A DNA stretch of 64,000 bases, from assembly GCA_039725955.1 (NCBI GenBank), contig CP091034.1, forward strand, positions 558,001-622,000, read 5' to 3'. A program made the position numbers and the translations under genes. The notes beneath the pieces were generated by a model that saw nothing but the letters and a program-made list of their open reading frames with translations, ran no database searches and was not told the origin of the DNA. The DNA is from Sinorhizobium sp. B11 (GTDB lineage: Bacteria > Pseudomonadota > Alphaproteobacteria > Rhizobiales > Rhizobiaceae). Positions 1 through 64,000 of the stretch are shown piece after piece. How positions within the stretch are numbered: the first letter of the stretch is position 1; every line of letters starts with the position of its first letter.

Positions 1-21
1 AAGATACGGGATAGAGGCTGG

Positions 22-459
22 ATGACCGACCTGAAACTTGTTGCGCTCGATGCCGAGGACCTGGTGGTCATTTCCGCACATGTGCAGGACAGTGTCTTCA
101 AGGTAGCCGATATAGACTGGTCGCCGCGCGACAAGCAGTTCGCAATTGCCGCCAACCGGTTCGTCTGGGAAGAAGCGGCCCGAAAACGCAAAGGTTTTGA
201 GCGCCGTCGTGCGGCCCTCGTATTCAAGCGCGTGCTATCCGTCCGCTCGATCGGCATCGACCGCGCCCGCCGCGATGACGTGCTGTCGCTGCTTGCCCTG
301 CAATTCGAGCAGAAGGGCGAAGGGCCGGAAGGCACGCTCGAGCTCTCGCTGTCCGGCGCGGCCTCCATCATTCTCGATGTCGAATGCATTGAAATGCAGC
401 TTGCCGATGTCGGCGGCGCCTGGGAAACGGGTTCCAAGCCGCGTCATCCCGGCACCTGA
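22..459 (+). CDS. DUF2948 family protein
   Basis: A 145-residue soluble protein with no signal peptide or membrane segment, resembling the DUF2948 family, which is found in alphaproteobacteria just upstream of hisD (usually after murA). The ATG is preceded by a purine-rich GAGGCTGG. The central stretch is rich in Arg/Lys (about residues 52-85) and the C-terminal third is acidic/hydrophobic. It ends 33 bp before hisD and is probably co-transcribed with it. Its function is unknown; I assign the family from gene order and overall appearance, not from a catalytic motif. Confidence 0.85.
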   Translation: MTDLKLVALDAEDLVVISAHVQDSVFKVADIDWSPRDKQFAIAANRFVWEEAARKRKGFERRRAALVFKRVLSVRSIGIDRARRDDVLSLLALQFEQKGEGPEGTLELSLSGAASIILDVECIEMQLADVGGAWETGSKPRHPGT

Positions 460-492
460 GCCCAACAGTTCGAGCAAGAAGGAATTCCGGCC

Positions 493-1791
493 TTGGCAAT
501 CTGGCTTAATCAGACATCCCACGGTTTCGAACAGCGCTTCGCGGCCTTTCTGACCACCAAGCGCGAGGTCTCCGAAGACGTCAACGCCGTGGTGCGCGGC
601 ATCATCGATGATGTGCGCGCCCGTGGTGATGTCGCTCTCGCCGAATATTCGAAGAGGTTCGACAGCATCGATTACGCGACGGTACCGATGCGCGTCACCG
701 AGGAAGAAATCGAGAACGCCGTCGAGGTCGTCCCCTCGGAAGTGCTCGGCGCCTTGAAGGTCGCGGCTCTCCGCATCGAATCCCACCATCGTCGTCAGCT
801 TCCCAAGGACGATATCTACGAAGACAATATGGGGGTCGGCCTCGGTTCGCGCTGGACGGCGATCGAAGCCGTTGGCCTCTACGTGCCGGGTGGCACGGCG
901 AGCTATCCGAGCTCGGTGCTGATGAACGCCGTACCGGCGAAGGTCGCAGGGGTCGATCGCATCGTTATCGCGGTGCCAGCCACGGGCGGTTCGGTCAATC
1001 CGGCGGTGCTGGCTGCAGCCAAGCTTGCAGGCGTCAGTGAGATCTACCGCGTCGGCGGCGCGCAGGCGATTGCTGCCCTTGCCTACGGCACGGAGACGAT
1101 CGCCCCGGTCGCCAAGATCACCGGCCCCGGCAATGCCTATGTGGCCGCCGCCAAGCGCCATGTCTTCGGCACTGTCGGCATCGATATGATCGCCGGCCCC
1201 TCGGAAGTGCTCGTCATCGCCGACAAGGATAACAATCCCGATTGGGTCGCCGCCGATCTGCTCGCACAGGCCGAGCATGACGAGAGCTCTCAGGCGATCC
1301 TGATCACGAACGACGAGGAATTCGGCAAGGCGGTTGAAGCAGCCGTCGAACGGCAGCTGAAGACGCTGAACCGCGCGGAAACTGCCGCTGCCAGCTGGCG
1401 CGATTTCGGCGCGATCATCCTTGTCTCCGACCTCAAGGATGCCATCCCGCTCGCAAACCGCATCGCCGCGGAACATCTGGAACTCGCCGTCGCCAATCCT
1501 GATGCCTTTGTGGAGAAGATCCGCAATGCGGGCGCGATCTTCATCGGCGCCCATACGCCCGAAGTGATCGGCGATTATGTCGGCGGCTCCAACCACGTGC
1601 TGCCGACGGCGCGTTCGGCCCGCTTCTCCTCCGGCCTTTCGGTTCTCGATTTCGTCAAGCGCACCTCGATCTTGCGCCTTGGTCCCCAGCAGCTTCGCGA
1701 CCTCGGCCCGGCGGCGATTGCGCTCGCCGTTTCCGAAGGCCTCGATGCCCATGCGCGATCGGTCGCGATCCGCCTCAACCTCGAAAGGTGA
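493..1791 (+). CDS. hisD: Histidinol dehydrogenase
   Basis: 432 residues, the usual length for HisD, which catalyses the last two NAD+-dependent steps of histidine biosynthesis (L-histidinol to L-histidine) using a zinc ion, in the cytoplasm. Family hallmarks are visible: the GLYVPGG segment near residue 137, GPGNAYV near 212, the QAEHDESSQ segment (zinc/catalytic His and Gln) near 260 and the GSNHVLPT segment near 367. The reading frame begins with TTG at 493; no in-frame ATG fits the conserved N-terminus (AIWL...), so TTG is the likely start. Followed 4 bp later by the UPF0262 gene, suggesting one transcript. Confidence 0.97.
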
Positions 1792-1795
1792 GGGA

Positions 1796-2269
1796 ATGGC
1801 GAAGGACGACTTCCGGCTCTGCGACGTTGTCCTTGACGATACGATCGGCCGTTCGACGCCCGATGTCGAGCATGAGCGGGCAGTCGCGATCTTCGATCTG
1901 ATCGAGGAGAACTCGTTTGCGCCGTCAGGCCATGCCGGCGGGCCTTACCGGCTGAACATTTCGCTGGTCGATTCCAAACTGGTCTTTGCGATCACCACGG
2001 AAAAGGGTGAGGATGTCGCAACCCATATCCTCTCCCTGACGCCCTTCCGGCGGATCGTGAAGGACTACTTCATGATCTGCGAAAGCTATTATGAGGCTAT
2101 CCGTTCGGCGTCTCCAAGCCGTATCGAGGCGATCGACATGGGCCGGCGCGGCATTCACAACGAGGGTTCGCAGACGCTGAAGGATCGTCTCTCCGGCAAG
2201 ATCGACGTCGATTTCGACACCGCTCGGCGCCTCTTCACGCTGGTCTGCGTGCTCTACTGGCGTGGATGA
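1796..2269 (+). CDS. UPF0262 family protein
   Basis: 157 residues, matching the length and N-terminus ([11 protein letters not shown]) of the UPF0262 family, a small conserved alphaproteobacterial family of unknown function. I chose the ATG at 1796, 4 bp after the hisD stop and preceded by AGGTGAGGGA, over a longer frame that would overlap hisD. The stop overlaps the start of the next gene (ATGA at 2266-2269), so translational coupling is likely. No membrane segment or recognised catalytic motif is visible. The fixed position beside hisD is conserved in rhizobia as far as I recall, but does not prove a link to histidine synthesis. Confidence 0.9.
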
Positions 2270-2751
2270 CGGCGATGGAGCCGCATGTTGAAACCGAGGG
2301 TGGAAAGCGGCCGGGCGCCATCCTCTTCATGTGCGGCATGAACGCTATCCGTTCGCCGATGGCCGAAGCGATCGCCCGTAGCATTCTGCCGGCCAATACC
2401 TATATACGATCTGCCGGTGTTCGCGCCGGCGAACGCGATCCCTTCGTCGATGTCGTGCTGGAGGAAATCGGCCTGTCGCTCGGCCGTCGGCAGCCGCAGA
2501 CGCTGGAGGAGCTTGAGGACGATTATTTCGACCTCATCATCACGCTCTCGCCGCCGGCCCATCACGCAGCCCTCGAGCTGACCCGCTCCAGCGCTGTCGA
2601 CGTGGTCTACTGGCCGACTATGGATCCGACGGTCGCGACCGGCACGCGTGAGCAGATATTGGACGGTTACCGCGAGGTTCGCGATCACCTCGCCGGCCTC
2701 ATCGAAAGCCGGCTACTCAAGAGAAATGGCATCGCCGCGCAATCGGCGTGA
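2266..2751 (+). CDS. Low-molecular-weight phosphatase family protein
   Basis: 161 residues with the P-loop signature C-x5-R-S of low-molecular-weight protein tyrosine phosphatases / arsenate reductases (Cys23 to Arg29, CGMNAIRS) near the N-terminus and the general-acid Asp-Pro pair late in the protein (Asp120-Pro121, in TMDPT). It should hydrolyse phosphate from a cysteine-phosphate intermediate in the cytoplasm; the substrate (phosphotyrosine, arsenate or another) cannot be told from sequence. It starts by ATGA overlap with the UPF0262 stop; a second ATG at 2275 is possible. No arsenic-resistance neighbours are present, so a housekeeping phosphatase is more likely than ArsC. Confidence 0.87.
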
Positions 2752-2871
2752 AACAAAAGTCAGAAAGCCCGATCTACGAGGTTCACAAATCCCCGTTGAT
2801 TGTGTAGTTTCCGCGCAAATTTTCAGGCGCCTTGCGCCTTTTTACCCAACACACAGGAAGAAAACCCTTAT

Positions 2872-3090
2872 ATGCCGAAAGAAGAAGTCCTCGAATTCCC
2901 GGGCATCGTGACCGAACTTCTGCCGAATGCGACGTTCCGCGTGAAGCTCGAAAACGAGCATGAGATCATTGCCCACACCGCCGGCCGCATGCGCAAGAAC
3001 CGCATCCGCGTTCTCGCCGGCGACAAGGTTCTGGTCGAAATGACGCCCTACGACCTGACGAAGGGCCGCATCACCTACCGCTTCAAGTAA
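2872..3090 (+). CDS. infA: Translation initiation factor IF-1
   Basis: 72 residues, exactly the usual IF-1 size, with the S1/OB-fold signature: an N-terminal [11 protein letters not shown], then [32 protein letters not shown] and a C-terminal [12 protein letters not shown]-1 binds the A site of the 30S subunit during initiation. ATG at 2872 follows AGGAAGAAAAC. There is 120 bp between the phosphatase stop and this start, enough for its own promoter, as expected for an essential translation gene. It is followed 58 bp later by maf. Confidence 0.98.
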
Positions 3091-3148
3091 GCTTGGTCTG
3101 CGAAGCTCCCCGGAGCTTTCGCTCCCGCCTGCCGATGGTCGAGGTTCC

Positions 3149-3769
3149 ATGGCGCTGAAATACAAGCTCATTCTGGCCTCGGGCTCGCCCCGCCGCGTCG
3201 ACCTGCTCAATCAGGCCGGCATCGAGCCCTCGCGCCTGATGCCGATGGATATCGACGAGGCGCCGAAGAAGTCGGAGCATCCGCGCTCTCTGGCCCGTCG
3301 CCTATCGGGCGAAAAGGCAGAAGCGGCACTTGCCGCCATCAAGGGTGACATCACCTGGAAGGGCAGCTATATCCTGTCCGCCGATACCGTGGTCGCCGTC
3401 GGCCGTCGCATCCTCGGCAAGGCAGAGTTTGCCGACGAAGCCTCAAACTCGCTGCATCTGCTCTCCGGCCGCAACCATGTGGTTTATACGGGCATCTGCC
3501 TCATCACACCCGATCGCAAGGTGCGCCAGAAGATCGTCGAGACCAAGGTGCGCTTCAAGCGCCTGTCGAGTTTCGAGATCGAAAACTACATTGCGTCAGG
3601 CCAATGGCGCGGTAAGGCGGGTGCCTACGGCATCCAGGGGCTCGCGGGCACCTTCGTGCAGAAAATGGTGGGTTCCTACACCAATGTCGTGGGACTGCCG
3701 CTTTATGAAACCATCCTGCTTCTGACCGGCGAGGGCTTCGATGTCCACAGCCGTTGGCCCGAGGGTTGA
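3149..3769 (+). CDS. maf: Maf-family nucleotide pyrophosphatase
   Basis: 206 residues. The N-terminal [12 protein letters not shown] motif is the signature of the Maf/HAM1-like nucleoside triphosphate pyrophosphatases, and the [16 protein letters not shown] segment supplies the acidic metal-binding residues. Such enzymes hydrolyse non-canonical or modified nucleotides (dTTP/UTP or m7GTP subfamilies) to the monophosphate and have been linked to septum control in Bacillus. The C-terminal [26 protein letters not shown] block is intact. It lies between infA and yacG, a common rhizobial arrangement. The subfamily cannot be assigned with certainty by eye. Confidence 0.95.
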
Positions 3770-3777
3770 TCTTCAGC

Positions 3778-3882
3778 TAGAGCGCCGTGCGTCCTTTCGG
3801 ACGCACAGGGGACGCTTTAGCGTTTTGAATCTACGCATCAGGCTTTCTGAAAATCGCAACGATTTTCGGACCCATGCTGTAG
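3778..3882 (+). repeat. RIME-like palindromic intergenic element
   Basis: About 105 bp between maf and yacG with two hairpins: an 8-bp perfect stem with loop TTTC (arms 3787-3794 and 3799-3806) and an 8-bp perfect stem GAAAATCG/CGATTTTC (3849-3856 and 3860-3867). The wording of the sequence (AGAGCGCCGTGCGTCC, then GGACGCAC, TTTAGCGTTTTGAATC) matches my memory of the Rhizobium-specific intergenic mosaic element (RIME). It ends 10 bp before the yacG start, so it would lie in the yacG leader or act as a maf-yacG processing/termination point. Confidence 0.75.
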
Positions 3883-3891
3883 GAGGAAAAT

Positions 3892-4104
3892 ATGTCCGAT
3901 GAAATGAAGACCGGAGGCAAGGTCGAGCCCCTGCGCAAGACGCGTCCCTGCCCGGAATGCGGCAAACCGTCGAACCGCGAGCACTATCCCTTCTGTTCCA
4001 ACCGCTGCCGCGAGGTGGACCTGTCGCGCTGGCTGACGGGTTCCTACGCCATTCCCGTGGCCGACGACGAGACCAAGGCGGACTACCCCGACGAGGAAAA
4101 CTAG
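3892..4104 (+). CDS. yacG: DNA gyrase inhibitor YacG
   Basis: 70 residues with the YacG four-cysteine zinc site: Cys20-x2-Cys23-x11-Cys35-x3-Cys39 (CPECGKPS ... FCSNRCRE), followed by the conserved VDLSRWLTGSYAIP segment and an acidic tail. YacG binds the GyrB C-terminal domain and blocks DNA binding by gyrase. The start follows a strong AGGAGGAAAAT ribosome site directly after the RIME-like repeat. The rhizobial neighbour maf supports the call. Confidence 0.95.
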   Translation: MSDEMKTGGKVEPLRKTRPCPECGKPSNREHYPFCSNRCREVDLSRWLTGSYAIPVADDETKADYPDEEN

Positions 4105-4281
4105 GTTTTCCACCGCGAAGCCCTTATTTTTTCTCGCAAATTGCCAAAATCTGCTGGACCGTCAAAAAACTATCATTTGATGCTTGCCATGGGCGAACAA
4201 GATGCTATAACCCCGCTCGCTTCCGGGGCGAACCAAGGCCCTGACATTCCAAGCCGGAATGTTTTTCGAGAAGCGTGGTTA

Positions 4282-4357
4282 GCCCAGGTAGCTCAGTTGG
4301 TAGAGCAGCGGATTGAAAATCCGCGTGTCACTGGTTCGATTCCGGTCCTGGGCACCA
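4282..4357 (+). tRNA. tRNA-Phe (GAA)
   Basis: A 76-nt cloverleaf: acceptor arms GCCCAGG (4282-4288) and CCTGGGC (4347-4353), D-arm GCTC..GAGC, anticodon loop TTGAAAA giving anticodon GAA, T-arm with GGTTCGATTCC, discriminator A and an encoded CCA at 4355-4357. Runs of T follow the gene within 25 bp and may serve as terminator. tRNA 3' ends are common integration sites; the region directly downstream is accessory in character. Confidence 0.97.
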
Positions 4358-4904
4358 TCGCATTTCAAACTATTTTTTGTTTTCGGTTGCTTGGATAGAC
4401 GCGCGCCAAGCCAGTCCACCTTTCTGTCCACCTTCATTTTTCATTGGATGTACCGCGGCCACCTTTCGCCCGAGGCATTCTTCGACGCATCTCCTCGTCG
4501 ACAATAGCCTCGCCCACTTTAAGCCACCGCTACACGTAGAATATGCGCCTTGCCTGTCCGTCTTGGGGGCACCTAGCATCCTGTTTGGTCTCGGTCTCGC
4601 CGTGGGGGTTGCTTGAGCAGCCGCCAGCGTCCTTCCTTGGAGAAAACCGAATGTCTGCAAAAAGATGATCGGTCTCGGGATCGGGTCGCCTGTCGTAGAC
4701 ATAGCCCCCGGGACACTCGCCGAGATTAGCTTCAACGTCCGGCGCCAGCGGGAATATGAGGCTCGAACGCCTCGCTTTTGCTGGCCAGAATCAAGAAGTG
4801 TAGACGTCCCCGCACGCTAGTAAGCACAACTTTTGTGTGTAGTTAGATGATTCTAACTTGCTTATATGTGGCTGATACGCATAATCGCCTAGGGAGGAAC
4901 GGGG
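4358..4904. other. Non-coding stretch downstream of tRNA-Phe
   Basis: About 550 bp with no gene I can support. Open frames exist but lack family resemblance and good start sites. I looked for an integrase fragment and for a direct repeat of the tRNA 3' end and found neither within the window. The last 100 bp are more AT-rich and should carry the promoter of the methyltransferase gene. Confidence 0.5.
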
Positions 4905-5618
4905 ATGATCAGTAGCGCCGAAATTGTTGAAATGTATTCAGACTACTACGCTGATGGCGAAGTCGTTCAGAAACGCGCGATCGCAGCAAAGCAGTCTGTG
5001 GGACACATTAAGAAAGTTGCAGCGGATCACAGCTTTCAGTCGGTAATCGACATTGGCGCCGGAGAAGGGGCGGTCCTTTCGGAACTTGCCGGCAACGGCT
5101 TTGCCAATCGTTTCGCTGCAGTAGAGCTATCTCGATCAGGCATCGAGGCCATACGCGCACGCCAAATTAAAAGCCTGGCGGCAGCGGACCAATTCGACGG
5201 TTATTCAATCCCACATCCTGACAAGGCATTCGATCTCGGGCTTGCCATCCATGTCCTTGAACATGTCGAGCATGAACGAATGTTTCTGCGGGAGGCCAAA
5301 CGTGTCAGCCGAAATCTCTACGTCGAAGTTCCGCTCGAACTGACGAACGATCTTCCGAAATCCATCCGCGAGTCCGGCCCCTACGGTCACATCAACTTTT
5401 ATACGCCAGGCTCCTTCGAAAACTTGCTGAAGACGTGTGGTCTAAAGGTCGAACGGCTAATGGTTTTCGCTCATGACATTCAATACGAACAGTACCTAGC
5501 CGGACGGGCGAAGGGGTGGCTGAAGTACCAAATTCGCCAAAAACTCCTAAGAATGGCGCCTAAGTTCGCGACCAGGAATATGGTCTATATGGCGGGCGCG
5601 TTTTGCAAAGCTGATTGA
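4905..5618 (+). CDS. Class I SAM-dependent methyltransferase
   Basis: 237 residues with a class I methyltransferase fold: motif I VIDIGAGEG (residues 47-55) binding S-adenosylmethionine, an acidic residue after the following strand (AAVELS), and the AFDLGLAIHVLEHVEHERMFLREAKRV segment typical of Methyltransf_11/23 enzymes acting on small molecules or glycan ends. ATG at 4905 follows AGGGAGGAACGGGG. The C-terminal 70 residues (FYTPGSFENLLKTCGLKVERL) resemble methyltransferases found in polysaccharide or O-antigen clusters, but no such cluster adjoins. It is a lone gene in a stretch that reads as lower GC than its neighbours, suggesting transfer. Substrate unknown. Confidence 0.85.
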   Translation: MISSAEIVEMYSDYYADGEVVQKRAIAAKQSVGHIKKVAADHSFQSVIDIGAGEGAVLSELAGNGFANRFAAVELSRSGIEAIRARQIKSLAAADQFDGYSIPHPDKAFDLGLAIHVLEHVEHERMFLREAKRVSRNLYVEVPLELTNDLPKSIRESGPYGHINFYTPGSFENLLKTCGLKVERLMVFAHDIQYEQYLAGRAKGWLKYQIRQKLLRMAPKFATRNMVYMAGAFCKAD

Positions 5619-5734
5619 TAAAGCGGGGGCCCGCCCGTCACGTCATAGGCAGTGAAGATCGCAACATGTTGCGGCGGCGGAGAACGTGTAAACATGCTGG
5701 AGGGAGCGGACTGCAACAGTCCGCACCACATCAC

Positions 5735-5968
5735 TCAAACGGAAATGTCGCGCGGTTCTTCAATCGGACGGAAATCCTTTGGGTGAAAGAATGGTGGCGG
5801 TCCGAGGTCGAAGCTTGAGAACCAGCCCGCCGGGCCATACTTGCTTTCGTCGCTGAAATTAGGCGGCGGAAAAAGTCCGGCAAACTTCGCGTAGGATATC
5901 ATCACACCAAAGAACAGCGTGAGGACGAAAGCGACTTTCTTGGCTCGGGAGACATCTTCTTTATGCAT
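5735..5968 (-). CDS. Small hypothetical membrane protein
   Basis: 77 residues reading leftward, with a charged N-terminus followed by one clear hydrophobic segment (about residues 11-32, KVAFVLTLFFGVMISYAKFAGLF) and a Pro/Phe-rich tail (PPNFSDE, FDLGPPPFFHP). No family recognised. The ribosome site before the start is weak, so the start is uncertain. The membrane segment and lack of a competing gene make it plausible. It lies between the lone methyltransferase and the divergent ku gene. Confidence 0.5.
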   Translation of the reverse strand: MHKEDVSRAKKVAFVLTLFFGVMISYAKFAGLFPPPNFSDESKYGPAGWFSSFDLGPPPFFHPKDFRPIEEPRDISV

Positions 5969-6156
5969 GTGCTTGCCTGCTCATAACGACATCGAACCAT
6001 TGGTACGAAAATCGTGTCAGGAAATTGTCGAAACGAATATGTGATTGCGGCCGTGAACCCTTGGCTGTCACGTCGAAACTTCGCCGGCGGAGGGAATTTT
6101 TCGCGTCCAAAGCCCTCCCGGGCGGAACCTCTCGGGACAATTTCCGTTTATGGCGC

Positions 6157-6963
6157 ATGGCCCGTCAAACTTTCTGGAAAGGCTACCTCAAGCTCTCGCT
6201 TGTCACAGCGTCCGTTTCACTGACGCCGGCGACGACGGAGTCGAGCAAGGTGCGGTTTCATGTGTTGAACCGCGCAACGAAAAATCGCGTCGAAAGCCGC
6301 TATGTCGATAGCGTCACGCATAAGCCCGTTTCTGAGAAAGATCAGGTGAAGGGCTATCCGCGCGGCGAGGACGGCTACGTCCTGCTCGAAGACGAGGAGA
6401 TCGAGGAGGTAGGGCTGGAAAGCACCCGCACCATCGATATCGACAGTTTCGTACCGCGTGGATCGATCGATTGGATCTGGTATGACAAGCCGCATTTCCT
6501 GGCGCCGGAAGACAAGGTCGGCATGGAAGCCTTCTGCGTGATCCGCGAGGCGATGCGGGCCAATGATGTGGTCGGCATTGCGCGGCTGGTGCTCTACCGA
6601 CGCGAACGGGCCGTGCTGCTGGAGCCGCAGGACAAGGGCATCGTTCTCTGGACATTGCGTTATGGCGACGAGGTGCGCGAACCGGCCGCCGACCTCGATA
6701 TGAAGGCGAAGGTCGACAGCGAGTTGCTGACCTTGATGAAGAAGCTGGTCAAGGAAGAGACGAAGGAATGGAGCCCTTCGATGGTGCAGGATCCGGTTCA
6801 GAAGCGGCTGAAGGCGTTGATCCGCGGTAAAGAAAAGAGCCTCAAGAAGGCAGCCCCAGCTCGCAAGCCGGCCCCGGTGAAATCGACGGGCAATGTCATC
6901 AACATCATGGATGCGTTGAAGAAGAGCCTCGCCGCTGAGGGCGATCGCGGAAAGTCGCGATAG
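6157..6963 (+). CDS. ku: Ku-family end-joining protein (copy 1)
   Basis: 268 residues, the length of bacterial Ku. It starts with the typical Ku N-terminus (QTFWKGYLKLSLVTASVSL), continues with FHVLNRATKNRVESRYVDS and KGYPRGEDGYVLLEDEEIEEV, and has a basic C-terminal tail ending in a NVINIMDALKKSL segment that also occurs in the second Ku here. Ku homodimers or heterodimers ring DNA ends and recruit LigD for non-homologous end joining. The frame stays open 44 codons upstream, but family alignment favours the ATG at 6157. It converges on ligD (60 bp apart) rather than sharing its transcript. Confidence 0.93.
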   Translation: MARQTFWKGYLKLSLVTASVSLTPATTESSKVRFHVLNRATKNRVESRYVDSVTHKPVSEKDQVKGYPRGEDGYVLLEDEEIEEVGLESTRTIDIDSFVPRGSIDWIWYDKPHFLAPEDKVGMEAFCVIREAMRANDVVGIARLVLYRRERAVLLEPQDKGIVLWTLRYGDEVREPAADLDMKAKVDSELLTLMKKLVKEETKEWSPSMVQDPVQKRLKALIRGKEKSLKKAAPARKPAPVKSTGNVINIMDALKKSLAAEGDRGKSR

Positions 6964-7023
6964 GGCTTCTCGGATTCCGTTCCCCGGAAGGGGAGGGCTG
7001 TCGGTCTGTGCATAGGCTCGCGC

Positions 7024-9546
7024 CTATCTTTTTCGCTTCTGCAATGGCTTGGCAGCCGCAAAGAACCCGTCCCAGGGATCCTTGTTAAGCGCATCGAGCC
7101 GCGCCGGCGCATTGTCGACGGTAAAATAGGCGGGGCCCATTTCGGTGGTCAGCTCACTCCACTCCAGCGGCATGGAGACGGCGGCACCCGGCCGGGCACG
7201 CGTGGAATAGGCGGCAACGGCGGTGTTGCCGCGGCCGTTCCGGAGATAGTCGATGAAGATCTTGCCGCTGCGCTTCGCCTTCGTTGCGGTCGCAAGGTAG
7301 TGGTCGGGATCATCTTTCGACATGCTGTCCGCCAGCCATTTGGCAAAGCCCTTCACGTCCACCCAGCTGGCCTTCGGCTCAAGCGGCGCCACGACATGCA
7401 GGCCCTTGCCGCCGGAAGTCTTGACGAAAGCTGCAAGGCCTTCGCCTTCGATGCGATCCTTTAGTTCGTAAGCGGCTGCTATCACATTTTCCCATGGCAC
7501 GTCCTCGCCGGGGTCGAGATCCATGGTGATCATGTCCGGCTTTTCCCAGTTGTCCGTCGTCGTGCCCCACGGATGGATTTCCAGCACTGCCGATTGCACC
7601 AGTGCCACGACGCCATCGTAATCGCCAATACGCAGCAGCTTCTCGCCACCCTTGTCCTTGGGGTCGGTAATCTGCTCGATATGGTCATTCATGCCCTTCC
7701 AGGCATGTTTCTGGAAAAAGCGCTGATGGCCGGAAATCCCATCGGGCAGACGCAGGAGCGCCAGCGGCCGATTGACGACATAGGGCGCCATGAAACGCCA
7801 GACCTGCGCATAATAATTGGCAAGGCCCTCCTTGGTGACACCCTCATCAGGCCAATAGATACGGTCGGGATGGGTGAGCTGCACTGCCGATGTTGGCAGG
7901 TTTTTTGCGGTCGTCTTTTCCATCTCGCGCACAACATCCTTTGCCGGCTTGTCCTCCCGCAATCCCCGGAAGGCTGCGTGGCGCAGGTTACCATCGGCCG
8001 ACCACGCGCGGAACTCCACTTCGGCAACAAGCTGCGGCTTGACGTAGTGCAGGCCGCGCCGCTCCTCCGCGGTCAGTTTGTCGTCGAAGGAATTCTGTTT
8101 CATCTCCATGGCCGACAGCCGCTCGTAAAGCATCTGTGCCGTCGCGACCGTATAGCCGGTGCCGACGCGGCCGACATGTTTCAGTGCGCCGTCCTCGTAA
8201 AAGCCCATGGCGAGCGAGCCGATGGCATTTTTCATCGCGGTCGAGGGCACGTAGCCGCCGATGACGAATTCCTGCCGTTGTGAGCATTTCGATTTGATCC
8301 ATTCGCCGTTGCGACCGGAGACATATTTGCTGTCGCGCTGCTTGGATACGACACCTTCGAGGCTGAGCCGGCAGGCGTGATTCAGCACCAGCCCGCCATC
8401 CTCGTTGAAATGCGCACTGTAGCGCAGTTTGCCGCTATCATCAGGCAGCAGGCTTTCGAGCAAATGTTTGCGTTCGAGGAGGCTTACGTTCAGCAGGCTG
8501 TAGCCATCGAGATAAAGCAGATCGAAAGCATAAAAGACGAAGCGATCATAACGGCCTTCGCTGAGGTCGTGCTGCAGGGCGGAGAAATCCGATGCGCCGG
8601 TATCACGCTCGACCACGAGTTCGCCGTCGAGAACAGCCGTTTCCACCGCAGCGGAGCCAAAGGCATCGACAATGTCCCTGCCGAATTTTTCCGTCCAGTC
8701 CAGCCCGCTGCGTGTCAGCATCGTCACACGTCCGTGCTCGATCTTAACCTGCAGCCGGTAGCCATCGAACTTGATCTCATGAATCCAACCCTCGTCGGTC
8801 GGCGGCTTCGGTTTGAGTTTGGCAAGCTCCGGCTCGGTAAAGCCGGGCATGACAGTCTTTTTCGCTCCCTTCGGCCAATCCCGCTTCTGCGCGACAGCAG
8901 GCTTGGCCTTTCTGGCCGGCGCCCTCGCTTTTGCGGCAACAGCCTTGCCGCCCTCCGGTCTGGAGTGCCAGGTTGCGTCTGGATTTTCGGCCACCTCTTC
9001 GAGTTGCCGGCCGGTTTTGGCGGATTCGGGACGCTCTTCAAGGATATCGGGTCCGCCCTCATGCCGGGCTTCTTCATCGTCGCCTTTAATGAGCAGCCAG
9101 TTCTCACGTTTCTCGCCGGGTTTTCCATGCATGCGCACCAGGTGCCAGCGCCCCTTCAGCTTCTCACCGTCGAGCTCGAATTCCATGTGGCCCTTGCGAT
9201 AGGCCTTGTGCGCGTCGCCAAGCGGTGTCCAGGTGCCGCGGTCCCAGACGATCACGGTACCGCCGCCATACTGGCCCTTCGGAATGATGCCCTCGAAATC
9301 GCCGTAGGAGAGCGGATGGTCTTCGACATGAACGGCCAGGCGCTTGTCTTCGGGATTGAGGCTCGGCCCTTTGGTAACGGCCCAGCTTTTCAGCACGCCG
9401 TCCATCTCGAGCCGAAAGTCGTAATGCAGCCGTGTGGCGTCATGCTTCTGGATTACGAAGCTGTTGCCCTTCGCCTGGCCTTGTTTGCCGCGCGGCTCTG
9501 GCGTGATCTTGAAATCCCGTTTGGCCTGATAGGTTTCGAGCGCCAT
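7024..9546 (-). CDS. ligD: ATP-dependent DNA ligase D (PE-LIG-POL)
   Basis: 840 residues carrying all three LigD activities in the order seen in Pseudomonas: 3'-phosphoesterase (about 1-190; His35, His41, Asp43, Arg45 and His77, Tyr81 in the HDATRLHYDFR and VEDHPLSYGDFEG motifs), ligase (about 240-540; motif I KFDGYR with adenylated Lys259), and a primase-polymerase domain (about 555-840; acidic pair in MDLDPGEDVPW and later FIDYLRNGRGNTAVAAYS). It repairs double-strand breaks together with Ku. Its start lies 2 bp after the stop of the second ku gene, which reads in the same direction, so ku-ligD form an operon. No domain looks broken. Confidence 0.97.
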   Translation of the reverse strand: MALETYQAKRDFKITPEPRGKQGQAKGNSFVIQKHDATRLHYDFRLEMDGVLKSWAVTKGPSLNPEDKRLAVHVEDHPLSYGDFEGIIPKGQYGGGTVIVWDRGTWTPLGDAHKAYRKGHMEFELDGEKLKGRWHLVRMHGKPGEKRENWLLIKGDDEEARHEGGPDILEERPESAKTGRQLEEVAENPDATWHSRPEGGKAVAAKARAPARKAKPAVAQKRDWPKGAKKTVMPGFTEPELAKLKPKPPTDEGWIHEIKFDGYRLQVKIEHGRVTMLTRSGLDWTEKFGRDIVDAFGSAAVETAVLDGELVVERDTGASDFSALQHDLSEGRYDRFVFYAFDLLYLDGYSLLNVSLLERKHLLESLLPDDSGKLRYSAHFNEDGGLVLNHACRLSLEGVVSKQRDSKYVSGRNGEWIKSKCSQRQEFVIGGYVPSTAMKNAIGSLAMGFYEDGALKHVGRVGTGYTVATAQMLYERLSAMEMKQNSFDDKLTAEERRGLHYVKPQLVAEVEFRAWSADGNLRHAAFRGLREDKPAKDVVREMEKTTAKNLPTSAVQLTHPDRIYWPDEGVTKEGLANYYAQVWRFMAPYVVNRPLALLRLPDGISGHQRFFQKHAWKGMNDHIEQITDPKDKGGEKLLRIGDYDGVVALVQSAVLEIHPWGTTTDNWEKPDMITMDLDPGEDVPWENVIAAAYELKDRIEGEGLAAFVKTSGGKGLHVVAPLEPKASWVDVKGFAKWLADSMSKDDPDHYLATATKAKRSGKIFIDYLRNGRGNTAVAAYSTRARPGAAVSMPLEWSELTTEMGPAYFTVDNAPARLDALNKDPWDGFFAAAKPLQKRKR

Positions 9547-9548
9547 GA

Positions 9549-10391
9549 TCAGCTTGCCTTCCTGCTGCTTCTATCGGCGGTCTTGCGGGCGGCGGGCTTC
9601 TTCGTTGGCGTCTTGCCGCCCATTTTCGCACTTTGGCGCAATGCCTCCATGAGATCGACCACCTTGCGCTCGGGCTCGCGCTTGCGTTTCGGCGGCGCAC
9701 GGCCTTCGATCTTGGCTTTTACCAGCTCGACGAGTGCTGCCTCGTAGCGGTCGTGATATTGGCTCGGGTCGAAGCTGCCCTGCTTGGTGGCAATGATGTG
9801 CCCCGCAAGCTCCAGCATCTCCTTGTCGAACTTGATATCGGGAATGTCCTTGAAGACGGAGCTTGCCGAGCGCACCTCATAGTCAAAGTTCAGCATGGTC
9901 GCGATGACGTGGTCGTCCTGTACGCGGATGAGCAGCGTGCGGTTGCGGCGGAAGAGCACGGCTTCGGCAAGGGCTGCCATTTTGCCGTCAAGCATGACCC
10001 TCGCAATCAGCGCCAGCGCTTCCGCATCGTGCGCGTCGACCGGCGCAAGATGGTAGGGGCGGTCGAAATAGAGTTTGTCGATCCCATCGCAGGGAATGAA
10101 GCCCTGCACATTCAGCACTTTGTCGCTTTCGGGCATGATCTCGGCAATCTCATCGCCTTCGATGAGAATGTAGTCGCCGCTCTCCATTCGGTAGCCTTTG
10201 ACCTGGTTGTCCCGCTCCACCGGCTTGCCGGTTTCGCTGTCGACGAACTGCCGCTCGACGCGGTGGCCGGTCCTGCGGTTGATGATGTTGAAGGAGACGC
10301 GATCTGAAGAGGAGACGGCCGTATAAAGGCCGACGGCGCAAGCAAGATCGCCGACCTTCAGATGGCCCTTCCAGCTTGCGCGTGCTGCCAT
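9549..10391 (-). CDS. ku: Ku-family end-joining protein (copy 2)
   Basis: 280 residues, clearly homologous to the Ku at 6157 but strongly diverged (ASWKGHLKVGDLACAVGLYTAV; INRRTGHRVERQFVDSETGKPV; NQVKGYRMESGDYILIEGDEI). The C-terminal tail is Lys/Arg-rich and carries KVVDLMEALRQSA, matching in pattern the NVINIMDALKKSL of copy 1; this C-terminal helix may contact LigD. The stop is 2 bp from the ligD start, so the two are co-transcribed. In Sinorhizobium meliloti paired Ku paralogues have been reported to act together; whether these two heterodimerise is an inference. Confidence 0.95.
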   Translation of the reverse strand: MAARASWKGHLKVGDLACAVGLYTAVSSSDRVSFNIINRRTGHRVERQFVDSETGKPVERDNQVKGYRMESGDYILIEGDEIAEIMPESDKVLNVQGFIPCDGIDKLYFDRPYHLAPVDAHDAEALALIARVMLDGKMAALAEAVLFRRNRTLLIRVQDDHVIATMLNFDYEVRSASSVFKDIPDIKFDKEMLELAGHIIATKQGSFDPSQYHDRYEAALVELVKAKIEGRAPPKRKREPERKVVDLMEALRQSAKMGGKTPTKKPAARKTADRSSRKAS

Positions 10392-10403
10392 CGCCCCCTC
10401 CGT

Positions 10404-10637
10404 TCAGAGCCTGCCGTTGCCTTTGTCGGTTTCAAGCGGCTGGAATTTCCAGCCGTTTCCATCTGGCGCTGGATAGGCGAGCAGCGCATCGCCGTTGCCG
10501 ATCTTCTGGCGAGCAGCGGCGTTTCTCGCGCGATCCATTGCCTGTTCAGCGGTAGCGTAGGGTTCGGACAATGTGTCGCCGAGCTTGTAAGCCCAACCAT
10601 TGTCGTGGGGAACGATCTGATAGGTGATGTCGGCCAT
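10404..10637 (-). CDS. DUF2188 domain protein
   Basis: 77 residues matching the DUF2188 pattern: an N-terminal YQIVPHDNGWAYKLGDTLSEPYATAEQAMDRARNAA, which folds as strand-strand-helix, then a second strand pair ending in GWKF. Start has AAGGAGGAAAGC upstream. Only 12 bp separate its stop from the ku start, so it is probably the first or second gene of the ku-ligD transcript. DUF2188 proteins often sit near DNA-repair or stress genes in rhizobia as I recall; function unknown. Confidence 0.85.
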   Translation of the reverse strand: MADITYQIVPHDNGWAYKLGDTLSEPYATAEQAMDRARNAAARQKIGNGDALLAYPAPDGNGWKFQPLETDKGNGRL

Positions 10638-10669
10638 ATGCTTTCCTCCTTGTCAACCGTTCGGGTCAT

Positions 10670-10933
10670 TCATTGCCGGGACGGGCGGCTACGCCGCTCG
10701 TCAAGCGCGATGATCTTTTCGAGCGATGCGATATCCTCGCTGGTCACGACCTGAACCGGATCGCCGGCAATCGCCTCCAGTACTTCCTTGGATACTGCAC
10801 CGTTGCGGATTGCCCATTCCAACATCTCGCGTGTTTCCCGCTCGGCCTTGAGTTGGGCGTAGAGCGCAACGATCAGCCGGTCGCGAGCATCCATAGTTTT
10901 GTGCTTGCGGTCGATGTGGCGAGCATTGGGCAT
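10670..10933 (-). CDS. Hypothetical protein upstream of DUF2188-ku-ligD
   Basis: 87 residues, hydrophilic and helical (DRLIVALYAQLKAERETREMLEWAIRNGAV), with no membrane segment or known domain. I chose the ATG at 10933, which has GAGG about 10 bp upstream; the frame is open to 11023 and another ATG at 10954 is possible. It lies 32 bp before the DUF2188 gene in the same direction and may lead the end-joining operon. Function unknown. Confidence 0.6.
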   Translation of the reverse strand: MPNARHIDRKHKTMDARDRLIVALYAQLKAERETREMLEWAIRNGAVSKEVLEAIAGDPVQVVTSEDIASLEKIIALDERRSRPSRQ

Positions 10934-11089
10934 GGAGAAACCGTGCCTCTTCATGAGGTTGCTTTGGAAAAAAACTGCTGAGAAGTAGAAAAGTTCCGTT
11001 CGGCAGCGCTGAGTGAAAATCAAATCATCGCATTGCGGCTCTGGACCGGAACCACTATCTGAAAGCTATATTCGATAGAGGATTTCAAA

Positions 11090-11518
11090 ATGGCCGATCT
11101 CAAGGCTCGTCCCCGTCCCACCGGTGCAAAGGCTGTTCTCGGCCGTCTCGGTTTCCCGCATGTCACCTCGGTTACCGGCGGCGAGATCGATATCGTCACC
11201 AGTCCGTCGCAGCCGGGCTTCAATCCGCTCGATCTGCTCTATTCCTCGCTTTCGGCCTGTCTCGTGCTCAGCGCCCGCATGGCGGCAAGCCAGCTCGGCA
11301 TCCTTGACAAGGTCACGGAGATCACCGCTGATGTGACCGGCGAGAAGGCTGTGGAAGGGCTGTCCCGCGTTGCGAAATTCAACATCGCTTTCTCCATCAA
11401 GGGCGATATTGACGAGGAAACGCGTCGCAAGATCGCCCATATGGCCGAAGACGAAATCTGCACGGTCAGCAACACCATCCGGGGCACGCCGGAATTCGCA
11501 ACCACGATTTCCGGATGA
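11090..11518 (+). CDS. OsmC family protein
   Basis: 142 residues with the OsmC/Ohr layout: an N-terminal strand-rich part, then the central helix with the first conserved cysteine (Cys57 in SLSACLVLSARMAA) and the second near the C-terminus (Cys124 in DEICTVSNTI). OsmC-type proteins reduce organic hydroperoxides through this cysteine pair. The start has a GAGGATTTC site. It is shorter and more diverged than classic Ohr, closer to the general OsmC-like branch, so peroxide specificity is uncertain. It stands alone, divergent from the ku operon. Confidence 0.9.
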   Translation: MADLKARPRPTGAKAVLGRLGFPHVTSVTGGEIDIVTSPSQPGFNPLDLLYSSLSACLVLSARMAASQLGILDKVTEITADVTGEKAVEGLSRVAKFNIAFSIKGDIDEETRRKIAHMAEDEICTVSNTIRGTPEFATTISG

Positions 11519-11614
11519 TCGCATTGCCGCAGATTTCTGCATAAAAATTATAGACAATGGGACCGAAGCATTGCGTGGCCGTCGTGCTCCACATATGCTT
11601 TGGTATCCATTGAA

Positions 11615-13066
11615 ATGATGCCGGCTGAGATGCAGTTTCAGACAGAACTTTCGACCGAACAGAAATCCCGGCGGCCGCTTGTCGCCATTATCGGCGGCGG
11701 TGTTTCAGGAGCGGGTGTCGCCTATCATCTGTTGAAGCTTGCCGGCAACGATGTGCCCGAGATTGTGGTCTTCGAGCCGCGCCCCATGCTGGGCCGCGGT
11801 CTTGCCTATGACACTGTCGATCCGGCGCACCGCATCAATGTTCCGGCCGCCAAGATGAGCCTGCAGCCGGACGATGTGGAAGAGTTCCAGCGCTGGATCG
11901 AGATGAACAATGCCGTGCGCGACGATCCCGAGGCCGCGCGCGAGAATGGCCAGCTGTTCCCGCGCCGGCGTGTCTTTGGCGATTATGTCGGCTCGCTTCT
12001 GCAACCCTTCCTGAAGTCGGGTGCCATCACGCATCGCCGTGCCCTGGTGACGGCCATCCGCCGCAAGGGTGATGGCTGGGTGATCCTCGACGCCAAGGGT
12101 GGTCGGACGCAAGCCGATATCGTTGCCATCGCCACCAGCCATCCACCCCCGGTTGCACCGGGCAGGCTCGCTGCTATTCTTTCAAGCCATCCTCGTTTCG
12201 TCGCCGATACCACGAAACCCGGCTCTCTGGAGATCGTGCGGCCGAAGGACAGGGTTCTCGTTATTGGCAACGGTCTGACGGCGGCAGATGTGATCGCCTC
12301 GCTTGCACGCAACGGCCATGAAGGTCCTGTCGTCGCGATTTCCCGCCGCGGCCTGCGCTCTCGCGGCCATGCTGCGGCTCCGCAGGAGCCCTTCGGCGAT
12401 TTCATCGCCGATCCGGGATACTCTGCAGTCGCGTTGTTGCGCAGGATCCGGCTGACCATTCGCCAGGCGGCTGAGCAGGGCTTGAGCTGGCATGCTGTCA
12501 TCGATCAGGTGCGCTCCCAGGGTCACGATCTCTGGCGTGCTCTGCCTGTCGCCGAGCGGCGGCGCATCGTCCGACATCTCAGACCATATTGGGATGTTCA
12601 TCGTTTCCGCATCGCCCCGCAGGTGGAGGCTGTGCTCGATTCGGCAATCGAAGCCGGCCGGCTGGAAGTACTTGCGGCATCCGTTGCCGACGCCAAGGTC
12701 GAGGGTGAAACGATCCGTGTCACCCTGCAGCCGCGGCACGCCCGCGAAAGATTGGAACGGACGTTCGACGCCGTCGTCGTCACGACTGGTCCGGCGCATG
12801 GCGGCATCTTGCAGACACAGCCCTGGCTGGGAGAACTCGCGCGCGAAGGCTGTCTCGTCCTCGACCCGGCCGGTCTCGGGCTTGCTTGTTCCGAGCATTC
12901 CGAAGCGCTCGGAGCGCATGGTCAGGTGATACCCACCTTGCTCATTTCCGGTCCGCTTGCACGCGGCACCTTCGGTGAATTGATGGGATTGCCGCAAATC
13001 ACCGAGCATGCGGTCTTCGTCGCCCGCGAGATCGCAGAAAAGCTGAAAGCCGCGGCCGAGGGATAA
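11615..13066 (+). CDS. FAD/NAD(P)-binding protein
   Basis: About 483 residues with an N-terminal dinucleotide-binding motif (VAIIGGGVSGAGVAYHLL, around residues 24-41), the FEP-PMLGRGLAYD segment diagnostic of the NAD_binding_9 / HpyO-like family, and a second nucleotide-binding region (RVLVIGNGLTAADVIASL). Family members are flavoprotein oxidoreductases or hydroxylases of mostly unknown substrate. Start is uncertain: the frame opens with a TTG at 11600 and has ATGs at 11615, 11618 and 11630; none has a strong ribosome site. No operon partners are evident. Confidence 0.85.
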   Translation: MMPAEMQFQTELSTEQKSRRPLVAIIGGGVSGAGVAYHLLKLAGNDVPEIVVFEPRPMLGRGLAYDTVDPAHRINVPAAKMSLQPDDVEEFQRWIEMNNAVRDDPEAARENGQLFPRRRVFGDYVGSLLQPFLKSGAITHRRALVTAIRRKGDGWVILDAKGGRTQADIVAIATSHPPPVAPGRLAAILSSHPRFVADTTKPGSLEIVRPKDRVLVIGNGLTAADVIASLARNGHEGPVVAISRRGLRSRGHAAAPQEPFGDFIADPGYSAVALLRRIRLTIRQAAEQGLSWHAVIDQVRSQGHDLWRALPVAERRRIVRHLRPYWDVHRFRIAPQVEAVLDSAIEAGRLEVLAASVADAKVEGETIRVTLQPRHARERLERTFDAVVVTTGPAHGGILQTQPWLGELAREGCLVLDPAGLGLACSEHSEALGAHGQVIPTLLISGPLARGTFGELMGLPQITEHAVFVAREIAEKLKAAAEG

Positions 13067-13182
13067 TCACGATCTATTTCTGATCGATCCGTCGTTCACC
13101 GACTGTCATCGAGGCGCGACTTCTGATAGTCGCTGCGTCAGTCGCGGCTTGCGAGATCAGCCGTGCAGAAAGCATCGAGATC

Positions 13183-14076
13183 ATGTCGCAGGCCGCTTCC
13201 CCCGTTTCCGAAACTCCGTCTTCCAGCCGCCTCCCGCTCATCGCCCTCATTATCGGTGGTGCGGCGATCGGCGGATCGCCAATCTTCGTACGGCTTTCCG
13301 AGGTCGGGCCGATGGCAACGGCCTTCTGGCGTGTGGCGCTGGCGCTGATCCCGATCTTCATCTTCTCGCTTCTGCGCAAGGATACCGGTCCCAAGCCGAA
13401 GCGCCTTGCCGATTACGGTATGCTGATCCTGCCGGGCGCCGTGCTGGCGCTTGATCTGTCGGCCTGGCATCTGTCGATCACCATGACCTCCGTCGCCAAT
13501 GCGACACTGCTTGCAAACCTTGCTCCGGTCTTCGTCACCGCTATCGGATTTCTATTCTTGGGCGCCAAGGTTACCCGCGTCTTCGTGCTCGGTCTGGTCC
13601 TGGCATTGGCCGGCGTAATCGTGCTGAAGGGCGGGCCTGCTGCCTTTGGAAACGGCGATCTGCGTGGTGATGGGGTCGCCATGATCGCCGCCTTCTTCTA
13701 CGCCTGCTACATCCTGGCAATCGGCGCGCTGCGCAGTCGTTTCGATACGATCCGCATCATGCTGTGGAGCACAGCCTCTGCCGCGGTCGGCGTCTTTCCG
13801 CTCGCGTTCTTCTTCGAAGGCCACATGCTGCCGGCAAGCCTTTACGGCTGGGCGGTGGTATCAGGCCTTGCCTTCGTCAGCCATGCGGGCGGGCAAGTGG
13901 CGATCGCCTATGCGCTTGCTTACCTGCCGGCCGCGTTCTCCTCGCTGACCCTGCTTCTCCAGCCGGTCGTGGCGGCCATTCTCGCCTGGGCGCTGCTCAA
14001 CGAGTCGATCACCGCAATGCAGGCCCTGGGGGGCCTGATCGTGCTTGCAGGCATCATGATCGCCAGGCGAGGGTGA
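13183..14076 (+). CDS. EamA/DMT-family transporter
   Basis: 297 residues with about ten hydrophobic segments arranged as two EamA repeats, first from LIALIIGGAAIGGSPIFVRLSEVGPMATAFWRVALALIPIF and second from GVAMIAAFFYACYILAIGALR. This is the drug/metabolite transporter superfamily in the inner membrane, which mostly exports amino acids, nucleosides or drugs. The N-terminus (about residues 1-15) is cytoplasmic and polar. Substrate cannot be predicted. A possible transcript with the downstream membrane-protein gene (58 bp gap). Confidence 0.92.
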   Translation: MSQAASPVSETPSSSRLPLIALIIGGAAIGGSPIFVRLSEVGPMATAFWRVALALIPIFIFSLLRKDTGPKPKRLADYGMLILPGAVLALDLSAWHLSITMTSVANATLLANLAPVFVTAIGFLFLGAKVTRVFVLGLVLALAGVIVLKGGPAAFGNGDLRGDGVAMIAAFFYACYILAIGALRSRFDTIRIMLWSTASAAVGVFPLAFFFEGHMLPASLYGWAVVSGLAFVSHAGGQVAIAYALAYLPAAFSSLTLLLQPVVAAILAWALLNESITAMQALGGLIVLAGIMIARRG

Positions 14077-14140
14077 CCCGCTTAAAGGAAGTTTGACCAT
14101 TGGCTGCTAAACCTGTCCAGGAGTTCGGACAGGATTGGCT

Positions 14141-15838
14141 ATGGCGAACCTTGGTCAGATATTTTCAGCTGAAGTCCACGACGCGGCAAAGCTGCAGGAC
14201 GTGACTGTCCGGCAGGCGTCGACGGCACCTCTGCTCGTCTTCATGGGGCTTGTCGCCATCCTTGTCGGCCTGTTCAAATTTCCGCCGCTGCTCGATTACG
14301 CCAACCATTATGCCCGGATGTGGCTGCTTGCCGGCGGCATAAGGGAAGCACCATTCCCCGAGATCTACGCGATCGAGTGGAACCGCACCTTCACCAATGT
14401 CGGCATCGATCTGCTTGCCCGTTTCATCGGTCCTGTCATCGGCGTCTCGCTGCTCGCCCGTACCCTGCTGTTCCTGGCGATTGTTCTGCCGCCGCTTGGC
14501 GCAATCGCTCTGCATCGCCGCTTGTTCGGCGGCAGCTACTATTGGCAGATCGGCATGCTGTATTTCGCCTGGTGCGCCACGTTGATCGGCGGTTTCATCA
14601 ATTTCCAGATCGGCCTCGGCCTTGCGTTACTGTTTTCAACGATGGATCACCGGCTGCAGTCCGGTTCTGCGGTCAGGCGCTTCCTCTGGCGGGTGGCCGC
14701 GTCGCTGTTTCTCACCGTCGTGCATATCTTCTCGGTAGGCTTCTTCCTGGCGATCGTCTGCGGGCTGGAATTTTCCTGGCGCTTTGACGTTCTCACATCG
14801 CGCACGGCGGTGTTGCGTCTCGCCGGCAGACTTGCCGCTGCAATGGCTGCCTGCCTGTTGCCGCCGCTTGTGCTGGCACTGACCGCCGCAGAGCTCCCGG
14901 GCAGTCATGCTGGCGGCATCCTGGCGGCCTGGAACGACGGGCCGGTACTGCTGATTTTCAACCTGCTGTCGGCCGTCTGGACCTATGTTGCGATCGTCGA
15001 TGTCATTTTGCTTGTACCGATTCTGCTCGTCTGCAGCAGGGCGGTTGCCGCAAAGGACATGCGCGTTCATGCGGGGCTTGTGATCACCGCGGCCGGTCTT
15101 CTTGTTCTAGCCATCCTTTCACCACGGCATGCCTTCGGTACCGGCTGGATAAGCTGGCGCTTTCCCATCATGGCTGCCCTTGTCGGCATGGTGATGATCT
15201 GCCCTTTCCAAAAAGTCGGCCGGCGTCAGGCCATCGTCCTGTTCATCGCCTTGAATATCGCTGTCCTTGGCCGAACCGCCTGGATCGGCTTCAACTGGTG
15301 GCAGGGGCAGGCCGATGTTGCCAGCGTTGAGAAGGTGCTTGAAGCTGTTCCTCCCGGCGCAGCGATCTTGCCGCTGCAGCACGATCCGGCCTTTGCCGAG
15401 ATAAAACTCGATCAGCGGCATTACGCATTCACCGAGGATACATTTCGGCATCTGCCGACATTGGCGGTGCCTCTGGCGCATGCTTTTGTCCCGACGCTCT
15501 TCAGCGCGCAGGGCAAGCAGCCTCTTGCCGTCCTGCCCTCCTGGTCGGACCGTTCGGTACCGGAAGGAAATCTCTTTTCAACCGGTGTTCTGTCTTGTCC
15601 GGGCCTGATGGCGGAGGCTGCCAGCTTCACGCCCTATCTCGTCGACTGGCGCAGCAAGTTTGATTTCATCATGGTCGTCAATGCCGATACCGTCGATCAG
15701 AATGTCGGCGACGTCATGCCGGCAGGCACCCGCCTTCTGCGAGACGCTGGCTTTGCGAGGCTTTACGCGATCGATCGCAAGGCGCCGGCGGCACTGGAGG
15801 CCGTGCCGGCATCATGCCCAGACAGTTTCCATTGGTAG
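14141..15838 (+). CDS. Polytopic membrane protein of unknown function
   Basis: 565 residues with roughly ten to twelve membrane segments in the first 400 residues (for example APLLVFMGLVAILVGLFKFPPLL; VSLLARTLLFLAIVLPPLGAIAL; LIGGFINFQIGLGLALLF; AIVLFIALNIAVLGRTAWIGF), then a C-terminal soluble domain of about 165 residues. The layout (multi-pass region plus a C-terminal extracytoplasmic domain, with an Asp-Tyr-Ala-Asn-His near the first loop) resembles GT-C glycosyltransferases, but no diagnostic motif convinces me. ATG at 14141 is preferred over TTG at 14135, with AGGA upstream. Function unknown. Confidence 0.75.
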   Translation: MANLGQIFSAEVHDAAKLQDVTVRQASTAPLLVFMGLVAILVGLFKFPPLLDYANHYARMWLLAGGIREAPFPEIYAIEWNRTFTNVGIDLLARFIGPVIGVSLLARTLLFLAIVLPPLGAIALHRRLFGGSYYWQIGMLYFAWCATLIGGFINFQIGLGLALLFSTMDHRLQSGSAVRRFLWRVAASLFLTVVHIFSVGFFLAIVCGLEFSWRFDVLTSRTAVLRLAGRLAAAMAACLLPPLVLALTAAELPGSHAGGILAAWNDGPVLLIFNLLSAVWTYVAIVDVILLVPILLVCSRAVAAKDMRVHAGLVITAAGLLVLAILSPRHAFGTGWISWRFPIMAALVGMVMICPFQKVGRRQAIVLFIALNIAVLGRTAWIGFNWWQGQADVASVEKVLEAVPPGAAILPLQHDPAFAEIKLDQRHYAFTEDTFRHLPTLAVPLAHAFVPTLFSAQGKQPLAVLPSWSDRSVPEGNLFSTGVLSCPGLMAEAASFTPYLVDWRSKFDFIMVVNADTVDQNVGDVMPAGTRLLRDAGFARLYAIDRKAPAALEAVPASCPDSFHW

Positions 15839-15839
15839 C

Positions 15840-17414
15840 TTACTGGGTTTCCTGCAGTTTGTTTTCCTGCAGCAGCCATTTTTGAATGATCGGCACGTCG
15901 GCATCGCCGAGATCGTGACCGCCGGGGATGACGTCGGAATCGACAGTCGCCCCCGATGTCTTCAGCCGGGTTTCCAGTTCGCTCGCATATTTGCCATAGG
16001 CATCCATCTTGCCGCTGATGACGAGCAGGTCCGTGCCCTTCAGGTCGGCATGAGGATAGGTGCTGAGCACCGGCATGGAGCGAAGGAGCACAGCCTTGTG
16101 CACCAGGTTCGGGTGCAGGTAGAGCAGCGAATTCAAAAGGTTCGCGCCGTTGGAATAGCCGACATAGACGACCTTCTTCGGATCGAGGCCGTAGGATTTG
16201 ACCGCGCCTTCGATGAAGGCGGCAAAGGCTTCGGCCTCGTTCTTGATGTCGTCTTGGTCAAAGGAGAAAGGCGTGATGCGCTTGTACCAGCGTGGGAAGC
16301 CTTCTTCGGTCGCACGACCACGCACGCCGAGGAGTGTGGCGCGTGGAGCGACCTTGTTCAGGAGCGGCATCAGTGTCGTCTCATTGCCGCCGGAGCCGTG
16401 CAGCAGCACGAAGACGCTGCCGTCCGGATCCGGTGGCGTATAGAAACGATGGACGAAAGGCAGGTCGCGGTAATTGATACGCGGCTGGCCGGGCATGGAA
16501 AATTGCGGCAGCACGACCTTGAGGTCGCTGAGACTGGTAATCGAATCCTTCGGTGGGATGAAAAGCTTGCTGCCGAGGGTAGCCTTCGGCTCATCCACCA
16601 TCATGCCTGGCTGGTTGGTGGCAAGCTCGATGAGCGTGCCGCCGGGTTCACGGGCATAGAGCGAGCGGAAGTATTTGCGATCGTGCAGGTTGGTCGCCGA
16701 AGCATTTTCCTTTTCGAGCGCCGTGTGAACGGCAAGCACGGCTTCGTCGTCATCGGCGCGGAAGGCCACATGGTCGAACGTGCCGGTGCCCGGCGCGCCG
16801 CCCCAGAAGCCACGCGCATCGCGCACGTCGATCACGTCGCCCGACTGCGAGACGAGGCGATCGATCGTGCCCCGATTTGCCTGGAACCTGTAGCCGAAAT
16901 GGCTTTCGATGAAATGGCGGCTCTCCGCCGGCTTTTCAGTCAGCATGGTCGCACCACGCACGCGCTGCACGGCATGCTCGATCGGCACCTCGCCGCCATC
17001 CCAGACGGTTGGCGATTTCAGATCCTTGGCGCCGGCGAGCTTCACGATGACATTGTCGGGATCCTTCAGCCGCAGAACCGGCTCGCCGAATTCATCTGCC
17101 GGACCTTCCGAGCGGAAGCCGAAGCGCATCGCGCGCGTCAGCCAGTACCCGATGCTGGAGGGATCGATCGCCAGCGACATTTCGCTGATCTGGCCGTAGC
17201 CGGCGCGGCCGGGCGCTCCGTCCTCCCAGACGAGGAAAGTCACGAGCGAGCCCGGAGTACCTTCGGCATCACCATAGAAGAGATGAAGCTGTGTGGCGTC
17301 CTCGAAACCGGCCGTCTGTTTGACGAGCCGCATACCAAGGAATCCGGCGTAGAAATCCACGTTCGCCTGCACCTTGCGGGTGATCAGCGTGATATGGTGT
17401 ATGCCTGAAGCCAT
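15840..17414 (-). CDS. VOC dioxygenase-esterase fusion (MhqO/MhqD-like)
   Basis: 524 residues in two enzyme units. Residues 1-300 hold two vicinal-oxygen-chelate (glyoxalase/bleomycin) modules with the family start GIHHITLITR, a second metal His in FDHVAFRADDD and the Glu in GGTLIELATN; this resembles MhqO-type ring-cleaving dioxygenases. Residues about 320-524 are an alpha/beta hydrolase of the MhqD/carboxylesterase type: LLHGSGGNE oxyanion region, nucleophile in GYSNGAN, Asp in GKMDAYG, His in GGHDLGD. In Bacillus the two are separate genes for quinone detoxification. ATG at 17414 fits the family start; an upstream extension would overlap the next gene. Converges with the preceding gene (2 bp). 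Confidence 0.85.
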   Translation of the reverse strand: MASGIHHITLITRKVQANVDFYAGFLGMRLVKQTAGFEDATQLHLFYGDAEGTPGSLVTFLVWEDGAPGRAGYGQISEMSLAIDPSSIGYWLTRAMRFGFRSEGPADEFGEPVLRLKDPDNVIVKLAGAKDLKSPTVWDGGEVPIEHAVQRVRGATMLTEKPAESRHFIESHFGYRFQANRGTIDRLVSQSGDVIDVRDARGFWGGAPGTGTFDHVAFRADDDEAVLAVHTALEKENASATNLHDRKYFRSLYAREPGGTLIELATNQPGMMVDEPKATLGSKLFIPPKDSITSLSDLKVVLPQFSMPGQPRINYRDLPFVHRFYTPPDPDGSVFVLLHGSGGNETTLMPLLNKVAPRATLLGVRGRATEEGFPRWYKRITPFSFDQDDIKNEAEAFAAFIEGAVKSYGLDPKKVVYVGYSNGANLLNSLLYLHPNLVHKAVLLRSMPVLSTYPHADLKGTDLLVISGKMDAYGKYASELETRLKTSGATVDSDVIPGGHDLGDADVPIIQKWLLQENKLQETQ

Positions 17415-17502
17415 GAATGAAAGCCCGAATTGAAAAGGCGAGGCCAGGAGCGCGAGTATGAGGGTCGTTGCTAGCGTCATGCCGTTGCCAATGGCCTTCT
17501 CT

Positions 17503-19098
17503 CTAATTTTGTTCCGCAAAAAGTACAAGTGCGTCACCACGCGGCAGGAGCTCCAGCGTCTCGACTTCCTCTAACGCTTCCTCGAGTTGCTGCAGTGTCG
17601 GCGGCTTGACCATGTAGGCGAGTGCGCCGAGATCCTTTGCCCGTTGCATGTCGCTTTCGTCGCTTGATGTGCTCAGCACGCAGACTGGAATCCGGTTCAG
17701 TCGTTGATCGGATGAGAGCGCATTCAGCACTTCGAAACCGTCCATGATCGGCATGTTGATGTCGAGCAGCATCAGGTCGATCTGCGGTTCGTCGGGGATA
17801 CCTGCGCGTTGCTCCAGAAGCCGCATCGCCTCACGACCGTTGGTCGCCACATGCAGGTTGAAGTTCACCTTCTCGCGGCGCATCAGCTTGATCTTCAGAA
17901 GCTGGATATCGGCCGGGCTGTCTTCCACCAGCAGCACTTCGGCGAGCCTGCCGCGGCTTTCGCTCGCATGGTCGGGTGCTTTTGCCGTCGGGGACTGTTT
18001 GCGAGTGATCGGCTGTCCGCCCGATGTCTCCGCGAGTGGTACTTCGAGCAGGAAGGTCGCACCTCTGCCGGTCTTCGCCTCGCACCAGATAGAGCCGCCA
18101 TGCAGCTGCGCGATGCGGCGGCATATGGCAAGCCCGAGCCCCGTGCCTTCGATGCCGCGGCCGACGAGGCGCTTGAAGGGTTGGAAGATCAGCTCACGAT
18201 GGTCGGGGTCGATACCCGGCCCGTTGTCGTCGATCGTCAGGCGGCAGACTCCCCTGTCTGCGATGGCCGAAATGCGCACTTCCGGAACGGTATCCTCACA
18301 ATAGCGGATCGCATTGGAGACGAGGTTCTGCAAAAGCTGGATCAGCAGCGTCGCGTCGCCCATCACCTCCGGCAGATGGCCGCGGATAAGGATCGCCTGC
18401 CGGCTTTCGATCTGCTGGTGCAGATTGTGCTCCACCTGATCGAGCACTGCCGACAAGGGGACGGGCTTGAGTTCGAGTTCGCTCGAAACCTCCAGCCTCG
18501 TAAAGCCCGAGACCTTGACGATCAGGTCTTCCATGTGATCGGCGGCGCTCAGTATATAATCGAGAAGCTCGCGGTCTTCGGCCGGCAATTCGGCCGAGCC
18601 ATGCAGGATGCGGCTGAAGGACTTGATCGTTCGCAGCGGCTCCTTGAGATCATGCGCCATGGCGCGGGTGAAGATTTCGAGCGACTGCCGCTTCTGCTCG
18701 AGCTTTGCTTCCAGCGCGCCATGCATCATCGCATTCTGGATGCAGCGGTGCAGGGTTTCGGGCGATAGCGCATCCTTGGTGAGATAGTCGCGCGCACCGC
18801 TTTTCATCACTTCAACGGCGACGGTCTCGTTACCCTGGCCGGTCAGCATGACCACATTGGCGGCGGCATCCTGGGCGAGGATTTCCGAGAGCACGCCAAG
18901 GCCGTCGCGGCCGGGAAGCGAATAGTCGAGCAAGATGCAGTGAGGGTGCCTCTGGCTGCTGAGGGCCAGACCCTCGTCACCGGTCTCGGCCTCGATCACG
19001 GTATAATTCGTGCCGGAGACGCGTGCCAGCATGCGGCGATAGACTTCCCGGTCGTCTATGTTGTCATCGATGATGAGAACGCAGCAGTCTTCCGCCAA
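17503..19098 (-). CDS. Hybrid REC-histidine kinase-REC protein
   Basis: 531 residues, soluble. Order: receiver 1 (1-125, phospho-acceptor Asp58 in LLDYSLPG, acidic pair Asp11/Asp12), a coiled linker, HisKA (phosphorylatable His149 in AMAHDLKEPLRTI), an ATPase domain with N, G1 and G2 boxes (NLVSNAIRYC; DNGPGIDPD; GTGLGLAICRRIAQLHGG), and receiver 2 at the C-terminus (DLMLLDINMPIMDG). It resembles phytochrome-associated kinases. A receiver in front of the kinase suggests that it is switched by phosphotransfer from another kinase. The start is 3 bp from the stop of the next receiver gene upstream, so they form one operon. Confidence 0.92.
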   Translation of the reverse strand: MAEDCCVLIIDDNIDDREVYRRMLARVSGTNYTVIEAETGDEGLALSSQRHPHCILLDYSLPGRDGLGVLSEILAQDAAANVVMLTGQGNETVAVEVMKSGARDYLTKDALSPETLHRCIQNAMMHGALEAKLEQKRQSLEIFTRAMAHDLKEPLRTIKSFSRILHGSAELPAEDRELLDYILSAADHMEDLIVKVSGFTRLEVSSELELKPVPLSAVLDQVEHNLHQQIESRQAILIRGHLPEVMGDATLLIQLLQNLVSNAIRYCEDTVPEVRISAIADRGVCRLTIDDNGPGIDPDHRELIFQPFKRLVGRGIEGTGLGLAICRRIAQLHGGSIWCEAKTGRGATFLLEVPLAETSGGQPITRKQSPTAKAPDHASESRGRLAEVLLVEDSPADIQLLKIKLMRREKVNFNLHVATNGREAMRLLEQRAGIPDEPQIDLMLLDINMPIMDGFEVLNALSSDQRLNRIPVCVLSTSSDESDMQRAKDLGALAYMVKPPTLQQLEEALEEVETLELLPRGDALVLFAEQN

Positions 19099-19101
19099 AC
19101 G

Positions 19102-19527
19102 TCAGTCCTCTAAAGGCAGGATTGCGATTTCGAACCAGTATTCCTTGAGCCGCTGGATAGCGGCGAATAGTCCATCGAGATCGACCGGCTTCTGTACATA
19201 GGTGTTGGCACCGAGCGCATAGCAGCCCTCGATGTCGCGCTCGTCGTCCGATGTCGTGAGGATCACGACGGGGATCTTGCGCCAATGCGGATTGGACTTG
19301 ATCGCCTCAAGGGTCTTGCGCCCGTCTAGGCCCGGCATATTGAGGTCGAGCAGGATGAGGCCGGGCTTCGGCGTCATGGTGGCGAGCACGCCGAGTGCTT
19401 CCTGGCCGGAGGCGGCCCAGCGGATGGAGTTGCGCAGATTGGTGCGCTTGAAGGCGCGCATCGTCGCTTCGAAATCATCCTCGCTATCCTCGACGATGAG
19501 GATCGGTTGCGTGTCACGCTGCTGCAT
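19102..19527 (-). CDS. Stand-alone response regulator receiver
   Basis: 141 residues, a single receiver domain: acidic residues in ILIVEDSEDD, phospho-acceptor Asp61 in LILLDLNMPGLDG, Thr/Ser switch in VVILTTSDDERD and Lys in YVQKPVD. No output domain, so it passes phosphate or binds a partner. The DLNMPGLDG core and ERDIEGCYALGANTYVQKP are typical of Rcp1-type phytochrome-associated regulators. The ATG at 19527 overlaps the last bases of the upstream membrane kinase gene, which points to translational coupling; a longer frame to 19683 is rejected because it would overlap the kinase by 170 bp. Confidence 0.93.
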   Translation of the reverse strand: MQQRDTQPILIVEDSEDDFEATMRAFKRTNLRNSIRWAASGQEALGVLATMTPKPGLILLDLNMPGLDGRKTLEAIKSNPHWRKIPVVILTTSDDERDIEGCYALGANTYVQKPVDLDGLFAAIQRLKEYWFEIAILPLED

Positions 19528-21694
19528 TCTGGCCCTCGCGCTTCCTTCCCAGGGTAAAATAAAATGTCGTGCCGATGCCGATATCCGACTCCAGCCATAT
19601 CTCACCATTGTGACGCCCAATGATCTTGCGCACGAAGGTGAGCCCTGCGCCGGTGCCGTCCTCGGAATCCTGCGATTTTTCAAGCCGTTTGAAAATGCGG
19701 AAAATATCCTCGTAGAATTCTTGGGGTATGCCCTTGCCGTTGTCCTTCACGTAGAAGACGTTGCGGGCTGTCGTCCCGTCCCTGCCGACATAACGTTCCA
19801 GATAACCTACGCTGATGAGCGGCATGGGCTTGTCGTTGTATTTGACCGCATTTGTGACGAGATTGCGGAACACTTCGGTCAGGCGCGGCGCATCGCAGAC
19901 GACTTCCGGCAGCAGGCCGTCGATGACGACCTTTGCATGCCGTTCCTCGAGAAAAAGCTCCATCGTGGCGGCTACGTCGCGGACGATCGAACCGATATCG
20001 GTTCTTTTGACCGCGAGCTGCTGGCGGCCGATGCGCGAGAAATAGAGAAGATCGTTGACGAGCTTTTCCATGCGCTGACTGAGTCGAACCAGCCGGTTGA
20101 GCCGGCGCACACCGTCATCGTCGAGCTTCTCTTCGTAGTCTTCCAGCAGGAAACGCGAGTGATTGTGCAGGCCGCGCAGCGGCTCCTTGAGATCGTGCGA
20201 GGCGATATAGGCGAACTCGTCGAGATCGTGGTTGGAACGTTCGAGATCGGCTGTGTATTCCTCAAGTTGGGCAAGCGTCGTCTTCATCCGCTCTTCCTGC
20301 CGCACACGCTCGCTGATATCGCGCACGATGCCGACGAAGGTCTTGCTCGAACCGGCGACGACGGCGCTGACCGAGAGGTCGATCGGGAAGACGACGCCGT
20401 TCCTGCGCCGGCCGGAGACCATGCGCGTCGTACCGATGATCCGTTCCTCGCCGGTGCGCCGATAGTTGCCGAGATAGGCGTCATGTTCGGAATGATAGGG
20501 TTCCGGCATCAGCATCTTGATGTTGTTGCCGATCGCTTCCTGCGATGTATAGCCGAACATGGTCTCGGCGGCCGGATTGAAGCTCATGATCCGCCCCGCC
20601 TCGTCGATGGCGATCACCGCGTCGGGCGTATTGCGCACGAGCGCGCTGAACCGGATGCGTTCGGTTTCCAGACGCTGGTTGTTGCGCATGAAATAGAAGA
20701 CGAAAATGGCAATCAGCCAGAGCGTCGCTGCCGTGATCGACCGATTGGCGGCTTCGCGCCAGAATTCGTTCTCAGCATGGTTGACGGCGAAAAAGCCGAG
20801 CAGGATCAGCACAGTGCAGACGAAAGCGAAGAAGATCGGCGCGTTACGATTGCCGAACCAGAGCGCTGTCAGCACAAGCGGGACATAGAGAATGCCGCTT
20901 GCCACGCCAAGCGGCGTGTAGAGATCGACAATGAGGCCGGTAAAGCAGATCGACGCCGGTATCCAGAGGGGGATCTGTCCCCGGTTGGTTGGCAACATCC
21001 ACCAGGATCTGGCGAGAAGCCCGCAACCCAAAGCCACCAGACCGATAGCCGTCGGCAGGGCCATCGCGGCATAGGGACCCCAGCGATATCCCTGTTCGGC
21101 ATTGGTGATATATCCGGCAAGCGCGATCATGCCGAGCGTGATCACGATATAGCTGGTGAGTTCCTGTACGAGCTGGCCGCGCCGCTCCTTCCCATAGAGC
21201 GCAAGGAGAATGGAAAGATTTGATATCAGGAAGATCAGCGCCGTGTTCGGCCCCATGCCGCCGCCGATCTGTTCGGCAAAGCTTGGAGAGACGAGAAATT
21301 GCGTCAGGAACACATCGACATTGTGTATCGTGCGGCCGAGCGTGATGATCTCTGTCAGGCGCACCGCGGAAAGCAGGGCGGCGAGGCCGCAAGCGATGAG
21401 GGGCACGATGCGGGTGGGCTTGTTTTTTCCCATCGAAGCGGCGAGCCCGATACCCGACAGAACGAAGCAGATGGCGGTATTGAATGCCATGGAAGGAAAG
21501 CCGGGCACGATCGATATGATGATTTCGATCTCGAGCAGCCACCCGGCTACCACCGTCAGGCCAAGCAGGACCAGCAGGTAGCCGATGACGATCGCGACCA
21601 TGCGGTAGTGACCGCTTTCCGTCCCGTCCCGTCCCGCATTGCCAGCATCCCGCACCTGCACCACCTTTCCGCCATGTCCTTGTTGGCAAGCCAT
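19514..21694 (-). CDS. Membrane sensor histidine kinase with FixL-like PAS
   Basis: About 726 residues. N-terminal region with eight or so hydrophobic segments (for example VIGYLLVLLGLTVVAGWLL, MAFNTAICFVLSGIGLAA, SYIVITLGMIALAGYI, APIFFAFVCTVLILLGFFAV), then a PAS domain (about 345-465), a coiled linker, HisKA (His500 in ASHDLKEPLRG) and an ATPase domain (NLVTNAVKYND, DNGKGIP, GTGAGLTFVRKI). The PAS core carries the MLMPEPYxxxHDAY and IIGTTRMVSGRRRNG pattern of FixL, including the position of the heme-ligand His (404) and of Arg424. The start is uncertain: ATG at 21694 has GGAAAAG upstream, the frame opens at a TTG at 21760. Overlaps the receiver gene by 14 bp. Confidence 0.88.
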   Translation of the reverse strand: MACQQGHGGKVVQVRDAGNAGRDGTESGHYRMVAIVIGYLLVLLGLTVVAGWLLEIEIIISIVPGFPSMAFNTAICFVLSGIGLAASMGKNKPTRIVPLIACGLAALLSAVRLTEIITLGRTIHNVDVFLTQFLVSPSFAEQIGGGMGPNTALIFLISNLSILLALYGKERRGQLVQELTSYIVITLGMIALAGYITNAEQGYRWGPYAAMALPTAIGLVALGCGLLARSWWMLPTNRGQIPLWIPASICFTGLIVDLYTPLGVASGILYVPLVLTALWFGNRNAPIFFAFVCTVLILLGFFAVNHAENEFWREAANRSITAATLWLIAIFVFYFMRNNQRLETERIRFSALVRNTPDAVIAIDEAGRIMSFNPAAETMFGYTSQEAIGNNIKMLMPEPYHSEHDAYLGNYRRTGEERIIGTTRMVSGRRRNGVVFPIDLSVSAVVAGSSKTFVGIVRDISERVRQEERMKTTLAQLEEYTADLERSNHDLDEFAYIASHDLKEPLRGLHNHSRFLLEDYEEKLDDDGVRRLNRLVRLSQRMEKLVNDLLYFSRIGRQQLAVKRTDIGSIVRDVAATMELFLEERHAKVVIDGLLPEVVCDAPRLTEVFRNLVTNAVKYNDKPMPLISVGYLERYVGRDGTTARNVFYVKDNGKGIPQEFYEDIFRIFKRLEKSQDSEDGTGAGLTFVRKIIGRHNGEIWLESDIGIGTTFYFTLGRKREGQNAAA

Positions 21695-21859
21695 CTTTTC
21701 CGAAATCGACGAATACTCAATAGCCAGATTGTTGGGCAAAACATGCTTTTTCGACAACAAATCATCAAAGGTCGATATCGAATTTTAGCGAAGTGGCGTT
21801 AAAGTCTCAGCCAAGGACAGTATAGAGCCGCCGAAACAATATCCCGATTGTGGTGCCAG

Positions 21860-22231
21860 ATGCCGATCTTGTTTTACGTCGACGATAGCAGGGATGATCT
21901 CTTCTATATCGACTATATCCGAAAGAAACAGAAGGTGGATGTTGATCTATTCTGCTTCTCCACCGCACAGTCGGCATTCGAGGCGCTCGAGGAGCGGCTG
22001 GAAAGAGGCGAAGGCGTCCCGGATATACTCATCGCTGACCTCTATATGCCTCTTGACAGCGGCAGCGGGCTGATCGCGCGGCTGCGGGGAGAGGACCGCT
22101 TTTCAGCCATGCGGCTCGGCGTTTGCAGTGGTTCTGATGCAGCGGAGGACCGGGAACGGGCGCTTGCCGCTGGTGCCGATTTCTACCTTGAGAAACCGTT
22201 GGATTTTGCCAGCATCACCGGCAATCGATGA
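21860..22231 (+). CDS. Response regulator receiver protein
   Basis: 123 residues, one receiver domain: acidic pair in FYVDDSRDD, phospho-acceptor Asp60 in LIADLYMPLDSGSGL, Ser/Thr position in CSGSDAAEDRE and Lys in YLEKPLD. It ends directly after the last helix. ATG at 21860 is preferred over the TTG at 21848 that opens the frame; a GGTGCCAG lies just upstream. It diverges from the membrane kinase gene and is probably a partner of one of the neighbouring kinases. Confidence 0.85.
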   Translation: MPILFYVDDSRDDLFYIDYIRKKQKVDVDLFCFSTAQSAFEALEERLERGEGVPDILIADLYMPLDSGSGLIARLRGEDRFSAMRLGVCSGSDAAEDRERALAAGADFYLEKPLDFASITGNR

Positions 22232-22688
22232 TTGCGGAAATGCGGCGGATCTGCATCCCTGAAGTGCCCGATCTGTGCGACAAAGCACAATTGACAAGCC
22301 CGGCAGCGCATTTCAAAATGCAACCCAAGAGAAGAAAATCAAAAAGCACTGAGAGAGCCGCCCGATCCATGTTCGCCGCCACGAACGTCAGCCAACCCCT
22401 TAGCTGAATGGCCCGACCGGCTCTCCCGCGCTTACTTCCGGCACTGTCTTCCGCATCCATGGATGTTGAATGCAGAGAGATTGCGATACCTAGGTAAGAG
22501 CTACTATTCGAGTAAACTGCCCTATGCATCACCTGTAGTTGAGATGTCTCCGCTTGCGATATTGAAAGTCCCCATTTCGCTATCGATCATCAACCGTCTC
22601 GCAATTTTTGTAGCTGTTCGCGTTTTAGACGTATATCCCAAGATTTCGGGATCGCCGGAATGAGAATTGGGGAGGAGGAAGAGTCGGA
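22232..22688. other. Intergenic region before LuxR-type regulator
   Basis: About 455 bp without a supported gene. Open frames here lack ribosome sites and family resemblance. The final 40 bp hold a strong GGGGAGGAGGAAGAG ribosome site for the LuxR-type gene. I could not define a promoter or operator. Confidence 0.5.
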
Positions 22689-23393
22689 ATGACCAGTGCT
22701 GCCGCAGTTCCCTTTCATGCGGGTCCGGAACTGAGCCGGGCGATCAATCGCACGGATTTTTTTCGCCTGCTGAAGGCGGCCGCGCAGCATTACAATTTCG
22801 ACAATTTTACCCTGGCGCGTATCTCGGAGGCTGCAGCGCCTTTCGGCGAACGCGATGTCGTCATCACCAATGTCGCCGAACGGCGCATGAGCCTCTTTGT
22901 CAAGACTCTCAAGGAAGCATTGGGAACTGCCAAGGCGCGGACGGCGCAGTTCCTGACGACGCCGGTACATGGGAAAAGTGCAGCGATAGAAGGCTACCCT
23001 CCGGACTTGGTTTTCAACGAATTCAGCGGCAGCACATTTCTTTTCATCCCGCTGTTTACGCCGGAAGGACGTCGCTACAGCCTGGTGCTCAGCGGCCCGC
23101 GACCGGAGCCGGACCAGGGCGAGGTGGCGGATATTCTGCTCGATGCCATGCGCATCTTCGACAAGCTGTATGAGGAAATCCTGACGCAGGAAATGTCCGG
23201 TCGGCTCACGCAGCGCGAAACCGAAATCGTCAAATGGACGAGCGAAGGCAAGACTTCCGCGGAGATCGCCATCATCCTCGGCCTTTCCGAACACACGGTC
23301 AATTCCCATATTACGGCCGCAGTCCGGAAGCTTGATGCCGTCAACCGCGTTCATATGGTGGCGATTGCGTTGCGAAACGGTCTGGTTTCGTGA
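22689..23393 (+). CDS. LuxR-family transcriptional regulator (VisR-like HTH)
   Basis: 234 residues. The N-terminal 165 residues have the length of a LuxR autoinducer-binding domain but I do not see its conserved Trp/Tyr/Asp set with confidence. The C-terminal DNA-binding domain (about 170-234) is a typical LuxR HTH: LTQRETEIVKWTSEGKTSAEIAIILGLSEHTVNSHITAAVRKLDAVNRVHMVAIAL. Its HTH resembles that of VisR at 43606 in the same window. No LuxI synthase is present. A receiver gene follows 30 bp downstream, so the pair may be co-transcribed. Confidence 0.9.
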   Translation: MTSAAAVPFHAGPELSRAINRTDFFRLLKAAAQHYNFDNFTLARISEAAAPFGERDVVITNVAERRMSLFVKTLKEALGTAKARTAQFLTTPVHGKSAAIEGYPPDLVFNEFSGSTFLFIPLFTPEGRRYSLVLSGPRPEPDQGEVADILLDAMRIFDKLYEEILTQEMSGRLTQRETEIVKWTSEGKTSAEIAIILGLSEHTVNSHITAAVRKLDAVNRVHMVAIALRNGLVS

Positions 23394-23423
23394 GCCGGTT
23401 TCACGTCGGGGAAAGGTGAAACG

Positions 23424-23861
23424 ATGAGTGCGGAAGCAACGCGCAGGAATGCGGTGAAGGTATTGTTCGTCGATGACGAGTTCATCGAGTTCCGTTCGCT
23501 CAAAAAGAAGATCGCAGACCTCTCCGAACCGCCCGTCGACGTCGAATATTCTCAATCGATCGGTGATGCGCTGGACAAGATAAGGACTGCTCGCTTCGAT
23601 CTCGTCCTTCTCGACAACCGCCTGCTGCCAAACGCTGATTTTCGCGAGACGGTGCCTGAACTCCGGGGTATTGGCTATACCGGCCCGATTGGCGTCATCT
23701 CGACCGACATATCAGGCAATTATTTCCAGGAATTTCCCGATTACGGTGTCGATTTCCGTATCGGCAAAGACGAGATCGACGTCCAGACGCTGCAGCACAT
23801 CATCCGCGAATACGTGACATATGATGTCCCGGATTTCTGGAAGGATGATTACAGCATCTGA
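23424..23861 (+). CDS. Response regulator receiver protein
   Basis: 145 residues, one receiver domain with acidic residues in VLFVDDEFIE, phospho-acceptor Asp64 in LVLLDNRLLPN, Thr in GVISTDISG and Lys in FRIGKDE, followed by a short C-terminal tail (YDVPDFWKDDYSI). The LPN insertion after the Asp is unlike CheY. ATG follows GGGGAAAGGTGAAACG. It sits between the LuxR-type gene (same direction) and a convergent soluble histidine kinase gene 10 bp away, a natural partner. Confidence 0.88.
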   Translation: MSAEATRRNAVKVLFVDDEFIEFRSLKKKIADLSEPPVDVEYSQSIGDALDKIRTARFDLVLLDNRLLPNADFRETVPELRGIGYTGPIGVISTDISGNYFQEFPDYGVDFRIGKDEIDVQTLQHIIREYVTYDVPDFWKDDYSI

Positions 23862-23871
23862 CGAGGAAGCT

Positions 23872-24588
23872 CTATGCGGGCAGGCGGATCGCAAAGCGGC
23901 TGCCGCTCTCATCGGAATGGTCGAGCCTGATGTCGCCGCCGAATGCGGCCAGCAGATCCCGCGTGGTCGTGAGGCCAAGCCCCGGGCCGGGCACGCTGCC
24001 TGCTTTCGGCAGCTTCCAGAAGGCATCGAAGATCTTCTCCCGATAAGCAGGCTCGATGCCGCAGCCATTGTCGGTGACGACGATGCGCCAGTCAGCAGCT
24101 TCCCGTGCGGCCGTCACGATCACATGCGGCGCGGCGGCGCCGTGGTATGTCAGCGCATTGGAGAAGAGGTGTCTCAAAACAATAGTCAGAACTGCCGCAT
24201 CGCTGCGGATGAGGGGCAGATTGTCGGCATCGAGTGCAGCGCCGCTCACGGGAAATTCCTCCACGGATTGCTTCCAGGCCTCCTGCGCAACATCGGTGAG
24301 GCGCACGTCGCTGATGGTGATCTGGGGTGTCGTTCCTGCAAGGCTGATCAATGCCTTGGTAAGCCGCTGTGCCGTCTGGGCCTTGTCCATGATCGTTCTC
24401 AAGCTCTGCAGCTGTTCGCTGTCGAGCGTCGGTTCAAGATCGTCGAGCAGCATTTCCGCATACATAGCGATATGGCGGAGCGGTGATTGCAGGTCGTGCG
24501 AAGCGGTCGCGAGGAAACGTTTGATACGCTCCTCCTGATTGTCAGTGGAACCGGTTTCCGGCTTTTTCGCCGTCGGGTTGGAAGACAT
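23872..24588 (-). CDS. Soluble sensor histidine kinase
   Basis: 238 residues without membrane segment or sensor domain: HisKA with His31 (ATASHDLQSPLRHIAMYAEM) and an ATPase domain (HLFSNALTYHG N box, DNGCGIEPA G1, GPGLGLTTTRDLLAAFGG G2). A minimal kinase of this type needs another protein for its input. It is convergent with the receiver gene at 23424 and follows secDF in the same direction, but a terminator hairpin (24627-24658) separates them. Confidence 0.92.
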   Translation of the reverse strand: MSSNPTAKKPETGSTDNQEERIKRFLATASHDLQSPLRHIAMYAEMLLDDLEPTLDSEQLQSLRTIMDKAQTAQRLTKALISLAGTTPQITISDVRLTDVAQEAWKQSVEEFPVSGAALDADNLPLIRSDAAVLTIVLRHLFSNALTYHGAAAPHVIVTAAREAADWRIVVTDNGCGIEPAYREKIFDAFWKLPKAGSVPGPGLGLTTTRDLLAAFGGDIRLDHSDESGSRFAIRLPA

Positions 24589-24626
24589 GTGGCGGTGCTC
24601 CCGATCTCTTTGAACCGAACATAGAA

Positions 24627-24658
24627 AGAGGGCGCCGGCTGTGCAACCGGCGCCCTCT
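24627..24658 (-). terminator. Rho-independent terminator after secDF
   Basis: A perfect 12-bp GC-rich stem (24627-24638 with 24647-24658) and 8-base loop. Read on the minus strand it is followed by CTTTCTATG, placing a short U-run after the stem, 26 bp past the secDF stop. Confidence 0.8.
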
Positions 24659-24683
24659 CCAAGTCACCTTAAATATCGGCGGT

Positions 24684-27233
24684 TTAGCCTGCCGTTTTGC
24701 GCGGCTGGCCTGCATCCGGCGGAATGATTTCCACGGCTGCATCGTTCGAAGCCGCGACTGCCTTGGCATGGCGGCGGCGCCAGTCGCCGAGGAAGAGCAG
24801 GATCGGCGCTGCGATGAAGATCGACGATGCAGCGGCAACGAGAATGCCGAAGGCCATTGGGATCGCGAAGCTTTCCACGGCACTGCCGCCCCAGATTGCC
24901 ATCGGCAGCAGCGAGAGGAAGGCCGTCGCATTGGTATAGAGGCTTCGGGCCAGCGTCTCGTTGATCGACTTGTCGATGATTTCGCGCAGCGGCATCGACT
25001 TGTAGAGGCGCATGTTTTCACGCATGCGGTCGTAGACGACGACCTTGTCGTTCACCGAATAGCCGACCAGCGTCAGGATGGCTGCGATGGCCGTCAGGTT
25101 GAAGTCCAGTCCCGTCAACGCGAAGAAGCCGATCGCCTTGGTCACGTCGAGCACCAGAGTGACGATGGCGCCGACCGCGAACGGCCATTCGAAGCGGAAC
25201 CAGATGTAGAACAGCATCGCAAGGCTTGCGACGACGACCGACAGGATACCGGCCCAGGCAAGCTCGCCGGAAACCTTCGGACCGATGACGTCGGTACCGG
25301 TCACGGTCGCCGACGGGTCGATCTTGACGATCTCGGCCTTCAGTTTGGTCACCGCGGCCGTCTGTGCTTCCTCACCACCGTCCTGGCGCTGCGCGCGCAC
25401 CAGCATGGTCTTGTTGTCTCCGAAGGACTGCAACGCGACTTCGCCGAGGCCAAGGCCGTTCAGACCTTCGCGGAAGCGGCCGAGATCGGCAGCGTCCTGC
25501 GTCTTCACCGACATCTGGATACCGCCACGGAAGTCGACGCCGTAGTTGAGGCCCGGATAGATGAACAGGGCAATCGAAGCGATCGACAGCAGCGCGGAGA
25601 CGGTCACGCCGAAGAAGCGTGCTTTCATGAACTGGATATGCTTGTCGTAGGGGCTGAAGGGGATCAGCGGCCTGATGTTCAGGACCTTCAACTTCCGACG
25701 ACGGGCGATCTCGATCATCGTGACACGCACGAAGGCGACCGAGGTGAACATCGAGATGATCAGGCCGAGCGCCATGGTCACGGCAAAGCCGCGAACCGGG
25801 CCGGAGCCGAACCAGAACAGGATGGCGGCAGCGATGAGCGCCGTCATGTTGCCGTCGATAATGGTCGAGTAGGCACGGCGGAAGCCGGTGTCGATAGCCG
25901 CAAAGGCACTCTTGCCCTTGCGCGTTTCTTCACGGATGCGTTCGTTGATCAGGACGTTCGCGTCGACCGCAAGGCCGATGCCGAGCACGACGCCGGCGAT
26001 GCCGGGCAGGGTGAGCGTCGCCCCGACAAGCGTCAGTGCCGAGAAGGTCAGGATCGTGTGGATCAGAAGCGCGATATTGGCGAGAATGCCCCAGGTGCCG
26101 TAGAGCACGAAGATGAAGGCGGCGACGAGCACGAAGCCGACGACGCCGGCATAAAGGCCCATCTTGATCGCGTCCGCGCCGAGGTCGGCGCCGACGGTGC
26201 GTTCTTCGATGACGGTCAGCTTGGCGGGCAGGGCGCCGGCGCGCAGCATGGCCGCGAGCGTATTGGCGCTCTCAGTCGTGAAGTTGCCGGAGATCTGCCC
26301 CGAACCGCCGGTGATCGGCTCGCGGATGACAGGCGCGCTCAGCACCTTGTCGTCAAGCACGATGGCGAAGGGATTGCCGACATTCTGACGGGTAATATCC
26401 GCAAAGCGGGTAGCACCGGCGCTGTCGAAGCGGAAGGTAACGACCGGCTGCTGGTTCTGGTCGAAGCTGACGCGGGCATCCGAGAGGCGGTCGCCGGAAA
26501 TTTCGACGCGGTCGAGAACCGGATAGGAGTTGCCTTCGTCGTCCTTCATGATCGTCACGCCGGGGCCGGCCTGGCCGTTCGGGGCGAGCATATGGAAGGA
26601 CATCTTGGCGGTGGAGCCAAGAAGTTCGCGAAGGCGGGACGGATCCTGTGCGCCCGGAAGCTGGACGAGAATACGGTTGGAGCCGATGCGCTGGATCGTC
26701 GGCTCGGCAACGCCGACCTGGTCGACGCGCTGGCGAATGACTTCAAGGCTCTGTGCGACGGCATTGTCGACATTGGTTGCAATACCGGCCGGCGAGAAGC
26801 CAATGGTGATATTGCCGCCATCGGCCGTGACCGCAAGGTCGGACTGGCCGGCGCTGATGCCGCTGGAGATCACATTGCCAAGGGTGCGAAGTTGCGTGAC
26901 GGCAGCATCGCTCTGCTGGGGATCGGCGAGCGAAACAACGATATTGTTATTGTTGCGGACGATCGACTTCGGCTGAATGTTCTTTTCGCGCAGCACGCGG
27001 CGCGCGTCCTGCAGCAGCGAGTTCAGGCGCTCCTTGGTGAGATCGGCCTCATCGACTTCGAGCACGAGGTGCGAACCGCCGCGAAGGTCGAGACCGAGGG
27101 AGACCTGGCTATGCGGCAGCCAGGCAGGAATGCGCTGGAGCACGCTTGGCGGCAGCGCGTTTGGAAGGGCGATCAACAGGCCGAGCACGATGATCACCGT
27201 ATAGGTGAACACCAGCCATGGTGAATTGCGCAT
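24684..27233 (-). CDS. secDF: SecD-SecF fused protein translocase subunit
   Basis: 849 residues, a natural SecD-SecF fusion. The SecD half has an N-terminal membrane segment (VFTYTVIIVLGLLIALPNALPP), a large periplasmic part with the D1 motif LGLDLRGGSHLVLEVD, then five membrane segments including the GIAGVVLGIGLAVDANVLINERIREE motif. The SecF half begins near residue 535 with GLNYGVDFRGGIQM (D1-like) and ends with YSVNDKVVVYDRMRENMR and IWGGSAVESFAIPMAFG. It uses the proton gradient to assist late steps of Sec export. The Arg/Asp channel residues look intact. Start ATG at 27233. Confidence 0.97.
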   Translation of the reverse strand: MRNSPWLVFTYTVIIVLGLLIALPNALPPSVLQRIPAWLPHSQVSLGLDLRGGSHLVLEVDEADLTKERLNSLLQDARRVLREKNIQPKSIVRNNNNIVVSLADPQQSDAAVTQLRTLGNVISSGISAGQSDLAVTADGGNITIGFSPAGIATNVDNAVAQSLEVIRQRVDQVGVAEPTIQRIGSNRILVQLPGAQDPSRLRELLGSTAKMSFHMLAPNGQAGPGVTIMKDDEGNSYPVLDRVEISGDRLSDARVSFDQNQQPVVTFRFDSAGATRFADITRQNVGNPFAIVLDDKVLSAPVIREPITGGSGQISGNFTTESANTLAAMLRAGALPAKLTVIEERTVGADLGADAIKMGLYAGVVGFVLVAAFIFVLYGTWGILANIALLIHTILTFSALTLVGATLTLPGIAGVVLGIGLAVDANVLINERIREETRKGKSAFAAIDTGFRRAYSTIIDGNMTALIAAAILFWFGSGPVRGFAVTMALGLIISMFTSVAFVRVTMIEIARRRKLKVLNIRPLIPFSPYDKHIQFMKARFFGVTVSALLSIASIALFIYPGLNYGVDFRGGIQMSVKTQDAADLGRFREGLNGLGLGEVALQSFGDNKTMLVRAQRQDGGEEAQTAAVTKLKAEIVKIDPSATVTGTDVIGPKVSGELAWAGILSVVVASLAMLFYIWFRFEWPFAVGAIVTLVLDVTKAIGFFALTGLDFNLTAIAAILTLVGYSVNDKVVVYDRMRENMRLYKSMPLREIIDKSINETLARSLYTNATAFLSLLPMAIWGGSAVESFAIPMAFGILVAAASSIFIAAPILLFLGDWRRRHAKAVAASNDAAVEIIPPDAGQPRKTAG

Positions 27234-27327
27234 GTTTTAAGTCCTTGGATAATGCTTTGGCCCGCGCGACCGCGCTGCGGCATGTCTACATGTCTATTTG
27301 ATCAGAAGCACCCGAAGGCGACGTGAT

Positions 27328-27747
27328 TCAGGCAGCCTGCGGCGGTGCGCGGGGCTGGTGAGCCCGGGCTGTGGCAGGCCGCAGCGGGGCTTCGAACTCA
27401 GGTGCCGGGGCGGCCTGGCGCCAGTCGGCAATATGCAGTGCGGGCGCAGCGTTCAGCGATGCCGGGCCGGCATCGTGGACCTGCTGTTTCGGTGCCATCT
27501 TGCGGTCGCTGATCAGCAAGCCGCGAATGGCGTCGCGCGCAGTCACCTGCGTCTGCTGCGAATCCCGGCTGGAAGACGACAGGCTGTTCGGCGCCGACGA
27601 CGGGCTGATGACGATATTGCCGCCGAAGAGCAGGCCGAGATAGGCGAGAAACGCGACGACAACGGAAGCGGCAATACGACTTGCCAGACGGCGCTGACCC
27701 AGCTCCGTCTCCTCTGTCTCAGCGATTTCACTCCCAAATCGGCTCAA
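27328..27747 (-). CDS. Hypothetical single-pass membrane protein
   Basis: 139 residues with one convincing hydrophobic segment near the N-terminus (about residues 24-46, RIAASVVVAFLAYLGLLFGGNIV) followed by a Ser/Ala/Pro-rich, probably periplasmic tail without predicted structure. The only start in frame is a TTG at 27747, 15 bp past the stop of the antiporter gene in the same direction, so expression would depend on that transcript. No family recognised. Confidence is limited by the start codon and low-complexity tail. Confidence 0.45.
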   Translation of the reverse strand: MSRFGSEIAETEETELGQRRLASRIAASVVVAFLAYLGLLFGGNIVISPSSAPNSLSSSSRDSQQTQVTARDAIRGLLISDRKMAPKQQVHDAGPASLNAAPALHIADWRQAAPAPEFEAPLRPATARAHQPRAPPQAA

Positions 27748-27762
27748 AGGCGCGCCAATCTC

Positions 27763-29580
27763 TCATTCTTTTTCCGGCGGAGGCTCCACCGACGGCACGA
27801 TTGTACCAGCCGAAGGTCCGTCTTCATAGGGTGCACTGTCATGATGCACTTGAGCGAGCCGGTCAACCATGCCAAGCGCAATTTCCCGCTCACCCATGAT
27901 CACGGTATCGGCGCCGTATTGCCGCAGTTCGTCTACCTCGGCGTCGGAATGAGCGCGCGCGACGATCAGGATCGATGGATTGATGGTGCGGCCCTGCTCG
28001 GCAATGCTGCAGGCTTCGAAGGCATTCGGAATGGCGATGACGAGGCTGCGGGCGCCGGCGATATTGGCGAGGCCGAGTGTTTCGCGGCTGACGGCATTTC
28101 CGGAGAGCACTTCGATTCCCTGCGCAAGCAGCTCTGCAATGCGCTTGTCGGAATCCTCGATGACAAGGAAAGGAGTGCCTGCGGACTTGAGGTTCTGGCC
28201 GACAATGCTGCCGACGCGGCCATAGCCGACGAGGATTGCGTGGCCGCTCAGTGCCGTCGGGTGAACGTCGTCCGCGTCAACGTGTTCTTCCACATGTGCT
28301 GTGACGGTATCCGTTGCCGGAACTGGAGCTTCCGCCGGCTCCTCGCGCTTGGCTTCGAGGAGCGGCCGCATGCGGTCACAGACGAAGAAGAGCAGGGGGT
28401 TGAGAATGATCGAGATGATCGCGCCGGCAAGGATCAGGTCTCGGCCTTCCTCCGGCAGCAGGCCGAGATCGACGCCGAGGGCGGCGAGGATGAAGGAAAA
28501 TTCGCCGATCTGCCCGAGGCTCGCGGAGATCGTCAGCGCCGTGCCGACCGGCTTCCTGAAAAGCAGGACGATCAGGAACGCCGCCACGGACTTGCCGATG
28601 ACGATGATGAAGACGGTCGCAAGTACCGGCAGCGGCCGTTCGATCAGGATGTTCGGATCGAACAGCATGCCGACGGAAACAAAGAAGAGCACTGCAAAGG
28701 CATCGCGAAGCGGCAGGCTTTCCTGGGCGGCGCGATGGCTGAGTTCGCTTTCGGCGAGAACCATGCCGGCAAAGAAGGCGCCGAGTGCCAGCGACACGCC
28801 GAAAAGCTTGGATGCGCCAAAGGCGACGCCGAGTGCGATGGCCAGCACGCCGAGGCGGAAAAGCTCGCGCGAGCCGGTATGGGCGATGCGATGCATCGTC
28901 CAGGGAATGAGCTTGCGGCCGAAGACCAGCATGAGCGCGACGAACAGCGCGACCTTGACCAGCGTCATGGCGATGATGCCGCCGACGCCGAGATCGAGGC
29001 CGAGAAGCCGGTTGAGGCCCGCCGAAAGAGGTTCGACCGGGCCATGACCATCGCCGGTGATACTGGCCGCCGCCGGGATCAGCACCAGAGCCAGCACCAT
29101 GGCTAGGTCTTCGACGATCAGCCAACCGACGGCGATACGCCCGCGTTCCGTTTCGACAAGACGCCGCTCCTGCAGGGCTTTCAGCAGCACCACCGTCGAG
29201 GCGACGGACAGCGCAAGGCCGAAGACGAGGCTGCCCCCCGTCGGCCACCCGAGAAAGGCGCCGAGACCCCAGCCGAGCAGCGTGGCAAAGCCGATCTGTA
29301 CGACAGCACCCGGCACCGCGATGCCTCGCACGGAGAGCAGGTCCTTAAGGGAAAAGTGCAGGCCGACGCCGAACATCAGCAGGATGACGCCGATTTCCGC
29401 AAGCTCCGGCGCAAGGCTTTGATCGGCAACGAAACCCGGCGTATGGGGGCCGACGAGAACGCCCGCGACAAGATATCCCACAAGTGGAGGAAGGCGCAGG
29501 CGATTGGCGATCGCGCCTAGAATAAATGCCAGCACGAGGCCGCCGACGATTGTCGAAATCAAAGGCGTATCGTGAGGCAT
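27763..29580 (-). CDS. ybaL: CPA2-family cation:proton antiporter (YbaL/KefB-like)
   Basis: 605 residues. About 12 membrane segments (1-390) with the Na/H-exchanger pattern (LPPLVGYLVAGVLVGPHTPGFV, GLALSVASTVVLLKALQERR, GWLIVEDLAMVLALVLIP), then a TrkA-N nucleotide-binding domain (about 445-560; HAILVGYGRVGSIVGQNL, an NAD-binding glycine motif). Such proteins exchange potassium or other cations for protons in the inner membrane. The cytosolic domain should regulate transport by nucleotide binding. YbaL is a closer match than the glutathione-gated KefC/KefB, though this was judged by eye. Confidence 0.9.
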   Translation of the reverse strand: MPHDTPLISTIVGGLVLAFILGAIANRLRLPPLVGYLVAGVLVGPHTPGFVADQSLAPELAEIGVILLMFGVGLHFSLKDLLSVRGIAVPGAVVQIGFATLLGWGLGAFLGWPTGGSLVFGLALSVASTVVLLKALQERRLVETERGRIAVGWLIVEDLAMVLALVLIPAAASITGDGHGPVEPLSAGLNRLLGLDLGVGGIIAMTLVKVALFVALMLVFGRKLIPWTMHRIAHTGSRELFRLGVLAIALGVAFGASKLFGVSLALGAFFAGMVLAESELSHRAAQESLPLRDAFAVLFFVSVGMLFDPNILIERPLPVLATVFIIVIGKSVAAFLIVLLFRKPVGTALTISASLGQIGEFSFILAALGVDLGLLPEEGRDLILAGAIISIILNPLLFFVCDRMRPLLEAKREEPAEAPVPATDTVTAHVEEHVDADDVHPTALSGHAILVGYGRVGSIVGQNLKSAGTPFLVIEDSDKRIAELLAQGIEVLSGNAVSRETLGLANIAGARSLVIAIPNAFEACSIAEQGRTINPSILIVARAHSDAEVDELRQYGADTVIMGEREIALGMVDRLAQVHHDSAPYEDGPSAGTIVPSVEPPPEKE

Positions 29581-29659
29581 CGCTCTCTCCCGGTCTGGAA
29601 ATCCTGTTCAAAACATGACATATATGATTTATATCGACCAATATGGGCGGCTTGGAATT

Positions 29660-29920
29660 ATGGGTCAAGGTGCAAAAGAAACAATTCTGACGCCCGCTTT
29701 GTGCCGAGCGGCTCGTGGGCTGCTTGATTGGACGCAGACGGATCTTGCTGACAAGGCAGCCGTCTCCCGCAGCACGATCCGCGACTATGAAGGCCGTCAT
29801 CACGAAATCCATCGCGCGACGGAGGCACAGTTGCGCCTTGCCTTCGAGGAGGGCGGCGTAAAATTTATTGAAATAGAAGGCTGCGGAACCGGTCTCTGCC
29901 TGCCCGGCTCCGTGAACTGA
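29660..29920 (+). CDS. XRE-family HTH regulator
   Basis: 86 residues, essentially one helix-turn-helix domain: LTPALCRAARGLLDWTQTDLADKAAVSRSTIRDYEGRHHEIHRATEAQLRLAFEEGGVKFIE, the pattern of small XRE/Cro regulators common in rhizobia. ATG at 29660 puts the HTH close to the N-terminus; the frame opens 15 codons earlier at 29615. It is divergent from the antiporter gene and convergent with the glycosyltransferase gene. No toxin partner is adjacent, so an antitoxin role is not supported. Confidence 0.85.
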   Translation: MGQGAKETILTPALCRAARGLLDWTQTDLADKAAVSRSTIRDYEGRHHEIHRATEAQLRLAFEEGGVKFIEIEGCGTGLCLPGSVN

Positions 29921-29926
29921 ACTTCC

Positions 29927-31351
29927 TCAGGGCCGCATCAGGCAGGCCGCGCCGACCTTGTAGACATAGATCGTATCGCCTTTGTAGTTACCTTTTTCCG
30001 GCTGCCAGCTTTTCAGCATTTCCGGCGTTTCGTGTGCGCAGGTCAGCGGCTTGGAAGTCAGGAATAGGACTTGCCCGCTGGTATCGGCCGGCAGGGCGAA
30101 TTCCTGCTCATAATAGCTGTCCGGCAGATCGGCCGGCGGACGGGCATAGATTTTGTAGGACGTATCCCGCAGAGTGTGGAAGAGGTCGGCGACCATGTCC
30201 CTGTTGTCGGTAACGATGATGCCGGCGCCGGCCTGCGCGGCAAGATCGGCAGCTTCACGGCTGACTTCGGACCGGCCGAGATAGCGTTCCATGACTTCCT
30301 TGCCGTTGGGCAGCACCAGTTGATGCGAGAAGATCGTTGCGAAAGGGAAGAGCAGGCAGGCAATGCCATTGATGGTGAGCGATGTTCTGAGCCCCTTCGG
30401 CCACAGGCGATAAAGCACCCAGACGGCAAGCACGATGCCTGCCACATAGGCCGTTACGGCCCAGTTGGCATAGGCTTTGGCAATTGTCGCCTGCAAGGTA
30501 ATGAGCAGCACGACCGGGATCGACAGCCAGACGAGTATCTTCTCGCGCGGCTCGCTGCGGCCGCGGATCATGTTCCAGACGGCCCAGAGCATGGCAAAGA
30601 AGACGATCGGGCCGACGACGCCAAACTGCGCAGAGAAGAATTCCAGCCCGCCGCGGATATTGATGCCGAGATCGCTCCAGTGGGCGATATCCTGCGTGTG
30701 GCGCACCGTCGTATTGTTGTTCTGGAGGTTCCACCAGAGGTTCGGGACGGCGACGACTGCCGATGTAACGACCCCGATGATGAAATCGCGCACCGAGATG
30801 CGCGCCGCCGGAATGAGCAGCATCGCGATCGCGCCGCCCGGCACAAGGAAGAGCACGGCATATTTCGTCAGGAACGCCAGCCCGACGCCGACACCCATCA
30901 GGAGAGCCAGCCCGACAGAGCGACGCCGCATCAACTCGAAATAGGCAATGAGCGCAATGCCTATGAAGAAGAGCAGGATGACGTCGGTGGAAAAGAAGAC
31001 AGAGGAAAGCGCAACCGCCGGCAGCGTGATATAGGTCGCGCCGACCCAGCCTTCGATCTCCGGCCCGATGAAGCGCTTCGCCATTTTCATCAGCACCAGC
31101 GCGGTTGCCATGTGGAAGAGAGGGCCGGGAAACCGCAGCCAGTAAATGTCGCTGGAGCCGGCAAGCTCGGTAAAGATCCTGAGCACCCAGGCAATCATGG
31201 GCGGTTTTGAATAATAGCCGAAATCGAGATTCTGAGACCAGAACCAGTATTGCGCCTCATCGACGAACAGATCCGTTGTATCAAAATGAAGCGTCACGAG
31301 GCGGAAAATCGTGAACGCCAGAATGATGAAGAGGCCGGTCCGAGCTGACAT
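29927..31351 (-). CDS. ArnT-like glycosyltransferase family 39 protein
   Basis: 474 residues with about eleven membrane segments and the first-loop acidic motif FVDEAQYWFWSQNLDFGYYSKPPMIAWV that marks PMT_2/ArnT-type GT-C glycosyltransferases, which move a sugar from a polyprenyl-phosphate carrier onto lipid or protein at the periplasmic face. A C-terminal soluble domain (about 370-474) follows. ATG at 31351 has GGAAG upstream; the longer frame to 31414 is less likely. Could decorate lipid A or other envelope glycans, but no carrier-synthesis gene adjoins. Confidence 0.88.
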   Translation of the reverse strand: MSARTGLFIILAFTIFRLVTLHFDTTDLFVDEAQYWFWSQNLDFGYYSKPPMIAWVLRIFTELAGSSDIYWLRFPGPLFHMATALVLMKMAKRFIGPEIEGWVGATYITLPAVALSSVFFSTDVILLFFIGIALIAYFELMRRRSVGLALLMGVGVGLAFLTKYAVLFLVPGGAIAMLLIPAARISVRDFIIGVVTSAVVAVPNLWWNLQNNNTTVRHTQDIAHWSDLGINIRGGLEFFSAQFGVVGPIVFFAMLWAVWNMIRGRSEPREKILVWLSIPVVLLITLQATIAKAYANWAVTAYVAGIVLAVWVLYRLWPKGLRTSLTINGIACLLFPFATIFSHQLVLPNGKEVMERYLGRSEVSREAADLAAQAGAGIIVTDNRDMVADLFHTLRDTSYKIYARPPADLPDSYYEQEFALPADTSGQVLFLTSKPLTCAHETPEMLKSWQPEKGNYKGDTIYVYKVGAACLMRP

Positions 31352-31447
31352 TAATTGGTTACTTCCGCTGACACAGGAGCGCGTGTCGATACACCAACGG
31401 TATCGGGCTGCCAACGGGAAAGGTAAGGAGCGTCGGAGGGCGGCGTC

Positions 31448-31561
31448 TTAGAAGACGCGAAGAGTGCGGCTGTCGCGGTGTGCCGCGATCACATCGAGGA
31501 GGGTGATGGCCGCGGCGATCGCAATCGCGATCAGGCAGGAACCCATTCCGAGAACTATCAT
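31448..31561 (-). CDS. Small membrane peptide (37 residues)
   Basis: A short leftward frame encoding MIVLGMGSCLIAIAIAAAI, then TLLDVIAAHRDSRTLRVF: one hydrophobic helix of about 20 residues and a basic tail. The ATG at 31561 is preceded by a strong AAGGAAAGAG site at 7-10 bp. No family recognised. The strong ribosome site plus a clean membrane helix and charged C-terminus make a real gene likely. It lies 96 bp upstream of the glycosyltransferase start and could be in the same transcript. Confidence 0.6.
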   Translation of the reverse strand: MIVLGMGSCLIAIAIAAAITLLDVIAAHRDSRTLRVF

Positions 31562-31575
31562 TTCTCTTTCCTTGT

Positions 31576-31588
31576 TGACATCATGTCA
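31576..31588. promoter_or_regulatory. Palindrome TGACAT-C-ATGTCA
   Basis: A perfect 6+1+6 inverted repeat, the size of an operator half-site pair, 15 bp upstream of the small leftward gene's start. The spacing is one base too wide for an FNR/FixK box. The binding factor is unknown. Confidence 0.4.
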
Positions 31589-31602
31589 GGCTCTTCAAAT
31601 CG

Positions 31603-31619
31603 GCTCTATAACATAGAGC
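31603..31619. promoter_or_regulatory. Palindrome GCTCTAT-AAC-ATAGAGC
   Basis: A perfect 7-bp inverted repeat with a 3-base centre, 15 bp from the neighbouring palindrome. Could be an operator or a small hairpin. No consensus recognised. Confidence 0.4.
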
Positions 31620-31997
31620 TTGCGTGTGCCTTGTAGCAGCGATGCAACTCTGTGCCAGTATTTACTAGGTCAAGTCTGGCGAATTGTTTCAAAAGCTATC
31701 GACGCGAAGGGCTTATTAACCTTCAAGCAAGGAATTAACCATAAACATTGGGTTACACGTCGGAATGGGAAGATGCACTCGTTCCCACCAGGCATGACGC
31801 CGCCCCGCCGTACCGGGTCGATCCGGTATCCATCTCTTCAGGCAGCTCCGAAACAGAATTGCTGATCAGGAGGCTTCAGTCCGTCGGTCGTTACCGATGG
31901 CGAAGACGGTCTCCGTGCGTAGCGTTCTTCGGAAACGTCAAAAGTTTTTGGCCGGGTTAGCCCGGAAAGTGGTTGGGGACAGGCGTTGGGGCAGGAT

Positions 31998-33626
31998 ATG
32001 CCATCAGATCAGGCTCGGGGAGCACAGGCAGGCAGCCTGCGTGATCGCCTGCGCTTTGCAGGTCTCGACACCGACCAGTGCGAGATGGTCCGCCGTAATC
32101 GGCCTGCCCTTGAAGCTCATCTGAAGGCCGGCCTGCGCGATCTCTTCCATCGTTTCCAGTCTTTCCCGGATGCCGCGCGCAATTTCGAAAGCGAGCGTCA
32201 GATCGAGCGCCTTCACGACCTGCAATCCTCACACTGGGATGTGTTGACGGATGCACGTTTCGACAGCCTCTACGCGGAACGCGTCAAGGTTCTCTCCGAT
32301 ACCGAAAGCAAGATCGGCCTGGATCCCCGCTGGCACGTGGCAGGCCACGGCGTCATGCTGGAGCATGTGATTTCCGGTCTCGCCGATGAACTGGCCGGCC
32401 GCCCTGTCCTGCCATCGGCCAAGCGTCGTGCTCGCGAGATCACCGACCTGATGACATCGATCATCCGCATCGTGATGGTCGATGTCGAAATCGCCGTCTC
32501 ACTGCGTTTCAATGCGCTGCGCGCCACGCAGCAGCGCGCACTCGCCGATCAGCGTGCCGAAGGTGAGGCGGAAATCGCCCGTATCTTCAGTGACGTCATA
32601 GAAAGCCTGTCAGCCCGGGACCTGACGCAGCGCGCACCGGTCGATGGCGCTCACGCCGACATTGCTGCCGCGCTGAACGCGGCCCTCGACAACCTCCAGG
32701 CGGAATTTGCCGCGATTGCCGAGCGCAATGCGAAGGCGGAAGCCGCAACACAATCGCTTGCCGGCGCATCCCGCAGCTTTGCCGGCAATGCCTCCGGTCA
32801 GGCCGGACGCCTGCAGCTTTCCGCTGCCGCCCTTGCCGGCATTGCCGAGCGGGTCCGCGAGGGTGCAGCGGGCAGCCGGGCTGCTGAAAAGGCGGCCGCA
32901 GCCACGCGTGCCGCCGTCGAGGAAAGCGGCGAGGTCGTCGGCCGCGCAATCAACGCCATGGCTGATATCGAACAGTCTGCGGAGAAGATCGGCCAGATTA
33001 TCGGCGCGATCGACGAGATCGCCTTCCAGACGAACCTGCTTGCCCTGAATGCTGGCATCGAAGCCGCACGCGCCGGCGAATCTGGCCGCGGCTTTGCCGT
33101 CGTGGCGCAGGAAGTGCGGGCACTTGCCCAGCGCTCGGCGGAAGCGGCCCGTGAAATCAAGACGCTGGTGACCACCACCAAGACGCAGGTCGATGCCGGC
33201 GTGCAGATGGTCGGACGCACGCAGGATTCGATTGCCAGCATCGTCCGCCAGGTGACTGACATCAACGCCGCGATCGCCAATATCGCCAGCGAGACCGGTG
33301 AACATGCCGCCGGCCTCGAAGCCGCGACTGCCGATGTAAAGGGTCTCGGCGGCGAAGTGGCAGACAATGCAAGCTTCGCCGAGCGTTCTGCCGAAGGCGC
33401 CGATCACCTCTACACGGTCATTCTCGAGCTTGGCCAGACGATCCGTGAATTCCGCATTGCCCGTGAAAACACTTATGCAACGCGGCTGCAGCCGGCACGT
33501 GCCGCCCAGCCCCGGCAGGTTGCGATCGCGGCGCGTCCGGAAGCGGTCGAAGACGAATACGAAAACGACGATTTTACCATGCCGTTGCCTGTCGCGAGAG
33601 CGGGAGGTGGGCGGAATGTTTACTAA
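31998..33626 (+). CDS. icpA: Cytoplasmic globin-coupled chemoreceptor
   Basis: 542 residues, no membrane segment. Residues about 10-165 resemble a globin-coupled sensor domain with the expected proximal His79 in [22 protein letters not shown] and the [12 protein letters not shown] segment. A linker leads to the chemoreceptor signalling domain with the conserved tip [36 protein letters not shown]. There is no C-terminal NWETF-like tether for CheR/CheB. First gene of the che operon, as IcpA is in Sinorhizobium meliloti. ATG at 31998 has AGGA just upstream; a TTG at 31986 opens the frame. Heme binding is an inference from the His. Confidence 0.92.
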
Positions 33627-33689
33627 CCTATCGGATTATGACGCCGGCTCGCTTTCGCGGGTTGGGGACAAGGGGACAAGGAAAAGCTG

Positions 33690-33986
33690 ATGGCAGCAAA
33701 GAAGAGTGCCAAGACGCTGGAGTTGCCAGCGGTTCTTGATCTCAATGAGGCGTCCGCATTGCGCGACAAGCTTCTCTCCATGCGCGGAAACCCTCTGGCG
33801 ATCGATGCTTCGGCAGTCGAACGCATCGGCGCTCTTTGCGCCCAGGTTCTGATGGCCGCCGAGAAGACCTGGGACCAGGACAAGCAGTCGATCACCTTCT
33901 CGAAGGTGTCCGACGCATTCACGAAAACCATGCAGTTGGTTGGCGTCGACATCGACCATCTGCTTGCCAAGGAGATCCGGCAATGA
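33690..33986 (+). CDS. cheS: Chemotaxis STAS-domain protein CheS
   Basis: 98 residues forming a STAS domain: LELPAVLDLNEASALRDKLL, then LAIDASAVERIGALCAQVLMAAEKTW, the usual strand-helix-strand core with a Ser-Ala-x-x-x-Arg at the position phosphorylated in anti-sigma antagonists. In S. meliloti the equivalent small protein CheS works with CheA to speed CheY1 dephosphorylation (phosphate sink). Second gene of the operon, 63 bp after icpA; its stop overlaps the cheY1 start. Confidence 0.9.
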   Translation: MAAKKSAKTLELPAVLDLNEASALRDKLLSMRGNPLAIDASAVERIGALCAQVLMAAEKTWDQDKQSITFSKVSDAFTKTMQLVGVDIDHLLAKEIRQ

Positions 33987-34348
33987 AGAAGAAAGTATTG
34001 ACGGTGGACGATTCCCGTACCATCCGGAACATGCTTCTCGTAACCCTGAACAACGCGGGTTTCGAGACGATCCAGGCTGAAGACGGCGTTGAAGGCCTCG
34101 AGGTTCTCGAAGAGTCCAATCCTGACGTCATTGTCACCGACATCAACATGCCGCGCCTCGACGGCTTCGGCTTCATCGAAGGTGTCCGTCGCAACGAGAA
34201 GTACCGTGCGATCCCGATCCTGGTGCTGACCACTGAAAGCGACGCGGAAAAGAAGAACCGTGCCCGCCAGGCTGGTGCCACCGGCTGGATCGTCAAGCCC
34301 TTCGACCCCGCCAAGCTGATCGATGCCATCGAGCGTGTAACCGCCTAA
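33983..34348 (+). CDS. cheY1: Chemotaxis response regulator CheY1
   Basis: 121 residues, single receiver: Asp9/Asp10 acidic pair, phospho-acceptor Asp53 in VIVTDINMPRLDG, Thr83/Thr84 in LVLTTESD and Lys105 in IVKPFD. In S. meliloti CheY1 is not the motor regulator but a phosphate sink that drains CheY2-P through CheA; the gene position (second receiver in operon after cheS) matches. ATGA overlap with cheS indicates coupled translation. Confidence 0.94.
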   Translation: MKKKVLTVDDSRTIRNMLLVTLNNAGFETIQAEDGVEGLEVLEESNPDVIVTDINMPRLDGFGFIEGVRRNEKYRAIPILVLTTESDAEKKNRARQAGATGWIVKPFDPAKLIDAIERVTA

Positions 34349-34368
34349 AAAGCCCAGGATTTGCTCCT

Positions 34369-36669
34369 ATGGATATGAACGAAATCAAAGAGATCTTTTT
34401 CCAGGAGTGCGAGGAACAGCTCGCCGAACTGGAATCCGGTCTCCTGAAAATGAATGATGGCGATCGCGACCCGGAAACCGTCAATGCGGTTTTCCGCGCG
34501 GTCCATTCGATCAAGGGCGGTGCCGGTGCCTTCGGTCTGGATGACCTCGTCGCCTTCGCCCACGTCTTCGAGACCACACTTGATTGCGTTCGTTCCAACA
34601 AGCTTGAGCCGAACCAGGACGTCCTGAAGGTCATGCTGAAGTCGGCCGACGTGCTCGCCGACCTGACCAATGCTGCCCGCGATGGCGGCAGCGTCGATGA
34701 AAGCAGAAGCCGCGGCCTGGTCAAGGAACTGGAAGCGCTTGCCCACGGCGAGATGCCGTCTCCTTCGGCAGTTTCCGAGGCGCCCGCACCGAAGCCGGTT
34801 CCCAAGGCCGCTGCTGCTCCGGCCGCCGCAGCCCCGACTCCGAAGCCGACCGACGATAGCGGCTTCCAGCCGATCCCCTTCTCCTTCGACGATTTCGGCG
34901 GTGAAGAGAAGCCGATCGATCTGCCGGCCTATGAAATCATCTTCAAGCCGCGCTTCGAACTATATTCAAAGGGTAATGACGCCACCCTTCTGCTGCGTGA
35001 TCTCTCCCGCCTCGGCGAGATGAGCATCTATTGCAACACCGATGCTCTGCCCGGCCTCGATGAGATCGATCCGGAAGGCGCCTATTTCTTCTGGAACATC
35101 ACGATCAAGACGGACAAGGGCGAAGACGCCATCCGCTCGGTCTTCGAATTCGCCGAATGGGATTGCGATCTGACCGTGAGGCCGGCAGAGGACACCAAGC
35201 CCGGCGACACCAATGAAGAACTGCCGATGATCCCGGTCCCGTTCGATCTCTCGATCCTGGATGATGGCGGTGCCTCTGAGGCACCGGCTGCTGCCGAGAC
35301 CACGGCCGACGATACGGCTGCGGCCGTTGCTGCTGCCGAAACGGCGACCAACGTCACGCAGATGGCTGCTGCTGCCGCCCGTGTCGAGAAGAAGGAATCG
35401 GCTGCCGCCGCTGCGGCTGCAGCAGCAAGTGCTGCCGCCCAGAACAATGCCGCTGCCAGCGCCGGCCAGACGATCCGCGTCGATCTCGATCGCGTCGACC
35501 GCCTGATCAACCTCGTCGGCGAGCTTGTCATCAACCAGGCGATGCTCTCCCAGAGCGTCATCGAAAACGATACGACCGGCACGTCCTCGATCAATATGGG
35601 CCTCGAAGAGCTTCAGCAGCTCACCCGCGAGATCCAGGACTCGGTCATGGCGATCCGCGCCCAGCCCGTGAAGCCGGTCTTCCAGCGCATGTCGCGTATC
35701 GTCCGCGAAATCGCCGACATGACCGGCAAGTCGATCCGCCTGATCACTGAAGGTGAAAACACCGAAGTGGACAAGACGGTCATCGACAAGCTGGCCGAGC
35801 CGCTGACGCACATGATCCGCAACGCCGTCGACCACGGTATCGAAACGCCTGAAAAGCGTGCTGCTGCCGGCAAGAACACCGAAGGCACGGTCCGCCTGAC
35901 GGCAAAACATCGTTCGGGCCGCATCCTGATCGAACTGGCTGACGACGGCGCCGGCATCAACCGCGAAAAGGTCCGCCAGAAGGCGATCGCCAACGAGCTG
36001 ATTTCGCCTGACGCCAACCTGTCGGATGAGGAAATCGATAACCTGATCTTCCTGCCGGGCTTCTCTACGGCCGACAAGATCTCCGACATTTCCGGCCGCG
36101 GTGTCGGCATGGACGTCGTCAAGCGCTCGATCCAGGCGCTCGGCGGTCGCATCAACATCACCTCGAAGCCGGGCCATGGCTCGGTCTTCACGATGAGCCT
36201 GCCGCTGACGCTCGCCGTCCTCGACGGCATGGTGGTCACGGTCGCCGGCCAGACGCTGGTCGTGCCGCTGACGGCCATCGTCGAAACCCTGCAGCCGGAA
36301 GCCGCCGCGATCCACTCCTTCGGTGCGAGCCACCGGCTGATCTCGATCCGCAATTCCTTCTGCCCGCTGGTCGATGTCGGTCGCATCCTGAACTTCCGCG
36401 CCACCCAGGCAAACCCGGTCGAAGGTGTCGCCCTTCTCGTCGAATCCGAAGGCGGCGGTCAGCGCGCCCTCATGGTCGATGCGATCCAGGGGCAGCGTCA
36501 GGTCGTCATCAAGAGCCTCGAGGCGAACTACACCCACGTTCCGGGCATCGCTGCCGCAACCATCCTCGGTGACGGCCGCGTGGCCCTCATCCTGGACGTG
36601 GACGCGGTGGTCGGCGCCTCGCGCGGACAGTCCCTTAAGGCGGAAATGTCTCTGGCGGCAGTAGGATAA
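34369..36669 (+). CDS. cheA: Chemotaxis histidine kinase CheA
   Basis: 766 residues. P1 HPt domain with His46 (FRAVHSIKGGAGAFGL), a Pro/Ala-rich linker (about 130-165), a P2-like region binding receivers (about 180-290), a very Ala-rich linker (300-365), P3 dimerisation (TIRVDLDRVDRLINLVGELVINQAML), P4 ATPase (LTHMIRNAVDHGIE N box; DDGAGINREKVRQKA G1; SGRGVGMDVVKRSIQALGG G2) and P5 CheW-like coupling domain at the C-terminus (GQTLVVPLTAIVETL). Autophosphorylates in response to receptors and feeds CheY1, CheY2 and CheB. All expected domains are present. Confidence 0.97.
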   Translation: MDMNEIKEIFFQECEEQLAELESGLLKMNDGDRDPETVNAVFRAVHSIKGGAGAFGLDDLVAFAHVFETTLDCVRSNKLEPNQDVLKVMLKSADVLADLTNAARDGGSVDESRSRGLVKELEALAHGEMPSPSAVSEAPAPKPVPKAAAAPAAAAPTPKPTDDSGFQPIPFSFDDFGGEEKPIDLPAYEIIFKPRFELYSKGNDATLLLRDLSRLGEMSIYCNTDALPGLDEIDPEGAYFFWNITIKTDKGEDAIRSVFEFAEWDCDLTVRPAEDTKPGDTNEELPMIPVPFDLSILDDGGASEAPAAAETTADDTAAAVAAAETATNVTQMAAAAARVEKKESAAAAAAAAASAAAQNNAAASAGQTIRVDLDRVDRLINLVGELVINQAMLSQSVIENDTTGTSSINMGLEELQQLTREIQDSVMAIRAQPVKPVFQRMSRIVREIADMTGKSIRLITEGENTEVDKTVIDKLAEPLTHMIRNAVDHGIETPEKRAAAGKNTEGTVRLTAKHRSGRILIELADDGAGINREKVRQKAIANELISPDANLSDEEIDNLIFLPGFSTADKISDISGRGVGMDVVKRSIQALGGRINITSKPGHGSVFTMSLPLTLAVLDGMVVTVAGQTLVVPLTAIVETLQPEAAAIHSFGASHRLISIRNSFCPLVDVGRILNFRATQANPVEGVALLVESEGGGQRALMVDAIQGQRQVVIKSLEANYTHVPGIAAATILGDGRVALILDVDAVVGASRGQSLKAEMSLAAVG

Positions 36670-36675
36670 GAGGCA

Positions 36676-37143
36676 ATGTCGTACACGGCGAAAAATCTGA
36701 CCCTCGGCGGAAACGAGCTTATCGCATTCCGCATCGGCGATCAGGAATTCTGCGTGAACATCATGGCGGTCCGCGAGATCCGGGGCTGGACCCCGGCGAC
36801 CGGAATGCCACACTCGCCATCCTATATGGTGGGCGTCATCAATCTGCGTGGTGCAGTGCTGCCGATCATCGATCTGTCGGCCCGGCTCGGCATGAAGCCG
36901 ACCGATCCGAGTGCCCGTCACGTCATCATCGTCGCCCAGGTCCACCACAAGGTGGTGGGCCTGCTGGTCGATGCTGTTTCCGACATCCTGACCGTCACTG
37001 ACGATGACATTCAGCCGACACCCGAGATCTCCTCGGACCTTCAGCGTCAGTTCGCTCGCGGCATTCTCTCGATCGAAAAGCGAATGATCTGCCTGATCGA
37101 ACTCGAAGCCCTGTTCCCAGATACCGAAAGCGAAGCCGCATGA
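36676..37143 (+). CDS. cheW: Chemotaxis coupling protein CheW
   Basis: 155 residues, a single CheW domain: [23 protein letters not shown], followed by THLP-like [30 protein letters not shown] and the [13 protein letters not shown] segment. It tethers CheA to receptors. It lies 6 bp after cheA and overlaps cheR by ATGA (37140-37143). One CheW only in this operon. Confidence 0.97.
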
Positions 37144-38051
37144 ATGCACTTGGCGTAAAAGATCAGAGGCAGCCTGGTGCCGAAGAGGTTCTGGCGAGCG
37201 GCGAATACCCGCTGACGCGCCGCGATCTCTCGGAAATCGCCGCCATGATCTATGCGGATGCCGGCATTTTTCTCAATGAGACGAAGGCTTCGCTGGTCTA
37301 CTCTCGTCTGTCGAAGCACATCCGCAATCTCGGCCTTTCGGGCTTTCGCGAATATTGCGATCTTGTCGCCTCGCCGGCCGGTGCTGCCGCCCGGCGCGAG
37401 ATGCTGTCGCACCTGACGACAAACTTCACGCGTTTCTTCCGCGAGAACCATCATTTCGATCACTTGCGCGACCACGTGCTGCCCGATCTTCTGAACCGGG
37501 CGCGTGCCGGCGGCCGTGTGCGGATATGGTCGGCTGCCTCCTCGGATGGGCAGGAGCCCTATTCTATCGCGCTGACTGTCCTCTCAATGATGCCGAATGT
37601 CGCCGACTATGACTTCAAGATTCTCGCGACCGACATCGACCCGAAGATCCTCGCTGTCGCCCGTACCGGTGCCTATGATGAAAACGCGCTGGAAACCGTC
37701 TCACCTGCCATGCGTAAGCAATGGTTTACCGAGGTGGAGATGCAGGGGCGCCGCAAGTACCAGGTCGACGAACGCGTGAAGCGTCTCATCACCTACAACG
37801 AGCTGAACCTGATGGCCCAGTGGCCGTTCAAGGGCAAGTTCGACGTCATCTTCTGCCGCAATGTCGTCATCTACTTCGATGAGCCGACGCAGATGAAGAT
37901 CTGGCAGCGCTTCGCCGGCCTGCTGCCGGAAGGGGGGCATCTCTACATCGGCCACTCCGAGCGAGTCTCGGGCGAAGCCAAGAACGTCTTCGACAATATC
38001 GGCATCACCACCTATCGCTATACGACCAAGGGTATCGGGAGGAAGGCATGA
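37140..38051 (+). CDS. cheR: Chemoreceptor methyltransferase CheR
   Basis: 303 residues. The N-terminal helical domain ([51 protein letters not shown]) and the SAM-binding C-domain ([51 protein letters not shown]) are those of CheR. Methylates Glu residues on chemoreceptors using S-adenosylmethionine for adaptation. The Ala-Ala-Ser-Ser variant of the usual SAGCSSGQEPYS motif keeps the QEPYS core. Overlaps cheW and cheB by four bases each. Confidence 0.96.
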
Positions 38052-39094
38052 GTGCTCCGGCAAGAGTTCTCGTCGTTGACGACTCGCCGACCATGCGCGG
38101 CCTGATCTCGGCCGTTTTGAGCTCGGATCCCGAAGTCGACGTCATCGGCCAGGCCGGCGATGCCCTGGAGGCGCGCGAGGCGATCAAGCGGCTGAACCCG
38201 GATGTGGTGACGCTCGACATCGAGATGCCGAACATGAACGGTCTCGAGTTCCTCGAGAAAATCATGCGCCTGCGCCCCATGCCCGTCATCATGGTCTCGA
38301 CCATGACGCATCGCGGCGCGGAGGCGACACTCGCCGCCCTCGAAATCGGTGCCTTCGATTGCGTCGGCAAACCGCAACCGGGTGAACCGCGCCCATTCGG
38401 AGACCTCATCGAGAAGGTGAAGGCCGCCGCCCGCACACAGCGCAATTTCGCCAAGCCCGCCACGCCCGCCGCCGTCACGCCGACAGCGGTGGCCGATTTC
38501 CGCGTCGGCCGCAAGATCGTCGCGATCGGTTCTTCGACCGGTGGCGTGGAAGCCCTGATCGCCGTGCTGCAGAAATTCCCTGCGAATTGCCCGCCGACCG
38601 TCATTACTCAGCATATGCCGCCGACCTTCACCAAGAGCTTTTCCGAACGGCTGAATCGCCTCTGTGCGCCGGTCGTGGAAGAAGCGACCGATGGCGCTCG
38701 TCTCGAGATCGGCAAGGTCTATCTGGCACCCGGTGGCGAACGTCATCTGCAGGTCTCCAATGCATCGGCGCCCTGCTGCCGGCTAGTGGAACGGGCGCCG
38801 GTCAATGGCCATCGCCCGTCGGTCGACGTGCTCTTCGATTCGGTTGCTGAACTCGCCGGGCGCAATGCCGTCGGCGTTATCCTTACCGGCATGGGGCGCG
38901 ATGGCGCCGCCGGGCTGTTGAAAATGCGCCACGCAGGGGCAAGAACGCTCGGTCAGAACGAAAAAACCTGCGTTGTTTACGGAATGCCAAGAGTTGCCTA
39001 CGAACTTGGCGCAGTTGAGCAGCAGCTACCGCTGACTGCTATCGGCGAAGAGATACTGAAAATGACAGCCGCCCGAAAGGAAGGGACAGAATAA
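38048..39094 (+). CDS. cheB: Chemotaxis methylesterase CheB
   Basis: 348 residues: receiver domain with phospho-acceptor Asp57 ([21 protein letters not shown]), a proline-containing linker and the CheB methylesterase/deamidase domain with the catalytic triad in [12 protein letters not shown] (Ser), [13 protein letters not shown] (His) and [13 protein letters not shown] (Asp). Removes methyl groups from receptors when phosphorylated by CheA. The stop/start overlap with cheY2 (39094) is a single base, showing tight coupling. Confidence 0.97.
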
Positions 39095-39483
39095 TGTCGA
39101 TCGCGGAGAAAATCAAAGTTCTGATCGTTGACGATCAGGTTACAAGCCGCTTGCTGCTCAGCGACGCTCTGACGCAGCTGGGCTTCAAGCAGATCACCTC
39201 TGCCGGCGATGGCGAGCAGGGCATGAAGATCATGGCGGAGCAGCCCCATCATCTCGTCATCTCCGACTTCAACATGCCGAAGATGGATGGCATCGGCTTC
39301 CTTCAGGCCGTGCGCAGCAACCCGAACACCAAGAAGGCGGCCTTCATCATCCTCACCGCACAGGGCGACCGTGCGCTGGTGACCAAGGCAGCGCAGCTTG
39401 GCGCAAACAACGTTCTGGCAAAGCCCTTCACCATCGAAAAGATGAAAGCGGCCATCGAAGCCGTGTTTGGAGCCCTGAAATGA
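39094..39483 (+). CDS. cheY2: Chemotaxis response regulator CheY2
   Basis: 129 residues, single receiver: Asp13/Asp14 pair, phospho-acceptor Asp58 in [13 protein letters not shown], Thr88 in IILTAQGD and Lys110 in VLAKPF. By position it is the equivalent of S. meliloti CheY2, the motor-binding regulator that slows the unidirectional rhizobial motor. The C-terminal sequence differs from CheY1 in the region that contacts FliM. No cheZ phosphatase is present, in keeping with the CheY1/CheS sink model. Confidence 0.95.
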
Positions 39484-40034
39484 TCACTGAGGGTGCGGCC
39501 CGCCGCGTGCACATCATTCAGGGTGAATACAAGGTCTTGAGTGATCCGGATGCGGTGCTTTCGACCATCCTTGGCTCGTGCGTGGCAGCCTGCCTCAGAG
39601 ATCCCGTCGCAGGTGTCGGCGGCATGAACCACTTCCTGCTGCCGGGGACAGGCAACACCCCGATGACCGGCGGCGATGCCACGCGCTACGGCGTGCATCT
39701 CATGGAACTGCTGATTAACGGCCTCCTGAAAAAGGGCGCGCGGCGCGACCGGCTGGAGGCCAAGATCTTCGGAGGCGCGAAGACGATCTCGACATTCTCG
39801 AATGTCGGCGAGCAGAACGCAGCCTTCGCCATGCAGTTCCTTCGAGATGAAGGCATTCCGGTGGTCAGCTCCAGCACGGGCGGTGAGCATGGACGCAAGA
39901 TCGAATACTGGCCGGTGTCCGGCCGTGCCCGGCAATACCCCCTGACCGGCGCCGAAACCCAGAGAACTGTCGCTCTCGAGCAGCGCCCCGCCGCTCCGCA
40001 AAAGCCCGCCGAGACCAGTATCGAATTCTTTTAA
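39480..40034 (+). CDS. cheD: Chemoreceptor glutamine deamidase CheD
   Basis: 184 residues with the CheD catalytic pair: Cys in [12 protein letters not shown] and His in [10 protein letters not shown], followed by the conserved [28 protein letters not shown] segment. It deamidates receptor Gln residues and can interact with other Che proteins. ATGA overlap with cheY2. The C-terminal 25 residues (Gln/Arg/Pro-rich) extend beyond the fold. Confidence 0.96.
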
Positions 40035-40050
40035 TGGCGAGGATTTTTAT

Positions 40051-40440
40051 ATGACTTTTACACCGATGATCGAGCCGCCATCGCCGGTTGAGGCGCTCAG
40101 CGACGTATTGATGCGCATTGTCTCCGAGCTTCACGACGTTGCCTACCTGATCGAACGGATCGAACCTCAGCTGATCGAACTGGGCGGCTCGGAAATCCTC
40201 AATTCTCCCGATAGCATGAAGGTGATGCAGGGTATCGATCTCGCAGTGCAGAAATCGCGCGGTCTCGCCGAGTTCATCGACACCATCACCGGTGAAATTC
40301 CGCATAACTGGTCGATCGATGTCGCGACCGCACTCAGCCTCGTCAAGCTTGCCGAGATGCAGAAAGCGCTCGGCGGCGGTACGCGCCACGGCCACTCCCA
40401 GCCGCTCAGCAAGGCTGCCGGCGACTTCGATTTCTTCTGA
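40051..40440 (+). CDS. cheT: Rhizobial chemotaxis protein CheT
   Basis: 129 residues, helical, no membrane segment. It takes the last position of the che operon, where S. meliloti has orf10/CheT, a small protein needed for full chemotaxis; sequence recognition is by position and size. The motif region MRIVSELHDVAYLIERIEPQLIELGGSEIL and the C-terminal HSQPLSKAAGDFDFF lack a known domain. Whether it acts on CheR or CheY cannot be told here. Confidence 0.75.
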   Translation: MTFTPMIEPPSPVEALSDVLMRIVSELHDVAYLIERIEPQLIELGGSEILNSPDSMKVMQGIDLAVQKSRGLAEFIDTITGEIPHNWSIDVATALSLVKLAEMQKALGGGTRHGHSQPLSKAAGDFDFF

Positions 40441-40552
40441 TACTGCAATTCTCCTAGATGCGCTGAACGAAACGCTCGCACAAGTTTCGGCGTCTATTCG
40501 TCAAATGAGGCAATAAGCCTGCTTTGTCTTTGACGGATCGTGCGAGAACAGA

Positions 40553-42250
40553 ATGAATCTGTTAAATCAATTAGTTCAGATTATTAAGAACTTTGGTTCC
40601 CTTGGGCGGACGCGTTTGATGATCCTTGGTGGGGTCGGCGCCGCTTCCATCGCAATCATCCTGGCGGCCGCAATTTTCGTCAACAAACCGGCCCAGGAAA
40701 CGCTTTATGTCGGCCTGGAGACGACTGATCTCAATCAGATCAGCATGGCGCTCGCTGAAAGCAATGTCGACTTCCAGGTTGGGACCGATGGCTCCAGCAT
40801 CACCGTACCGGCCGGCATGACCGGCAAGGCCCGTCTGCTGCTTGCAGAGCGCGGCCTGCCGAACAGCGCCAATGCCGGCTACGAACTCTTCGACAATGTC
40901 GGCTCGCTCGGCCTCACCTCCTTCATGCAGGAAGTGACCCGCGTCCGTGCGCTCGAAGGTGAAATCGCCCGCACCATCCAGTCGATCTCAGGCATTACCG
41001 CCGCACGCGTCCACATCGTCATGCCCGAGGTCGGCAACTTTCGGAAGGCCGAACAGAAGCCGACGGCTTCCGTCATGATTCGCGCCAGCGCGGCGACGGG
41101 ACGAAACGCGGCCACCTCGATCCGCCATCTCGTCGCCTCGGCCGTGCCGGGGCTCGACGTCGCTGACGTGACGATCCTCGACTCGGCCGGCCAGCTTCTC
41201 GCTTCCGGCGATGATGCCGCCAATGGCACGCTGAACCGCTCGCTCAACATCGTCCAGAATGTTCAGCAGGAAGTCGAATCCAACATCGACAAGGCGCTCG
41301 CACCTTTCCTCGGCATGGACAACTTCCGCTCCAGCGTCACGGCCAATCTCAACACCGACGCCCAGCAGATCCAGGAAACCACCTACGACCCGGAATCCAA
41401 GGTCGAGCGCTCCGTTCGCTCCACGAAGGAAGCACAGCAGTCGCAGCAGAATCAGTCCGACAATGCGACGACGGTCGAGCAGAACATTCCGCAGGCGGCC
41501 CCGCAGGCCGGCGGCGCAAATGGTCCGCAATCGCAGGACAAGTCCGACAAGCGGGAAGAACAGACCAACTACGAAATCAACAGCAAGACCACGGCCACCA
41601 CGCGCAACAGCTACCGGGTCGAAAAGCTCTCGGTCGCCGTCGTCGTCAACAAGGGCCGTATCGCCAAAATGGTAGGCGAGCCCGCCGACCAGGCCAAGAT
41701 TGACGCCTATGTTGCGGAGATGCAGAAGATCGTCGCCTCGGCGGCCGGCATCGATCCGAACCGCGGCGACGTCATCACCGTCACCCCGATGGATTTCCTC
41801 GAAAACCAGCTGCTCGACGATGCCAACGGCGGTGTCCATGTCATGGATATGCTGAGCCGCAACCTCGCCGGCATCATCAACTCGCTGGCCTTCGTTGCGG
41901 TAGCCTTCGTGGTGATCTGGCTGGGCGTGCGTCCTCTCATCCGCACCGTCAGCGGCTCGGGTACATCCTCCGCCGCAGTCTTCGGCGACGCCACTCCGGA
42001 ATCGGCCGGCCTGGAACTTCCCGACTTCGCACCGGCGGGTGCTGCGGCGGGCGGTGCTCTCATGGATGGCTTCGGCTCCGACTTCGGCTTCGACAGCACC
42101 GAGGATCTGCTCAGTCTCGGCGACGACGACGGCAACTTCAACCGCCGCGTCAAGGAAGGTCCGGAACGCAAGCTTGCCCGTATGGTGGAGATCAACGAGG
42201 AACGCGCTGCGAAGATCCTCAGAAAATGGGCCATCGACGAAGCTGCATGA
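40553..42250 (+). CDS. fliF: Flagellar MS-ring protein FliF
   Basis: 565 residues. Membrane segments at about 21-44 (LMILGGVGAASIAIILAAAIFV) and 440-460 (IINSLAFVAVAFVVIWLGV), between them the ring-building motif domains (ETLYVGLETTDLNQI; GYELFDNVGSLGLTSFMQEVTRVRALEGEIARTIQSI) and a Gln/Asp-rich flexible loop (about 295-350). The C-terminal NEERAAKILRKWAID is the FliG-binding helix. FliF forms the basal-body MS ring in the inner membrane. It begins 112 bp after cheT and is followed by a strong terminator. Confidence 0.97.
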   Translation: MNLLNQLVQIIKNFGSLGRTRLMILGGVGAASIAIILAAAIFVNKPAQETLYVGLETTDLNQISMALAESNVDFQVGTDGSSITVPAGMTGKARLLLAERGLPNSANAGYELFDNVGSLGLTSFMQEVTRVRALEGEIARTIQSISGITAARVHIVMPEVGNFRKAEQKPTASVMIRASAATGRNAATSIRHLVASAVPGLDVADVTILDSAGQLLASGDDAANGTLNRSLNIVQNVQQEVESNIDKALAPFLGMDNFRSSVTANLNTDAQQIQETTYDPESKVERSVRSTKEAQQSQQNQSDNATTVEQNIPQAAPQAGGANGPQSQDKSDKREEQTNYEINSKTTATTRNSYRVEKLSVAVVVNKGRIAKMVGEPADQAKIDAYVAEMQKIVASAAGIDPNRGDVITVTPMDFLENQLLDDANGGVHVMDMLSRNLAGIINSLAFVAVAFVVIWLGVRPLIRTVSGSGTSSAAVFGDATPESAGLELPDFAPAGAAAGGALMDGFGSDFGFDSTEDLLSLGDDDGNFNRRVKEGPERKLARMVEINEERAAKILRKWAIDEAA

Positions 42251-42254
42251 TAAC

Positions 42255-42284
42255 AAAGGCCGGGAAACCGGCCTTTTTCTTTTT
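42255..42284 (+). terminator. Rho-independent terminator of the che-fliF transcript
   Basis: Perfect 9-bp stem AAAGGCCGG / CCGGCCTTT with a GAAA tetraloop, followed by a run of T broken by one C, starting 4 bp after the fliF stop. Confidence 0.92.
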
Positions 42285-42850
42285 CAGCTGTGGATAGACC
42301 GATCAGTAACGGAAACGTTATCGGCACCGGTAGCCGGCCCGTAAGGACCCGATTACTTTGTAACGAAGAATTCGGATGTAGAGATCCTGCGGCAAAGAGA
42401 TGGCGTCGTCTTCGCGACGCTGAAGCCCTGAATAAGGCGGACGACGTAAGTATGCTTCCAATAGAACAACAGGTCGTTGCTTTCACGCGTTTGATATTTG
42501 CTTCCGTTGGGCGATCGGTTTCGGCGCGTCCCTAGCCAGAACTGTGATAATTACGCCATTCAGACCGATAATTCCGCGCAGCCCCACTCGCGCATAAGGC
42601 GAGGAACATTGCGGCCAAAGCCAGAATCATCCTACTTTATCTATATTCGCGAGAGTGGAGTGGTGGTCGAATCACCGCATGGAAGGCCACAAAAGTAAAT
42701 CCCCAGAAGTCGGAGATGGTGATTTGCGGTGGTTGGCTTACCCTTAAGTGATTCGAAATGGGATTCGCGTGGGGCATGTGTTTGAATCCTTTTCCTAAAA
42801 CAGAACTTCTTTGCGAGAATCGATAGTTTCTCAGCCGCAGGTCACTGCTA
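42285..42850. other. Intergenic region upstream of visN
   Basis: About 565 bp without supported genes between the fliF terminator and visN. Open frames on both strands lack ribosome sites and family matches. It should hold the visNR promoter. Its length is notable since visNR heads the flagellar hierarchy, but I found no palindrome or known binding motif. Confidence 0.5.
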
Positions 42851-43597
42851 ATGGATATGGACACATTTCAGGCGAATAGAGGCGAGAAGCAAATGGCGAA
42901 CTTCGTCGGCGCCAATGTGCCGGATCTTCTGCCGCGCCACGAGCTGATCAATCGTCTGCGCATCATCGCCGAAACCGGCAAGTTGCAAGCCGGCTTGCAG
43001 GCGCTGACCGAATATGTCGGTGCCATGCATTATCTGATGGCGCGCTGTGACCTCATCCAGGAAAGCGGTCTGGACTTTATCGTGTCGTCCGACTGGCCTT
43101 TCGATCTGGTGAAGGAGGTCGCCAATGACCTGGTATCCGGCTATGCGCGCTCGACCGAATTCGAAAAATGCATGCAGGTGCTGCAGCCGGGCTTCGCGCT
43201 TTTGCCCGACAGCGTTGAAGTGCCACACGGCGCAAGCCGGCAATATTGTTCTCTGACCTTCAATGTCGGCCGATCTCGGCTGGCATTGATGTTCCTGTTC
43301 AGGGAAGGTTTCGTGCTTTCGCCGGAACGTCTCCGGGACGTGGGCCTTCTTGCAGGCTATTTCGCAAGCTTCCTTCGGTGCGGGGGCACGAAGGTCGATC
43401 GCGATTTCGAGCTGACGGAGCGGGAGCTGGAATGTCTCTTCTGGATCGCGGAAGGCAAGACAAGCGACGAGATCGCCATGATCCTCGGTATCTCCCGGAA
43501 TACCATCAATAACTATATTACCAGCGTGATGCGCAAGACTGCAACGAAGACGCGTTCCGAGGCGATAGCCTTCGCCGTTCGCAACAATCTCGTTTGA
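42851..43597 (+). CDS. visN: LuxR-type flagellar master regulator VisN
   Basis: 248 residues: an N-terminal ligand-type domain and a C-terminal LuxR HTH (LTERELECLFWIAEGKTSDEIAMILGISRNTINNYITSVMRK). With VisR it forms the heterodimer that heads the rhizobial flagellar hierarchy, activating rem and through it the structural genes. Position between fliF and the leftward flhB/orf38 is the rhizobial order. A second ATG at 42893 with GAGGCGAGAAG upstream is an alternative start. Ends 8 bp before visR. Confidence 0.94.
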   Translation: MDMDTFQANRGEKQMANFVGANVPDLLPRHELINRLRIIAETGKLQAGLQALTEYVGAMHYLMARCDLIQESGLDFIVSSDWPFDLVKEVANDLVSGYARSTEFEKCMQVLQPGFALLPDSVEVPHGASRQYCSLTFNVGRSRLALMFLFREGFVLSPERLRDVGLLAGYFASFLRCGGTKVDRDFELTERELECLFWIAEGKTSDEIAMILGISRNTINNYITSVMRKTATKTRSEAIAFAVRNNLV

Positions 43598-43605
43598 GGG
43601 GAATT

Positions 43606-44352
43606 ATGGGGCATCAACCAGGCAGGGCGATAGGCAATACGGACCAGATGCGCATGGTGCGCGTGAACAGGATTTCCAGCCGGTCTGACCTTTTTCCGCG
43701 CCTGATTGCCATGCAGAAGCTCGCGGATGCGCAAGGTTTCGCTGTCTTTCGTGTCACGGGTTCCGGCGTGCCGGCAAAGCAGCGACTGATCTGCGAGCTG
43801 GAAAACTGGGGTCCCTCGAATGCCGGCTTCGGCAAGGCCTTCGTCGATGCCCATGGCGAGGCTTTGCTCGATCACATCGATCGTTCGCTGCTGCCGCTGT
43901 TCTGGGCGGGCAGCCATGATCGCGCGGCTCCGGGTCCTGCCGACTTCTCACCTTTCATGGTGAGGCTGAAAGACGGGGTGGTTCCTTTCTCCGGTCTTGC
44001 CTTTCCGGTGCGTCTCGGCGCTATCGGCAACGGCTTCGTGCTCTTCACGGGCGACGATCTCGATCCCCTGAGCGACACGATCATCGAGCTGCACGGCCGA
44101 TGCTGCAATGTCATGATGGACCTGCTGTCGCTTGACGAACGTCGTGCGGCGGCAACGGAAGCGCTGAGCGAGCGTGAGATCGCCTGCCTTCAGCTTGCCG
44201 GCGACGGCCGTATCAGCGAAGAAATCGCCGACAAGCTCGGCCTTTCCGTCCACACGGTGAACGCCTATCTCGGCTCGGCCACCATCAAGCTTGATTCGGT
44301 CAACCGTATCCAGGCGATCGCCAAGGCGATCCGGCTCGGCTACATCAGCTAA
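43606..44352 (+). CDS. visR: LuxR-type flagellar master regulator VisR
   Basis: 248 residues, partner of VisN: N-terminal domain of LuxR size and C-terminal HTH (LSEREIACLQLAGDGRISEEIADKLGLSVHTVNAYLGSATIKLDSVNRIQAIAKAI). The first ATG with a proper GAGGGGAATT site is 43606; the frame also opens at a TTG at 43594 that overlaps visN. The pair is likely translated together. No autoinducer synthase is in the window, so ligand (if any) is unknown. Confidence 0.93.
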   Translation: MGHQPGRAIGNTDQMRMVRVNRISSRSDLFPRLIAMQKLADAQGFAVFRVTGSGVPAKQRLICELENWGPSNAGFGKAFVDAHGEALLDHIDRSLLPLFWAGSHDRAAPGPADFSPFMVRLKDGVVPFSGLAFPVRLGAIGNGFVLFTGDDLDPLSDTIIELHGRCCNVMMDLLSLDERRAAATEALSEREIACLQLAGDGRISEEIADKLGLSVHTVNAYLGSATIKLDSVNRIQAIAKAIRLGYIS

Positions 44353-44363
44353 AGAACGGCAAA

Positions 44364-44386
44364 GCCCGGCGCCTTGCGGGCCGGGC
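44364..44386. terminator. Hairpin between convergent visR and orf38
   Basis: A 7-bp GC-only stem (GCCCGGC / GCCGGGC) with a 9-base loop, between the visR stop and the orf38 stop. No good U-run on either side, so termination strength is uncertain. Confidence 0.5.
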
Positions 44387-44411
44387 CTGATATTCCCAAG
44401 CGTAAACTGCT

Positions 44412-44852
44412 TTAGCCGGCGAGCGCCTGTGGCTTTGCCACGATATAGCGCGCTTCGTGCAGGCTTCTTTGCAGAAAAGCCGTGTTTGCGTCCGGATCGC
44501 TGGAAGCGTTCTGGAAGGAAATATGATTGATCTCGATACCGGCATGGTCCTCGGCCAGCGTCAGCTGCGCATAGACGGTCACGCCGCGCGGCTTGATTTC
44601 CAGATCGAGTACGACTTCGGGCTTGCCGCCCCATTCCAGCGTATAATTTCCCCCCAGGCCGAAGTTGACGGTGCCGGGATGGAAAAACAGTTCCGCTGCG
44701 GATGCGACGAGGTCGGCGAGATTGCCGTAATACTCGAAGCGCAGCAGAGAAATCAGATCGGATGCGTCCAGGAGCCTGAGCTCGCTTGCGACCGGGCTGA
44801 TTGCTTCTGCAAGGATTTTTTCACGCTGGGCAGAGTAGGGGCATTTTTTCAT
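44412..44852 (-). CDS. Rhizobial flagellar-cluster protein (orf38-like)
   Basis: 146 residues, soluble. Its position (between visR and flhB, leftward, 5 bp after the flhB stop) equals that of the S. meliloti gene known as orf38. The N-terminal half is helical (KILAEAISPVASELRLLDASDLISLLRFEYYGNLADLVASAAELFF), the C-terminal half strand-rich (NYTLEWGGKPEVVLDLEIKPRGVTVYAQLTL). It has no domain I recognise. Likely expressed with flhB. Function unknown. Confidence 0.78.
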   Translation of the reverse strand: MKKCPYSAQREKILAEAISPVASELRLLDASDLISLLRFEYYGNLADLVASAAELFFHPGTVNFGLGGNYTLEWGGKPEVVLDLEIKPRGVTVYAQLTLAEDHAGIEINHISFQNASSDPDANTAFLQRSLHEARYIVAKPQALAG

Positions 44853-44857
44853 TCGAC

Positions 44858-45937
44858 TTATCTTACCCGTTTGTTCTTGGCCTCCGCGGCGTAAACCCGG
44901 TGAATGAGTTCCGCGACGGCCTTATAGAAGACTGACGGTATGACACTATCCACCGAGACTTGCGCAAACATGGAGCGTGCGAGAGGTGGATCCTCGAACA
45001 CGGGAATGCTGTTCTCTTCGGCGATCTCTCTGATTTTCAACGCAATAAGGTCCTGGCCCTTGGCCAGGACGACCGGCGCATCGTTTTCCTCGCGCACGTA
45101 GCGCAGCGCCACGGCATAGTGCGTCGGGTTGGCGATGACGAGGGTGGCGCGCTGAACGCTGGCGATCATGCGCCGGCGGGCGCGGTCACGCATGACGGAG
45201 CGCTGTCTGCTCTTGACGAACGGGTCGCCCTGCGACTGCTTGTTTTCTTCCTTCACCTCGTGCTTCGTCATCTTCAGTTCGGTGAACCAGTGGTAGCGCG
45301 TCCAGAACACGTCGGCGATGGCGACGATGGCGGTGGCGATCAGCATCACGATGATGATCTTGCGCATGGCCGTCATCATGCGAACCATGATCGTCTGCGG
45401 GTCGGAGAACATCGCATCGATCGAGCCGAAATATTCGCTTCTAAGGACGAAGAAGAGAATCACTCCGACGACGACCACCTTGAACAGCGACTTGCCGAAT
45501 TCGACGAGCCCCTGGACGCTGAAGAGCCGCGACCATCCCTTGACGGGCGAAATACGCGAAGCCTGAGGACGGATGCGTTCGAGAACCGGTGTTGGCAGGT
45601 TCTGGAAGACGGATGAGGCGATACCGAACACTATGAACATGATGAAGGCCGGGGCAAGAAGCGCCGCAACGGCCCAGCCGAGCTTCACAAAGAGCGAGAT
45701 GACGTCAGGTCCGGTTTCGATCTTCCACTGGTCTGGCTGCTCGAAGATGTCGCGCAGGGTCTCGGCCATGTGCGACGTTGCGCTGGGAAGGAAGAAGACG
45801 AGGTAGATGAAGGTCGCGAGAATCGTCGTGAAGATCGAAATTTCACGCGAGTGGGGGGTATTACCTTTTTCGGCAGCATCAGACCGCTTTTTCGCGGTAG
45901 GGGCTTCTGTTTTGCTGTCCTTGTCTTCATCGGCCAA
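44858..45937 (-). CDS. flhB: Flagellar export switch protein FlhB
   Basis: 359 residues. N-terminal polar tail, four membrane segments between about 34 and 210, then the cytoplasmic domain with the self-cleavage motif NPTH (Asn270-Pro-Thr-His, in [15 protein letters not shown]). FlhB changes export specificity from rod/hook to filament subunits. The C-terminus ends with [12 protein letters not shown]. Separated from fliG (upstream, same direction) by 131 bp containing a terminator, so it probably has its own promoter. Confidence 0.97.
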
Positions 45938-45954
45938 GTCTGCGGCCCTCCGTC

Positions 45955-45984
45955 AAAGAAAAAGGCCGCTGCTAAAGCGCGGCC
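45955..45984 (-). terminator. Rho-independent terminator after fliG
   Basis: On the minus strand: stem GGCCGC / GCGGCC (45964-45969 with 45979-45984) followed by TTTTTCTTT. It sits between fliG and flhB and splits the leftward flagellar genes into two transcription units. Confidence 0.85.
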
Positions 45985-46068
45985 CGTTTCCAGGAAGGGT
46001 AGACGTGTGCGTCTTGTCGATCAACCGCCGCCTTGCCGGCCAGTCGAATTGTCAACAGCTGCGATGAT

Positions 46069-47106
46069 TTAGGCGGCCGCCGGACCGCCTTCCTTTTCCT
46101 TGAGCTCGATCTGGCCGGCATTGGCCAGGCGAATCGCTTCCTGCGCCACGGCGCGCCGTGCAATCGCGATCTCGCGCGGATTGACGCCGGCCATGCCGCT
46201 TTGAAGATCCGATTCGATCATGCGGCGCTGGCGCGGACTGATGGAGGAAAGAACCGATTCGCGGATTTCCGCCGATGCGCCACGCAAGGCGACTGTGAGG
46301 ACGTCGGTCGAGATGTCGTTGAGCAGCATGACGCGGCTGCGCTGCGGCATGAACATAAGATCTTCGAAAAGGAAGATCTTCGGACGAACCTTGTTGACCG
46401 CTTCGCGATTGATCGATTCGAGCGAGGTGAGCAGCGTATCGACCTGCGGCTTGTCCATCTCGTTCATCAGGTCGGCGACCTTGGTGGAGCCCGATGCGTT
46501 GCGTTCTGCGTCGATCTCGGCAAGCAGCGTCATCACCTGGTTTTCGATGATTTGTGCAGCCTTCGGGCTGACACTCTTCATGTTGACCGTACGGTTCATG
46601 ATGTCGGCACGACGGTTGTCGGGAAGCTGCAGCAATACCTTCGCGCCGAAGGACGAGGGCATCATGGACAGGATATACGCAACGGTCTGGGGGTGTTCGC
46701 GCAACAGGAACTGGGCGACGAAAGCAGGTTCCGCCTCGGCCAGACGATCCCAGATGGAGGTTTCGTAGGCCTGGAAAGCGGTGCGGCGGCCGAGAAGGCT
46801 GTCGACTTCGTCAGGGGTCAGCCCTTCCTCGAGGATGGCCTCGATCGCCTTGGCGTTGTCCATCAGACCCGCGCCTTCGGTGAAGAGATCTTCGAATTCG
46901 CTGACGAGCTGGAGGAGCTCGTCCGGCGGGATCGCACGAAGCGCCTGGGCAGATCCGATAATGGTCTGCAACTCGGCCTGCGTAAAATATTTCAGCAGCC
47001 GGCCGGCGACCCCCTTCCCCATAGCGAGAAGAACTGCCGCCGCCTTTTCAGCCTGGGTCAACGGTTTCCCGGCAAGTGCGCCGCCGAAATCGTCAAAGTC
47101 CATCAT
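46069..47106 (-). CDS. fliG: Flagellar motor switch protein FliG
   Basis: 345 residues with the three FliG regions: N-domain (LTQAEKAAAVLLAMGKGVAGRLLKYFTQAELQTI), middle domain with the EHPQTVAYILSMM motif that contacts FliM, and the C-terminal charged torque helix (LFEDLMFMPQRSRVMLLNDISTDVLTVALRGAS, residues ISPRQRRMIESDL). Interacts with FliF and the stator. The C-terminal tail (LKEKEGGPAAA) is a Rhizobiaceae-type extension. Follows fliN by 28 bp on the same strand. Confidence 0.97.
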   Translation of the reverse strand: MMDFDDFGGALAGKPLTQAEKAAAVLLAMGKGVAGRLLKYFTQAELQTIIGSAQALRAIPPDELLQLVSEFEDLFTEGAGLMDNAKAIEAILEEGLTPDEVDSLLGRRTAFQAYETSIWDRLAEAEPAFVAQFLLREHPQTVAYILSMMPSSFGAKVLLQLPDNRRADIMNRTVNMKSVSPKAAQIIENQVMTLLAEIDAERNASGSTKVADLMNEMDKPQVDTLLTSLESINREAVNKVRPKIFLFEDLMFMPQRSRVMLLNDISTDVLTVALRGASAEIRESVLSSISPRQRRMIESDLQSGMAGVNPREIAIARRAVAQEAIRLANAGQIELKEKEGGPAAA

Positions 47107-47134
47107 GGTCTAACCTCTCCGTCCCACACAGGGA

Positions 47135-47761
47135 TCAGGCTTTTTTCGTGCTCAAAACTTCTATCAGTTTTACACCGAATCGCGTGTCGTCGTTATCAAG
47201 AACCGTAATCTCGCCGCGTGCAATCCTGCGGCCGTTCACCATTATTTCGACCGGCTCGCCGATCTTCTTGTCGAGCGCGATAGTGGCACCCTCGGTGAGG
47301 TTCATCAGGCCGGAAACCTGCATGCGGCTCGTCCCGAGCACGATCTGGACATCGATAGGAATGTCCATGATCAGGTCGAAGTTCGAGTTCAGCGCGCTGC
47401 CGAGCGGTGCCGGAGCGGACTGGAAGGAATTGCCGCCGAAGCTCGGCGCAGCTTCGAGGCTGGGAAAGCCTGCTGCACCGCTGCCGGCAGCATCGTCGCC
47501 GAAATCGCCGCCCCCGAAATCGCTTCCTGCGAAATCGGCACCGCCGAAGGATGTTTCGCCGGCATCACCGCCGAATGGCGAGAGATCCGTTCCTGCTGCG
47601 AAAGCATCGTTCTGCAGGTCGTCGCCGAACTGCGGAAAGTCGCCGTCCGTATCTTTCTTCAACACGCCGCGCAGATCGTCGATAGCCTGATCCAGATCGG
47701 CTTCATTGCCCGGCATGTCCAGGGAGAGGTCACTATTCTGCTGTGTCTTCTTCGTAGCCAT
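47135..47761 (-). CDS. fliN: Flagellar motor switch protein FliN
   Basis: 208 residues, longer than enterobacterial FliN (about 137). The C-terminal SpoA domain (about residues 125-205; [56 protein letters not shown]) is conserved, while the N-terminal 110 residues are Gly/Asp/Phe-rich low complexity. FliN forms the base of the C-ring and binds export components. The extension is typical of rhizobial FliN. It lies between fliM (67 bp) and fliG. Confidence 0.95.
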
Positions 47762-47827
47762 GAAATCACTATTCCAGTTGAAACTTGCCTCAAACTGCCT
47801 TTGTGGCGCTGAGAGCGAGAGAACCGA

Positions 47828-48775
47828 TTAATTCATTAAGTGCCGGATCAGCTCGTCATCCGAATTCATGGTGTCTTTCACGCGCACCATGTAGTTGTCG
47901 CCTGAACGCCCGAACTCGCACACATACAATTCCCGGCTGTTGGCGCTGACTTCAACGCGCACGTCGCCACTGTCCCGGAAAGGAATGACATCGCCAGCCA
48001 TTAGCTTGGAAATCGTCCGCAATGTCAGGTCCTGGAGATGGATCTTCGCTTCGAGGGTGACCTGCGAGCGGCGAACCTGGTCGCCGATCTGCTCGGTGAA
48101 CTCGGGCGATTTGCTGGGCTGCTTCTTCGGCTTCGGGGCCGAAACCGTCGTCTTGAGCAGTGCCGTCTGCGGCACGATCAGGCTGAATTCGGAAACGATG
48201 CCGGCAAGCGTGATCGACATGTTGATCGCAGCGGCAAATTCGTCGGTGCGATCCTCCGGCGGACGCACACGGGCCTCATGCGCGAAGGGCGCCGAGAGGC
48301 TGGGCTCGAATCCGCCTGGCGCGTTCACGGCCGAGCGCAGCACCTTGGAAATCTTGTCGAACACCATGCCGGCGAGATCGAGTTCGATAATGGAGAGAAG
48401 CCGGTCGGCCGGCTCCTCGATCGTTTCGGCAGTGGCCCCAAGCAGGTGCTCCATCAGGGTGATGATGAAACCGTTGCCACAGCCGATGGTGATGTTCTGC
48501 GACCAATTGCGCAGCGTCGCATCGACCAGCGTCATGTTGGTGCTGAGATCGTCGATCAGGTGATTCTTGTAGCCGATCTCGCAGCCAAGATAGCCGACTG
48601 TCACATCGAGGCCGGTTTCGCTTTTCAGGACGTCGGGAAAGAATTCGCTGTATATGTCGCCGAAGGAACTGCAGAGCTTGGCAACCCTGCCCCTGTCGCC
48701 GAGACCGCCGGTCAATTTGGCAAGAAGGGCGGGATCCATTGTCTGGTTGTCATGCGAAGCATTGCTCATAGTCAT
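47828..48775 (-). CDS. fliM: Flagellar motor switch protein FliM
   Basis: 315 residues. The middle domain (YLGCEIGYKNHLIDDLSTNMTLVDATLRNWSQNI) and C-terminal SpoA domain (LRTISKLMAGDVIPFRDSGDVRVEVSANSRELYVCEFGRSGDNYMVRV) are FliM-like. The usual N-terminal CheY-binding peptide LSQDEIDALL is not seen; instead there is MDPALLAKLTGGL at about residues 13-25, which may be a diverged form. Binds phosphorylated CheY2. Its start overlaps the motA stop region. Confidence 0.92.
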   Translation of the reverse strand: MTMSNASHDNQTMDPALLAKLTGGLGDRGRVAKLCSSFGDIYSEFFPDVLKSETGLDVTVGYLGCEIGYKNHLIDDLSTNMTLVDATLRNWSQNITIGCGNGFIITLMEHLLGATAETIEEPADRLLSIIELDLAGMVFDKISKVLRSAVNAPGGFEPSLSAPFAHEARVRPPEDRTDEFAAAINMSITLAGIVSEFSLIVPQTALLKTTVSAPKPKKQPSKSPEFTEQIGDQVRRSQVTLEAKIHLQDLTLRTISKLMAGDVIPFRDSGDVRVEVSANSRELYVCEFGRSGDNYMVRVKDTMNSDDELIRHLMN

Positions 48776-49648
48776 TTAAGCTGCCTTGTTTTCGCCACCT
48801 GGGTTCATCATTTCCTGTTCCACTGCGTCGATCGACGGGCGTTCATACGCCGAGATGGTCTTGCGGCCGTATTCGAGGGCGACCTGCGGCACCGAGCCGT
48901 TCATGTAGGCAAGCAGGGTCTGCTTGACGACGACGTAGAGGCGGTGCTGCTTGGAGCGGACGACCTTGATCTGGGAGACCAGCGGGGAGCAGACGCAGTA
49001 GGAAAGCAGAATGCCGAGGAATGTGCCGACGAGTGCCGAACCGATGAGGTGGCCGAGCACTTCCGGCGAGTCATTGATATGCGCCATGGCCTTGATGACG
49101 CCGAGAACCGCCGCGACGATACCGATGGCGGGGAACGAATCGCCCATGATCTGGATCGCGTGGTAAGGCTTCATCTTGTCATGAAGGATGGTGTTGATTT
49201 CTTCGTCCATCAGCGCCTCGATCTCGTGTGAGCGGGCATTGCCGATGATGATCAGGCGCACGTAGTCGCAGATGAAGGCCGTCAGTTCCTTGTTCTTCAG
49301 AACTGTCGGGGCCTGCTGGAAGATCGTCGATTCGGCCGGGTTGTCGATATGCGCTTCGATTTCGTTGCGCGATTTCGTACGTAGGTCGCGCATCAGCGAA
49401 TAGAGCACACCGAGCGTGTCGAGGTAGTTGCGCTCCTTGGGAACGGAGTGCTTGAAGGCTTCGCCGAGCGCCTTGCCGGAGTCCTTCACCACCTTCATGG
49501 GGTTCGCCATGATGAAGCTGCCGAGGCCGGCGCCGCCGATGATCAGGAATTCGAAGGGCTGAAAAAGAGCATCGACTTCGCCGCCCATGGCCATGAAGCT
49601 ACCGACGATACAGCCGCAGACAACTACAAATCCGATAATAATATTCAT
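48776..49648 (-). CDS. motA: Flagellar stator protein MotA
   Basis: 290 residues, four membrane segments. The N-terminus is [21 protein letters not shown], matching MotA; the channel segment [20 protein letters not shown] carries the conserved proline. With MotB it forms the proton-driven stator. ATG at 49648 fits the family start; the frame extends 42 codons upstream. motB is not in this window (in rhizobia it lies elsewhere in the cluster). Divergent from flgF by 249 bp. Confidence 0.97.
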
Positions 49649-49897
49649 CGTCAGCCCAATCTGAACGTTGCTTTTCTTTGCGACGGATAGGATTTGTGCC
49701 TTGCGTGAGGCTGATGAATGCCGTTTTGGCGTATGCATTTGCGCTGCCAGTTTCGCGCAAGGATTTGCCTTCATATTGGACGTGACGAGTGGGCCTATGC
49801 GCGCCCATGTCTGAGATGCCGCTCAGCGGAACCCGTGGCCGAACGAAAAGGAGCCAGGTGTTTCGTCCCGTTTATCGCCAATGTGGAGCTTACCGAC

Positions 49898-50632
49898 ATG
49901 CAATCCGGTCTTTACGTTTCCCTGTCGTCCCAGATGGCTCTCGAAAAACGCCTGACGACGATCGCCGACAATATGGCCAACGTGAACACGACCGGTTTTC
50001 GCGGCACCGAGGTAAAGTTCGACGAAATGATGGCGAACAACGAGAACAAGACGAACACCAAGGTCGCCTTCGTCTCCCAGGGCAACGACTACATGGACAC
50101 TTCCCATGGTGAGATGCAGCACACCGGCAACATGCTCGATTTCGCCATCAAGGGCGATGCCTGGTTCTCTCTCGACACACCGGCGGGCCGCGTTCTGACA
50201 AGGGACGGCCGCTTCACGATGCGCGATACCGGCGAACTGGTTTCCACCCGCGGCTATCCGGTTCTCGATGCGGGTGGTGCGCCCATCGTCCTCAACACAG
50301 CCGGCGGCGAACCGAAGGTCGGCACCGACGGCATCATCTACCAGAACGACCGCCAGGTCGGTTCGCTTGGCCTCTTCGAAGCGGATCTCAACAAGGGTTT
50401 CCTGCGCTACGAAAATAGCGGCGTCATGACGACAGAGCAGCCGCGTGCCGTCGTCGATCGCTTCGATGTCGGTGTCGAGCAGGGCTACCTCGAGAATTCC
50501 AACGTCAATGCGATGCATGAGATGACGCAGCTGATCGAAGTGAACCGCGCTTTCGAAAGCGTCTCGTCCCTGATGCGCGACAGCGAAGATTCCTTCAAGG
50601 AAGCGGTTCAGACGTTGGGCGGCAGCCGCTAA
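49898..50632 (+). CDS. flgF: Flagellar basal-body rod protein FlgF
   Basis: 244 residues. Starts QSGLYVSLSSQMALEKRLTTIADNMANVNTTGFRGTEV, the N-terminal coiled segment of axial proteins, and ends with the matching C-terminal helix VNAMHEMTQLIEVNRAFESVSSLMRDSEDSFKEAVQTLGG. It is the proximal rod protein. The frame opens at 49718, but the family start and a TTACCGAC context support ATG at 49898. First gene of the second rightward operon. Confidence 0.95.
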   Translation: MQSGLYVSLSSQMALEKRLTTIADNMANVNTTGFRGTEVKFDEMMANNENKTNTKVAFVSQGNDYMDTSHGEMQHTGNMLDFAIKGDAWFSLDTPAGRVLTRDGRFTMRDTGELVSTRGYPVLDAGGAPIVLNTAGGEPKVGTDGIIYQNDRQVGSLGLFEADLNKGFLRYENSGVMTTEQPRAVVDRFDVGVEQGYLENSNVNAMHEMTQLIEVNRAFESVSSLMRDSEDSFKEAVQTLGGSR

Positions 50633-50647
50633 GGCAGGGCGTGAAGC

Positions 50648-52048
50648 ATGAACACCACGCTGTTGACCGAAGACGCACTCTCGCCGAAGCTGACGCATCT
50701 CGGCGCCCTTGCAGAACGCTATGCCTCGCCAGAATTCTCTGTGACGCATGGCGGCCGCGTTCATACGATCGCAGCCGGTCACTATACCGTGCGCGGCCTT
50801 TCGAGGTATGTGCGTCTTGGCGAGTTCGTCGCCCATAAATCCGCGACGGGTATCCATCTTGGCGAAGTTGTCCGGGTAGAGCCGGATCTGATCTATGTCT
50901 GCCCGATCGAACCGGGCGAGCCGATCGGCATCCATGACGTCGTCATCCGCAAGGGTGCCTTCCGCATCTCCCCGTCGGACAGTTGGTGTGGTCGCACCAT
51001 CAATTCCCTCTGTGAGCCGATCGATGGGCTCGGCCCGATCACAGAAGGCCTGGACCGCCGTTCGATCTCGAATACTGCGCCGCCTTCGATGACGCGCCAG
51101 CGCGTCGAAAAAGGGTTCAAGACCGGTGTGCGCGCGATCGATATTTTCTCGCCGCTCTGCCTCGGCCAGCGCCTCGGCATCTTCGCCGGCTCCGGTGTCG
51201 GCAAATCGACGCTGCTATCGATGCTGGCTCGTGCCGATGCTTTCGACAAGGTGGTGATCGCGCTGGTCGGCGAACGTGGTCGTGAAGTCCGCGAATTCAT
51301 CGAGGATACGCTCGGCAGCGATATGAAGAAGGCGATTGCGGTCGTTGCCACCAGTGACGAGAGCCCGATGCTGCGCAAGATGGCGCCGCTGACGGCCGTA
51401 ACCATCGCCGAGCACTTCCGAGACAAGGGTGAAAACGTCCTGTTCATCGTCGACAGCGTTACGCGCTTTGCCCATGCAATCCGCGAAGTCGCGACCGCCT
51501 CCGGTGAGCCGCCGATTGCGCGCGGCTATCCGGCCTCCGTCTTTACCGAGCTGCCGCGCCTTCTGGAGCGCGCCGGTCCCGGTGCGGAAGGTGCGGGCAC
51601 CATCACCGCCATCATTTCCATCCTTGTCGATGGCGACAATCATAACGATCCGATCGCCGACTCCACGCGCGGTATTCTGGATGGTCATATCGTTCTGCAG
51701 CGAAGCCTGGCGGAGGAGGGGCGCTACCCGCCGATCGATCCACTCGCATCCATCTCGCGTCTTGCCCGCAAGGCCTGGACCCCGGATCAGGAGAAGCTGG
51801 TTTCGCGCCTCAAGGTGCTGATCCATCGCTTTGAGGAAACGCGCGACCTGCGCCTTATCGGCGGCTACCGTCCGGGCGCTGATGCCGATCTCGACATGGC
51901 GGTCAGACAGGTGCCGATCATCTATGACGTCCTGAAACAGTCTCCCGGAGACCGAGAATCGCTCGATGCCTTTGCGGATCTTGCCGGTGCTCTGAAGGCC
52001 GCGGCCGGCGTGCCCACTCCGAGTGCGCCTATTCAAAGGAGGGCCTGA
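50648..52048 (+). CDS. fliI: Flagellum-specific ATPase FliI
   Basis: 466 residues. Walker A GSGVGKST in FAGSGVGKSTLLSMLA, Walker B in NVLFIVDSVTRFAHAIRE and the conserved ARGYPASVFTELPRLLERAG segment place it in the F1-like FliI/YscN ATPase family that powers flagellar protein export. N-terminal beta-barrel region (about 20-100) is present. 15 bp after flgF and 2 bp before the next gene. Confidence 0.97.
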   Translation: MNTTLLTEDALSPKLTHLGALAERYASPEFSVTHGGRVHTIAAGHYTVRGLSRYVRLGEFVAHKSATGIHLGEVVRVEPDLIYVCPIEPGEPIGIHDVVIRKGAFRISPSDSWCGRTINSLCEPIDGLGPITEGLDRRSISNTAPPSMTRQRVEKGFKTGVRAIDIFSPLCLGQRLGIFAGSGVGKSTLLSMLARADAFDKVVIALVGERGREVREFIEDTLGSDMKKAIAVVATSDESPMLRKMAPLTAVTIAEHFRDKGENVLFIVDSVTRFAHAIREVATASGEPPIARGYPASVFTELPRLLERAGPGAEGAGTITAIISILVDGDNHNDPIADSTRGILDGHIVLQRSLAEEGRYPPIDPLASISRLARKAWTPDQEKLVSRLKVLIHRFEETRDLRLIGGYRPGADADLDMAVRQVPIIYDVLKQSPGDRESLDAFADLAGALKAAAGVPTPSAPIQRRA

Positions 52049-52050
52049 TC

Positions 52051-52593
52051 ATGGCCGATTTCGAAGACGAACGGATAGCCGCACTGAAAGAGCGCAACAA
52101 GGGCGTGCTGCTCGATCGCGCGCTGACCTTTTTGGGTCTGGCACTTGCCGGTGCGTCCGCCTTCTTCCCCTGGTACGTCTTCTTCAACGAGGACAAGTTC
52201 GGCATCAACGTCGCCGACAGCAATGCCTCCCGCGATTTGCCGGACTGGCCGGCGCGCAACGTCTTCAGCGTGTCGCCGCTCGCCATGGTCAACAAGAACG
52301 ATGAGGGCAAGAAAGTCCCGCCGATCGACAATTTGACGACGGCAACCGTTTCCGAGCTCGGCAAGGAGCGCAACGGCGACGCCTTGATGGAGGACCAGCC
52401 TTTCCCCGGCAAGGGTTCTTTCCGTTTGCTGCACGTGGCCAACGGCCGGGCCCTCATCGAGGATCCCTCCGGCATGTATGTCGTGCGCGTCGGCTCGATC
52501 CTGCCTGACGAAAGCCGCCTTGCCACATTGGAACAGCGCGATGGCAAGTGGGTGATCGTTACCTCCAAGGGTGAGATCTACCAGAACAACTAA
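52051..52593 (+). CDS. Rhizobiales flagellar operon protein of unknown function
   Basis: 180 residues: cytoplasmic N-terminus (DFEDERIAALKERNKGVLLD), one membrane helix (about 25-47, LTFLGLALAGASAFFPWYVFF), a polar middle and a C-terminal strand-rich domain of about 70 residues (GSFRLLHVANGRALIEDPSGMYVVRVGSILPDESRLATLEQRDGKWVIVTSKGEIY). The C-domain resembles the small periplasmic beta-domains of secretion pilot proteins, but I claim no homology. Sits 2 bp after fliI and before flgB; its position is conserved in rhizobia as I recall. Likely a flagellar assembly or motor accessory factor. Confidence 0.8.
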   Translation: MADFEDERIAALKERNKGVLLDRALTFLGLALAGASAFFPWYVFFNEDKFGINVADSNASRDLPDWPARNVFSVSPLAMVNKNDEGKKVPPIDNLTTATVSELGKERNGDALMEDQPFPGKGSFRLLHVANGRALIEDPSGMYVVRVGSILPDESRLATLEQRDGKWVIVTSKGEIYQNN

Positions 52594-52658
52594 AGCATGC
52601 CGCGCAAAACCGGGCAGCGGTTCTGCGACAAAGACGTGCGAAATCAAAGCCTGAAGTG
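52594..52658. repeat. Rhizobial dispersed intergenic repeat
   Basis: Starts right after the stop codon of the unknown flagellar gene. The core has a near-perfect 9-bp stem CGCAAAACC / GGTTCTGCG (52603-52611 with 52619-52627, one A-C mismatch). The wording (AGCATGCCGCGCAAAA ... GCGACAAAGACGTGCG) matches a repeat I remember as very frequent in Rhizobiaceae intergenic regions; family name uncertain. It interrupts the flagellar operon upstream of flgB. Confidence 0.65.
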
Positions 52659-52863
52659 TTGGTGGCGAACCCTGAGGATCGTGACGCGCTTCAGTTCAGA
52701 CAGAAGGTGAATCGCTGCAGGCCCGTGTCGGAGAAACGGTCGGGCGACGGTTGGTCGATGTCTGCAAGTAGCCTCGAGCAATGGCCTGCAAATCCTGCAT
52801 TTACCGTAAGTCCCACGCAAGATTACCGCCCTAGGTTCGGCCTAGTAAAAACGGAGAGTTCTC

Positions 52864-53256
52864 ATGCAACCGATTCAACTTTTCGACTTGGCTTCAAAGC
52901 AGGCGGAATGGCTGACGATCCGTCAGGAGGTTGTTGCCGGCAACATCGCGAATGCAAACACGCCGAAGTTTCGTGCAAAGGATGTGACGCCTTTCCAGGC
53001 CGTGCTCGACCAGTCGGACGTGACCATGGCGCGCACCAATCCGATGCATCTGAGCGGCAACGATTTCAGCACGAGCGGCGATATCGACGTCAAGGACGCC
53101 GCGCTCGATCAGGAAATCGGTGTCCAGGAATCCGGCAACACCGTTGGTATCGCCGAAGAACTCTCCAAGTCGGGCGAGATCAAGCGTCAGTATGACCTGA
53201 ACACCTCGCTCGTCAGTTCCTTTCATCGAATGATGTTGATGACGGTAAGGAAGTAG
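52864..53256 (+). CDS. flgB: Flagellar basal-body rod protein FlgB
   Basis: 130 residues: [41 protein letters not shown] matches the FlgB N-terminus, and the C-terminal helix [38 protein letters not shown] the axial-protein C-terminus. Rod protein closest to the MS ring. 270 bp of non-coding sequence with a repeat precede it, so a promoter may lie there. ATG follows CGGAGAGTTCTC. Confidence 0.96.
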
Positions 53257-53260
53257 ACGG

Positions 53261-53680
53261 ATGGATCCGCTTTCAGCAGCAATGAAAATCGCAGGCTCCG
53301 GGCTCGAATCGCAGTCGACACGTCTGCGTATCGTCTCGGAAAACATCGCCAACGCCCGTTCGACCGGCGACACGCCGGGTGCCGATCCCTATCGCCGCAA
53401 GACGATCACCTTCGGCCAGCAGCTCGATCGCACCAGCGGCGTCGAGACTGTCAACGTCAAGAAGATCGGGACCGACGAAGGCGATTTCACCAAGGAATAC
53501 GACCCGAGCAACCCTGCTGCGGATGACAAGGGCATCGTCAAGATGCCGAACGTCAATATCCTCATCGAGATGGCCGACATGCGTGAAGCCAACCGCTCGT
53601 ATGACGCCAATCTGCAGACGATCAAGCAGACTCGCGACCTTATCTCCTCGACGATCGATCTCCTGAAGAGCGGACAATAA
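53261..53680 (+). CDS. flgC: Flagellar basal-body rod protein FlgC
   Basis: 139 residues with the axial-protein N-terminal [25 protein letters not shown]-type motif (here [35 protein letters not shown]) and the C-terminal helix [37 protein letters not shown]. Proximal rod. It lies 4 bp after flgB and its stop overlaps the fliE start, so the three are coupled. Confidence 0.96.
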
Positions 53681-54021
53681 TGATCAGCAGCGTACAGAAT
53701 GTCAGCAATCTTTCGATGACCCGCGCCCTCGGCGCCATCGATACCGAAAATTCTGCCTCCTCCGCGACTGCGGCCTCGTCTGCTGCGGCTGGTGCATCCG
53801 GCGGCCTGAGCTTTGCTTCCGTCATGGGCAACATGGCGACCCAAGCCGTCAGCAGCCTGAAGGGTGCGGAAAACATGTCCTTCGCCGGCATCAAGGGCAC
53901 GGCTTCCACGCGCGAAGTCGTCGATTCGATGCTGCAGGCGGAGCAGACCCTTCAGACTGCAATCGCCATTCGCGACAAGGTCGTTTCGGCCTTCCTCGAA
54001 GTCACCAAGATGCAGATGTAA
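53680..54021 (+). CDS. fliE: Flagellar hook-basal body protein FliE
   Basis: 113 residues. The C-terminal two-thirds ([70 protein letters not shown]) matches FliE, which links the MS ring to the rod. The N-terminal 40 residues are Ser/Ala-rich and variable. Overlap of one base with flgC. Confidence 0.95.
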
Positions 54022-54040
54022 CTGATTTGAGGACGAACAC

Positions 54041-54829
54041 ATGAGAGCGCTCGCCATCGCAGCAACGGGCATGGATGCCCAGCAGACCAACCTGGAAGTC
54101 ATCGCGAACAACATCGCGAACATCAATACGACCGGTTTCAAGCGCGCCCGCGCAGAATTCACCGACCTTCTCTACCAGACGGAGCGCGCCAAGGGTGTCG
54201 CCAACCGCGCCAACCAGGCCATCGTGCCGGAAGGTGCCAATATCGGCCTCGGCGTTCAGACCTCTGCCGTTCGCAATCTGCATCTCCAGGGTGAGCTGAC
54301 CCAGACCGGTAACGACCTCGACGTCGCAATCGTCGGTAAGGGTTTCTTCCAGATCCAGTCGACCGATGGCACGACGCTTTATTCCCGCGCCGGTGCGCTG
54401 AACAAGAACGACCAGGGCCAGTTGGTCAACATCGACGGTTATGAGGTCATCCCCGGCATCACCATCCCGCAGGGTTCCACCGAACTGACGATCAGCCGAT
54501 CCGGCGAAGTGACCGCCAAGCTGCCCGGCCAGACCGATCCGACGACGCTCGGTCAGATCACGCTTGCCGACTTCGTCAACGAGGCCGGCCTGAAGCCGAT
54601 CGGAGACAACCTCTTCCAGGAAACCCCGGCATCCGGCGATGCCGTCATCGGCAATCCCGATGAAGACAACATGGGCTACCTCAAGCAGGGCTACCTGGAA
54701 TCGTCGAACGTCGACCCGGTGAAAGAAATCACCGAACTGATCTCGGCCCAGCGCGCCTATGAAATGAACTCCAAGGTGATCACCACCGCTGACGAAATGG
54801 CATCCATCGTCAGCAAGAACCTGAAGTAA
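54041..54829 (+). CDS. flgG: Flagellar distal rod protein FlgG
   Basis: 262 residues, the usual FlgG length: N-terminal [46 protein letters not shown], rod-specific insertion, and C-terminal [39 protein letters not shown]. Distal rod subunit. ATG follows TTGAGGACGAAC. 16 bp before flgA. Confidence 0.97.
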
Positions 54830-54845
54830 GAGGGAAGGGCCGAAC

Positions 54846-55328
54846 ATGATGTTTCGCCGGGCAGGATACGTCCAGGGATGGGTGGCTGCGGCCACGATCG
54901 CAATCGCCGGCATGTTCGTGCCGGTCGCAGCGGATGCCGGCATGGGTTATGCCGTCGTCCCGACGACGATCATTTACCCCGGCGACACGATTTCGAACTC
55001 TCAGCTTCAGGAAGTCGAGGTCACCAATCCCAACCTCGCCGGAGACTACGCAAAGTCCATTTCCCAGGTCGAGGGGTTCGTTTCCAAGCGCACGCTCCTG
55101 CCGGGCCGGACGATTTCGATCTCCGCCCTGCGCGAACCCTATACCGTGACGCGCGGTTCCAACATCCGCCTGGTCTTCCAGCTCGGCCAGATGACCATTT
55201 CCGCTGCCGGTTCGCCCCTTGAAGATGGTGCGACCGGCCAGATGATCCGTGCACGCAATATGGACTCCGGCGTCATCGTCAGCGGCACCGTGCTCGCCGA
55301 TGGTACGGTCCATGTGAGGGCAAAATGA
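54846..55328 (+). CDS. flgA: Flagellar P-ring chaperone FlgA
   Basis: 160 residues, shorter than enterobacterial FlgA (about 219). N-terminal signal peptide (GWVAAATIAIAGMFVPVAADA) and a SAF domain (VPTTIIYPGDTISNSQLQEVEV ... GFVSKRTLLPGRTISISALREPYTV ... GATGQMIRARNMDSGVIVSGTVLADGTVHV). Assists P-ring assembly in the periplasm. The extra N-terminal domain of longer homologues is absent, as in other rhizobia. Overlaps flgI by ATGA. Confidence 0.92.
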   Translation: MMFRRAGYVQGWVAAATIAIAGMFVPVAADAGMGYAVVPTTIIYPGDTISNSQLQEVEVTNPNLAGDYAKSISQVEGFVSKRTLLPGRTISISALREPYTVTRGSNIRLVFQLGQMTISAAGSPLEDGATGQMIRARNMDSGVIVSGTVLADGTVHVRAK

Positions 55329-56446
55329 GTTTCTTCTTTCGTATTCTGAGCCTGGTTGCGGTTCTGGCGATGAGCCTGACCGATGTCGCGCCTGCCTGGG
55401 CGTTGACGTCCCGCATCAAGGATATTGCCTCGCTGCAGGCCGGCCGTGACAACCAGCTTATCGGTTATGGCCTTATCGTTGGCCTGCAGGGAACAGGCGA
55501 CGGCTTCCGTGCTTCGCCCTTCACCGAGCAGTCCATGCGCGCGATGCTGCAGAACCTCGGCATTTCCACCCAGGGCAGCCAGTCGAATGCCAAGAATACG
55601 GCGGCTGTCATGGTCACTGCCAACCTGCCGCCTTTCGCAAGCCCCGGCAGCCGGATCGACGTGACGGTCAGCTCGCTCGGCGACGCGACGTCGCTGCGCG
55701 GCGGTACGCTCGTCATGACGTCGCTCTCAGGCGCCGACGGCCAGATCTATGCCGTCGCTCAGGGTGCAGCAATCGTCAACGGCTTCCAGGCCCAGGGACA
55801 GGCGGCGACCGTGACCGAAGGTGTGACGACGGCCGGCCGCGTGCCAGGCGGTGCCATCATCGAACGCGAGCTGCCATCCCGCTTCAAGGATTCGGTCAAT
55901 CTGGTCCTGCAGCTGCGCAACCCCGACTTCTCCACCGCGATCCGCATCGCCGATATCGTCAATGGTTATGCCAAGGCTCGCTTCGGCGGCCCGGTCGCGG
56001 AAGCCAAGGATTCGCAGGAAGTCGTCATCGAGAAGCCGCGTGAGGCAGACCTCACGCGCCTGATGGCCGATATCGAAAATCTCGTGGTCGAAACCGACAC
56101 GCCGGCCAAGGTGGTCATCAACGAACGCACCGGCACGATCGTCATCGGCTCGGATGTCCGCGTCTCGCCGGTCGCCGTCAGCTATGGGACTTTGACCGTG
56201 CAGGTGACCGAAACGCCGCAGATCATCCAGCCGGAGCCGTTCTCTCGCGGCGAGACGGCTGTCCAGCCGCAGACGGATATCCAGGCCCAGAAAACGGGCG
56301 GCCGGGTTGCGATCATCGACGGTCCTGACCTGCGCACCCTCGTTGCCGGTCTCAACAATATCGGCGTCAAACCGGATGGCATCATCGCCATTCTCCAGGG
56401 CATCAAGTCTGCAGGCGCCCTGCAAGCGGAGCTTGTGCTGCAATGA
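55325..56446 (+). CDS. flgI: Flagellar P-ring protein FlgI
   Basis: 373 residues with signal peptide (ILSLVAVLAMSLTDVAPAWA) and the conserved SRIKDIASLQAGRDNQLIGYGLIVGLQGTGDGF start of mature FlgI, plus VNGYAKARFGG and NERTGTIVIGSDVRVSPVAVSYGTLTV. Forms the periplasmic P-ring. Stop overlaps the motE start. Confidence 0.97.
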   Translation: MSFFFRILSLVAVLAMSLTDVAPAWALTSRIKDIASLQAGRDNQLIGYGLIVGLQGTGDGFRASPFTEQSMRAMLQNLGISTQGSQSNAKNTAAVMVTANLPPFASPGSRIDVTVSSLGDATSLRGGTLVMTSLSGADGQIYAVAQGAAIVNGFQAQGQAATVTEGVTTAGRVPGGAIIERELPSRFKDSVNLVLQLRNPDFSTAIRIADIVNGYAKARFGGPVAEAKDSQEVVIEKPREADLTRLMADIENLVVETDTPAKVVINERTGTIVIGSDVRVSPVAVSYGTLTVQVTETPQIIQPEPFSRGETAVQPQTDIQAQKTGGRVAIIDGPDLRTLVAGLNNIGVKPDGIIAILQGIKSAGALQAELVLQ

Positions 56447-56982
56447 TCAAGGTCAAGAGCGAGAATCCTGTCGTCCAGCTGTTGCGCCGGCTGTCCTTGC
56501 CGGCCGCGGGCCTCGTACTACTTTCCATTCCCGGCGCCTTCGCCCAGGAAGTGGCGCCGGCAGGCGACATCACCTCGACGGACGAGGTCAAGCAGTTCTG
56601 CACGAATATCGCCGATCCGGCTCGCGATCAGCGCTATCTCCTGCAGAAGCAGGAGCTCGAAAAGCTGCGCGCCGATATCGACAGCCGCGTTGCCGAAATG
56701 GACAGGCGCAAGGCCGAATACCAGGACTGGCTGAAGCGGCGCGATGATTTCCTCAAGCAGGCCGAGGCCGGGCTGACGGACATCTATAAGAAGATGAAGC
56801 CGGATGCGGCAGCCCTTCAGCTGCAGGACGTCAAGCCAGAACTGGCCGCAGCCGTGATCATGCGGCTTGGGCCGCGCCAATCCAGCCTGATCCTGAACGA
56901 GATGGATTCCACCAAGGCTGCCAACATCGCCAGCATCATCGCAAGTGCATCTGATCCCAATACCTCGAAGGATCCTTCATGA
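56443..56982 (+). CDS. motE: MotE family periplasmic motility chaperone
   Basis: 179 residues: N-terminal hydrophobic signal segment ending in GAFAQE, a coiled coil (about 60-110; QKQELEKLRADIDSRVAEMDRRKAEYQDWLKRRDDFLKQAEAGL) and a C-terminal MgtE-N-like helical domain (YKKMKPDAAALQLQDVKPELAAAVIMRLGPRQSSLILNEMDSTKAANI). In S. meliloti MotE is a periplasmic chaperone for MotC, which tunes motor speed. Overlaps flgI and flgH. Confidence 0.92.
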   Translation: MIKVKSENPVVQLLRRLSLPAAGLVLLSIPGAFAQEVAPAGDITSTDEVKQFCTNIADPARDQRYLLQKQELEKLRADIDSRVAEMDRRKAEYQDWLKRRDDFLKQAEAGLTDIYKKMKPDAAALQLQDVKPELAAAVIMRLGPRQSSLILNEMDSTKAANIASIIASASDPNTSKDPS

Positions 56983-57692
56983 ATAAGCGTTTACCGGCTG
57001 TGATCGCCGCTGTTGCCCTCCTTGCTGGCTGCCAATCCACGGCAGTCAACGAGATCGGCCGCGCGCCTTCCATGAGCCCGATCGGCAGCGGTCTTGCCTA
57101 TGGCCAAACGCCGCAGATGGCGCTTTATCCGAAGCAACCGCGCGCGGTTGCGCAGGGCTATTCGCTGTGGAGCGATTCGCAGGCCGCGCTCTTCAAGGAC
57201 GCGCGCGCGCTCAACGTCGGCGATATCCTGACGGTCGATATCCAGATCAACGACAAGGGCTCCTTCGACAACGAGACCAACCGCAGCCGCAAGAATTCAA
57301 GCGGGATGAACTGGGACGTCAACGCGCAGGTCTTCGGCTGGACGCCACAGTCCAAGACGGATCTGACTTACGGTTCCGACACGAGCACGGACGGCAAGGG
57401 CAAGATCGAGCGCACCGACAAGCTCAACCTGTTGGTGGCGGCGGTCGTTACCGGCATCCTCGAAAACGGCAACCTGGTCATCAGCGGCTCGCAGGAAGTG
57501 CGCCTGAATCAGGAACTGCGCATCCTCAACGTCGCCGGTATCGTACGTCCGCAGGACGTCAATTCCGACAACCAGATCTCGTATGACAAGATCGCCGAAG
57601 CCCGCATTTCCTACGGTGGCCGCGGCCGCCTGATGGAAGTGCAGCAGCCGCCGCGCGGCCAGCAGGCCGTCGATCTCTTCTCGCCGCTTTGA
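56979..57692 (+). CDS. flgH: Flagellar L-ring lipoprotein FlgH
   Basis: 237 residues. Lipobox LLAGC at about residues 15-19 after a short signal, so a lipoprotein of the outer membrane, then the FlgH core SLWSDSQAALFKDARALNVGDILTVDIQINDKGSFDNETNRSRKN and VTGILENGNLVISGSQEVRLNQELRILNVAGIVRPQDV. Builds the L-ring. ATGA overlap with motE. Confidence 0.97.
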   Translation: MNKRLPAVIAAVALLAGCQSTAVNEIGRAPSMSPIGSGLAYGQTPQMALYPKQPRAVAQGYSLWSDSQAALFKDARALNVGDILTVDIQINDKGSFDNETNRSRKNSSGMNWDVNAQVFGWTPQSKTDLTYGSDTSTDGKGKIERTDKLNLLVAAVVTGILENGNLVISGSQEVRLNQELRILNVAGIVRPQDVNSDNQISYDKIAEARISYGGRGRLMEVQQPPRGQQAVDLFSPL

Positions 57693-57704
57693 GGCTGAAC
57701 CAAA

Positions 57705-58208
57705 ATGGCAGACAACGAAACGGACGAAGGCAAAAAGAAGAAGTCGGGCACGGTGATGACGATCATCGGCATTGCCGTCCTGACGCTTGTCGGCGCCGGC
57801 GGCGGCTGGGCGGTCGGCAACATGGTAGCGCCGAACATCCGCAGCGCCACCGAGGCCGAACAGGCGAAGGAGGCCGAGGCCAAGAAGAAGGCCGAGGGCG
57901 GCCTTCCGAAAATCGCCACGGAAGCCAACAACATCGTCGTGCTGGACCCGGTCACCTCGAACCTGGCTTACCCCTCGGAAAACTGGATCCGACTCGAGGT
58001 GGCGCTGATGTTCAACGGGCCGCCGGATGTCAAGGTCGCCGAGGATATTCACCAGGATATCCTCGCTTATATCAGGACCATTTCCCTTCAGCAGATCGAA
58101 GGGCCGCGGGGCTTTCAATATCTCAAGGATGACATCCAGGAACGTGTTGACCTTCGCTCTCAAGGGCGCGTATCGAAGGTCATGTTCAGGACCTTTGTCA
58201 TCGAATGA
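57705..58208 (+). CDS. fliL: Flagellar basal-body protein FliL
   Basis: 167 residues: cytoplasmic Lys-rich N-terminus (KKKKSGTV), one membrane helix (about 17-36, VMTIIGIAVLTLVGAGGGWAVG) and a periplasmic domain with a NLAYPSENWIRLEVALMF segment. FliL surrounds and supports the stator. Stop overlaps the fliP start. Confidence 0.93.
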   Translation: MADNETDEGKKKKSGTVMTIIGIAVLTLVGAGGGWAVGNMVAPNIRSATEAEQAKEAEAKKKAEGGLPKIATEANNIVVLDPVTSNLAYPSENWIRLEVALMFNGPPDVKVAEDIHQDILAYIRTISLQQIEGPRGFQYLKDDIQERVDLRSQGRVSKVMFRTFVIE

Positions 58209-58942
58209 TTCGACTCATAGTTTTCCTTGCCGCCATGATGGCGGTGCCGGAACTGGCGGTAGCACAGCAGCTTCCGACTGATCTGTTGAATATCCCCGTC
58301 GACGGCTCTGCCGCCGCCTGGATCATCAGGACATTTGGCCTTCTGACCGTGCTTTCGGTCGCGCCGGGCATCCTCATCATGGTGACGAGCTTCCCGCGCT
58401 TCATCATCGCCTTTTCGATCCTGCGTACGGGCATGGGCCTGTCTTCGACCCCGTCGAACATGATCCTTCTCTCGCTCTCGCTGTTCATGACCTTCTACGT
58501 CATGTCGCCCACGTTCGATAAGGCCTGGCAGGACGGCGTCCAGCCGCTGCTTGCAAACCAGATCGATGAATCAACGGCGGTTCAACGCATCGCCGAACCG
58601 TTCCGCACGTTCATGTCTGCCAATACGCGTGACAAGGATCTCGCGCTCTTTGCCGACCTAGCCCGCGAGCGCGGCCAGAATATCCAGACGACAGACCCGA
58701 TCGACTACCGCATCCTGCTGCCTGCCTTCATGATCTCGGAGATTCGGCGCGGTTTCGAAATCGGCTTCCTCATCGTCCTGCCCTTCCTCGTCATCGATCT
58801 GATCGTTGCGACGATCACCATGGCCATGGGTATGATGATGCTGCCGCCGACCTCGATCTCGCTGCCATTCAAGATTCTCTTCTTCGTGCTGATCGACGGC
58901 TGGAACCTTCTGGTCGGAAGTCTGGTGCGCTCCTTCAGCTGA
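58205..58942 (+). CDS. fliP: Flagellar export gate protein FliP
   Basis: 245 residues: cleavable signal (LIVFLAAMMAVPELAVAQ), then four membrane segments with the FliP motifs VAPGILIMVTSFPRFIIAFSILRTGMGLSSTPSNMILLSLSLFMTFYVMSP and LLPAFMISEIRRGFEIGFLIVLPFLVIDLIVATITMAMGMMMLPP. Core of the export gate. Last gene of this rightward operon in the window; fliQ and fliR are not seen here. Confidence 0.97.
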   Translation: MIRLIVFLAAMMAVPELAVAQQLPTDLLNIPVDGSAAAWIIRTFGLLTVLSVAPGILIMVTSFPRFIIAFSILRTGMGLSSTPSNMILLSLSLFMTFYVMSPTFDKAWQDGVQPLLANQIDESTAVQRIAEPFRTFMSANTRDKDLALFADLARERGQNIQTTDPIDYRILLPAFMISEIRRGFEIGFLIVLPFLVIDLIVATITMAMGMMMLPPTSISLPFKILFFVLIDGWNLLVGSLVRSFS

Positions 58943-58988
58943 CGGGCAAGGTCAGGCTCCCAGTCAGTTTGCCGCATTCCCTTTCTCA

Positions 58989-59032
58989 CAAACACGAAGC
59001 CCGCCGGATCGCTCCGGCGGGCTTCGTGTTTG
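58989..59032. terminator. Long perfect hairpin between fliP and OGT gene
   Basis: A perfect 20-bp inverted repeat (58989-59008 with 59013-59032) with a TCGC tetraloop, lying between the convergent stops of fliP (58942) and the glycosyltransferase (59047). Short T and A tracts flank it. Most likely a bidirectional terminator; unusually long for one. Confidence 0.85.
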
Positions 59033-59046
59033 TAATGACGACGGCT

Positions 59047-60966
59047 TCAGTCGTTCGAGCCGAAAGGCTCGGTGCGCGACGGTAGGGCGGGAACGTCGAT
59101 GTGGTCAGGGGTGAGGCCGTTTTTCCGCCGCTCGATGATCAGCTCGTAGCCGCGCTCGAGATGATGGCAGAAACGTTCCGCATCGAAGAGCGGCGCGATA
59201 TAGCGCTTGTCCTTCAGATGGTTCTTGTAGCCCGCGACACGTTCCGGATTGAGCGCGAGCTCGACGGCGAGATCCTCGTAGGCACCGAGATCGTCGGCGA
59301 CGAGTTCCGGCAGATCGATTGCCCTCAACAGGCTTTCGCTGACGCGTGAGGCGAAGTTCGTGCCCTTCATCGTCAGAACAGGAAGACCGCCCCAGAGCTG
59401 TTCCGAAGTGGTCGTGTGTCCATTGACAGGGAATGTATCGATGCCGAGATCGGCCGCCTGCTGACGGCTGATATGCACTTCATAGGGCGCACGCGGGCAG
59501 AAGATGATCCGTTTCGCCGAGATACCATTGGCCTGGAAGCGCGCCAGCAGATTGTCCTTGTTGCGGGACGTATTTGCCATCAGCCAGAGCACGCTGTCGG
59601 GCGCACGCTTGAGGATCCTGGACCAGCTGTCGACGACCTCGGAGGTGATCTTTCGGTTGCCGTTGAACGAGGCGAAAATGAAGGCATCTTCCGGGAGGCC
59701 CAGCTCTGCCCGCGTGACAGGCTGCGGCCGCGGGCGGTTTGCCGGATCGTTCGGCTGGTAGCTTTCCGGCATGCGCAGGAATTTCTCGTGATAGAAAGGC
59801 TTGGCGACGTCAGGCAGCACCGAGTGGTCGCCAATGACGTAGTCGAGGTCGATATTGACCGTGCTGCCGGGGAAGCCCAGCCAGGCGACCTGGATCGGCG
59901 CCAGCGGCTGATTGAAGGACGACGCGCGGCTTCCCGAGGTGTGGCCCTTGAGGTCGACCATGATGTCGATGTTCTCGGCGCGAACGGCATTCAGGACAGC
60001 GGCGTCCGACAGGCCGTATGTATTGACGATCTTGCCCCAGCGGCTGCGATCGGCGACGTTCTTCTCCAGAAACTCGGGCTGGGTGTGATCGAAGAGCGTG
60101 ATTTCGAACCGGTTGCGATCATGAAGCTCGAGAACCCGCTGCAGCAGCTTCATCGTCGCGTGACCGTCCCACAAGTCCGAGGACATGTAGCCGATGCGGA
60201 TCTTGTCGGACCAGGTATGCGGCAGACCGCGTCGATAACCCACGCGCACGGGGTCTAGCGGCTGCGTGCCGATCGTCGCATAGCGATTGAAATCCTCGTC
60301 GCCGCACCAATGCAGATGATAGAACGGATTGTCCTTCCTCAGCGTATCGATGTCGCCCTTGGCAAGGGCAGCGTCGATAGGCGCCTGATGTTTGTTCGCC
60401 TCATCGAATTCGTTGAATTCGCGCACGCAGACGAGATACAGAAAACGGAAGGCGAGGTTGCCCGGGAAGCGCCGGAAGAGGTTGCGGGCGAGCTGCTGGT
60501 TCGTCTCGTCCATGAGGTCGTCGTTGAGCAGCAGCGCGGCAAGGCGCATATGATCCGGGTTCATGCTCTCGGACAGGATTTTCTTGAACGGGCGCAGCAG
60601 ATCCCGCCGCTGCCGGCGTACATAGATTGTCGAGATAATGAATGCGAGTTCGGCATCTTCCTGAGCCTTGCCGAGATTGCGCATCGCGATCAGCAGGGCG
60701 TCGTCGTCGTTGCCGGCTTCCAGGTGGAGTTTGGCGGCAGTCTTCAGGAATTCGAACCCGCCTTGCCCGGCGCAGTCGGCTGCGAGGCCATAGGCCTTGG
60801 CTGCATCGGACTTGAAGCCCAGTTGCAACAGGTTCTTGGCCAGGAGGGCGTAGGTCTTGGCGTCCTTCTGAGTGTCGATGAGCTGGTTGAGCGTCGCCAG
60901 AGATTGTGTATAGCGGCCCGCCTGATAGTCGCGGGATGCCGCCGAGAACGAAACTTTGCTGTTCAA
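59047..60966 (-). CDS. TPR/GT41 (OGT-like) glycosyltransferase
   Basis: 639 residues, soluble. N-terminal helical repeats (about 1-200) resemble TPRs. The catalytic region resembles eukaryotic OGT/SPINDLY: IRIGYMSSDLWDGHATMKLLQRV (His), DIMVDLKGHTSGSRASSFNQPLAPIQVAWLGFPGST, FASFNGNRKITSEVVDSWSRILKRAPDSVLWL (Lys at the catalytic position) and DTFPVNGHTTTSEQLWGGLPVLTM (UDP-binding His-Thr-Thr). Likely transfers GlcNAc or a related sugar to Ser/Thr of proteins. Its location just before flaA, converging on fliP, makes flagellin a good candidate substrate; this is an inference. Confidence 0.9.
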   Translation of the reverse strand: MNSKVSFSAASRDYQAGRYTQSLATLNQLIDTQKDAKTYALLAKNLLQLGFKSDAAKAYGLAADCAGQGGFEFLKTAAKLHLEAGNDDDALLIAMRNLGKAQEDAELAFIISTIYVRRQRRDLLRPFKKILSESMNPDHMRLAALLLNDDLMDETNQQLARNLFRRFPGNLAFRFLYLVCVREFNEFDEANKHQAPIDAALAKGDIDTLRKDNPFYHLHWCGDEDFNRYATIGTQPLDPVRVGYRRGLPHTWSDKIRIGYMSSDLWDGHATMKLLQRVLELHDRNRFEITLFDHTQPEFLEKNVADRSRWGKIVNTYGLSDAAVLNAVRAENIDIMVDLKGHTSGSRASSFNQPLAPIQVAWLGFPGSTVNIDLDYVIGDHSVLPDVAKPFYHEKFLRMPESYQPNDPANRPRPQPVTRAELGLPEDAFIFASFNGNRKITSEVVDSWSRILKRAPDSVLWLMANTSRNKDNLLARFQANGISAKRIIFCPRAPYEVHISRQQAADLGIDTFPVNGHTTTSEQLWGGLPVLTMKGTNFASRVSESLLRAIDLPELVADDLGAYEDLAVELALNPERVAGYKNHLKDKRYIAPLFDAERFCHHLERGYELIIERRKNGLTPDHIDVPALPSRTEPFGSND

Positions 60967-61155
60967 AACCTAACTCCGTGAGGAAATGTTCCGGCATGAA
61001 ATGGTGATCGACGGGCGCGCAATCGGACCGTCCCGCTAAAAGCAGGTTGCCCGACGATACTATCCCGGCTTCTGCCATACTGGCATTCGAAGCTTGCTTG
61101 AAACCGGTGCAGTCGCACACCCGCTTTCCGGGAAAGCTGCTTCCTGGAAGACAAA

Positions 61156-61171
61156 TTCAAGTAACATTAAC
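61156..61171 (+). promoter_or_regulatory. CtrA-like box upstream of flaA
   Basis: TTCA-N7-TTAAC, one mismatch from the CtrA consensus TTAA-N7-TTAA(C), followed by CAT as in the other two flagellin genes. Located 198 bp upstream of the start. Confidence 0.5.
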
Positions 61172-61284
61172 CATGGAATTGAAGCGACTTGGCCGACCCC
61201 TCGGCTTTTAAGAAGTTGGCAAGTATTGGCTGCGAGATTGCCCTCGACATGACGGGTTTGGGCCAAGAGATAAAGGCACCGAGT

Positions 61285-61360
61285 GGCATGAAGCTGGTCC
61301 GTCATCGCCGGTATTTATAGTCCGGTATGTCCTCCTTTTTGTATCTAGTTTTTCTAGGGG
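61285..61360 (+). promoter_or_regulatory. Conserved flaA mRNA leader with two hairpins
   Basis: Contains GGCATGAAGCTG (61285-61296), hairpin I (CCGG 61308-61311 with CCGG 61322-61325, followed by TATGTCC), and hairpin II (CTAG 61345-61348 with CTAG 61354-61357) whose 3' arm runs into the AGGGG ribosome site 8 bp before the start. The same layout occurs upstream of flaB and flaC. A FlbT-type regulator could bind here (inference). Confidence 0.6.
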
Positions 61361-61368
61361 ACACACTT

Positions 61369-62274
61369 ATGACGAGCATTAACACGAACACTTCCGCCCA
61401 GGCCGCTCTCCAGACGCTGCGTAACGTCAACCAGGGCCTCAACACCACGCAGAACCACGTTTCGACGGGTTACCGCGTTGGCAAGGCTTCCGACAACGCT
61501 GCTTACTGGTCGATCGCAACGACCATGCGTTCGGACAACAAGGCTCTCGGCGCTGTTTCGGACGCCCTCGGCCTCGGTGCTGCAAAGGTTGACACTGCCT
61601 ATACCGCCATGGACAGCGCTATCGACGTCGTCGGCGAAATCAAGGCCAAGATCGTTGCCGCTACCGAAAACGGCGTCGACAAGAAGAAGGTTCAGGAAGA
61701 AATCGACCAGCTGCAGGACCAGCTGGTAAGCATCGCTCAGTCGGCTTCCTTCTCCGGTGAAAACTGGGTTGCTGGCGCCAGCGGCACGAAGAGCGTTGTT
61801 TCTTCCTTCGTTCGCGATGGCTCGAACGGCGTATCCGTCAAGATGACCGATTACGTCCTGGACAACAGCTCGGTCGGCAACGTCATGTTCGGCATGACCA
61901 ACGGTCAGGTCGAAACCTCCACGGGTATCCTCGGCACCTCCTACGGCCCGACCGGCTCGGTCTACGGCCTCGACATCACCAGCATGACCCTCGGCGACCT
62001 CGGCAACGCTCTGACGACCGTTGAAAACGCTCTGAAGGCCATGACCTCTGCCGGTGCAAAGCTCGGTTCGATCTCCACCCGCATCAACATGCAGGACGAT
62101 TTCGTCAACTCGCTCAGCAAGTCGCTCGACTCCGGTATCGGTCGCCTCGTCGACGCCAACATGGAAGAAGAGTCCTCCAGGCTCTCTGCTCTCCAGACGC
62201 AGCAGCAGCTCGCGATCCAGTCTCTCTCGATCGCCAACTCTTCTTCGCAGAACATCCTGTCGCTCTTCCGCTAA
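61369..62274 (+). CDS. flaA: Flagellin FlaA
   Basis: 301 residues, the short flagellin size of rhizobia, with conserved N-terminal (NTSAQAALQTLRNVNQGLNTTQNHVSTGYRVGKASDNAAYWSIATTMRSDN) and C-terminal (QTQQQLAIQSLSIANSSSQNILSLFR) coiled D0/D1 domains and a small variable middle (about 135-215). No cysteine. Ser/Thr-rich middle offers sites for O-glycosylation. ATG at 61369 has AGGGGACACACTT; an in-frame ATG at 61327 lies within the leader and is less likely. It shares 403 identical consecutive bases with flaB. Confidence 0.97.
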   Translation: MTSINTNTSAQAALQTLRNVNQGLNTTQNHVSTGYRVGKASDNAAYWSIATTMRSDNKALGAVSDALGLGAAKVDTAYTAMDSAIDVVGEIKAKIVAATENGVDKKKVQEEIDQLQDQLVSIAQSASFSGENWVAGASGTKSVVSSFVRDGSNGVSVKMTDYVLDNSSVGNVMFGMTNGQVETSTGILGTSYGPTGSVYGLDITSMTLGDLGNALTTVENALKAMTSAGAKLGSISTRINMQDDFVNSLSKSLDSGIGRLVDANMEEESSRLSALQTQQQLAIQSLSIANSSSQNILSLFR

Positions 62275-62303
62275 GAGCGGTCCAGCAACATCGCCAAAAA
62301 CGT

Positions 62304-62340
62304 CGAGGCCGGGTAACCCCCGGCCTCGAATGTTTTAATT
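62304..62340 (+). terminator. Rho-independent terminator after flaA
   Basis: Perfect 10-bp stem CGAGGCCGGG / CCCGGCCTCG (62304-62313 with 62319-62328), 5-base loop, followed by AATGTTTTAATTTT. It ends the flaA transcript, so flaB has its own promoter. Confidence 0.92.
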
Positions 62341-62350
62341 TTCGGTTAAT
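62335..62350 (+). promoter_or_regulatory. CtrA-like site TTAA-N7-TTAA upstream of flaB
   Basis: Perfect TTAA-N7-TTAA, with T after the second half-site instead of C. Overlaps the tail of the flaA terminator, 205 bp upstream of the flaB start, so it may also be a coincidence of the T-rich tail. Confidence 0.4.
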
Positions 62351-62398
62351 GAAAACCTTTCTAACTATCAGATATTTTTACGAAATTCCATTTTTGAA

Positions 62399-62414
62399 TT
62401 TAGTTTTCTTTAAC
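62399..62414 (+). promoter_or_regulatory. CtrA-like box upstream of flaB
   Basis: TTTA-N7-TTAAC followed by CAT, at the same place relative to the flanking promoter motif as in flaC. It begins a 47-bp block (62410-62456) ending in GTTAACC that is shared with flaC in spaced motifs (TTAACCAT.TTG.T.TTTTCT). Confidence 0.5.
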
Positions 62415-62468
62415 CATCTTGGTGTTTTCTAAGCCCATCGAAACGGCGAGTTAACCCTGACGAGAATG

Positions 62469-62546
62469 GTTAACAGGCATGAAGCTGATCGCTGTGGGCC
62501 GGCCCAAATCCGGAATGTCCCTTCTTCAAATCTGCCAAAAGGGGCA
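62469..62546 (+). promoter_or_regulatory. Conserved flaB mRNA leader with two hairpins
   Basis: GTTAAC (62469-62474), GGCATGAAGCTGATCG, hairpin I (CCGG 62499-62502 with CCGG 62510-62513, then AATGTCC) and hairpin II (TGCC 62533-62536 with GGCA 62543-62546) whose 3' arm overlaps the AAGGGG ribosome site 10 bp before the ATG. Same order of elements as flaA and flaC. Confidence 0.65.
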
Positions 62547-62554
62547 AGAAAACT

Positions 62555-63463
62555 ATGACCAGCATCAACACCAATAACGCAGCAATGGCTGCTCTCCAGA
62601 CGCTGCGCGGCATCAACCAGGGCCTCAACACGACGCAGAACCACGTTTCCTCTGGTTACCGTATCGCCAAGGCTTCCGACAACGCTGCTTACTGGTCGAT
62701 CGCAACGACCATGCGTTCGGACAATAAGGCGCTCTCGGCTGTTTCCGACGCCCTCGGCCTCGGCGCTGCAAAGGTTGACACTGCCTACACCGCCATGGAC
62801 AGCGCTATCGACGTCGTCGGCGAAATCAAGGCCAAGATCGTTGCCGCTACCGAAAACGGCGTCGACAAGAAGAAGGTTCAGGAAGAAATCGACCAGCTGC
62901 AGGACCAGCTGGTAAGCATCGCTCAGTCGGCTTCCTTCTCCGGTGAAAACTGGGTTGCTGGCGCCAGCGGCACGAAGAGCGTTGTTTCTTCCTTCGTTCG
63001 CGATGGCTCGAACGGCGTATCCGTCAAGATGACCGATTACGTCCTGGACAACAGCTCGGTCGGCAACGTCATGTTCGGCATGACCAACGGTCAGGTCGAA
63101 ACCTCCACGGGTATCCTCGGCACCTCCTACGGCCCGACCGGCTCGGTCTACGGCCTCGACATCACCAGCATGACCCTCGGCGACCTCGGCACGGCTCTGA
63201 CGACCGTTGAAAACGCTCTGAAGGCCATGACCTCTGCCGGTGCAAAGCTCGGTTCGATCTCCACCCGCATCACCATGCAGGACGATTTCGTCAACTCGCT
63301 CTCCGACTCGATCGACTCCGGTGTTGGCCGCCTCGTCGACGCCAACATGGAAGAAGAGTCCTCCAAGCTCTCTGCTCTCCAGACGCAGCAGCAGCTCGCG
63401 ATCCAGTCTCTCTCGATCGCCAACTCTTCTTCGCAGAACATCCTGTCGCTCTTCCGCGGCTAA
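62555..63463 (+). CDS. flaB: Flagellin FlaB
   Basis: 302 residues, very close to FlaA: differences cluster in the first 80 residues (NNAAMAALQTLRGINQGL) and near residue 250 (SLSDSIDSGVGRLVDANMEEESSKL); the middle 134 or so residues are identical to FlaA in both protein and DNA. Same D0/D1 ends as FlaA plus a final Gly. Part of the filament, mixed with FlaA and others. Has its own promoter region, leader and terminator. Confidence 0.97.
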   Translation: MTSINTNNAAMAALQTLRGINQGLNTTQNHVSSGYRIAKASDNAAYWSIATTMRSDNKALSAVSDALGLGAAKVDTAYTAMDSAIDVVGEIKAKIVAATENGVDKKKVQEEIDQLQDQLVSIAQSASFSGENWVAGASGTKSVVSSFVRDGSNGVSVKMTDYVLDNSSVGNVMFGMTNGQVETSTGILGTSYGPTGSVYGLDITSMTLGDLGTALTTVENALKAMTSAGAKLGSISTRITMQDDFVNSLSDSIDSGVGRLVDANMEEESSKLSALQTQQQLAIQSLSIANSSSQNILSLFRG

Positions 63464-63515
63464 TAGGATCTCGAAATATAACCCGTCGGGTAACCGGCGG
63501 GTCCTATCGAAATCG

Positions 63516-63546
63516 AGCCGCGCTTCGATGGAGCGCGGCTTTTTTT
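63516..63546 (+). terminator. Rho-independent terminator after flaB
   Basis: Perfect 9-bp stem AGCCGCGCT / AGCGCGGCT (63516-63524 with 63532-63540), 7-base loop and TTTTTT directly after. Separates flaB from flaC. Confidence 0.95.
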
Positions 63547-63554
63547 AATTTCCG

Positions 63555-63570
63555 TTAACGATTGATTAAC
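63555..63570 (+). promoter_or_regulatory. CtrA box upstream of flaC
   Basis: Perfect TTAA-N7-TTAAC followed by CAT, 148 bp upstream of the start, in the same position as the flaB and flaA boxes. Confidence 0.65.
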
Positions 63571-63617
63571 CATATTGCTATTTTCTGCGTCTCAACGAGA
63601 CGACGAGTTAACCAAAT

Positions 63618-63633
63618 TTAAGAACGGGTTAAC
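63618..63633 (+). promoter_or_regulatory. Second CtrA box upstream of flaC
   Basis: Perfect TTAA-N7-TTAAC. Its right half is the conserved GTTAAC directly before AGGCATGAAG, the motif seen upstream of flaB as well, where the left half is not conserved. Confidence 0.5.
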
Positions 63634-63709
63634 AGGCATGAAGGCTGATCGTCGTTCCCGGGCGCTATTCCCGAATGTCCCTTTTATTAATGTCTGCCAA
63701 CAAGGGGCA
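63628..63709 (+). promoter_or_regulatory. Conserved flaC mRNA leader with two hairpins
   Basis: GTTAAC (63628-63633), GGCATGAAGGCTGATCG, hairpin I (CGGG 63659-63662 with CCCG 63670-63673, then AATGTCC) and hairpin II (TGCC 63695-63698 with GGCA 63706-63709) overlapping the AAGGGG ribosome site. Relative to flaA and flaB one base pair of hairpin I is swapped (C-G to G-C), a compensatory change. Confidence 0.65.
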
Positions 63710-63717
63710 ATCATTTC

Positions 63718-64000
63718 ATGACCAGCATTTTGACCAACGTCGCGGCCATGGCCGCTCTCCAGACACTCCGCGGCATCAGCAATAATCTTCAGGATACTCA
63801 AAATCGCGTATCTTCCGGCTATCGCGTTGAAAAGGCAGCAGACAACGCAGCTTATTGGTCCATCGCAACGACCATGCGTTCGGACAACAAGGCTCTTTCC
63901 GCAGTCTCCGACGCTCTCGGTCTCGGCGCTGCAAAGGTCGACACGGCCTACACGGCCATGGACAACGCCATCGACGTCGTCAGCGAAATCAAGTCCAAGA
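63718..64000 (+). CDS. flaC: Flagellin FlaC (partial, cut by window end)
   Basis: The first 94 residues of a third flagellin: SILTNVAAMAALQTLRGISNNLQDTQNRVSSGYRVEKAADNAAYWSIATTMRSDNKALSAVSDALGLGAAKVDTAYTAMDNAIDVVSEIKSK. The N-terminal D0/D1 domain is as in FlaA/FlaB but the sequence is more diverged, both in protein (NNLQDTQN, VEKAAD) and in silent sites. It runs off the right edge of the window. Confidence 0.95.
   Translation, partial: MTSILTNVAAMAALQTLRGISNNLQDTQNRVSSGYRVEKAADNAAYWSIATTMRSDNKALSAVSDALGLGAAKVDTAYTAMDNAIDVVSEIKSK

Follow-up and report, generated by a model that had tools for sequence, protein, structure and literature searches.

A conserved RNA structure in the leaders of flagellin and chemotaxis mRNAs of Sinorhizobium sp. 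B11 and related bacteria

A common RNA in three flagellin leaders

The stretch of DNA analysed here (henceforth the window) comprises 64,000 nucleotides of Sinorhizobium sp. B11 (contig CP091034.1, positions 558,001 to 622,000), and towards its end lie the flagellin genes flaA, flaB and flaC. The leaders of all three genes fold into one common RNA of about 120 nt. Its P1 is the outer helix of a three-way junction completed by the variable hairpin P2 and by P3, which has an AUGA loop; P4 and P5 follow. The features are as follows:

61249..61371, + strand: flaA leader RNA including the AUG (unconstrained minimum-free-energy (MFE) folding yields the P1-P5 fold; covariance model (CM) scores)
flaA helices: P1 61249-61256/61298-61305; P2 61257-61283; P3 61285-61295; P4 61307-61326; P5 61328-61363 (3' arm AGGGGACA); AUG 61369
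61369..62274, + strand: flaA, flagellin (Pfam Flagellin_N and Flagellin_C)
62443..62557, + strand: flaB leader RNA including the AUG (CM scores and MFE fold)
flaB helices: P1 62443-62449/62489-62495; P2 62450-62474 (GUUAACC/GGUUAAC); P3 62476-62486; P4 62499-62513; P5 62516-62546 (3' arm AAGGGGCA); AUG 62555
62555..63463, + strand: flaB, flagellin (open reading frame; protein 95% identical to flaA)
63600..63720, + strand: flaC leader RNA including the AUG (CM scores and MFE fold)
flaC helices: P1 63600-63606/63649-63655; P2 63607-63633; P3 63635-63646 (loop longer by one base); P4 63659-63673; P5 63676-63709 (3' arm AAGGGGCA); AUG 63718
63718..64000, + strand: flaC, flagellin (open reading frame extends beyond the window end)

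The initial annotation had described a shared string, a small hairpin and a second string ahead of each gene, and all of these are present in the sequence: GGCATGAAG(G)CTG at 61285, 62476 and 63635, hairpin arms CCGG/CCGG (within 61307-61326 and at 62499-62513) or CGGG/CCCG (63659-63673), and (T/A)ATGTCC directly behind each of the three hairpins. The hairpin is real, but it constitutes only a fragment, P4, of the longer RNA. The string GGCATGAAG..CTG was rejected as a specific marker: it occurs at 16 places genome-wide (vs. 1 for a reversed control pattern), 3 of them at flagellins and 13 elsewhere.

A covariance model (R1) built on 12 leaders from elsewhere, with no window sequence among them, scored the flaA, flaB and flaC leaders at 43.9, 42.4 and 40.9 bits (own-genome E-values of 2.5e-6, 5.5e-6 and 1.2e-5, roughly calibrated). 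Given these out-of-sample scores, the arrangement of the three leaders exceeds chance. A further model, R2, gives the flaA leader 65.9 bits in sample.

A pair in the flaC hairpin had been read as swapped from C-G to G-C, i.e., as a compensatory double change. The swap exists in the letters, but a slip in register explains it better: the flaC P4 is most simply read as a single substitution turning CCGG into CCCG, together with a slip of one base, because the orthologous leader L100, which has the same 5' arm CCCGGG as the window flaC, pairs it with a 3' arm CCGG.

Covariation and folding

Using an R-scape-like test with a tree-based null on 130 distinct leaders, we found significant covariation (E<0.05) at 13 column pairs, every one of them within the structure: 7 of the 8 pairs of P1, 5 of 6 in P2, 1 of 5 in P4 and none in P3 or P5. 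The proposal that covariation marks an RNA structure was therefore borne out strongly on a broad alignment and for a conserved leader structure, but not for the hairpin that had inspired it; P4 is nearly invariant, with only its outermost pair significant, and the other 12 pairs lie in P1 and P2, which had been overlooked. P1, P2 and the outer P4 pair are supported by covariation, and P3 by conservation. Two-sided changes were seen in 27 of 28 pairs (CM alignment of the same 130 distinct rows).

The structure was also apparent when 12 leaders were aligned by MAFFT only (seed A4, picked for consistent register and hence favouring structure, with shuffles and slides as controls): 92.6% of cells were paired, compared with 83.3% when shuffled and at most 48.8% when slid, and the covariation score was 0.370 vs. 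0.184 (0/500). A 25-row seed (A3) was dropped because its P1 arms were offset by one column from one group to another. A first, crude test of P1 in 308 leaders (28 of 336 were excluded for want of a clear P3) separated true from mismatched partners poorly, as near-identical relatives blurred the signal; among 117 non-redundant leaders the mean best-helix score was 18.2, vs. 15.5 with mismatched partners.

These data bear on whether the repeats could be DNA elements, i.e., transcription-factor sites, rather than RNA. It is true that GGCATGATGCC is a near-perfect DNA palindrome close to the presumed promoter. However, the nested helices covary, with pairing kept while sequence varies, and G-U cells outnumbered A-C cells by 26 to 6 in the MAFFT alignment and by 288 to 54 and 33 to 11 in CM alignments (two of these three alignments had been fitted to the structure). 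Such a three- to five-fold strand asymmetry is unexpected for DNA and points to a plus-strand RNA, which makes the DNA reading very improbable.

Folding energy is unremarkable and does not single the leaders out. MFE z-scores were -0.43 (flaA), -0.39 (flaB) and -0.74 (flaC) in the window, and -0.81 to -1.85 in six other leaders; the reverse complements gave -2.09 for flaA (better than forward), 1.08 for flaB and 0.37 for flaC. P1 was present in the MFE structure of 8 of the 10 leaders folded, the exceptions being L213 and a copy at the chemotaxis (che) operon (z-score +0.07), which retains P2, P3 and P4.

P5 and the ribosome site

The (A/T)ATGTCC string is not free, as its description beside the hairpin had implied, but forms the 5' arm of P5, a hairpin over the putative Shine-Dalgarno sequence (SD) in flaA, flaB and flaC. 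In flagellin mRNAs P5 begins one or two bases past P4, and UGUCCC pairs with the GGG-type putative SD. Of 130 distinct rows, 110 contain a GGG in the 3' arm of P5, 2-9 nt ahead of the last codon of the model; that codon is a start codon in 124 of 130. The flagellin leaders thus have the anatomy of an SD-masking leader, i.e., a hairpin whose 3' arm is the putative SD just 5' of the start codon, although P5 is missing or changed in some of them (by eye) and in the che copies. Because the ribosome landing site would be hidden in flagellin messages, the leader RNA probably decides the timing of filament building. An upstream open reading frame from the AUG of P3 was discarded as an explanation: among 305 leaders its frame is distributed 114/112/79 with respect to the main start, and a stop precedes the main start in 146 leaders and is lacking in 159.

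P5 could act without any trans factor, as an RNA thermometer or a constitutive brake on initiation, and it is indeed short, with outer U-A/U-G pairs (UGUCCC with GGGGCA or GGGACA). We consider this improbable, since it would leave unexplained both the strongly covarying P1 and P2 and the presence of a P5-less element at the che operon.

Alternatively, the P1-P4 junction could be a small-molecule riboswitch (e.g., for a motility second messenger) with P5 as its expression platform. A three-way junction followed by an SD-masking hairpin is a frequent riboswitch layout, which the leader shares, and the element is common to flagellin and chemotaxis genes. A metabolite riboswitch, however, is expected to build its pocket from a large number of conserved unpaired bases. 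Apart from the start codon, few unpaired bases reach 85% conservation here, namely the P3 loop AUGA and the A that follows P4, so that a protein site appears likelier than a metabolite pocket; nor do the leaders match any Rfam riboswitch family. We regard a riboswitch as distinctly unlikely.

A CtrA-like box upstream of P1

An 18-bp motif was found upstream of P1 in 98 of 121 non-redundant leaders (from 132 rows, leaving out 2 that lacked upstream sequence and 9 for redundancy), beginning 43 to 37 bp before P1 in 82 of the 98. In the window, it was located by eye as follows:

61208..61225, + strand: CtrA-like box, flaA leader
62399..62416, + strand: CtrA-like box, flaB leader
63555..63572, + strand: CtrA-like box TTAA-N7-TTAACC, flaC leader

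The CtrA consensus has been quoted as TAA-N7-TTAAC (PMC3616915), and in S. meliloti flaA, flaB, flaC and some mcp genes are reported to be under direct CtrA regulation (PMC4433202). The position of this box, some 40 bp ahead of P1, suggests a transcription start at or near P1.

A fourth copy at the chemotaxis operon

The element occurs not only before flagellins but also before the che operon and some chemoreceptor (MCP) genes. The copy at the che operon of the window lies as follows:

31756..31867, + strand: fourth copy, preceding the chemotaxis operon, with P1-P4 but no SD-masking P5 (CM R1 and R2; P3 31791-31801, P4 31812-31827)
31986..33626, + strand: IcpA-type soluble chemoreceptor (protoglobin and MCP signalling domain; Pfam)

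This copy scored 40.4 bits out of sample with R1 (own-genome E-value of 1.5e-5) and 51.7 bits in sample with R2, and CheY-, CheA-, CheW- and CheR-like reading frames were recognised by eye downstream of the IcpA-type gene. The element is present at the 13 closest of 30 icpA loci examined, window locus included (identity cut-off of 38%, fixed after the matching loci were known).

More broadly, of 160 genomes from the order, 30 (belonging to 10 families) had a detected element, and a scan of 289 genomes from the class yielded no confirmed copy beyond the order. Filters were stricter in the class scan, which scored 13 candidates for each genome against 24 in the order scan; the counts are therefore minimum values, and absences carry little weight. 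One class-level match (G454, 36.3 bits) was judged false by eye, being a repeat of GGCATGAAGCCG units adjoining an hrcA-like reading frame.

Copies without P5 would suit a leader that works as a 5' stabiliser, or as an RNase or Hfq landing site prolonging the life of late motility mRNAs, with P5 as a non-switching standby structure. P1 would stand at the transcript 5' end if the CtrA-like box is an activator site, and an Agrobacterium hfq mutant is reported to have lowered Fla and FlaB (PMC4201532). Against this, the P5 3' arm is the putative SD in most rows, and we hold the stabiliser to be unlikely.

Comparison with known RNAs and systems

The leaders had no credible match in Rfam; chance matches (SorX, SorY, sX6, mir-8186 and others) fell far below gathering scores. 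The flg-Rhizobiales RNA (RF01736) is described as likewise found in Rhizobiales, 5' of flagellar genes and with three stem-loops, but its 141-nt model has UUGGGAGA/UGGGAG loops. Searched with this model, positions 60900-64000 of the window (E up to 1) and the own genome (E up to 0.001) were without a match, and none of 18 loci with such leaders reached its gathering score (55 bits). In 61 genomes it had two matches at E up to 0.001, both sub-gathering and both preceding flgF/flgG-like rod genes (by eye from translations), whereas our element is found ahead of flagellin, che and MCP genes. We therefore rejected RF01736 as the identity of the element on grounds of score, structure and genomic setting. 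The titles and abstract openings surveyed, from a collection with few subscription journals, contain no description of this leader RNA.

Other systems offer parallels. In Bacillus and Campylobacter, unsecreted flagellin feeds back on flagellin translation through CsrA/FliW, a logic that the element may share; a profile comparison with 3 sequences on the CsrA side showed no significant similarity of FlbT to CsrA. In ribosomal-protein type leaders, a structure recognised by a protein precedes a masked ribosome site; they are alike by analogy, while the element differs in sequence, genes and proposed ligand.

FlbT as a candidate binder

Anderson and Gober are said to have found, in 2000, that FlbT binds the Caulobacter flagellin 5' UTR. 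The window leaders resemble that system, as described, in post-transcriptional flagellin control via the 5' UTR and in the presence of FlbT, and they lie 5' of flagellins in an FlbT-encoding genome, as expected of an FlbT-bound flagellin leader (FlbT at G000:C2:634539-634910; Pfam 141.9 bits). The element itself has no confirmed copy outside the order in the 289 class genomes, which may not include Caulobacter. The reported direction of action also differs, rhizobial and Brucella FlbT activating and Caulobacter FlbT repressing (PMC3930126, PMC8429497, PMC9812332). Specifically, FlbT is reported to induce LafA1/LafA2 translationally in Bradyrhizobium (PMC8429497), to activate flagellin synthesis at the translational level in Brucella (PMC9812332) and to act as a repressor in Caulobacter (PMC3930126), where a model has it target the class III mRNAs of flagellins and Che proteins (PMC9812332); according to a review, neither its mode of action on flagellin mRNA nor the reason for repression in Caulobacter and activation in Brucella is clear (PMC4347634).

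FlbT is encoded in 29 of 30 element-positive genomes. Co-occurrence is nonetheless non-specific, because most of the FlbT-encoding genomes (106 of 160 in the order) are without a detected element. In a tree, 10 aligned FlbT proteins from element-positive genomes formed one clade, apart from 8 of element-negative genomes (3 of 20 fetched loci were left out, their reading frame not being picked up), and these clades may just reflect two flagellar systems. We hypothesise that FlbT is the likeliest candidate binder of the leader RNA, since this fits the genome context, the SD-masking hairpin, the che-operon copy and the published FlbT phenotypes.

On balance we think it probable, with some reserve, that the leader acts as a switch for the translation of late (class III) motility mRNAs in Rhizobiaceae and related families, with FlbT as the likeliest factor. 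Such mRNAs would open with a structured cis-acting RNA. The CtrA-like box would activate transcription from a start near P1. In the transcript, P1, P2 and the AUGA-looped P3 form the three-way junction, and P4 directly adjoins P1. P5, the anatomy of which is observed, would sequester the putative SD 2-9 nt before the AUG and keep default translation low, and a factor reading the P3 loop and P4 would set its opening. This factor would most likely be FlbT, aided or opposed by FlaF and unsecreted flagellin. The che-operon copy (P1-P4) would act on mRNA stability or another initiation site, because P5 is missing there.

A bolder and more tentative extension, towards which we lean less, is that this is an undescribed RNA family defining a post-transcriptional regulon, in which one junction platform on flagellin, che-operon and some chemoreceptor mRNAs is read by FlbT or another ligand, completion of the hook-basal body jointly releases late-gene translation, and FlbT and the element are a co-evolved, lineage-specific pair. 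If true, chemotaxis and filament genes would be joined in one post-transcriptional unit. Point mutants could address the FlbT question in an RNA whose helices are named, whose loop is invariant and whose ribosome site is masked.

Among solved structures, none was related to FlbT in sequence at E up to 1, and no relatives were found in viral contigs. Compared with CsrA by hhalign, it gave E 0.066 and a probability of 0.8%, with only 3 sequences on the CsrA side. Foldseek returned no match at E up to 0.001 for the whole FlbT model or its N-terminal part, and no CsrA chain was among the listed structural matches of either. The predicted fold is confident (pLDDT 91.5), and its helical part aligns with six entries of the flagellin chaperone FliS (Z 8.2 to 9.4, rmsd 2.2-3.2, 79-84 residues); an unrelated top row reaches Z 9.8, other helical bundles are interspersed, and all fall below the bundle threshold of Z ~13. 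The N-terminal part alone (pLDDT 88.4) has its best match, at Z 3.0, in TRAP. We take these resemblances as leads only.

A conserved RNA structure in flagellin leaders

The window lies within contig C2 (558001-622000) of a 7.37-Mb host genome. Its flagellin genes are surrounded by flagellar genes (ORFs judged by eye), and flaF and flbT follow about 12 kb past the window end (locus L278):

61369-62274, flaA
62555-63463, flaB
from 63718, flaC

Every leader string reported for these genes in the initial annotation was present in the sequence. Letters alone are weak evidence, as the genome contains 16 instances of GGCATGAAG..CTG. The leaders had folding z-scores near zero, and the reverse complement of the flaA leader gave a better z-score than the forward strand (-2.09); the distinctiveness of the leaders emerges solely from comparison.

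Leaders were taken from 78 named loci, nearly all Rhizobium, and from 60 stretches with same-type flagellins found in searches of 61 family and 101 order genomes. A script identified 456 flagellin starts with sufficient upstream sequence (counting repeats from overlapping loci), giving 336 distinct leaders. A GC-AUGA-N-GC site, whose letters are partly selected because the site was picked by score, lay 65-106 nt upstream of the start in 308 of these. Side-by-side reading showed that the approximately 7-9 bases directly 5' of the CCGG hairpin complement a stretch about 30 bases upstream of GGCATGA, and that these flanking complementary stretches vary widely in sequence between leaders. We aligned 12 diverse leaders using MAFFT without structure (alignment A4) and assigned five helices, of which P1-P3 form a three-way junction (A4 columns, 5' arm/3' arm):

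3-10/54-61, P1, outer helix
12-17/33-38, P2, variable hairpin
41-43/49-51, P3, AUGA-loop hairpin
62-66/74-78, P4, CCGG hairpin
80-85/115-120, P5, hairpin pairing AUGUCC with the putative Shine-Dalgarno (SD) sequence

Searching with a covariance model of these 12 leaders (R1; window sequences absent) gave 132 hits across 77 sources at E up to 0.01. The model-fitted alignment (A5) had 130 distinct rows and yielded a second model, R2, trained on the host genome's own four copies too.

In A4, 92.6% of cells were paired; shuffling the partners lowered this to 83.3% and sliding them to 48.8% or less. Thirteen pairs had two-sided changes (6/8 in P1, 6/6 in P2, 1/5 in P4). In A5, two-sided changes affected 27 of 28 pairs, with a covariation score of 0.462 (shuffled, 0.185; slid, at most 0.066). 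Because fitted alignments lean to their own structure and relatives are not independent, we also ran a tree-based null (R-scape-like, own script, 60 null alignments). It returned 13 column pairs at E<0.05, all inside the structure (P1 7/8, P2 5/6, P4 1/5, none in P3 or P5), bearing out the earlier proposal of a conserved RNA structure that covaries across a broad alignment. P1 and P2 are thus established by covariation, P4 is anchored through its outer pair, and P3 and P5 are supported by conservation, pairing (97.4% and 95.8% of A5 cells) and position.

The hairpin originally offered as evidence of covariation, P4, is near-invariant in A5 and does not carry that argument. Nor does the compensatory swap proposed for flaC: its 5' arm, CCCGGG, also occurs in orthologues, and since one of these (L100) pairs it with an ordinary CCGG 3' arm, the simplest account of the window's CCCG is a single substitution plus a register slip. 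The AUGUCC string is present but not free-standing, being the 5' arm of P5.

G-U cells outnumbered A-C cells (26 vs 6 in A4, 288 vs 54 in A5 and 33 vs 11 in another leader alignment, A6), as expected for RNA from the plus strand. Cut at P1, the window's three flagellin leaders had unconstrained minimum-energy folds identical to the proposed structure; P1 was retained in 8 of 10 leaders folded, the exceptions being L213 and the chemotaxis copy described below. These comparisons demonstrate the leader fold and its conservation, and the leaders are almost certainly a real RNA element.

In some R. leguminosarum-group paralogues (L089, L093, L098, L101; about 2800-3000), one long GC-rich hairpin apparently replaces P2 and P3, while an outer pairing and the CCGG(A)AUG part are retained; L089, L093 and L101 score 21-23 bits.

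The element also precedes chemotaxis genes

In the host genome, R1 found four places above 40 bits, namely the three flagellins and 31756-31867, with flaD the next in score (22.8 bits); R2 added flaD (37.1 bits) and a distant paralogue (24.8 bits). The fourth copy, some 30 kb from the flagellins, lacks the SD hairpin and sits upstream of a gene for a protoglobin chemoreceptor (icpA), after which che-like ORFs form an icpA-cheY-cheA-type operon (downstream genes inspected at the window locus). A search of the 61 family genomes with the icpA protein gave 30 loci; R2 matched the 13 closest (38-100% identity; weakest 22.7 bits; only the window copy in R2 training) and 2 of the 17 others. Seventeen non-flagellin leaders retained the structure (88.5% paired; covariation 0.398 vs 0.135), and P5 was clear by eye in two MCP-gene leaders (L263, L264). 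Flagellin, che and some MCP genes share the element. At L277 (G144:C1:1982114-1982231), element and SD hairpin precede a 285-aa ORF with a flagellin-like SAAYWSI stretch, from its sequence possibly a regulatory or decayed flagellin.

Candidate promoter box and putative Shine-Dalgarno sequence

The motif TTAAnnaTTTGGTAACCA lay upstream of P1 in 98 of the 121 leaders in the non-redundant set, and in 82 of these it began between 43 and 37 bp ahead of P1 (motif log-likelihood 465 vs 60, 61 and 63 for three shuffles). It matches the CtrA consensus TAA-N7-TTAAC as given in an excerpt of PMC3616915, which names flaA, flaC, flaD and mcpE among CtrA-motif genes; in S. meliloti, CtrA binds and directly regulates flaA, flaB, flaC and several mcp genes (excerpt of PMC4433202). 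A box over the -35 region would place the transcript start near P1. Class III genes of R. leguminosarum also need VisNR and Rem (excerpt of PMC8429497), a dependence with no bearing on the leader.

GGG stood in the P5 3' arm in 110 of 130 distinct A5 rows, 2-9 nt before the last codon, which was a start codon in 124 of 130; variants such as GUCUUUC/GAAAGAC occurred in one genus of another family. In flagellins the hairpin covers the putative SD, and it probably exerts translational control there.

Distribution and the candidate binder FlbT

R2 detected the element in at least 30 of 160 order genomes (10 families), a lower bound because 24 candidates were scored per genome. All 15 genomes found to have this flagellin type were among them, and up to genome G159 no element-positive genome fell outside those 15. 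Strict filters on 289 genomes of the class returned only the host genome and one hit judged false.

The flagellin regulator FlbT was found in 106 of the 160 genomes and in 29 of the 30 element-positive ones (exception G207, 86% complete). In a tree, the FlbT sequences split with support 1.0 into a clade of the host's FlbT plus nine from other element-positive genomes and a clade of eight from element-negative genomes. The clades differ in N-terminal signature (NGAVLRVDRK vs IGESVITNDDQRTR), matching element presence or absence in the 18 aligned proteins (L278:12628-13074, L310-L329); the split may mirror two flagellar systems only. A structural model of FlbT (L278:12628-13074) has a small beta domain and a helical bundle. 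Structural alignment of the bundle to FliS flagellin chaperones gave middling Z values, and the bundle could be the part of FlbT that binds flagellin.

By default, translation would be repressed until a trans-acting factor, putatively FlbT, opened the leader; we consider the case for FlbT as binder evenly balanced. The masked SD fits an activator role. Excerpts describe FlbT as translationally inducing Bradyrhizobium lateral flagellins (PMC8429497), as activating translation in Brucella and, in the Caulobacter model, as targeting class III transcripts that encode flagellins and Che proteins (both PMC9812332), and as interacting with the Caulobacter regulatory flagellin FljJ (PMC7591256); its mode of action is called unresolved in an excerpt of PMC4347634.

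Rfam searches gave no credible family match for these leaders, and searches of an open-access literature library listed no description of this RNA. The flg-Rhizobiales RNA (RF01736) was rejected as a different motif: its matches (L222, L223; below gathering score) come from two other families of the order, where they lie ahead of genes resembling flgF/flgG. We class the leader as a new RNA family among translational leaders, a known kind.

Other features of the flagellin locus

The middles of flaA (61450-62260) and flaB (62640-63440) look near-identical (proteins 95% identical) and their leaders differ, suggesting recent gene conversion limited to the coding part. Adjoining the flagellins on the minus strand, a 639-aa ORF (59047-60966) with a TPR and glycosyltransferase look by eye could, from its position, be a putative flagellin glycosyltransferase.
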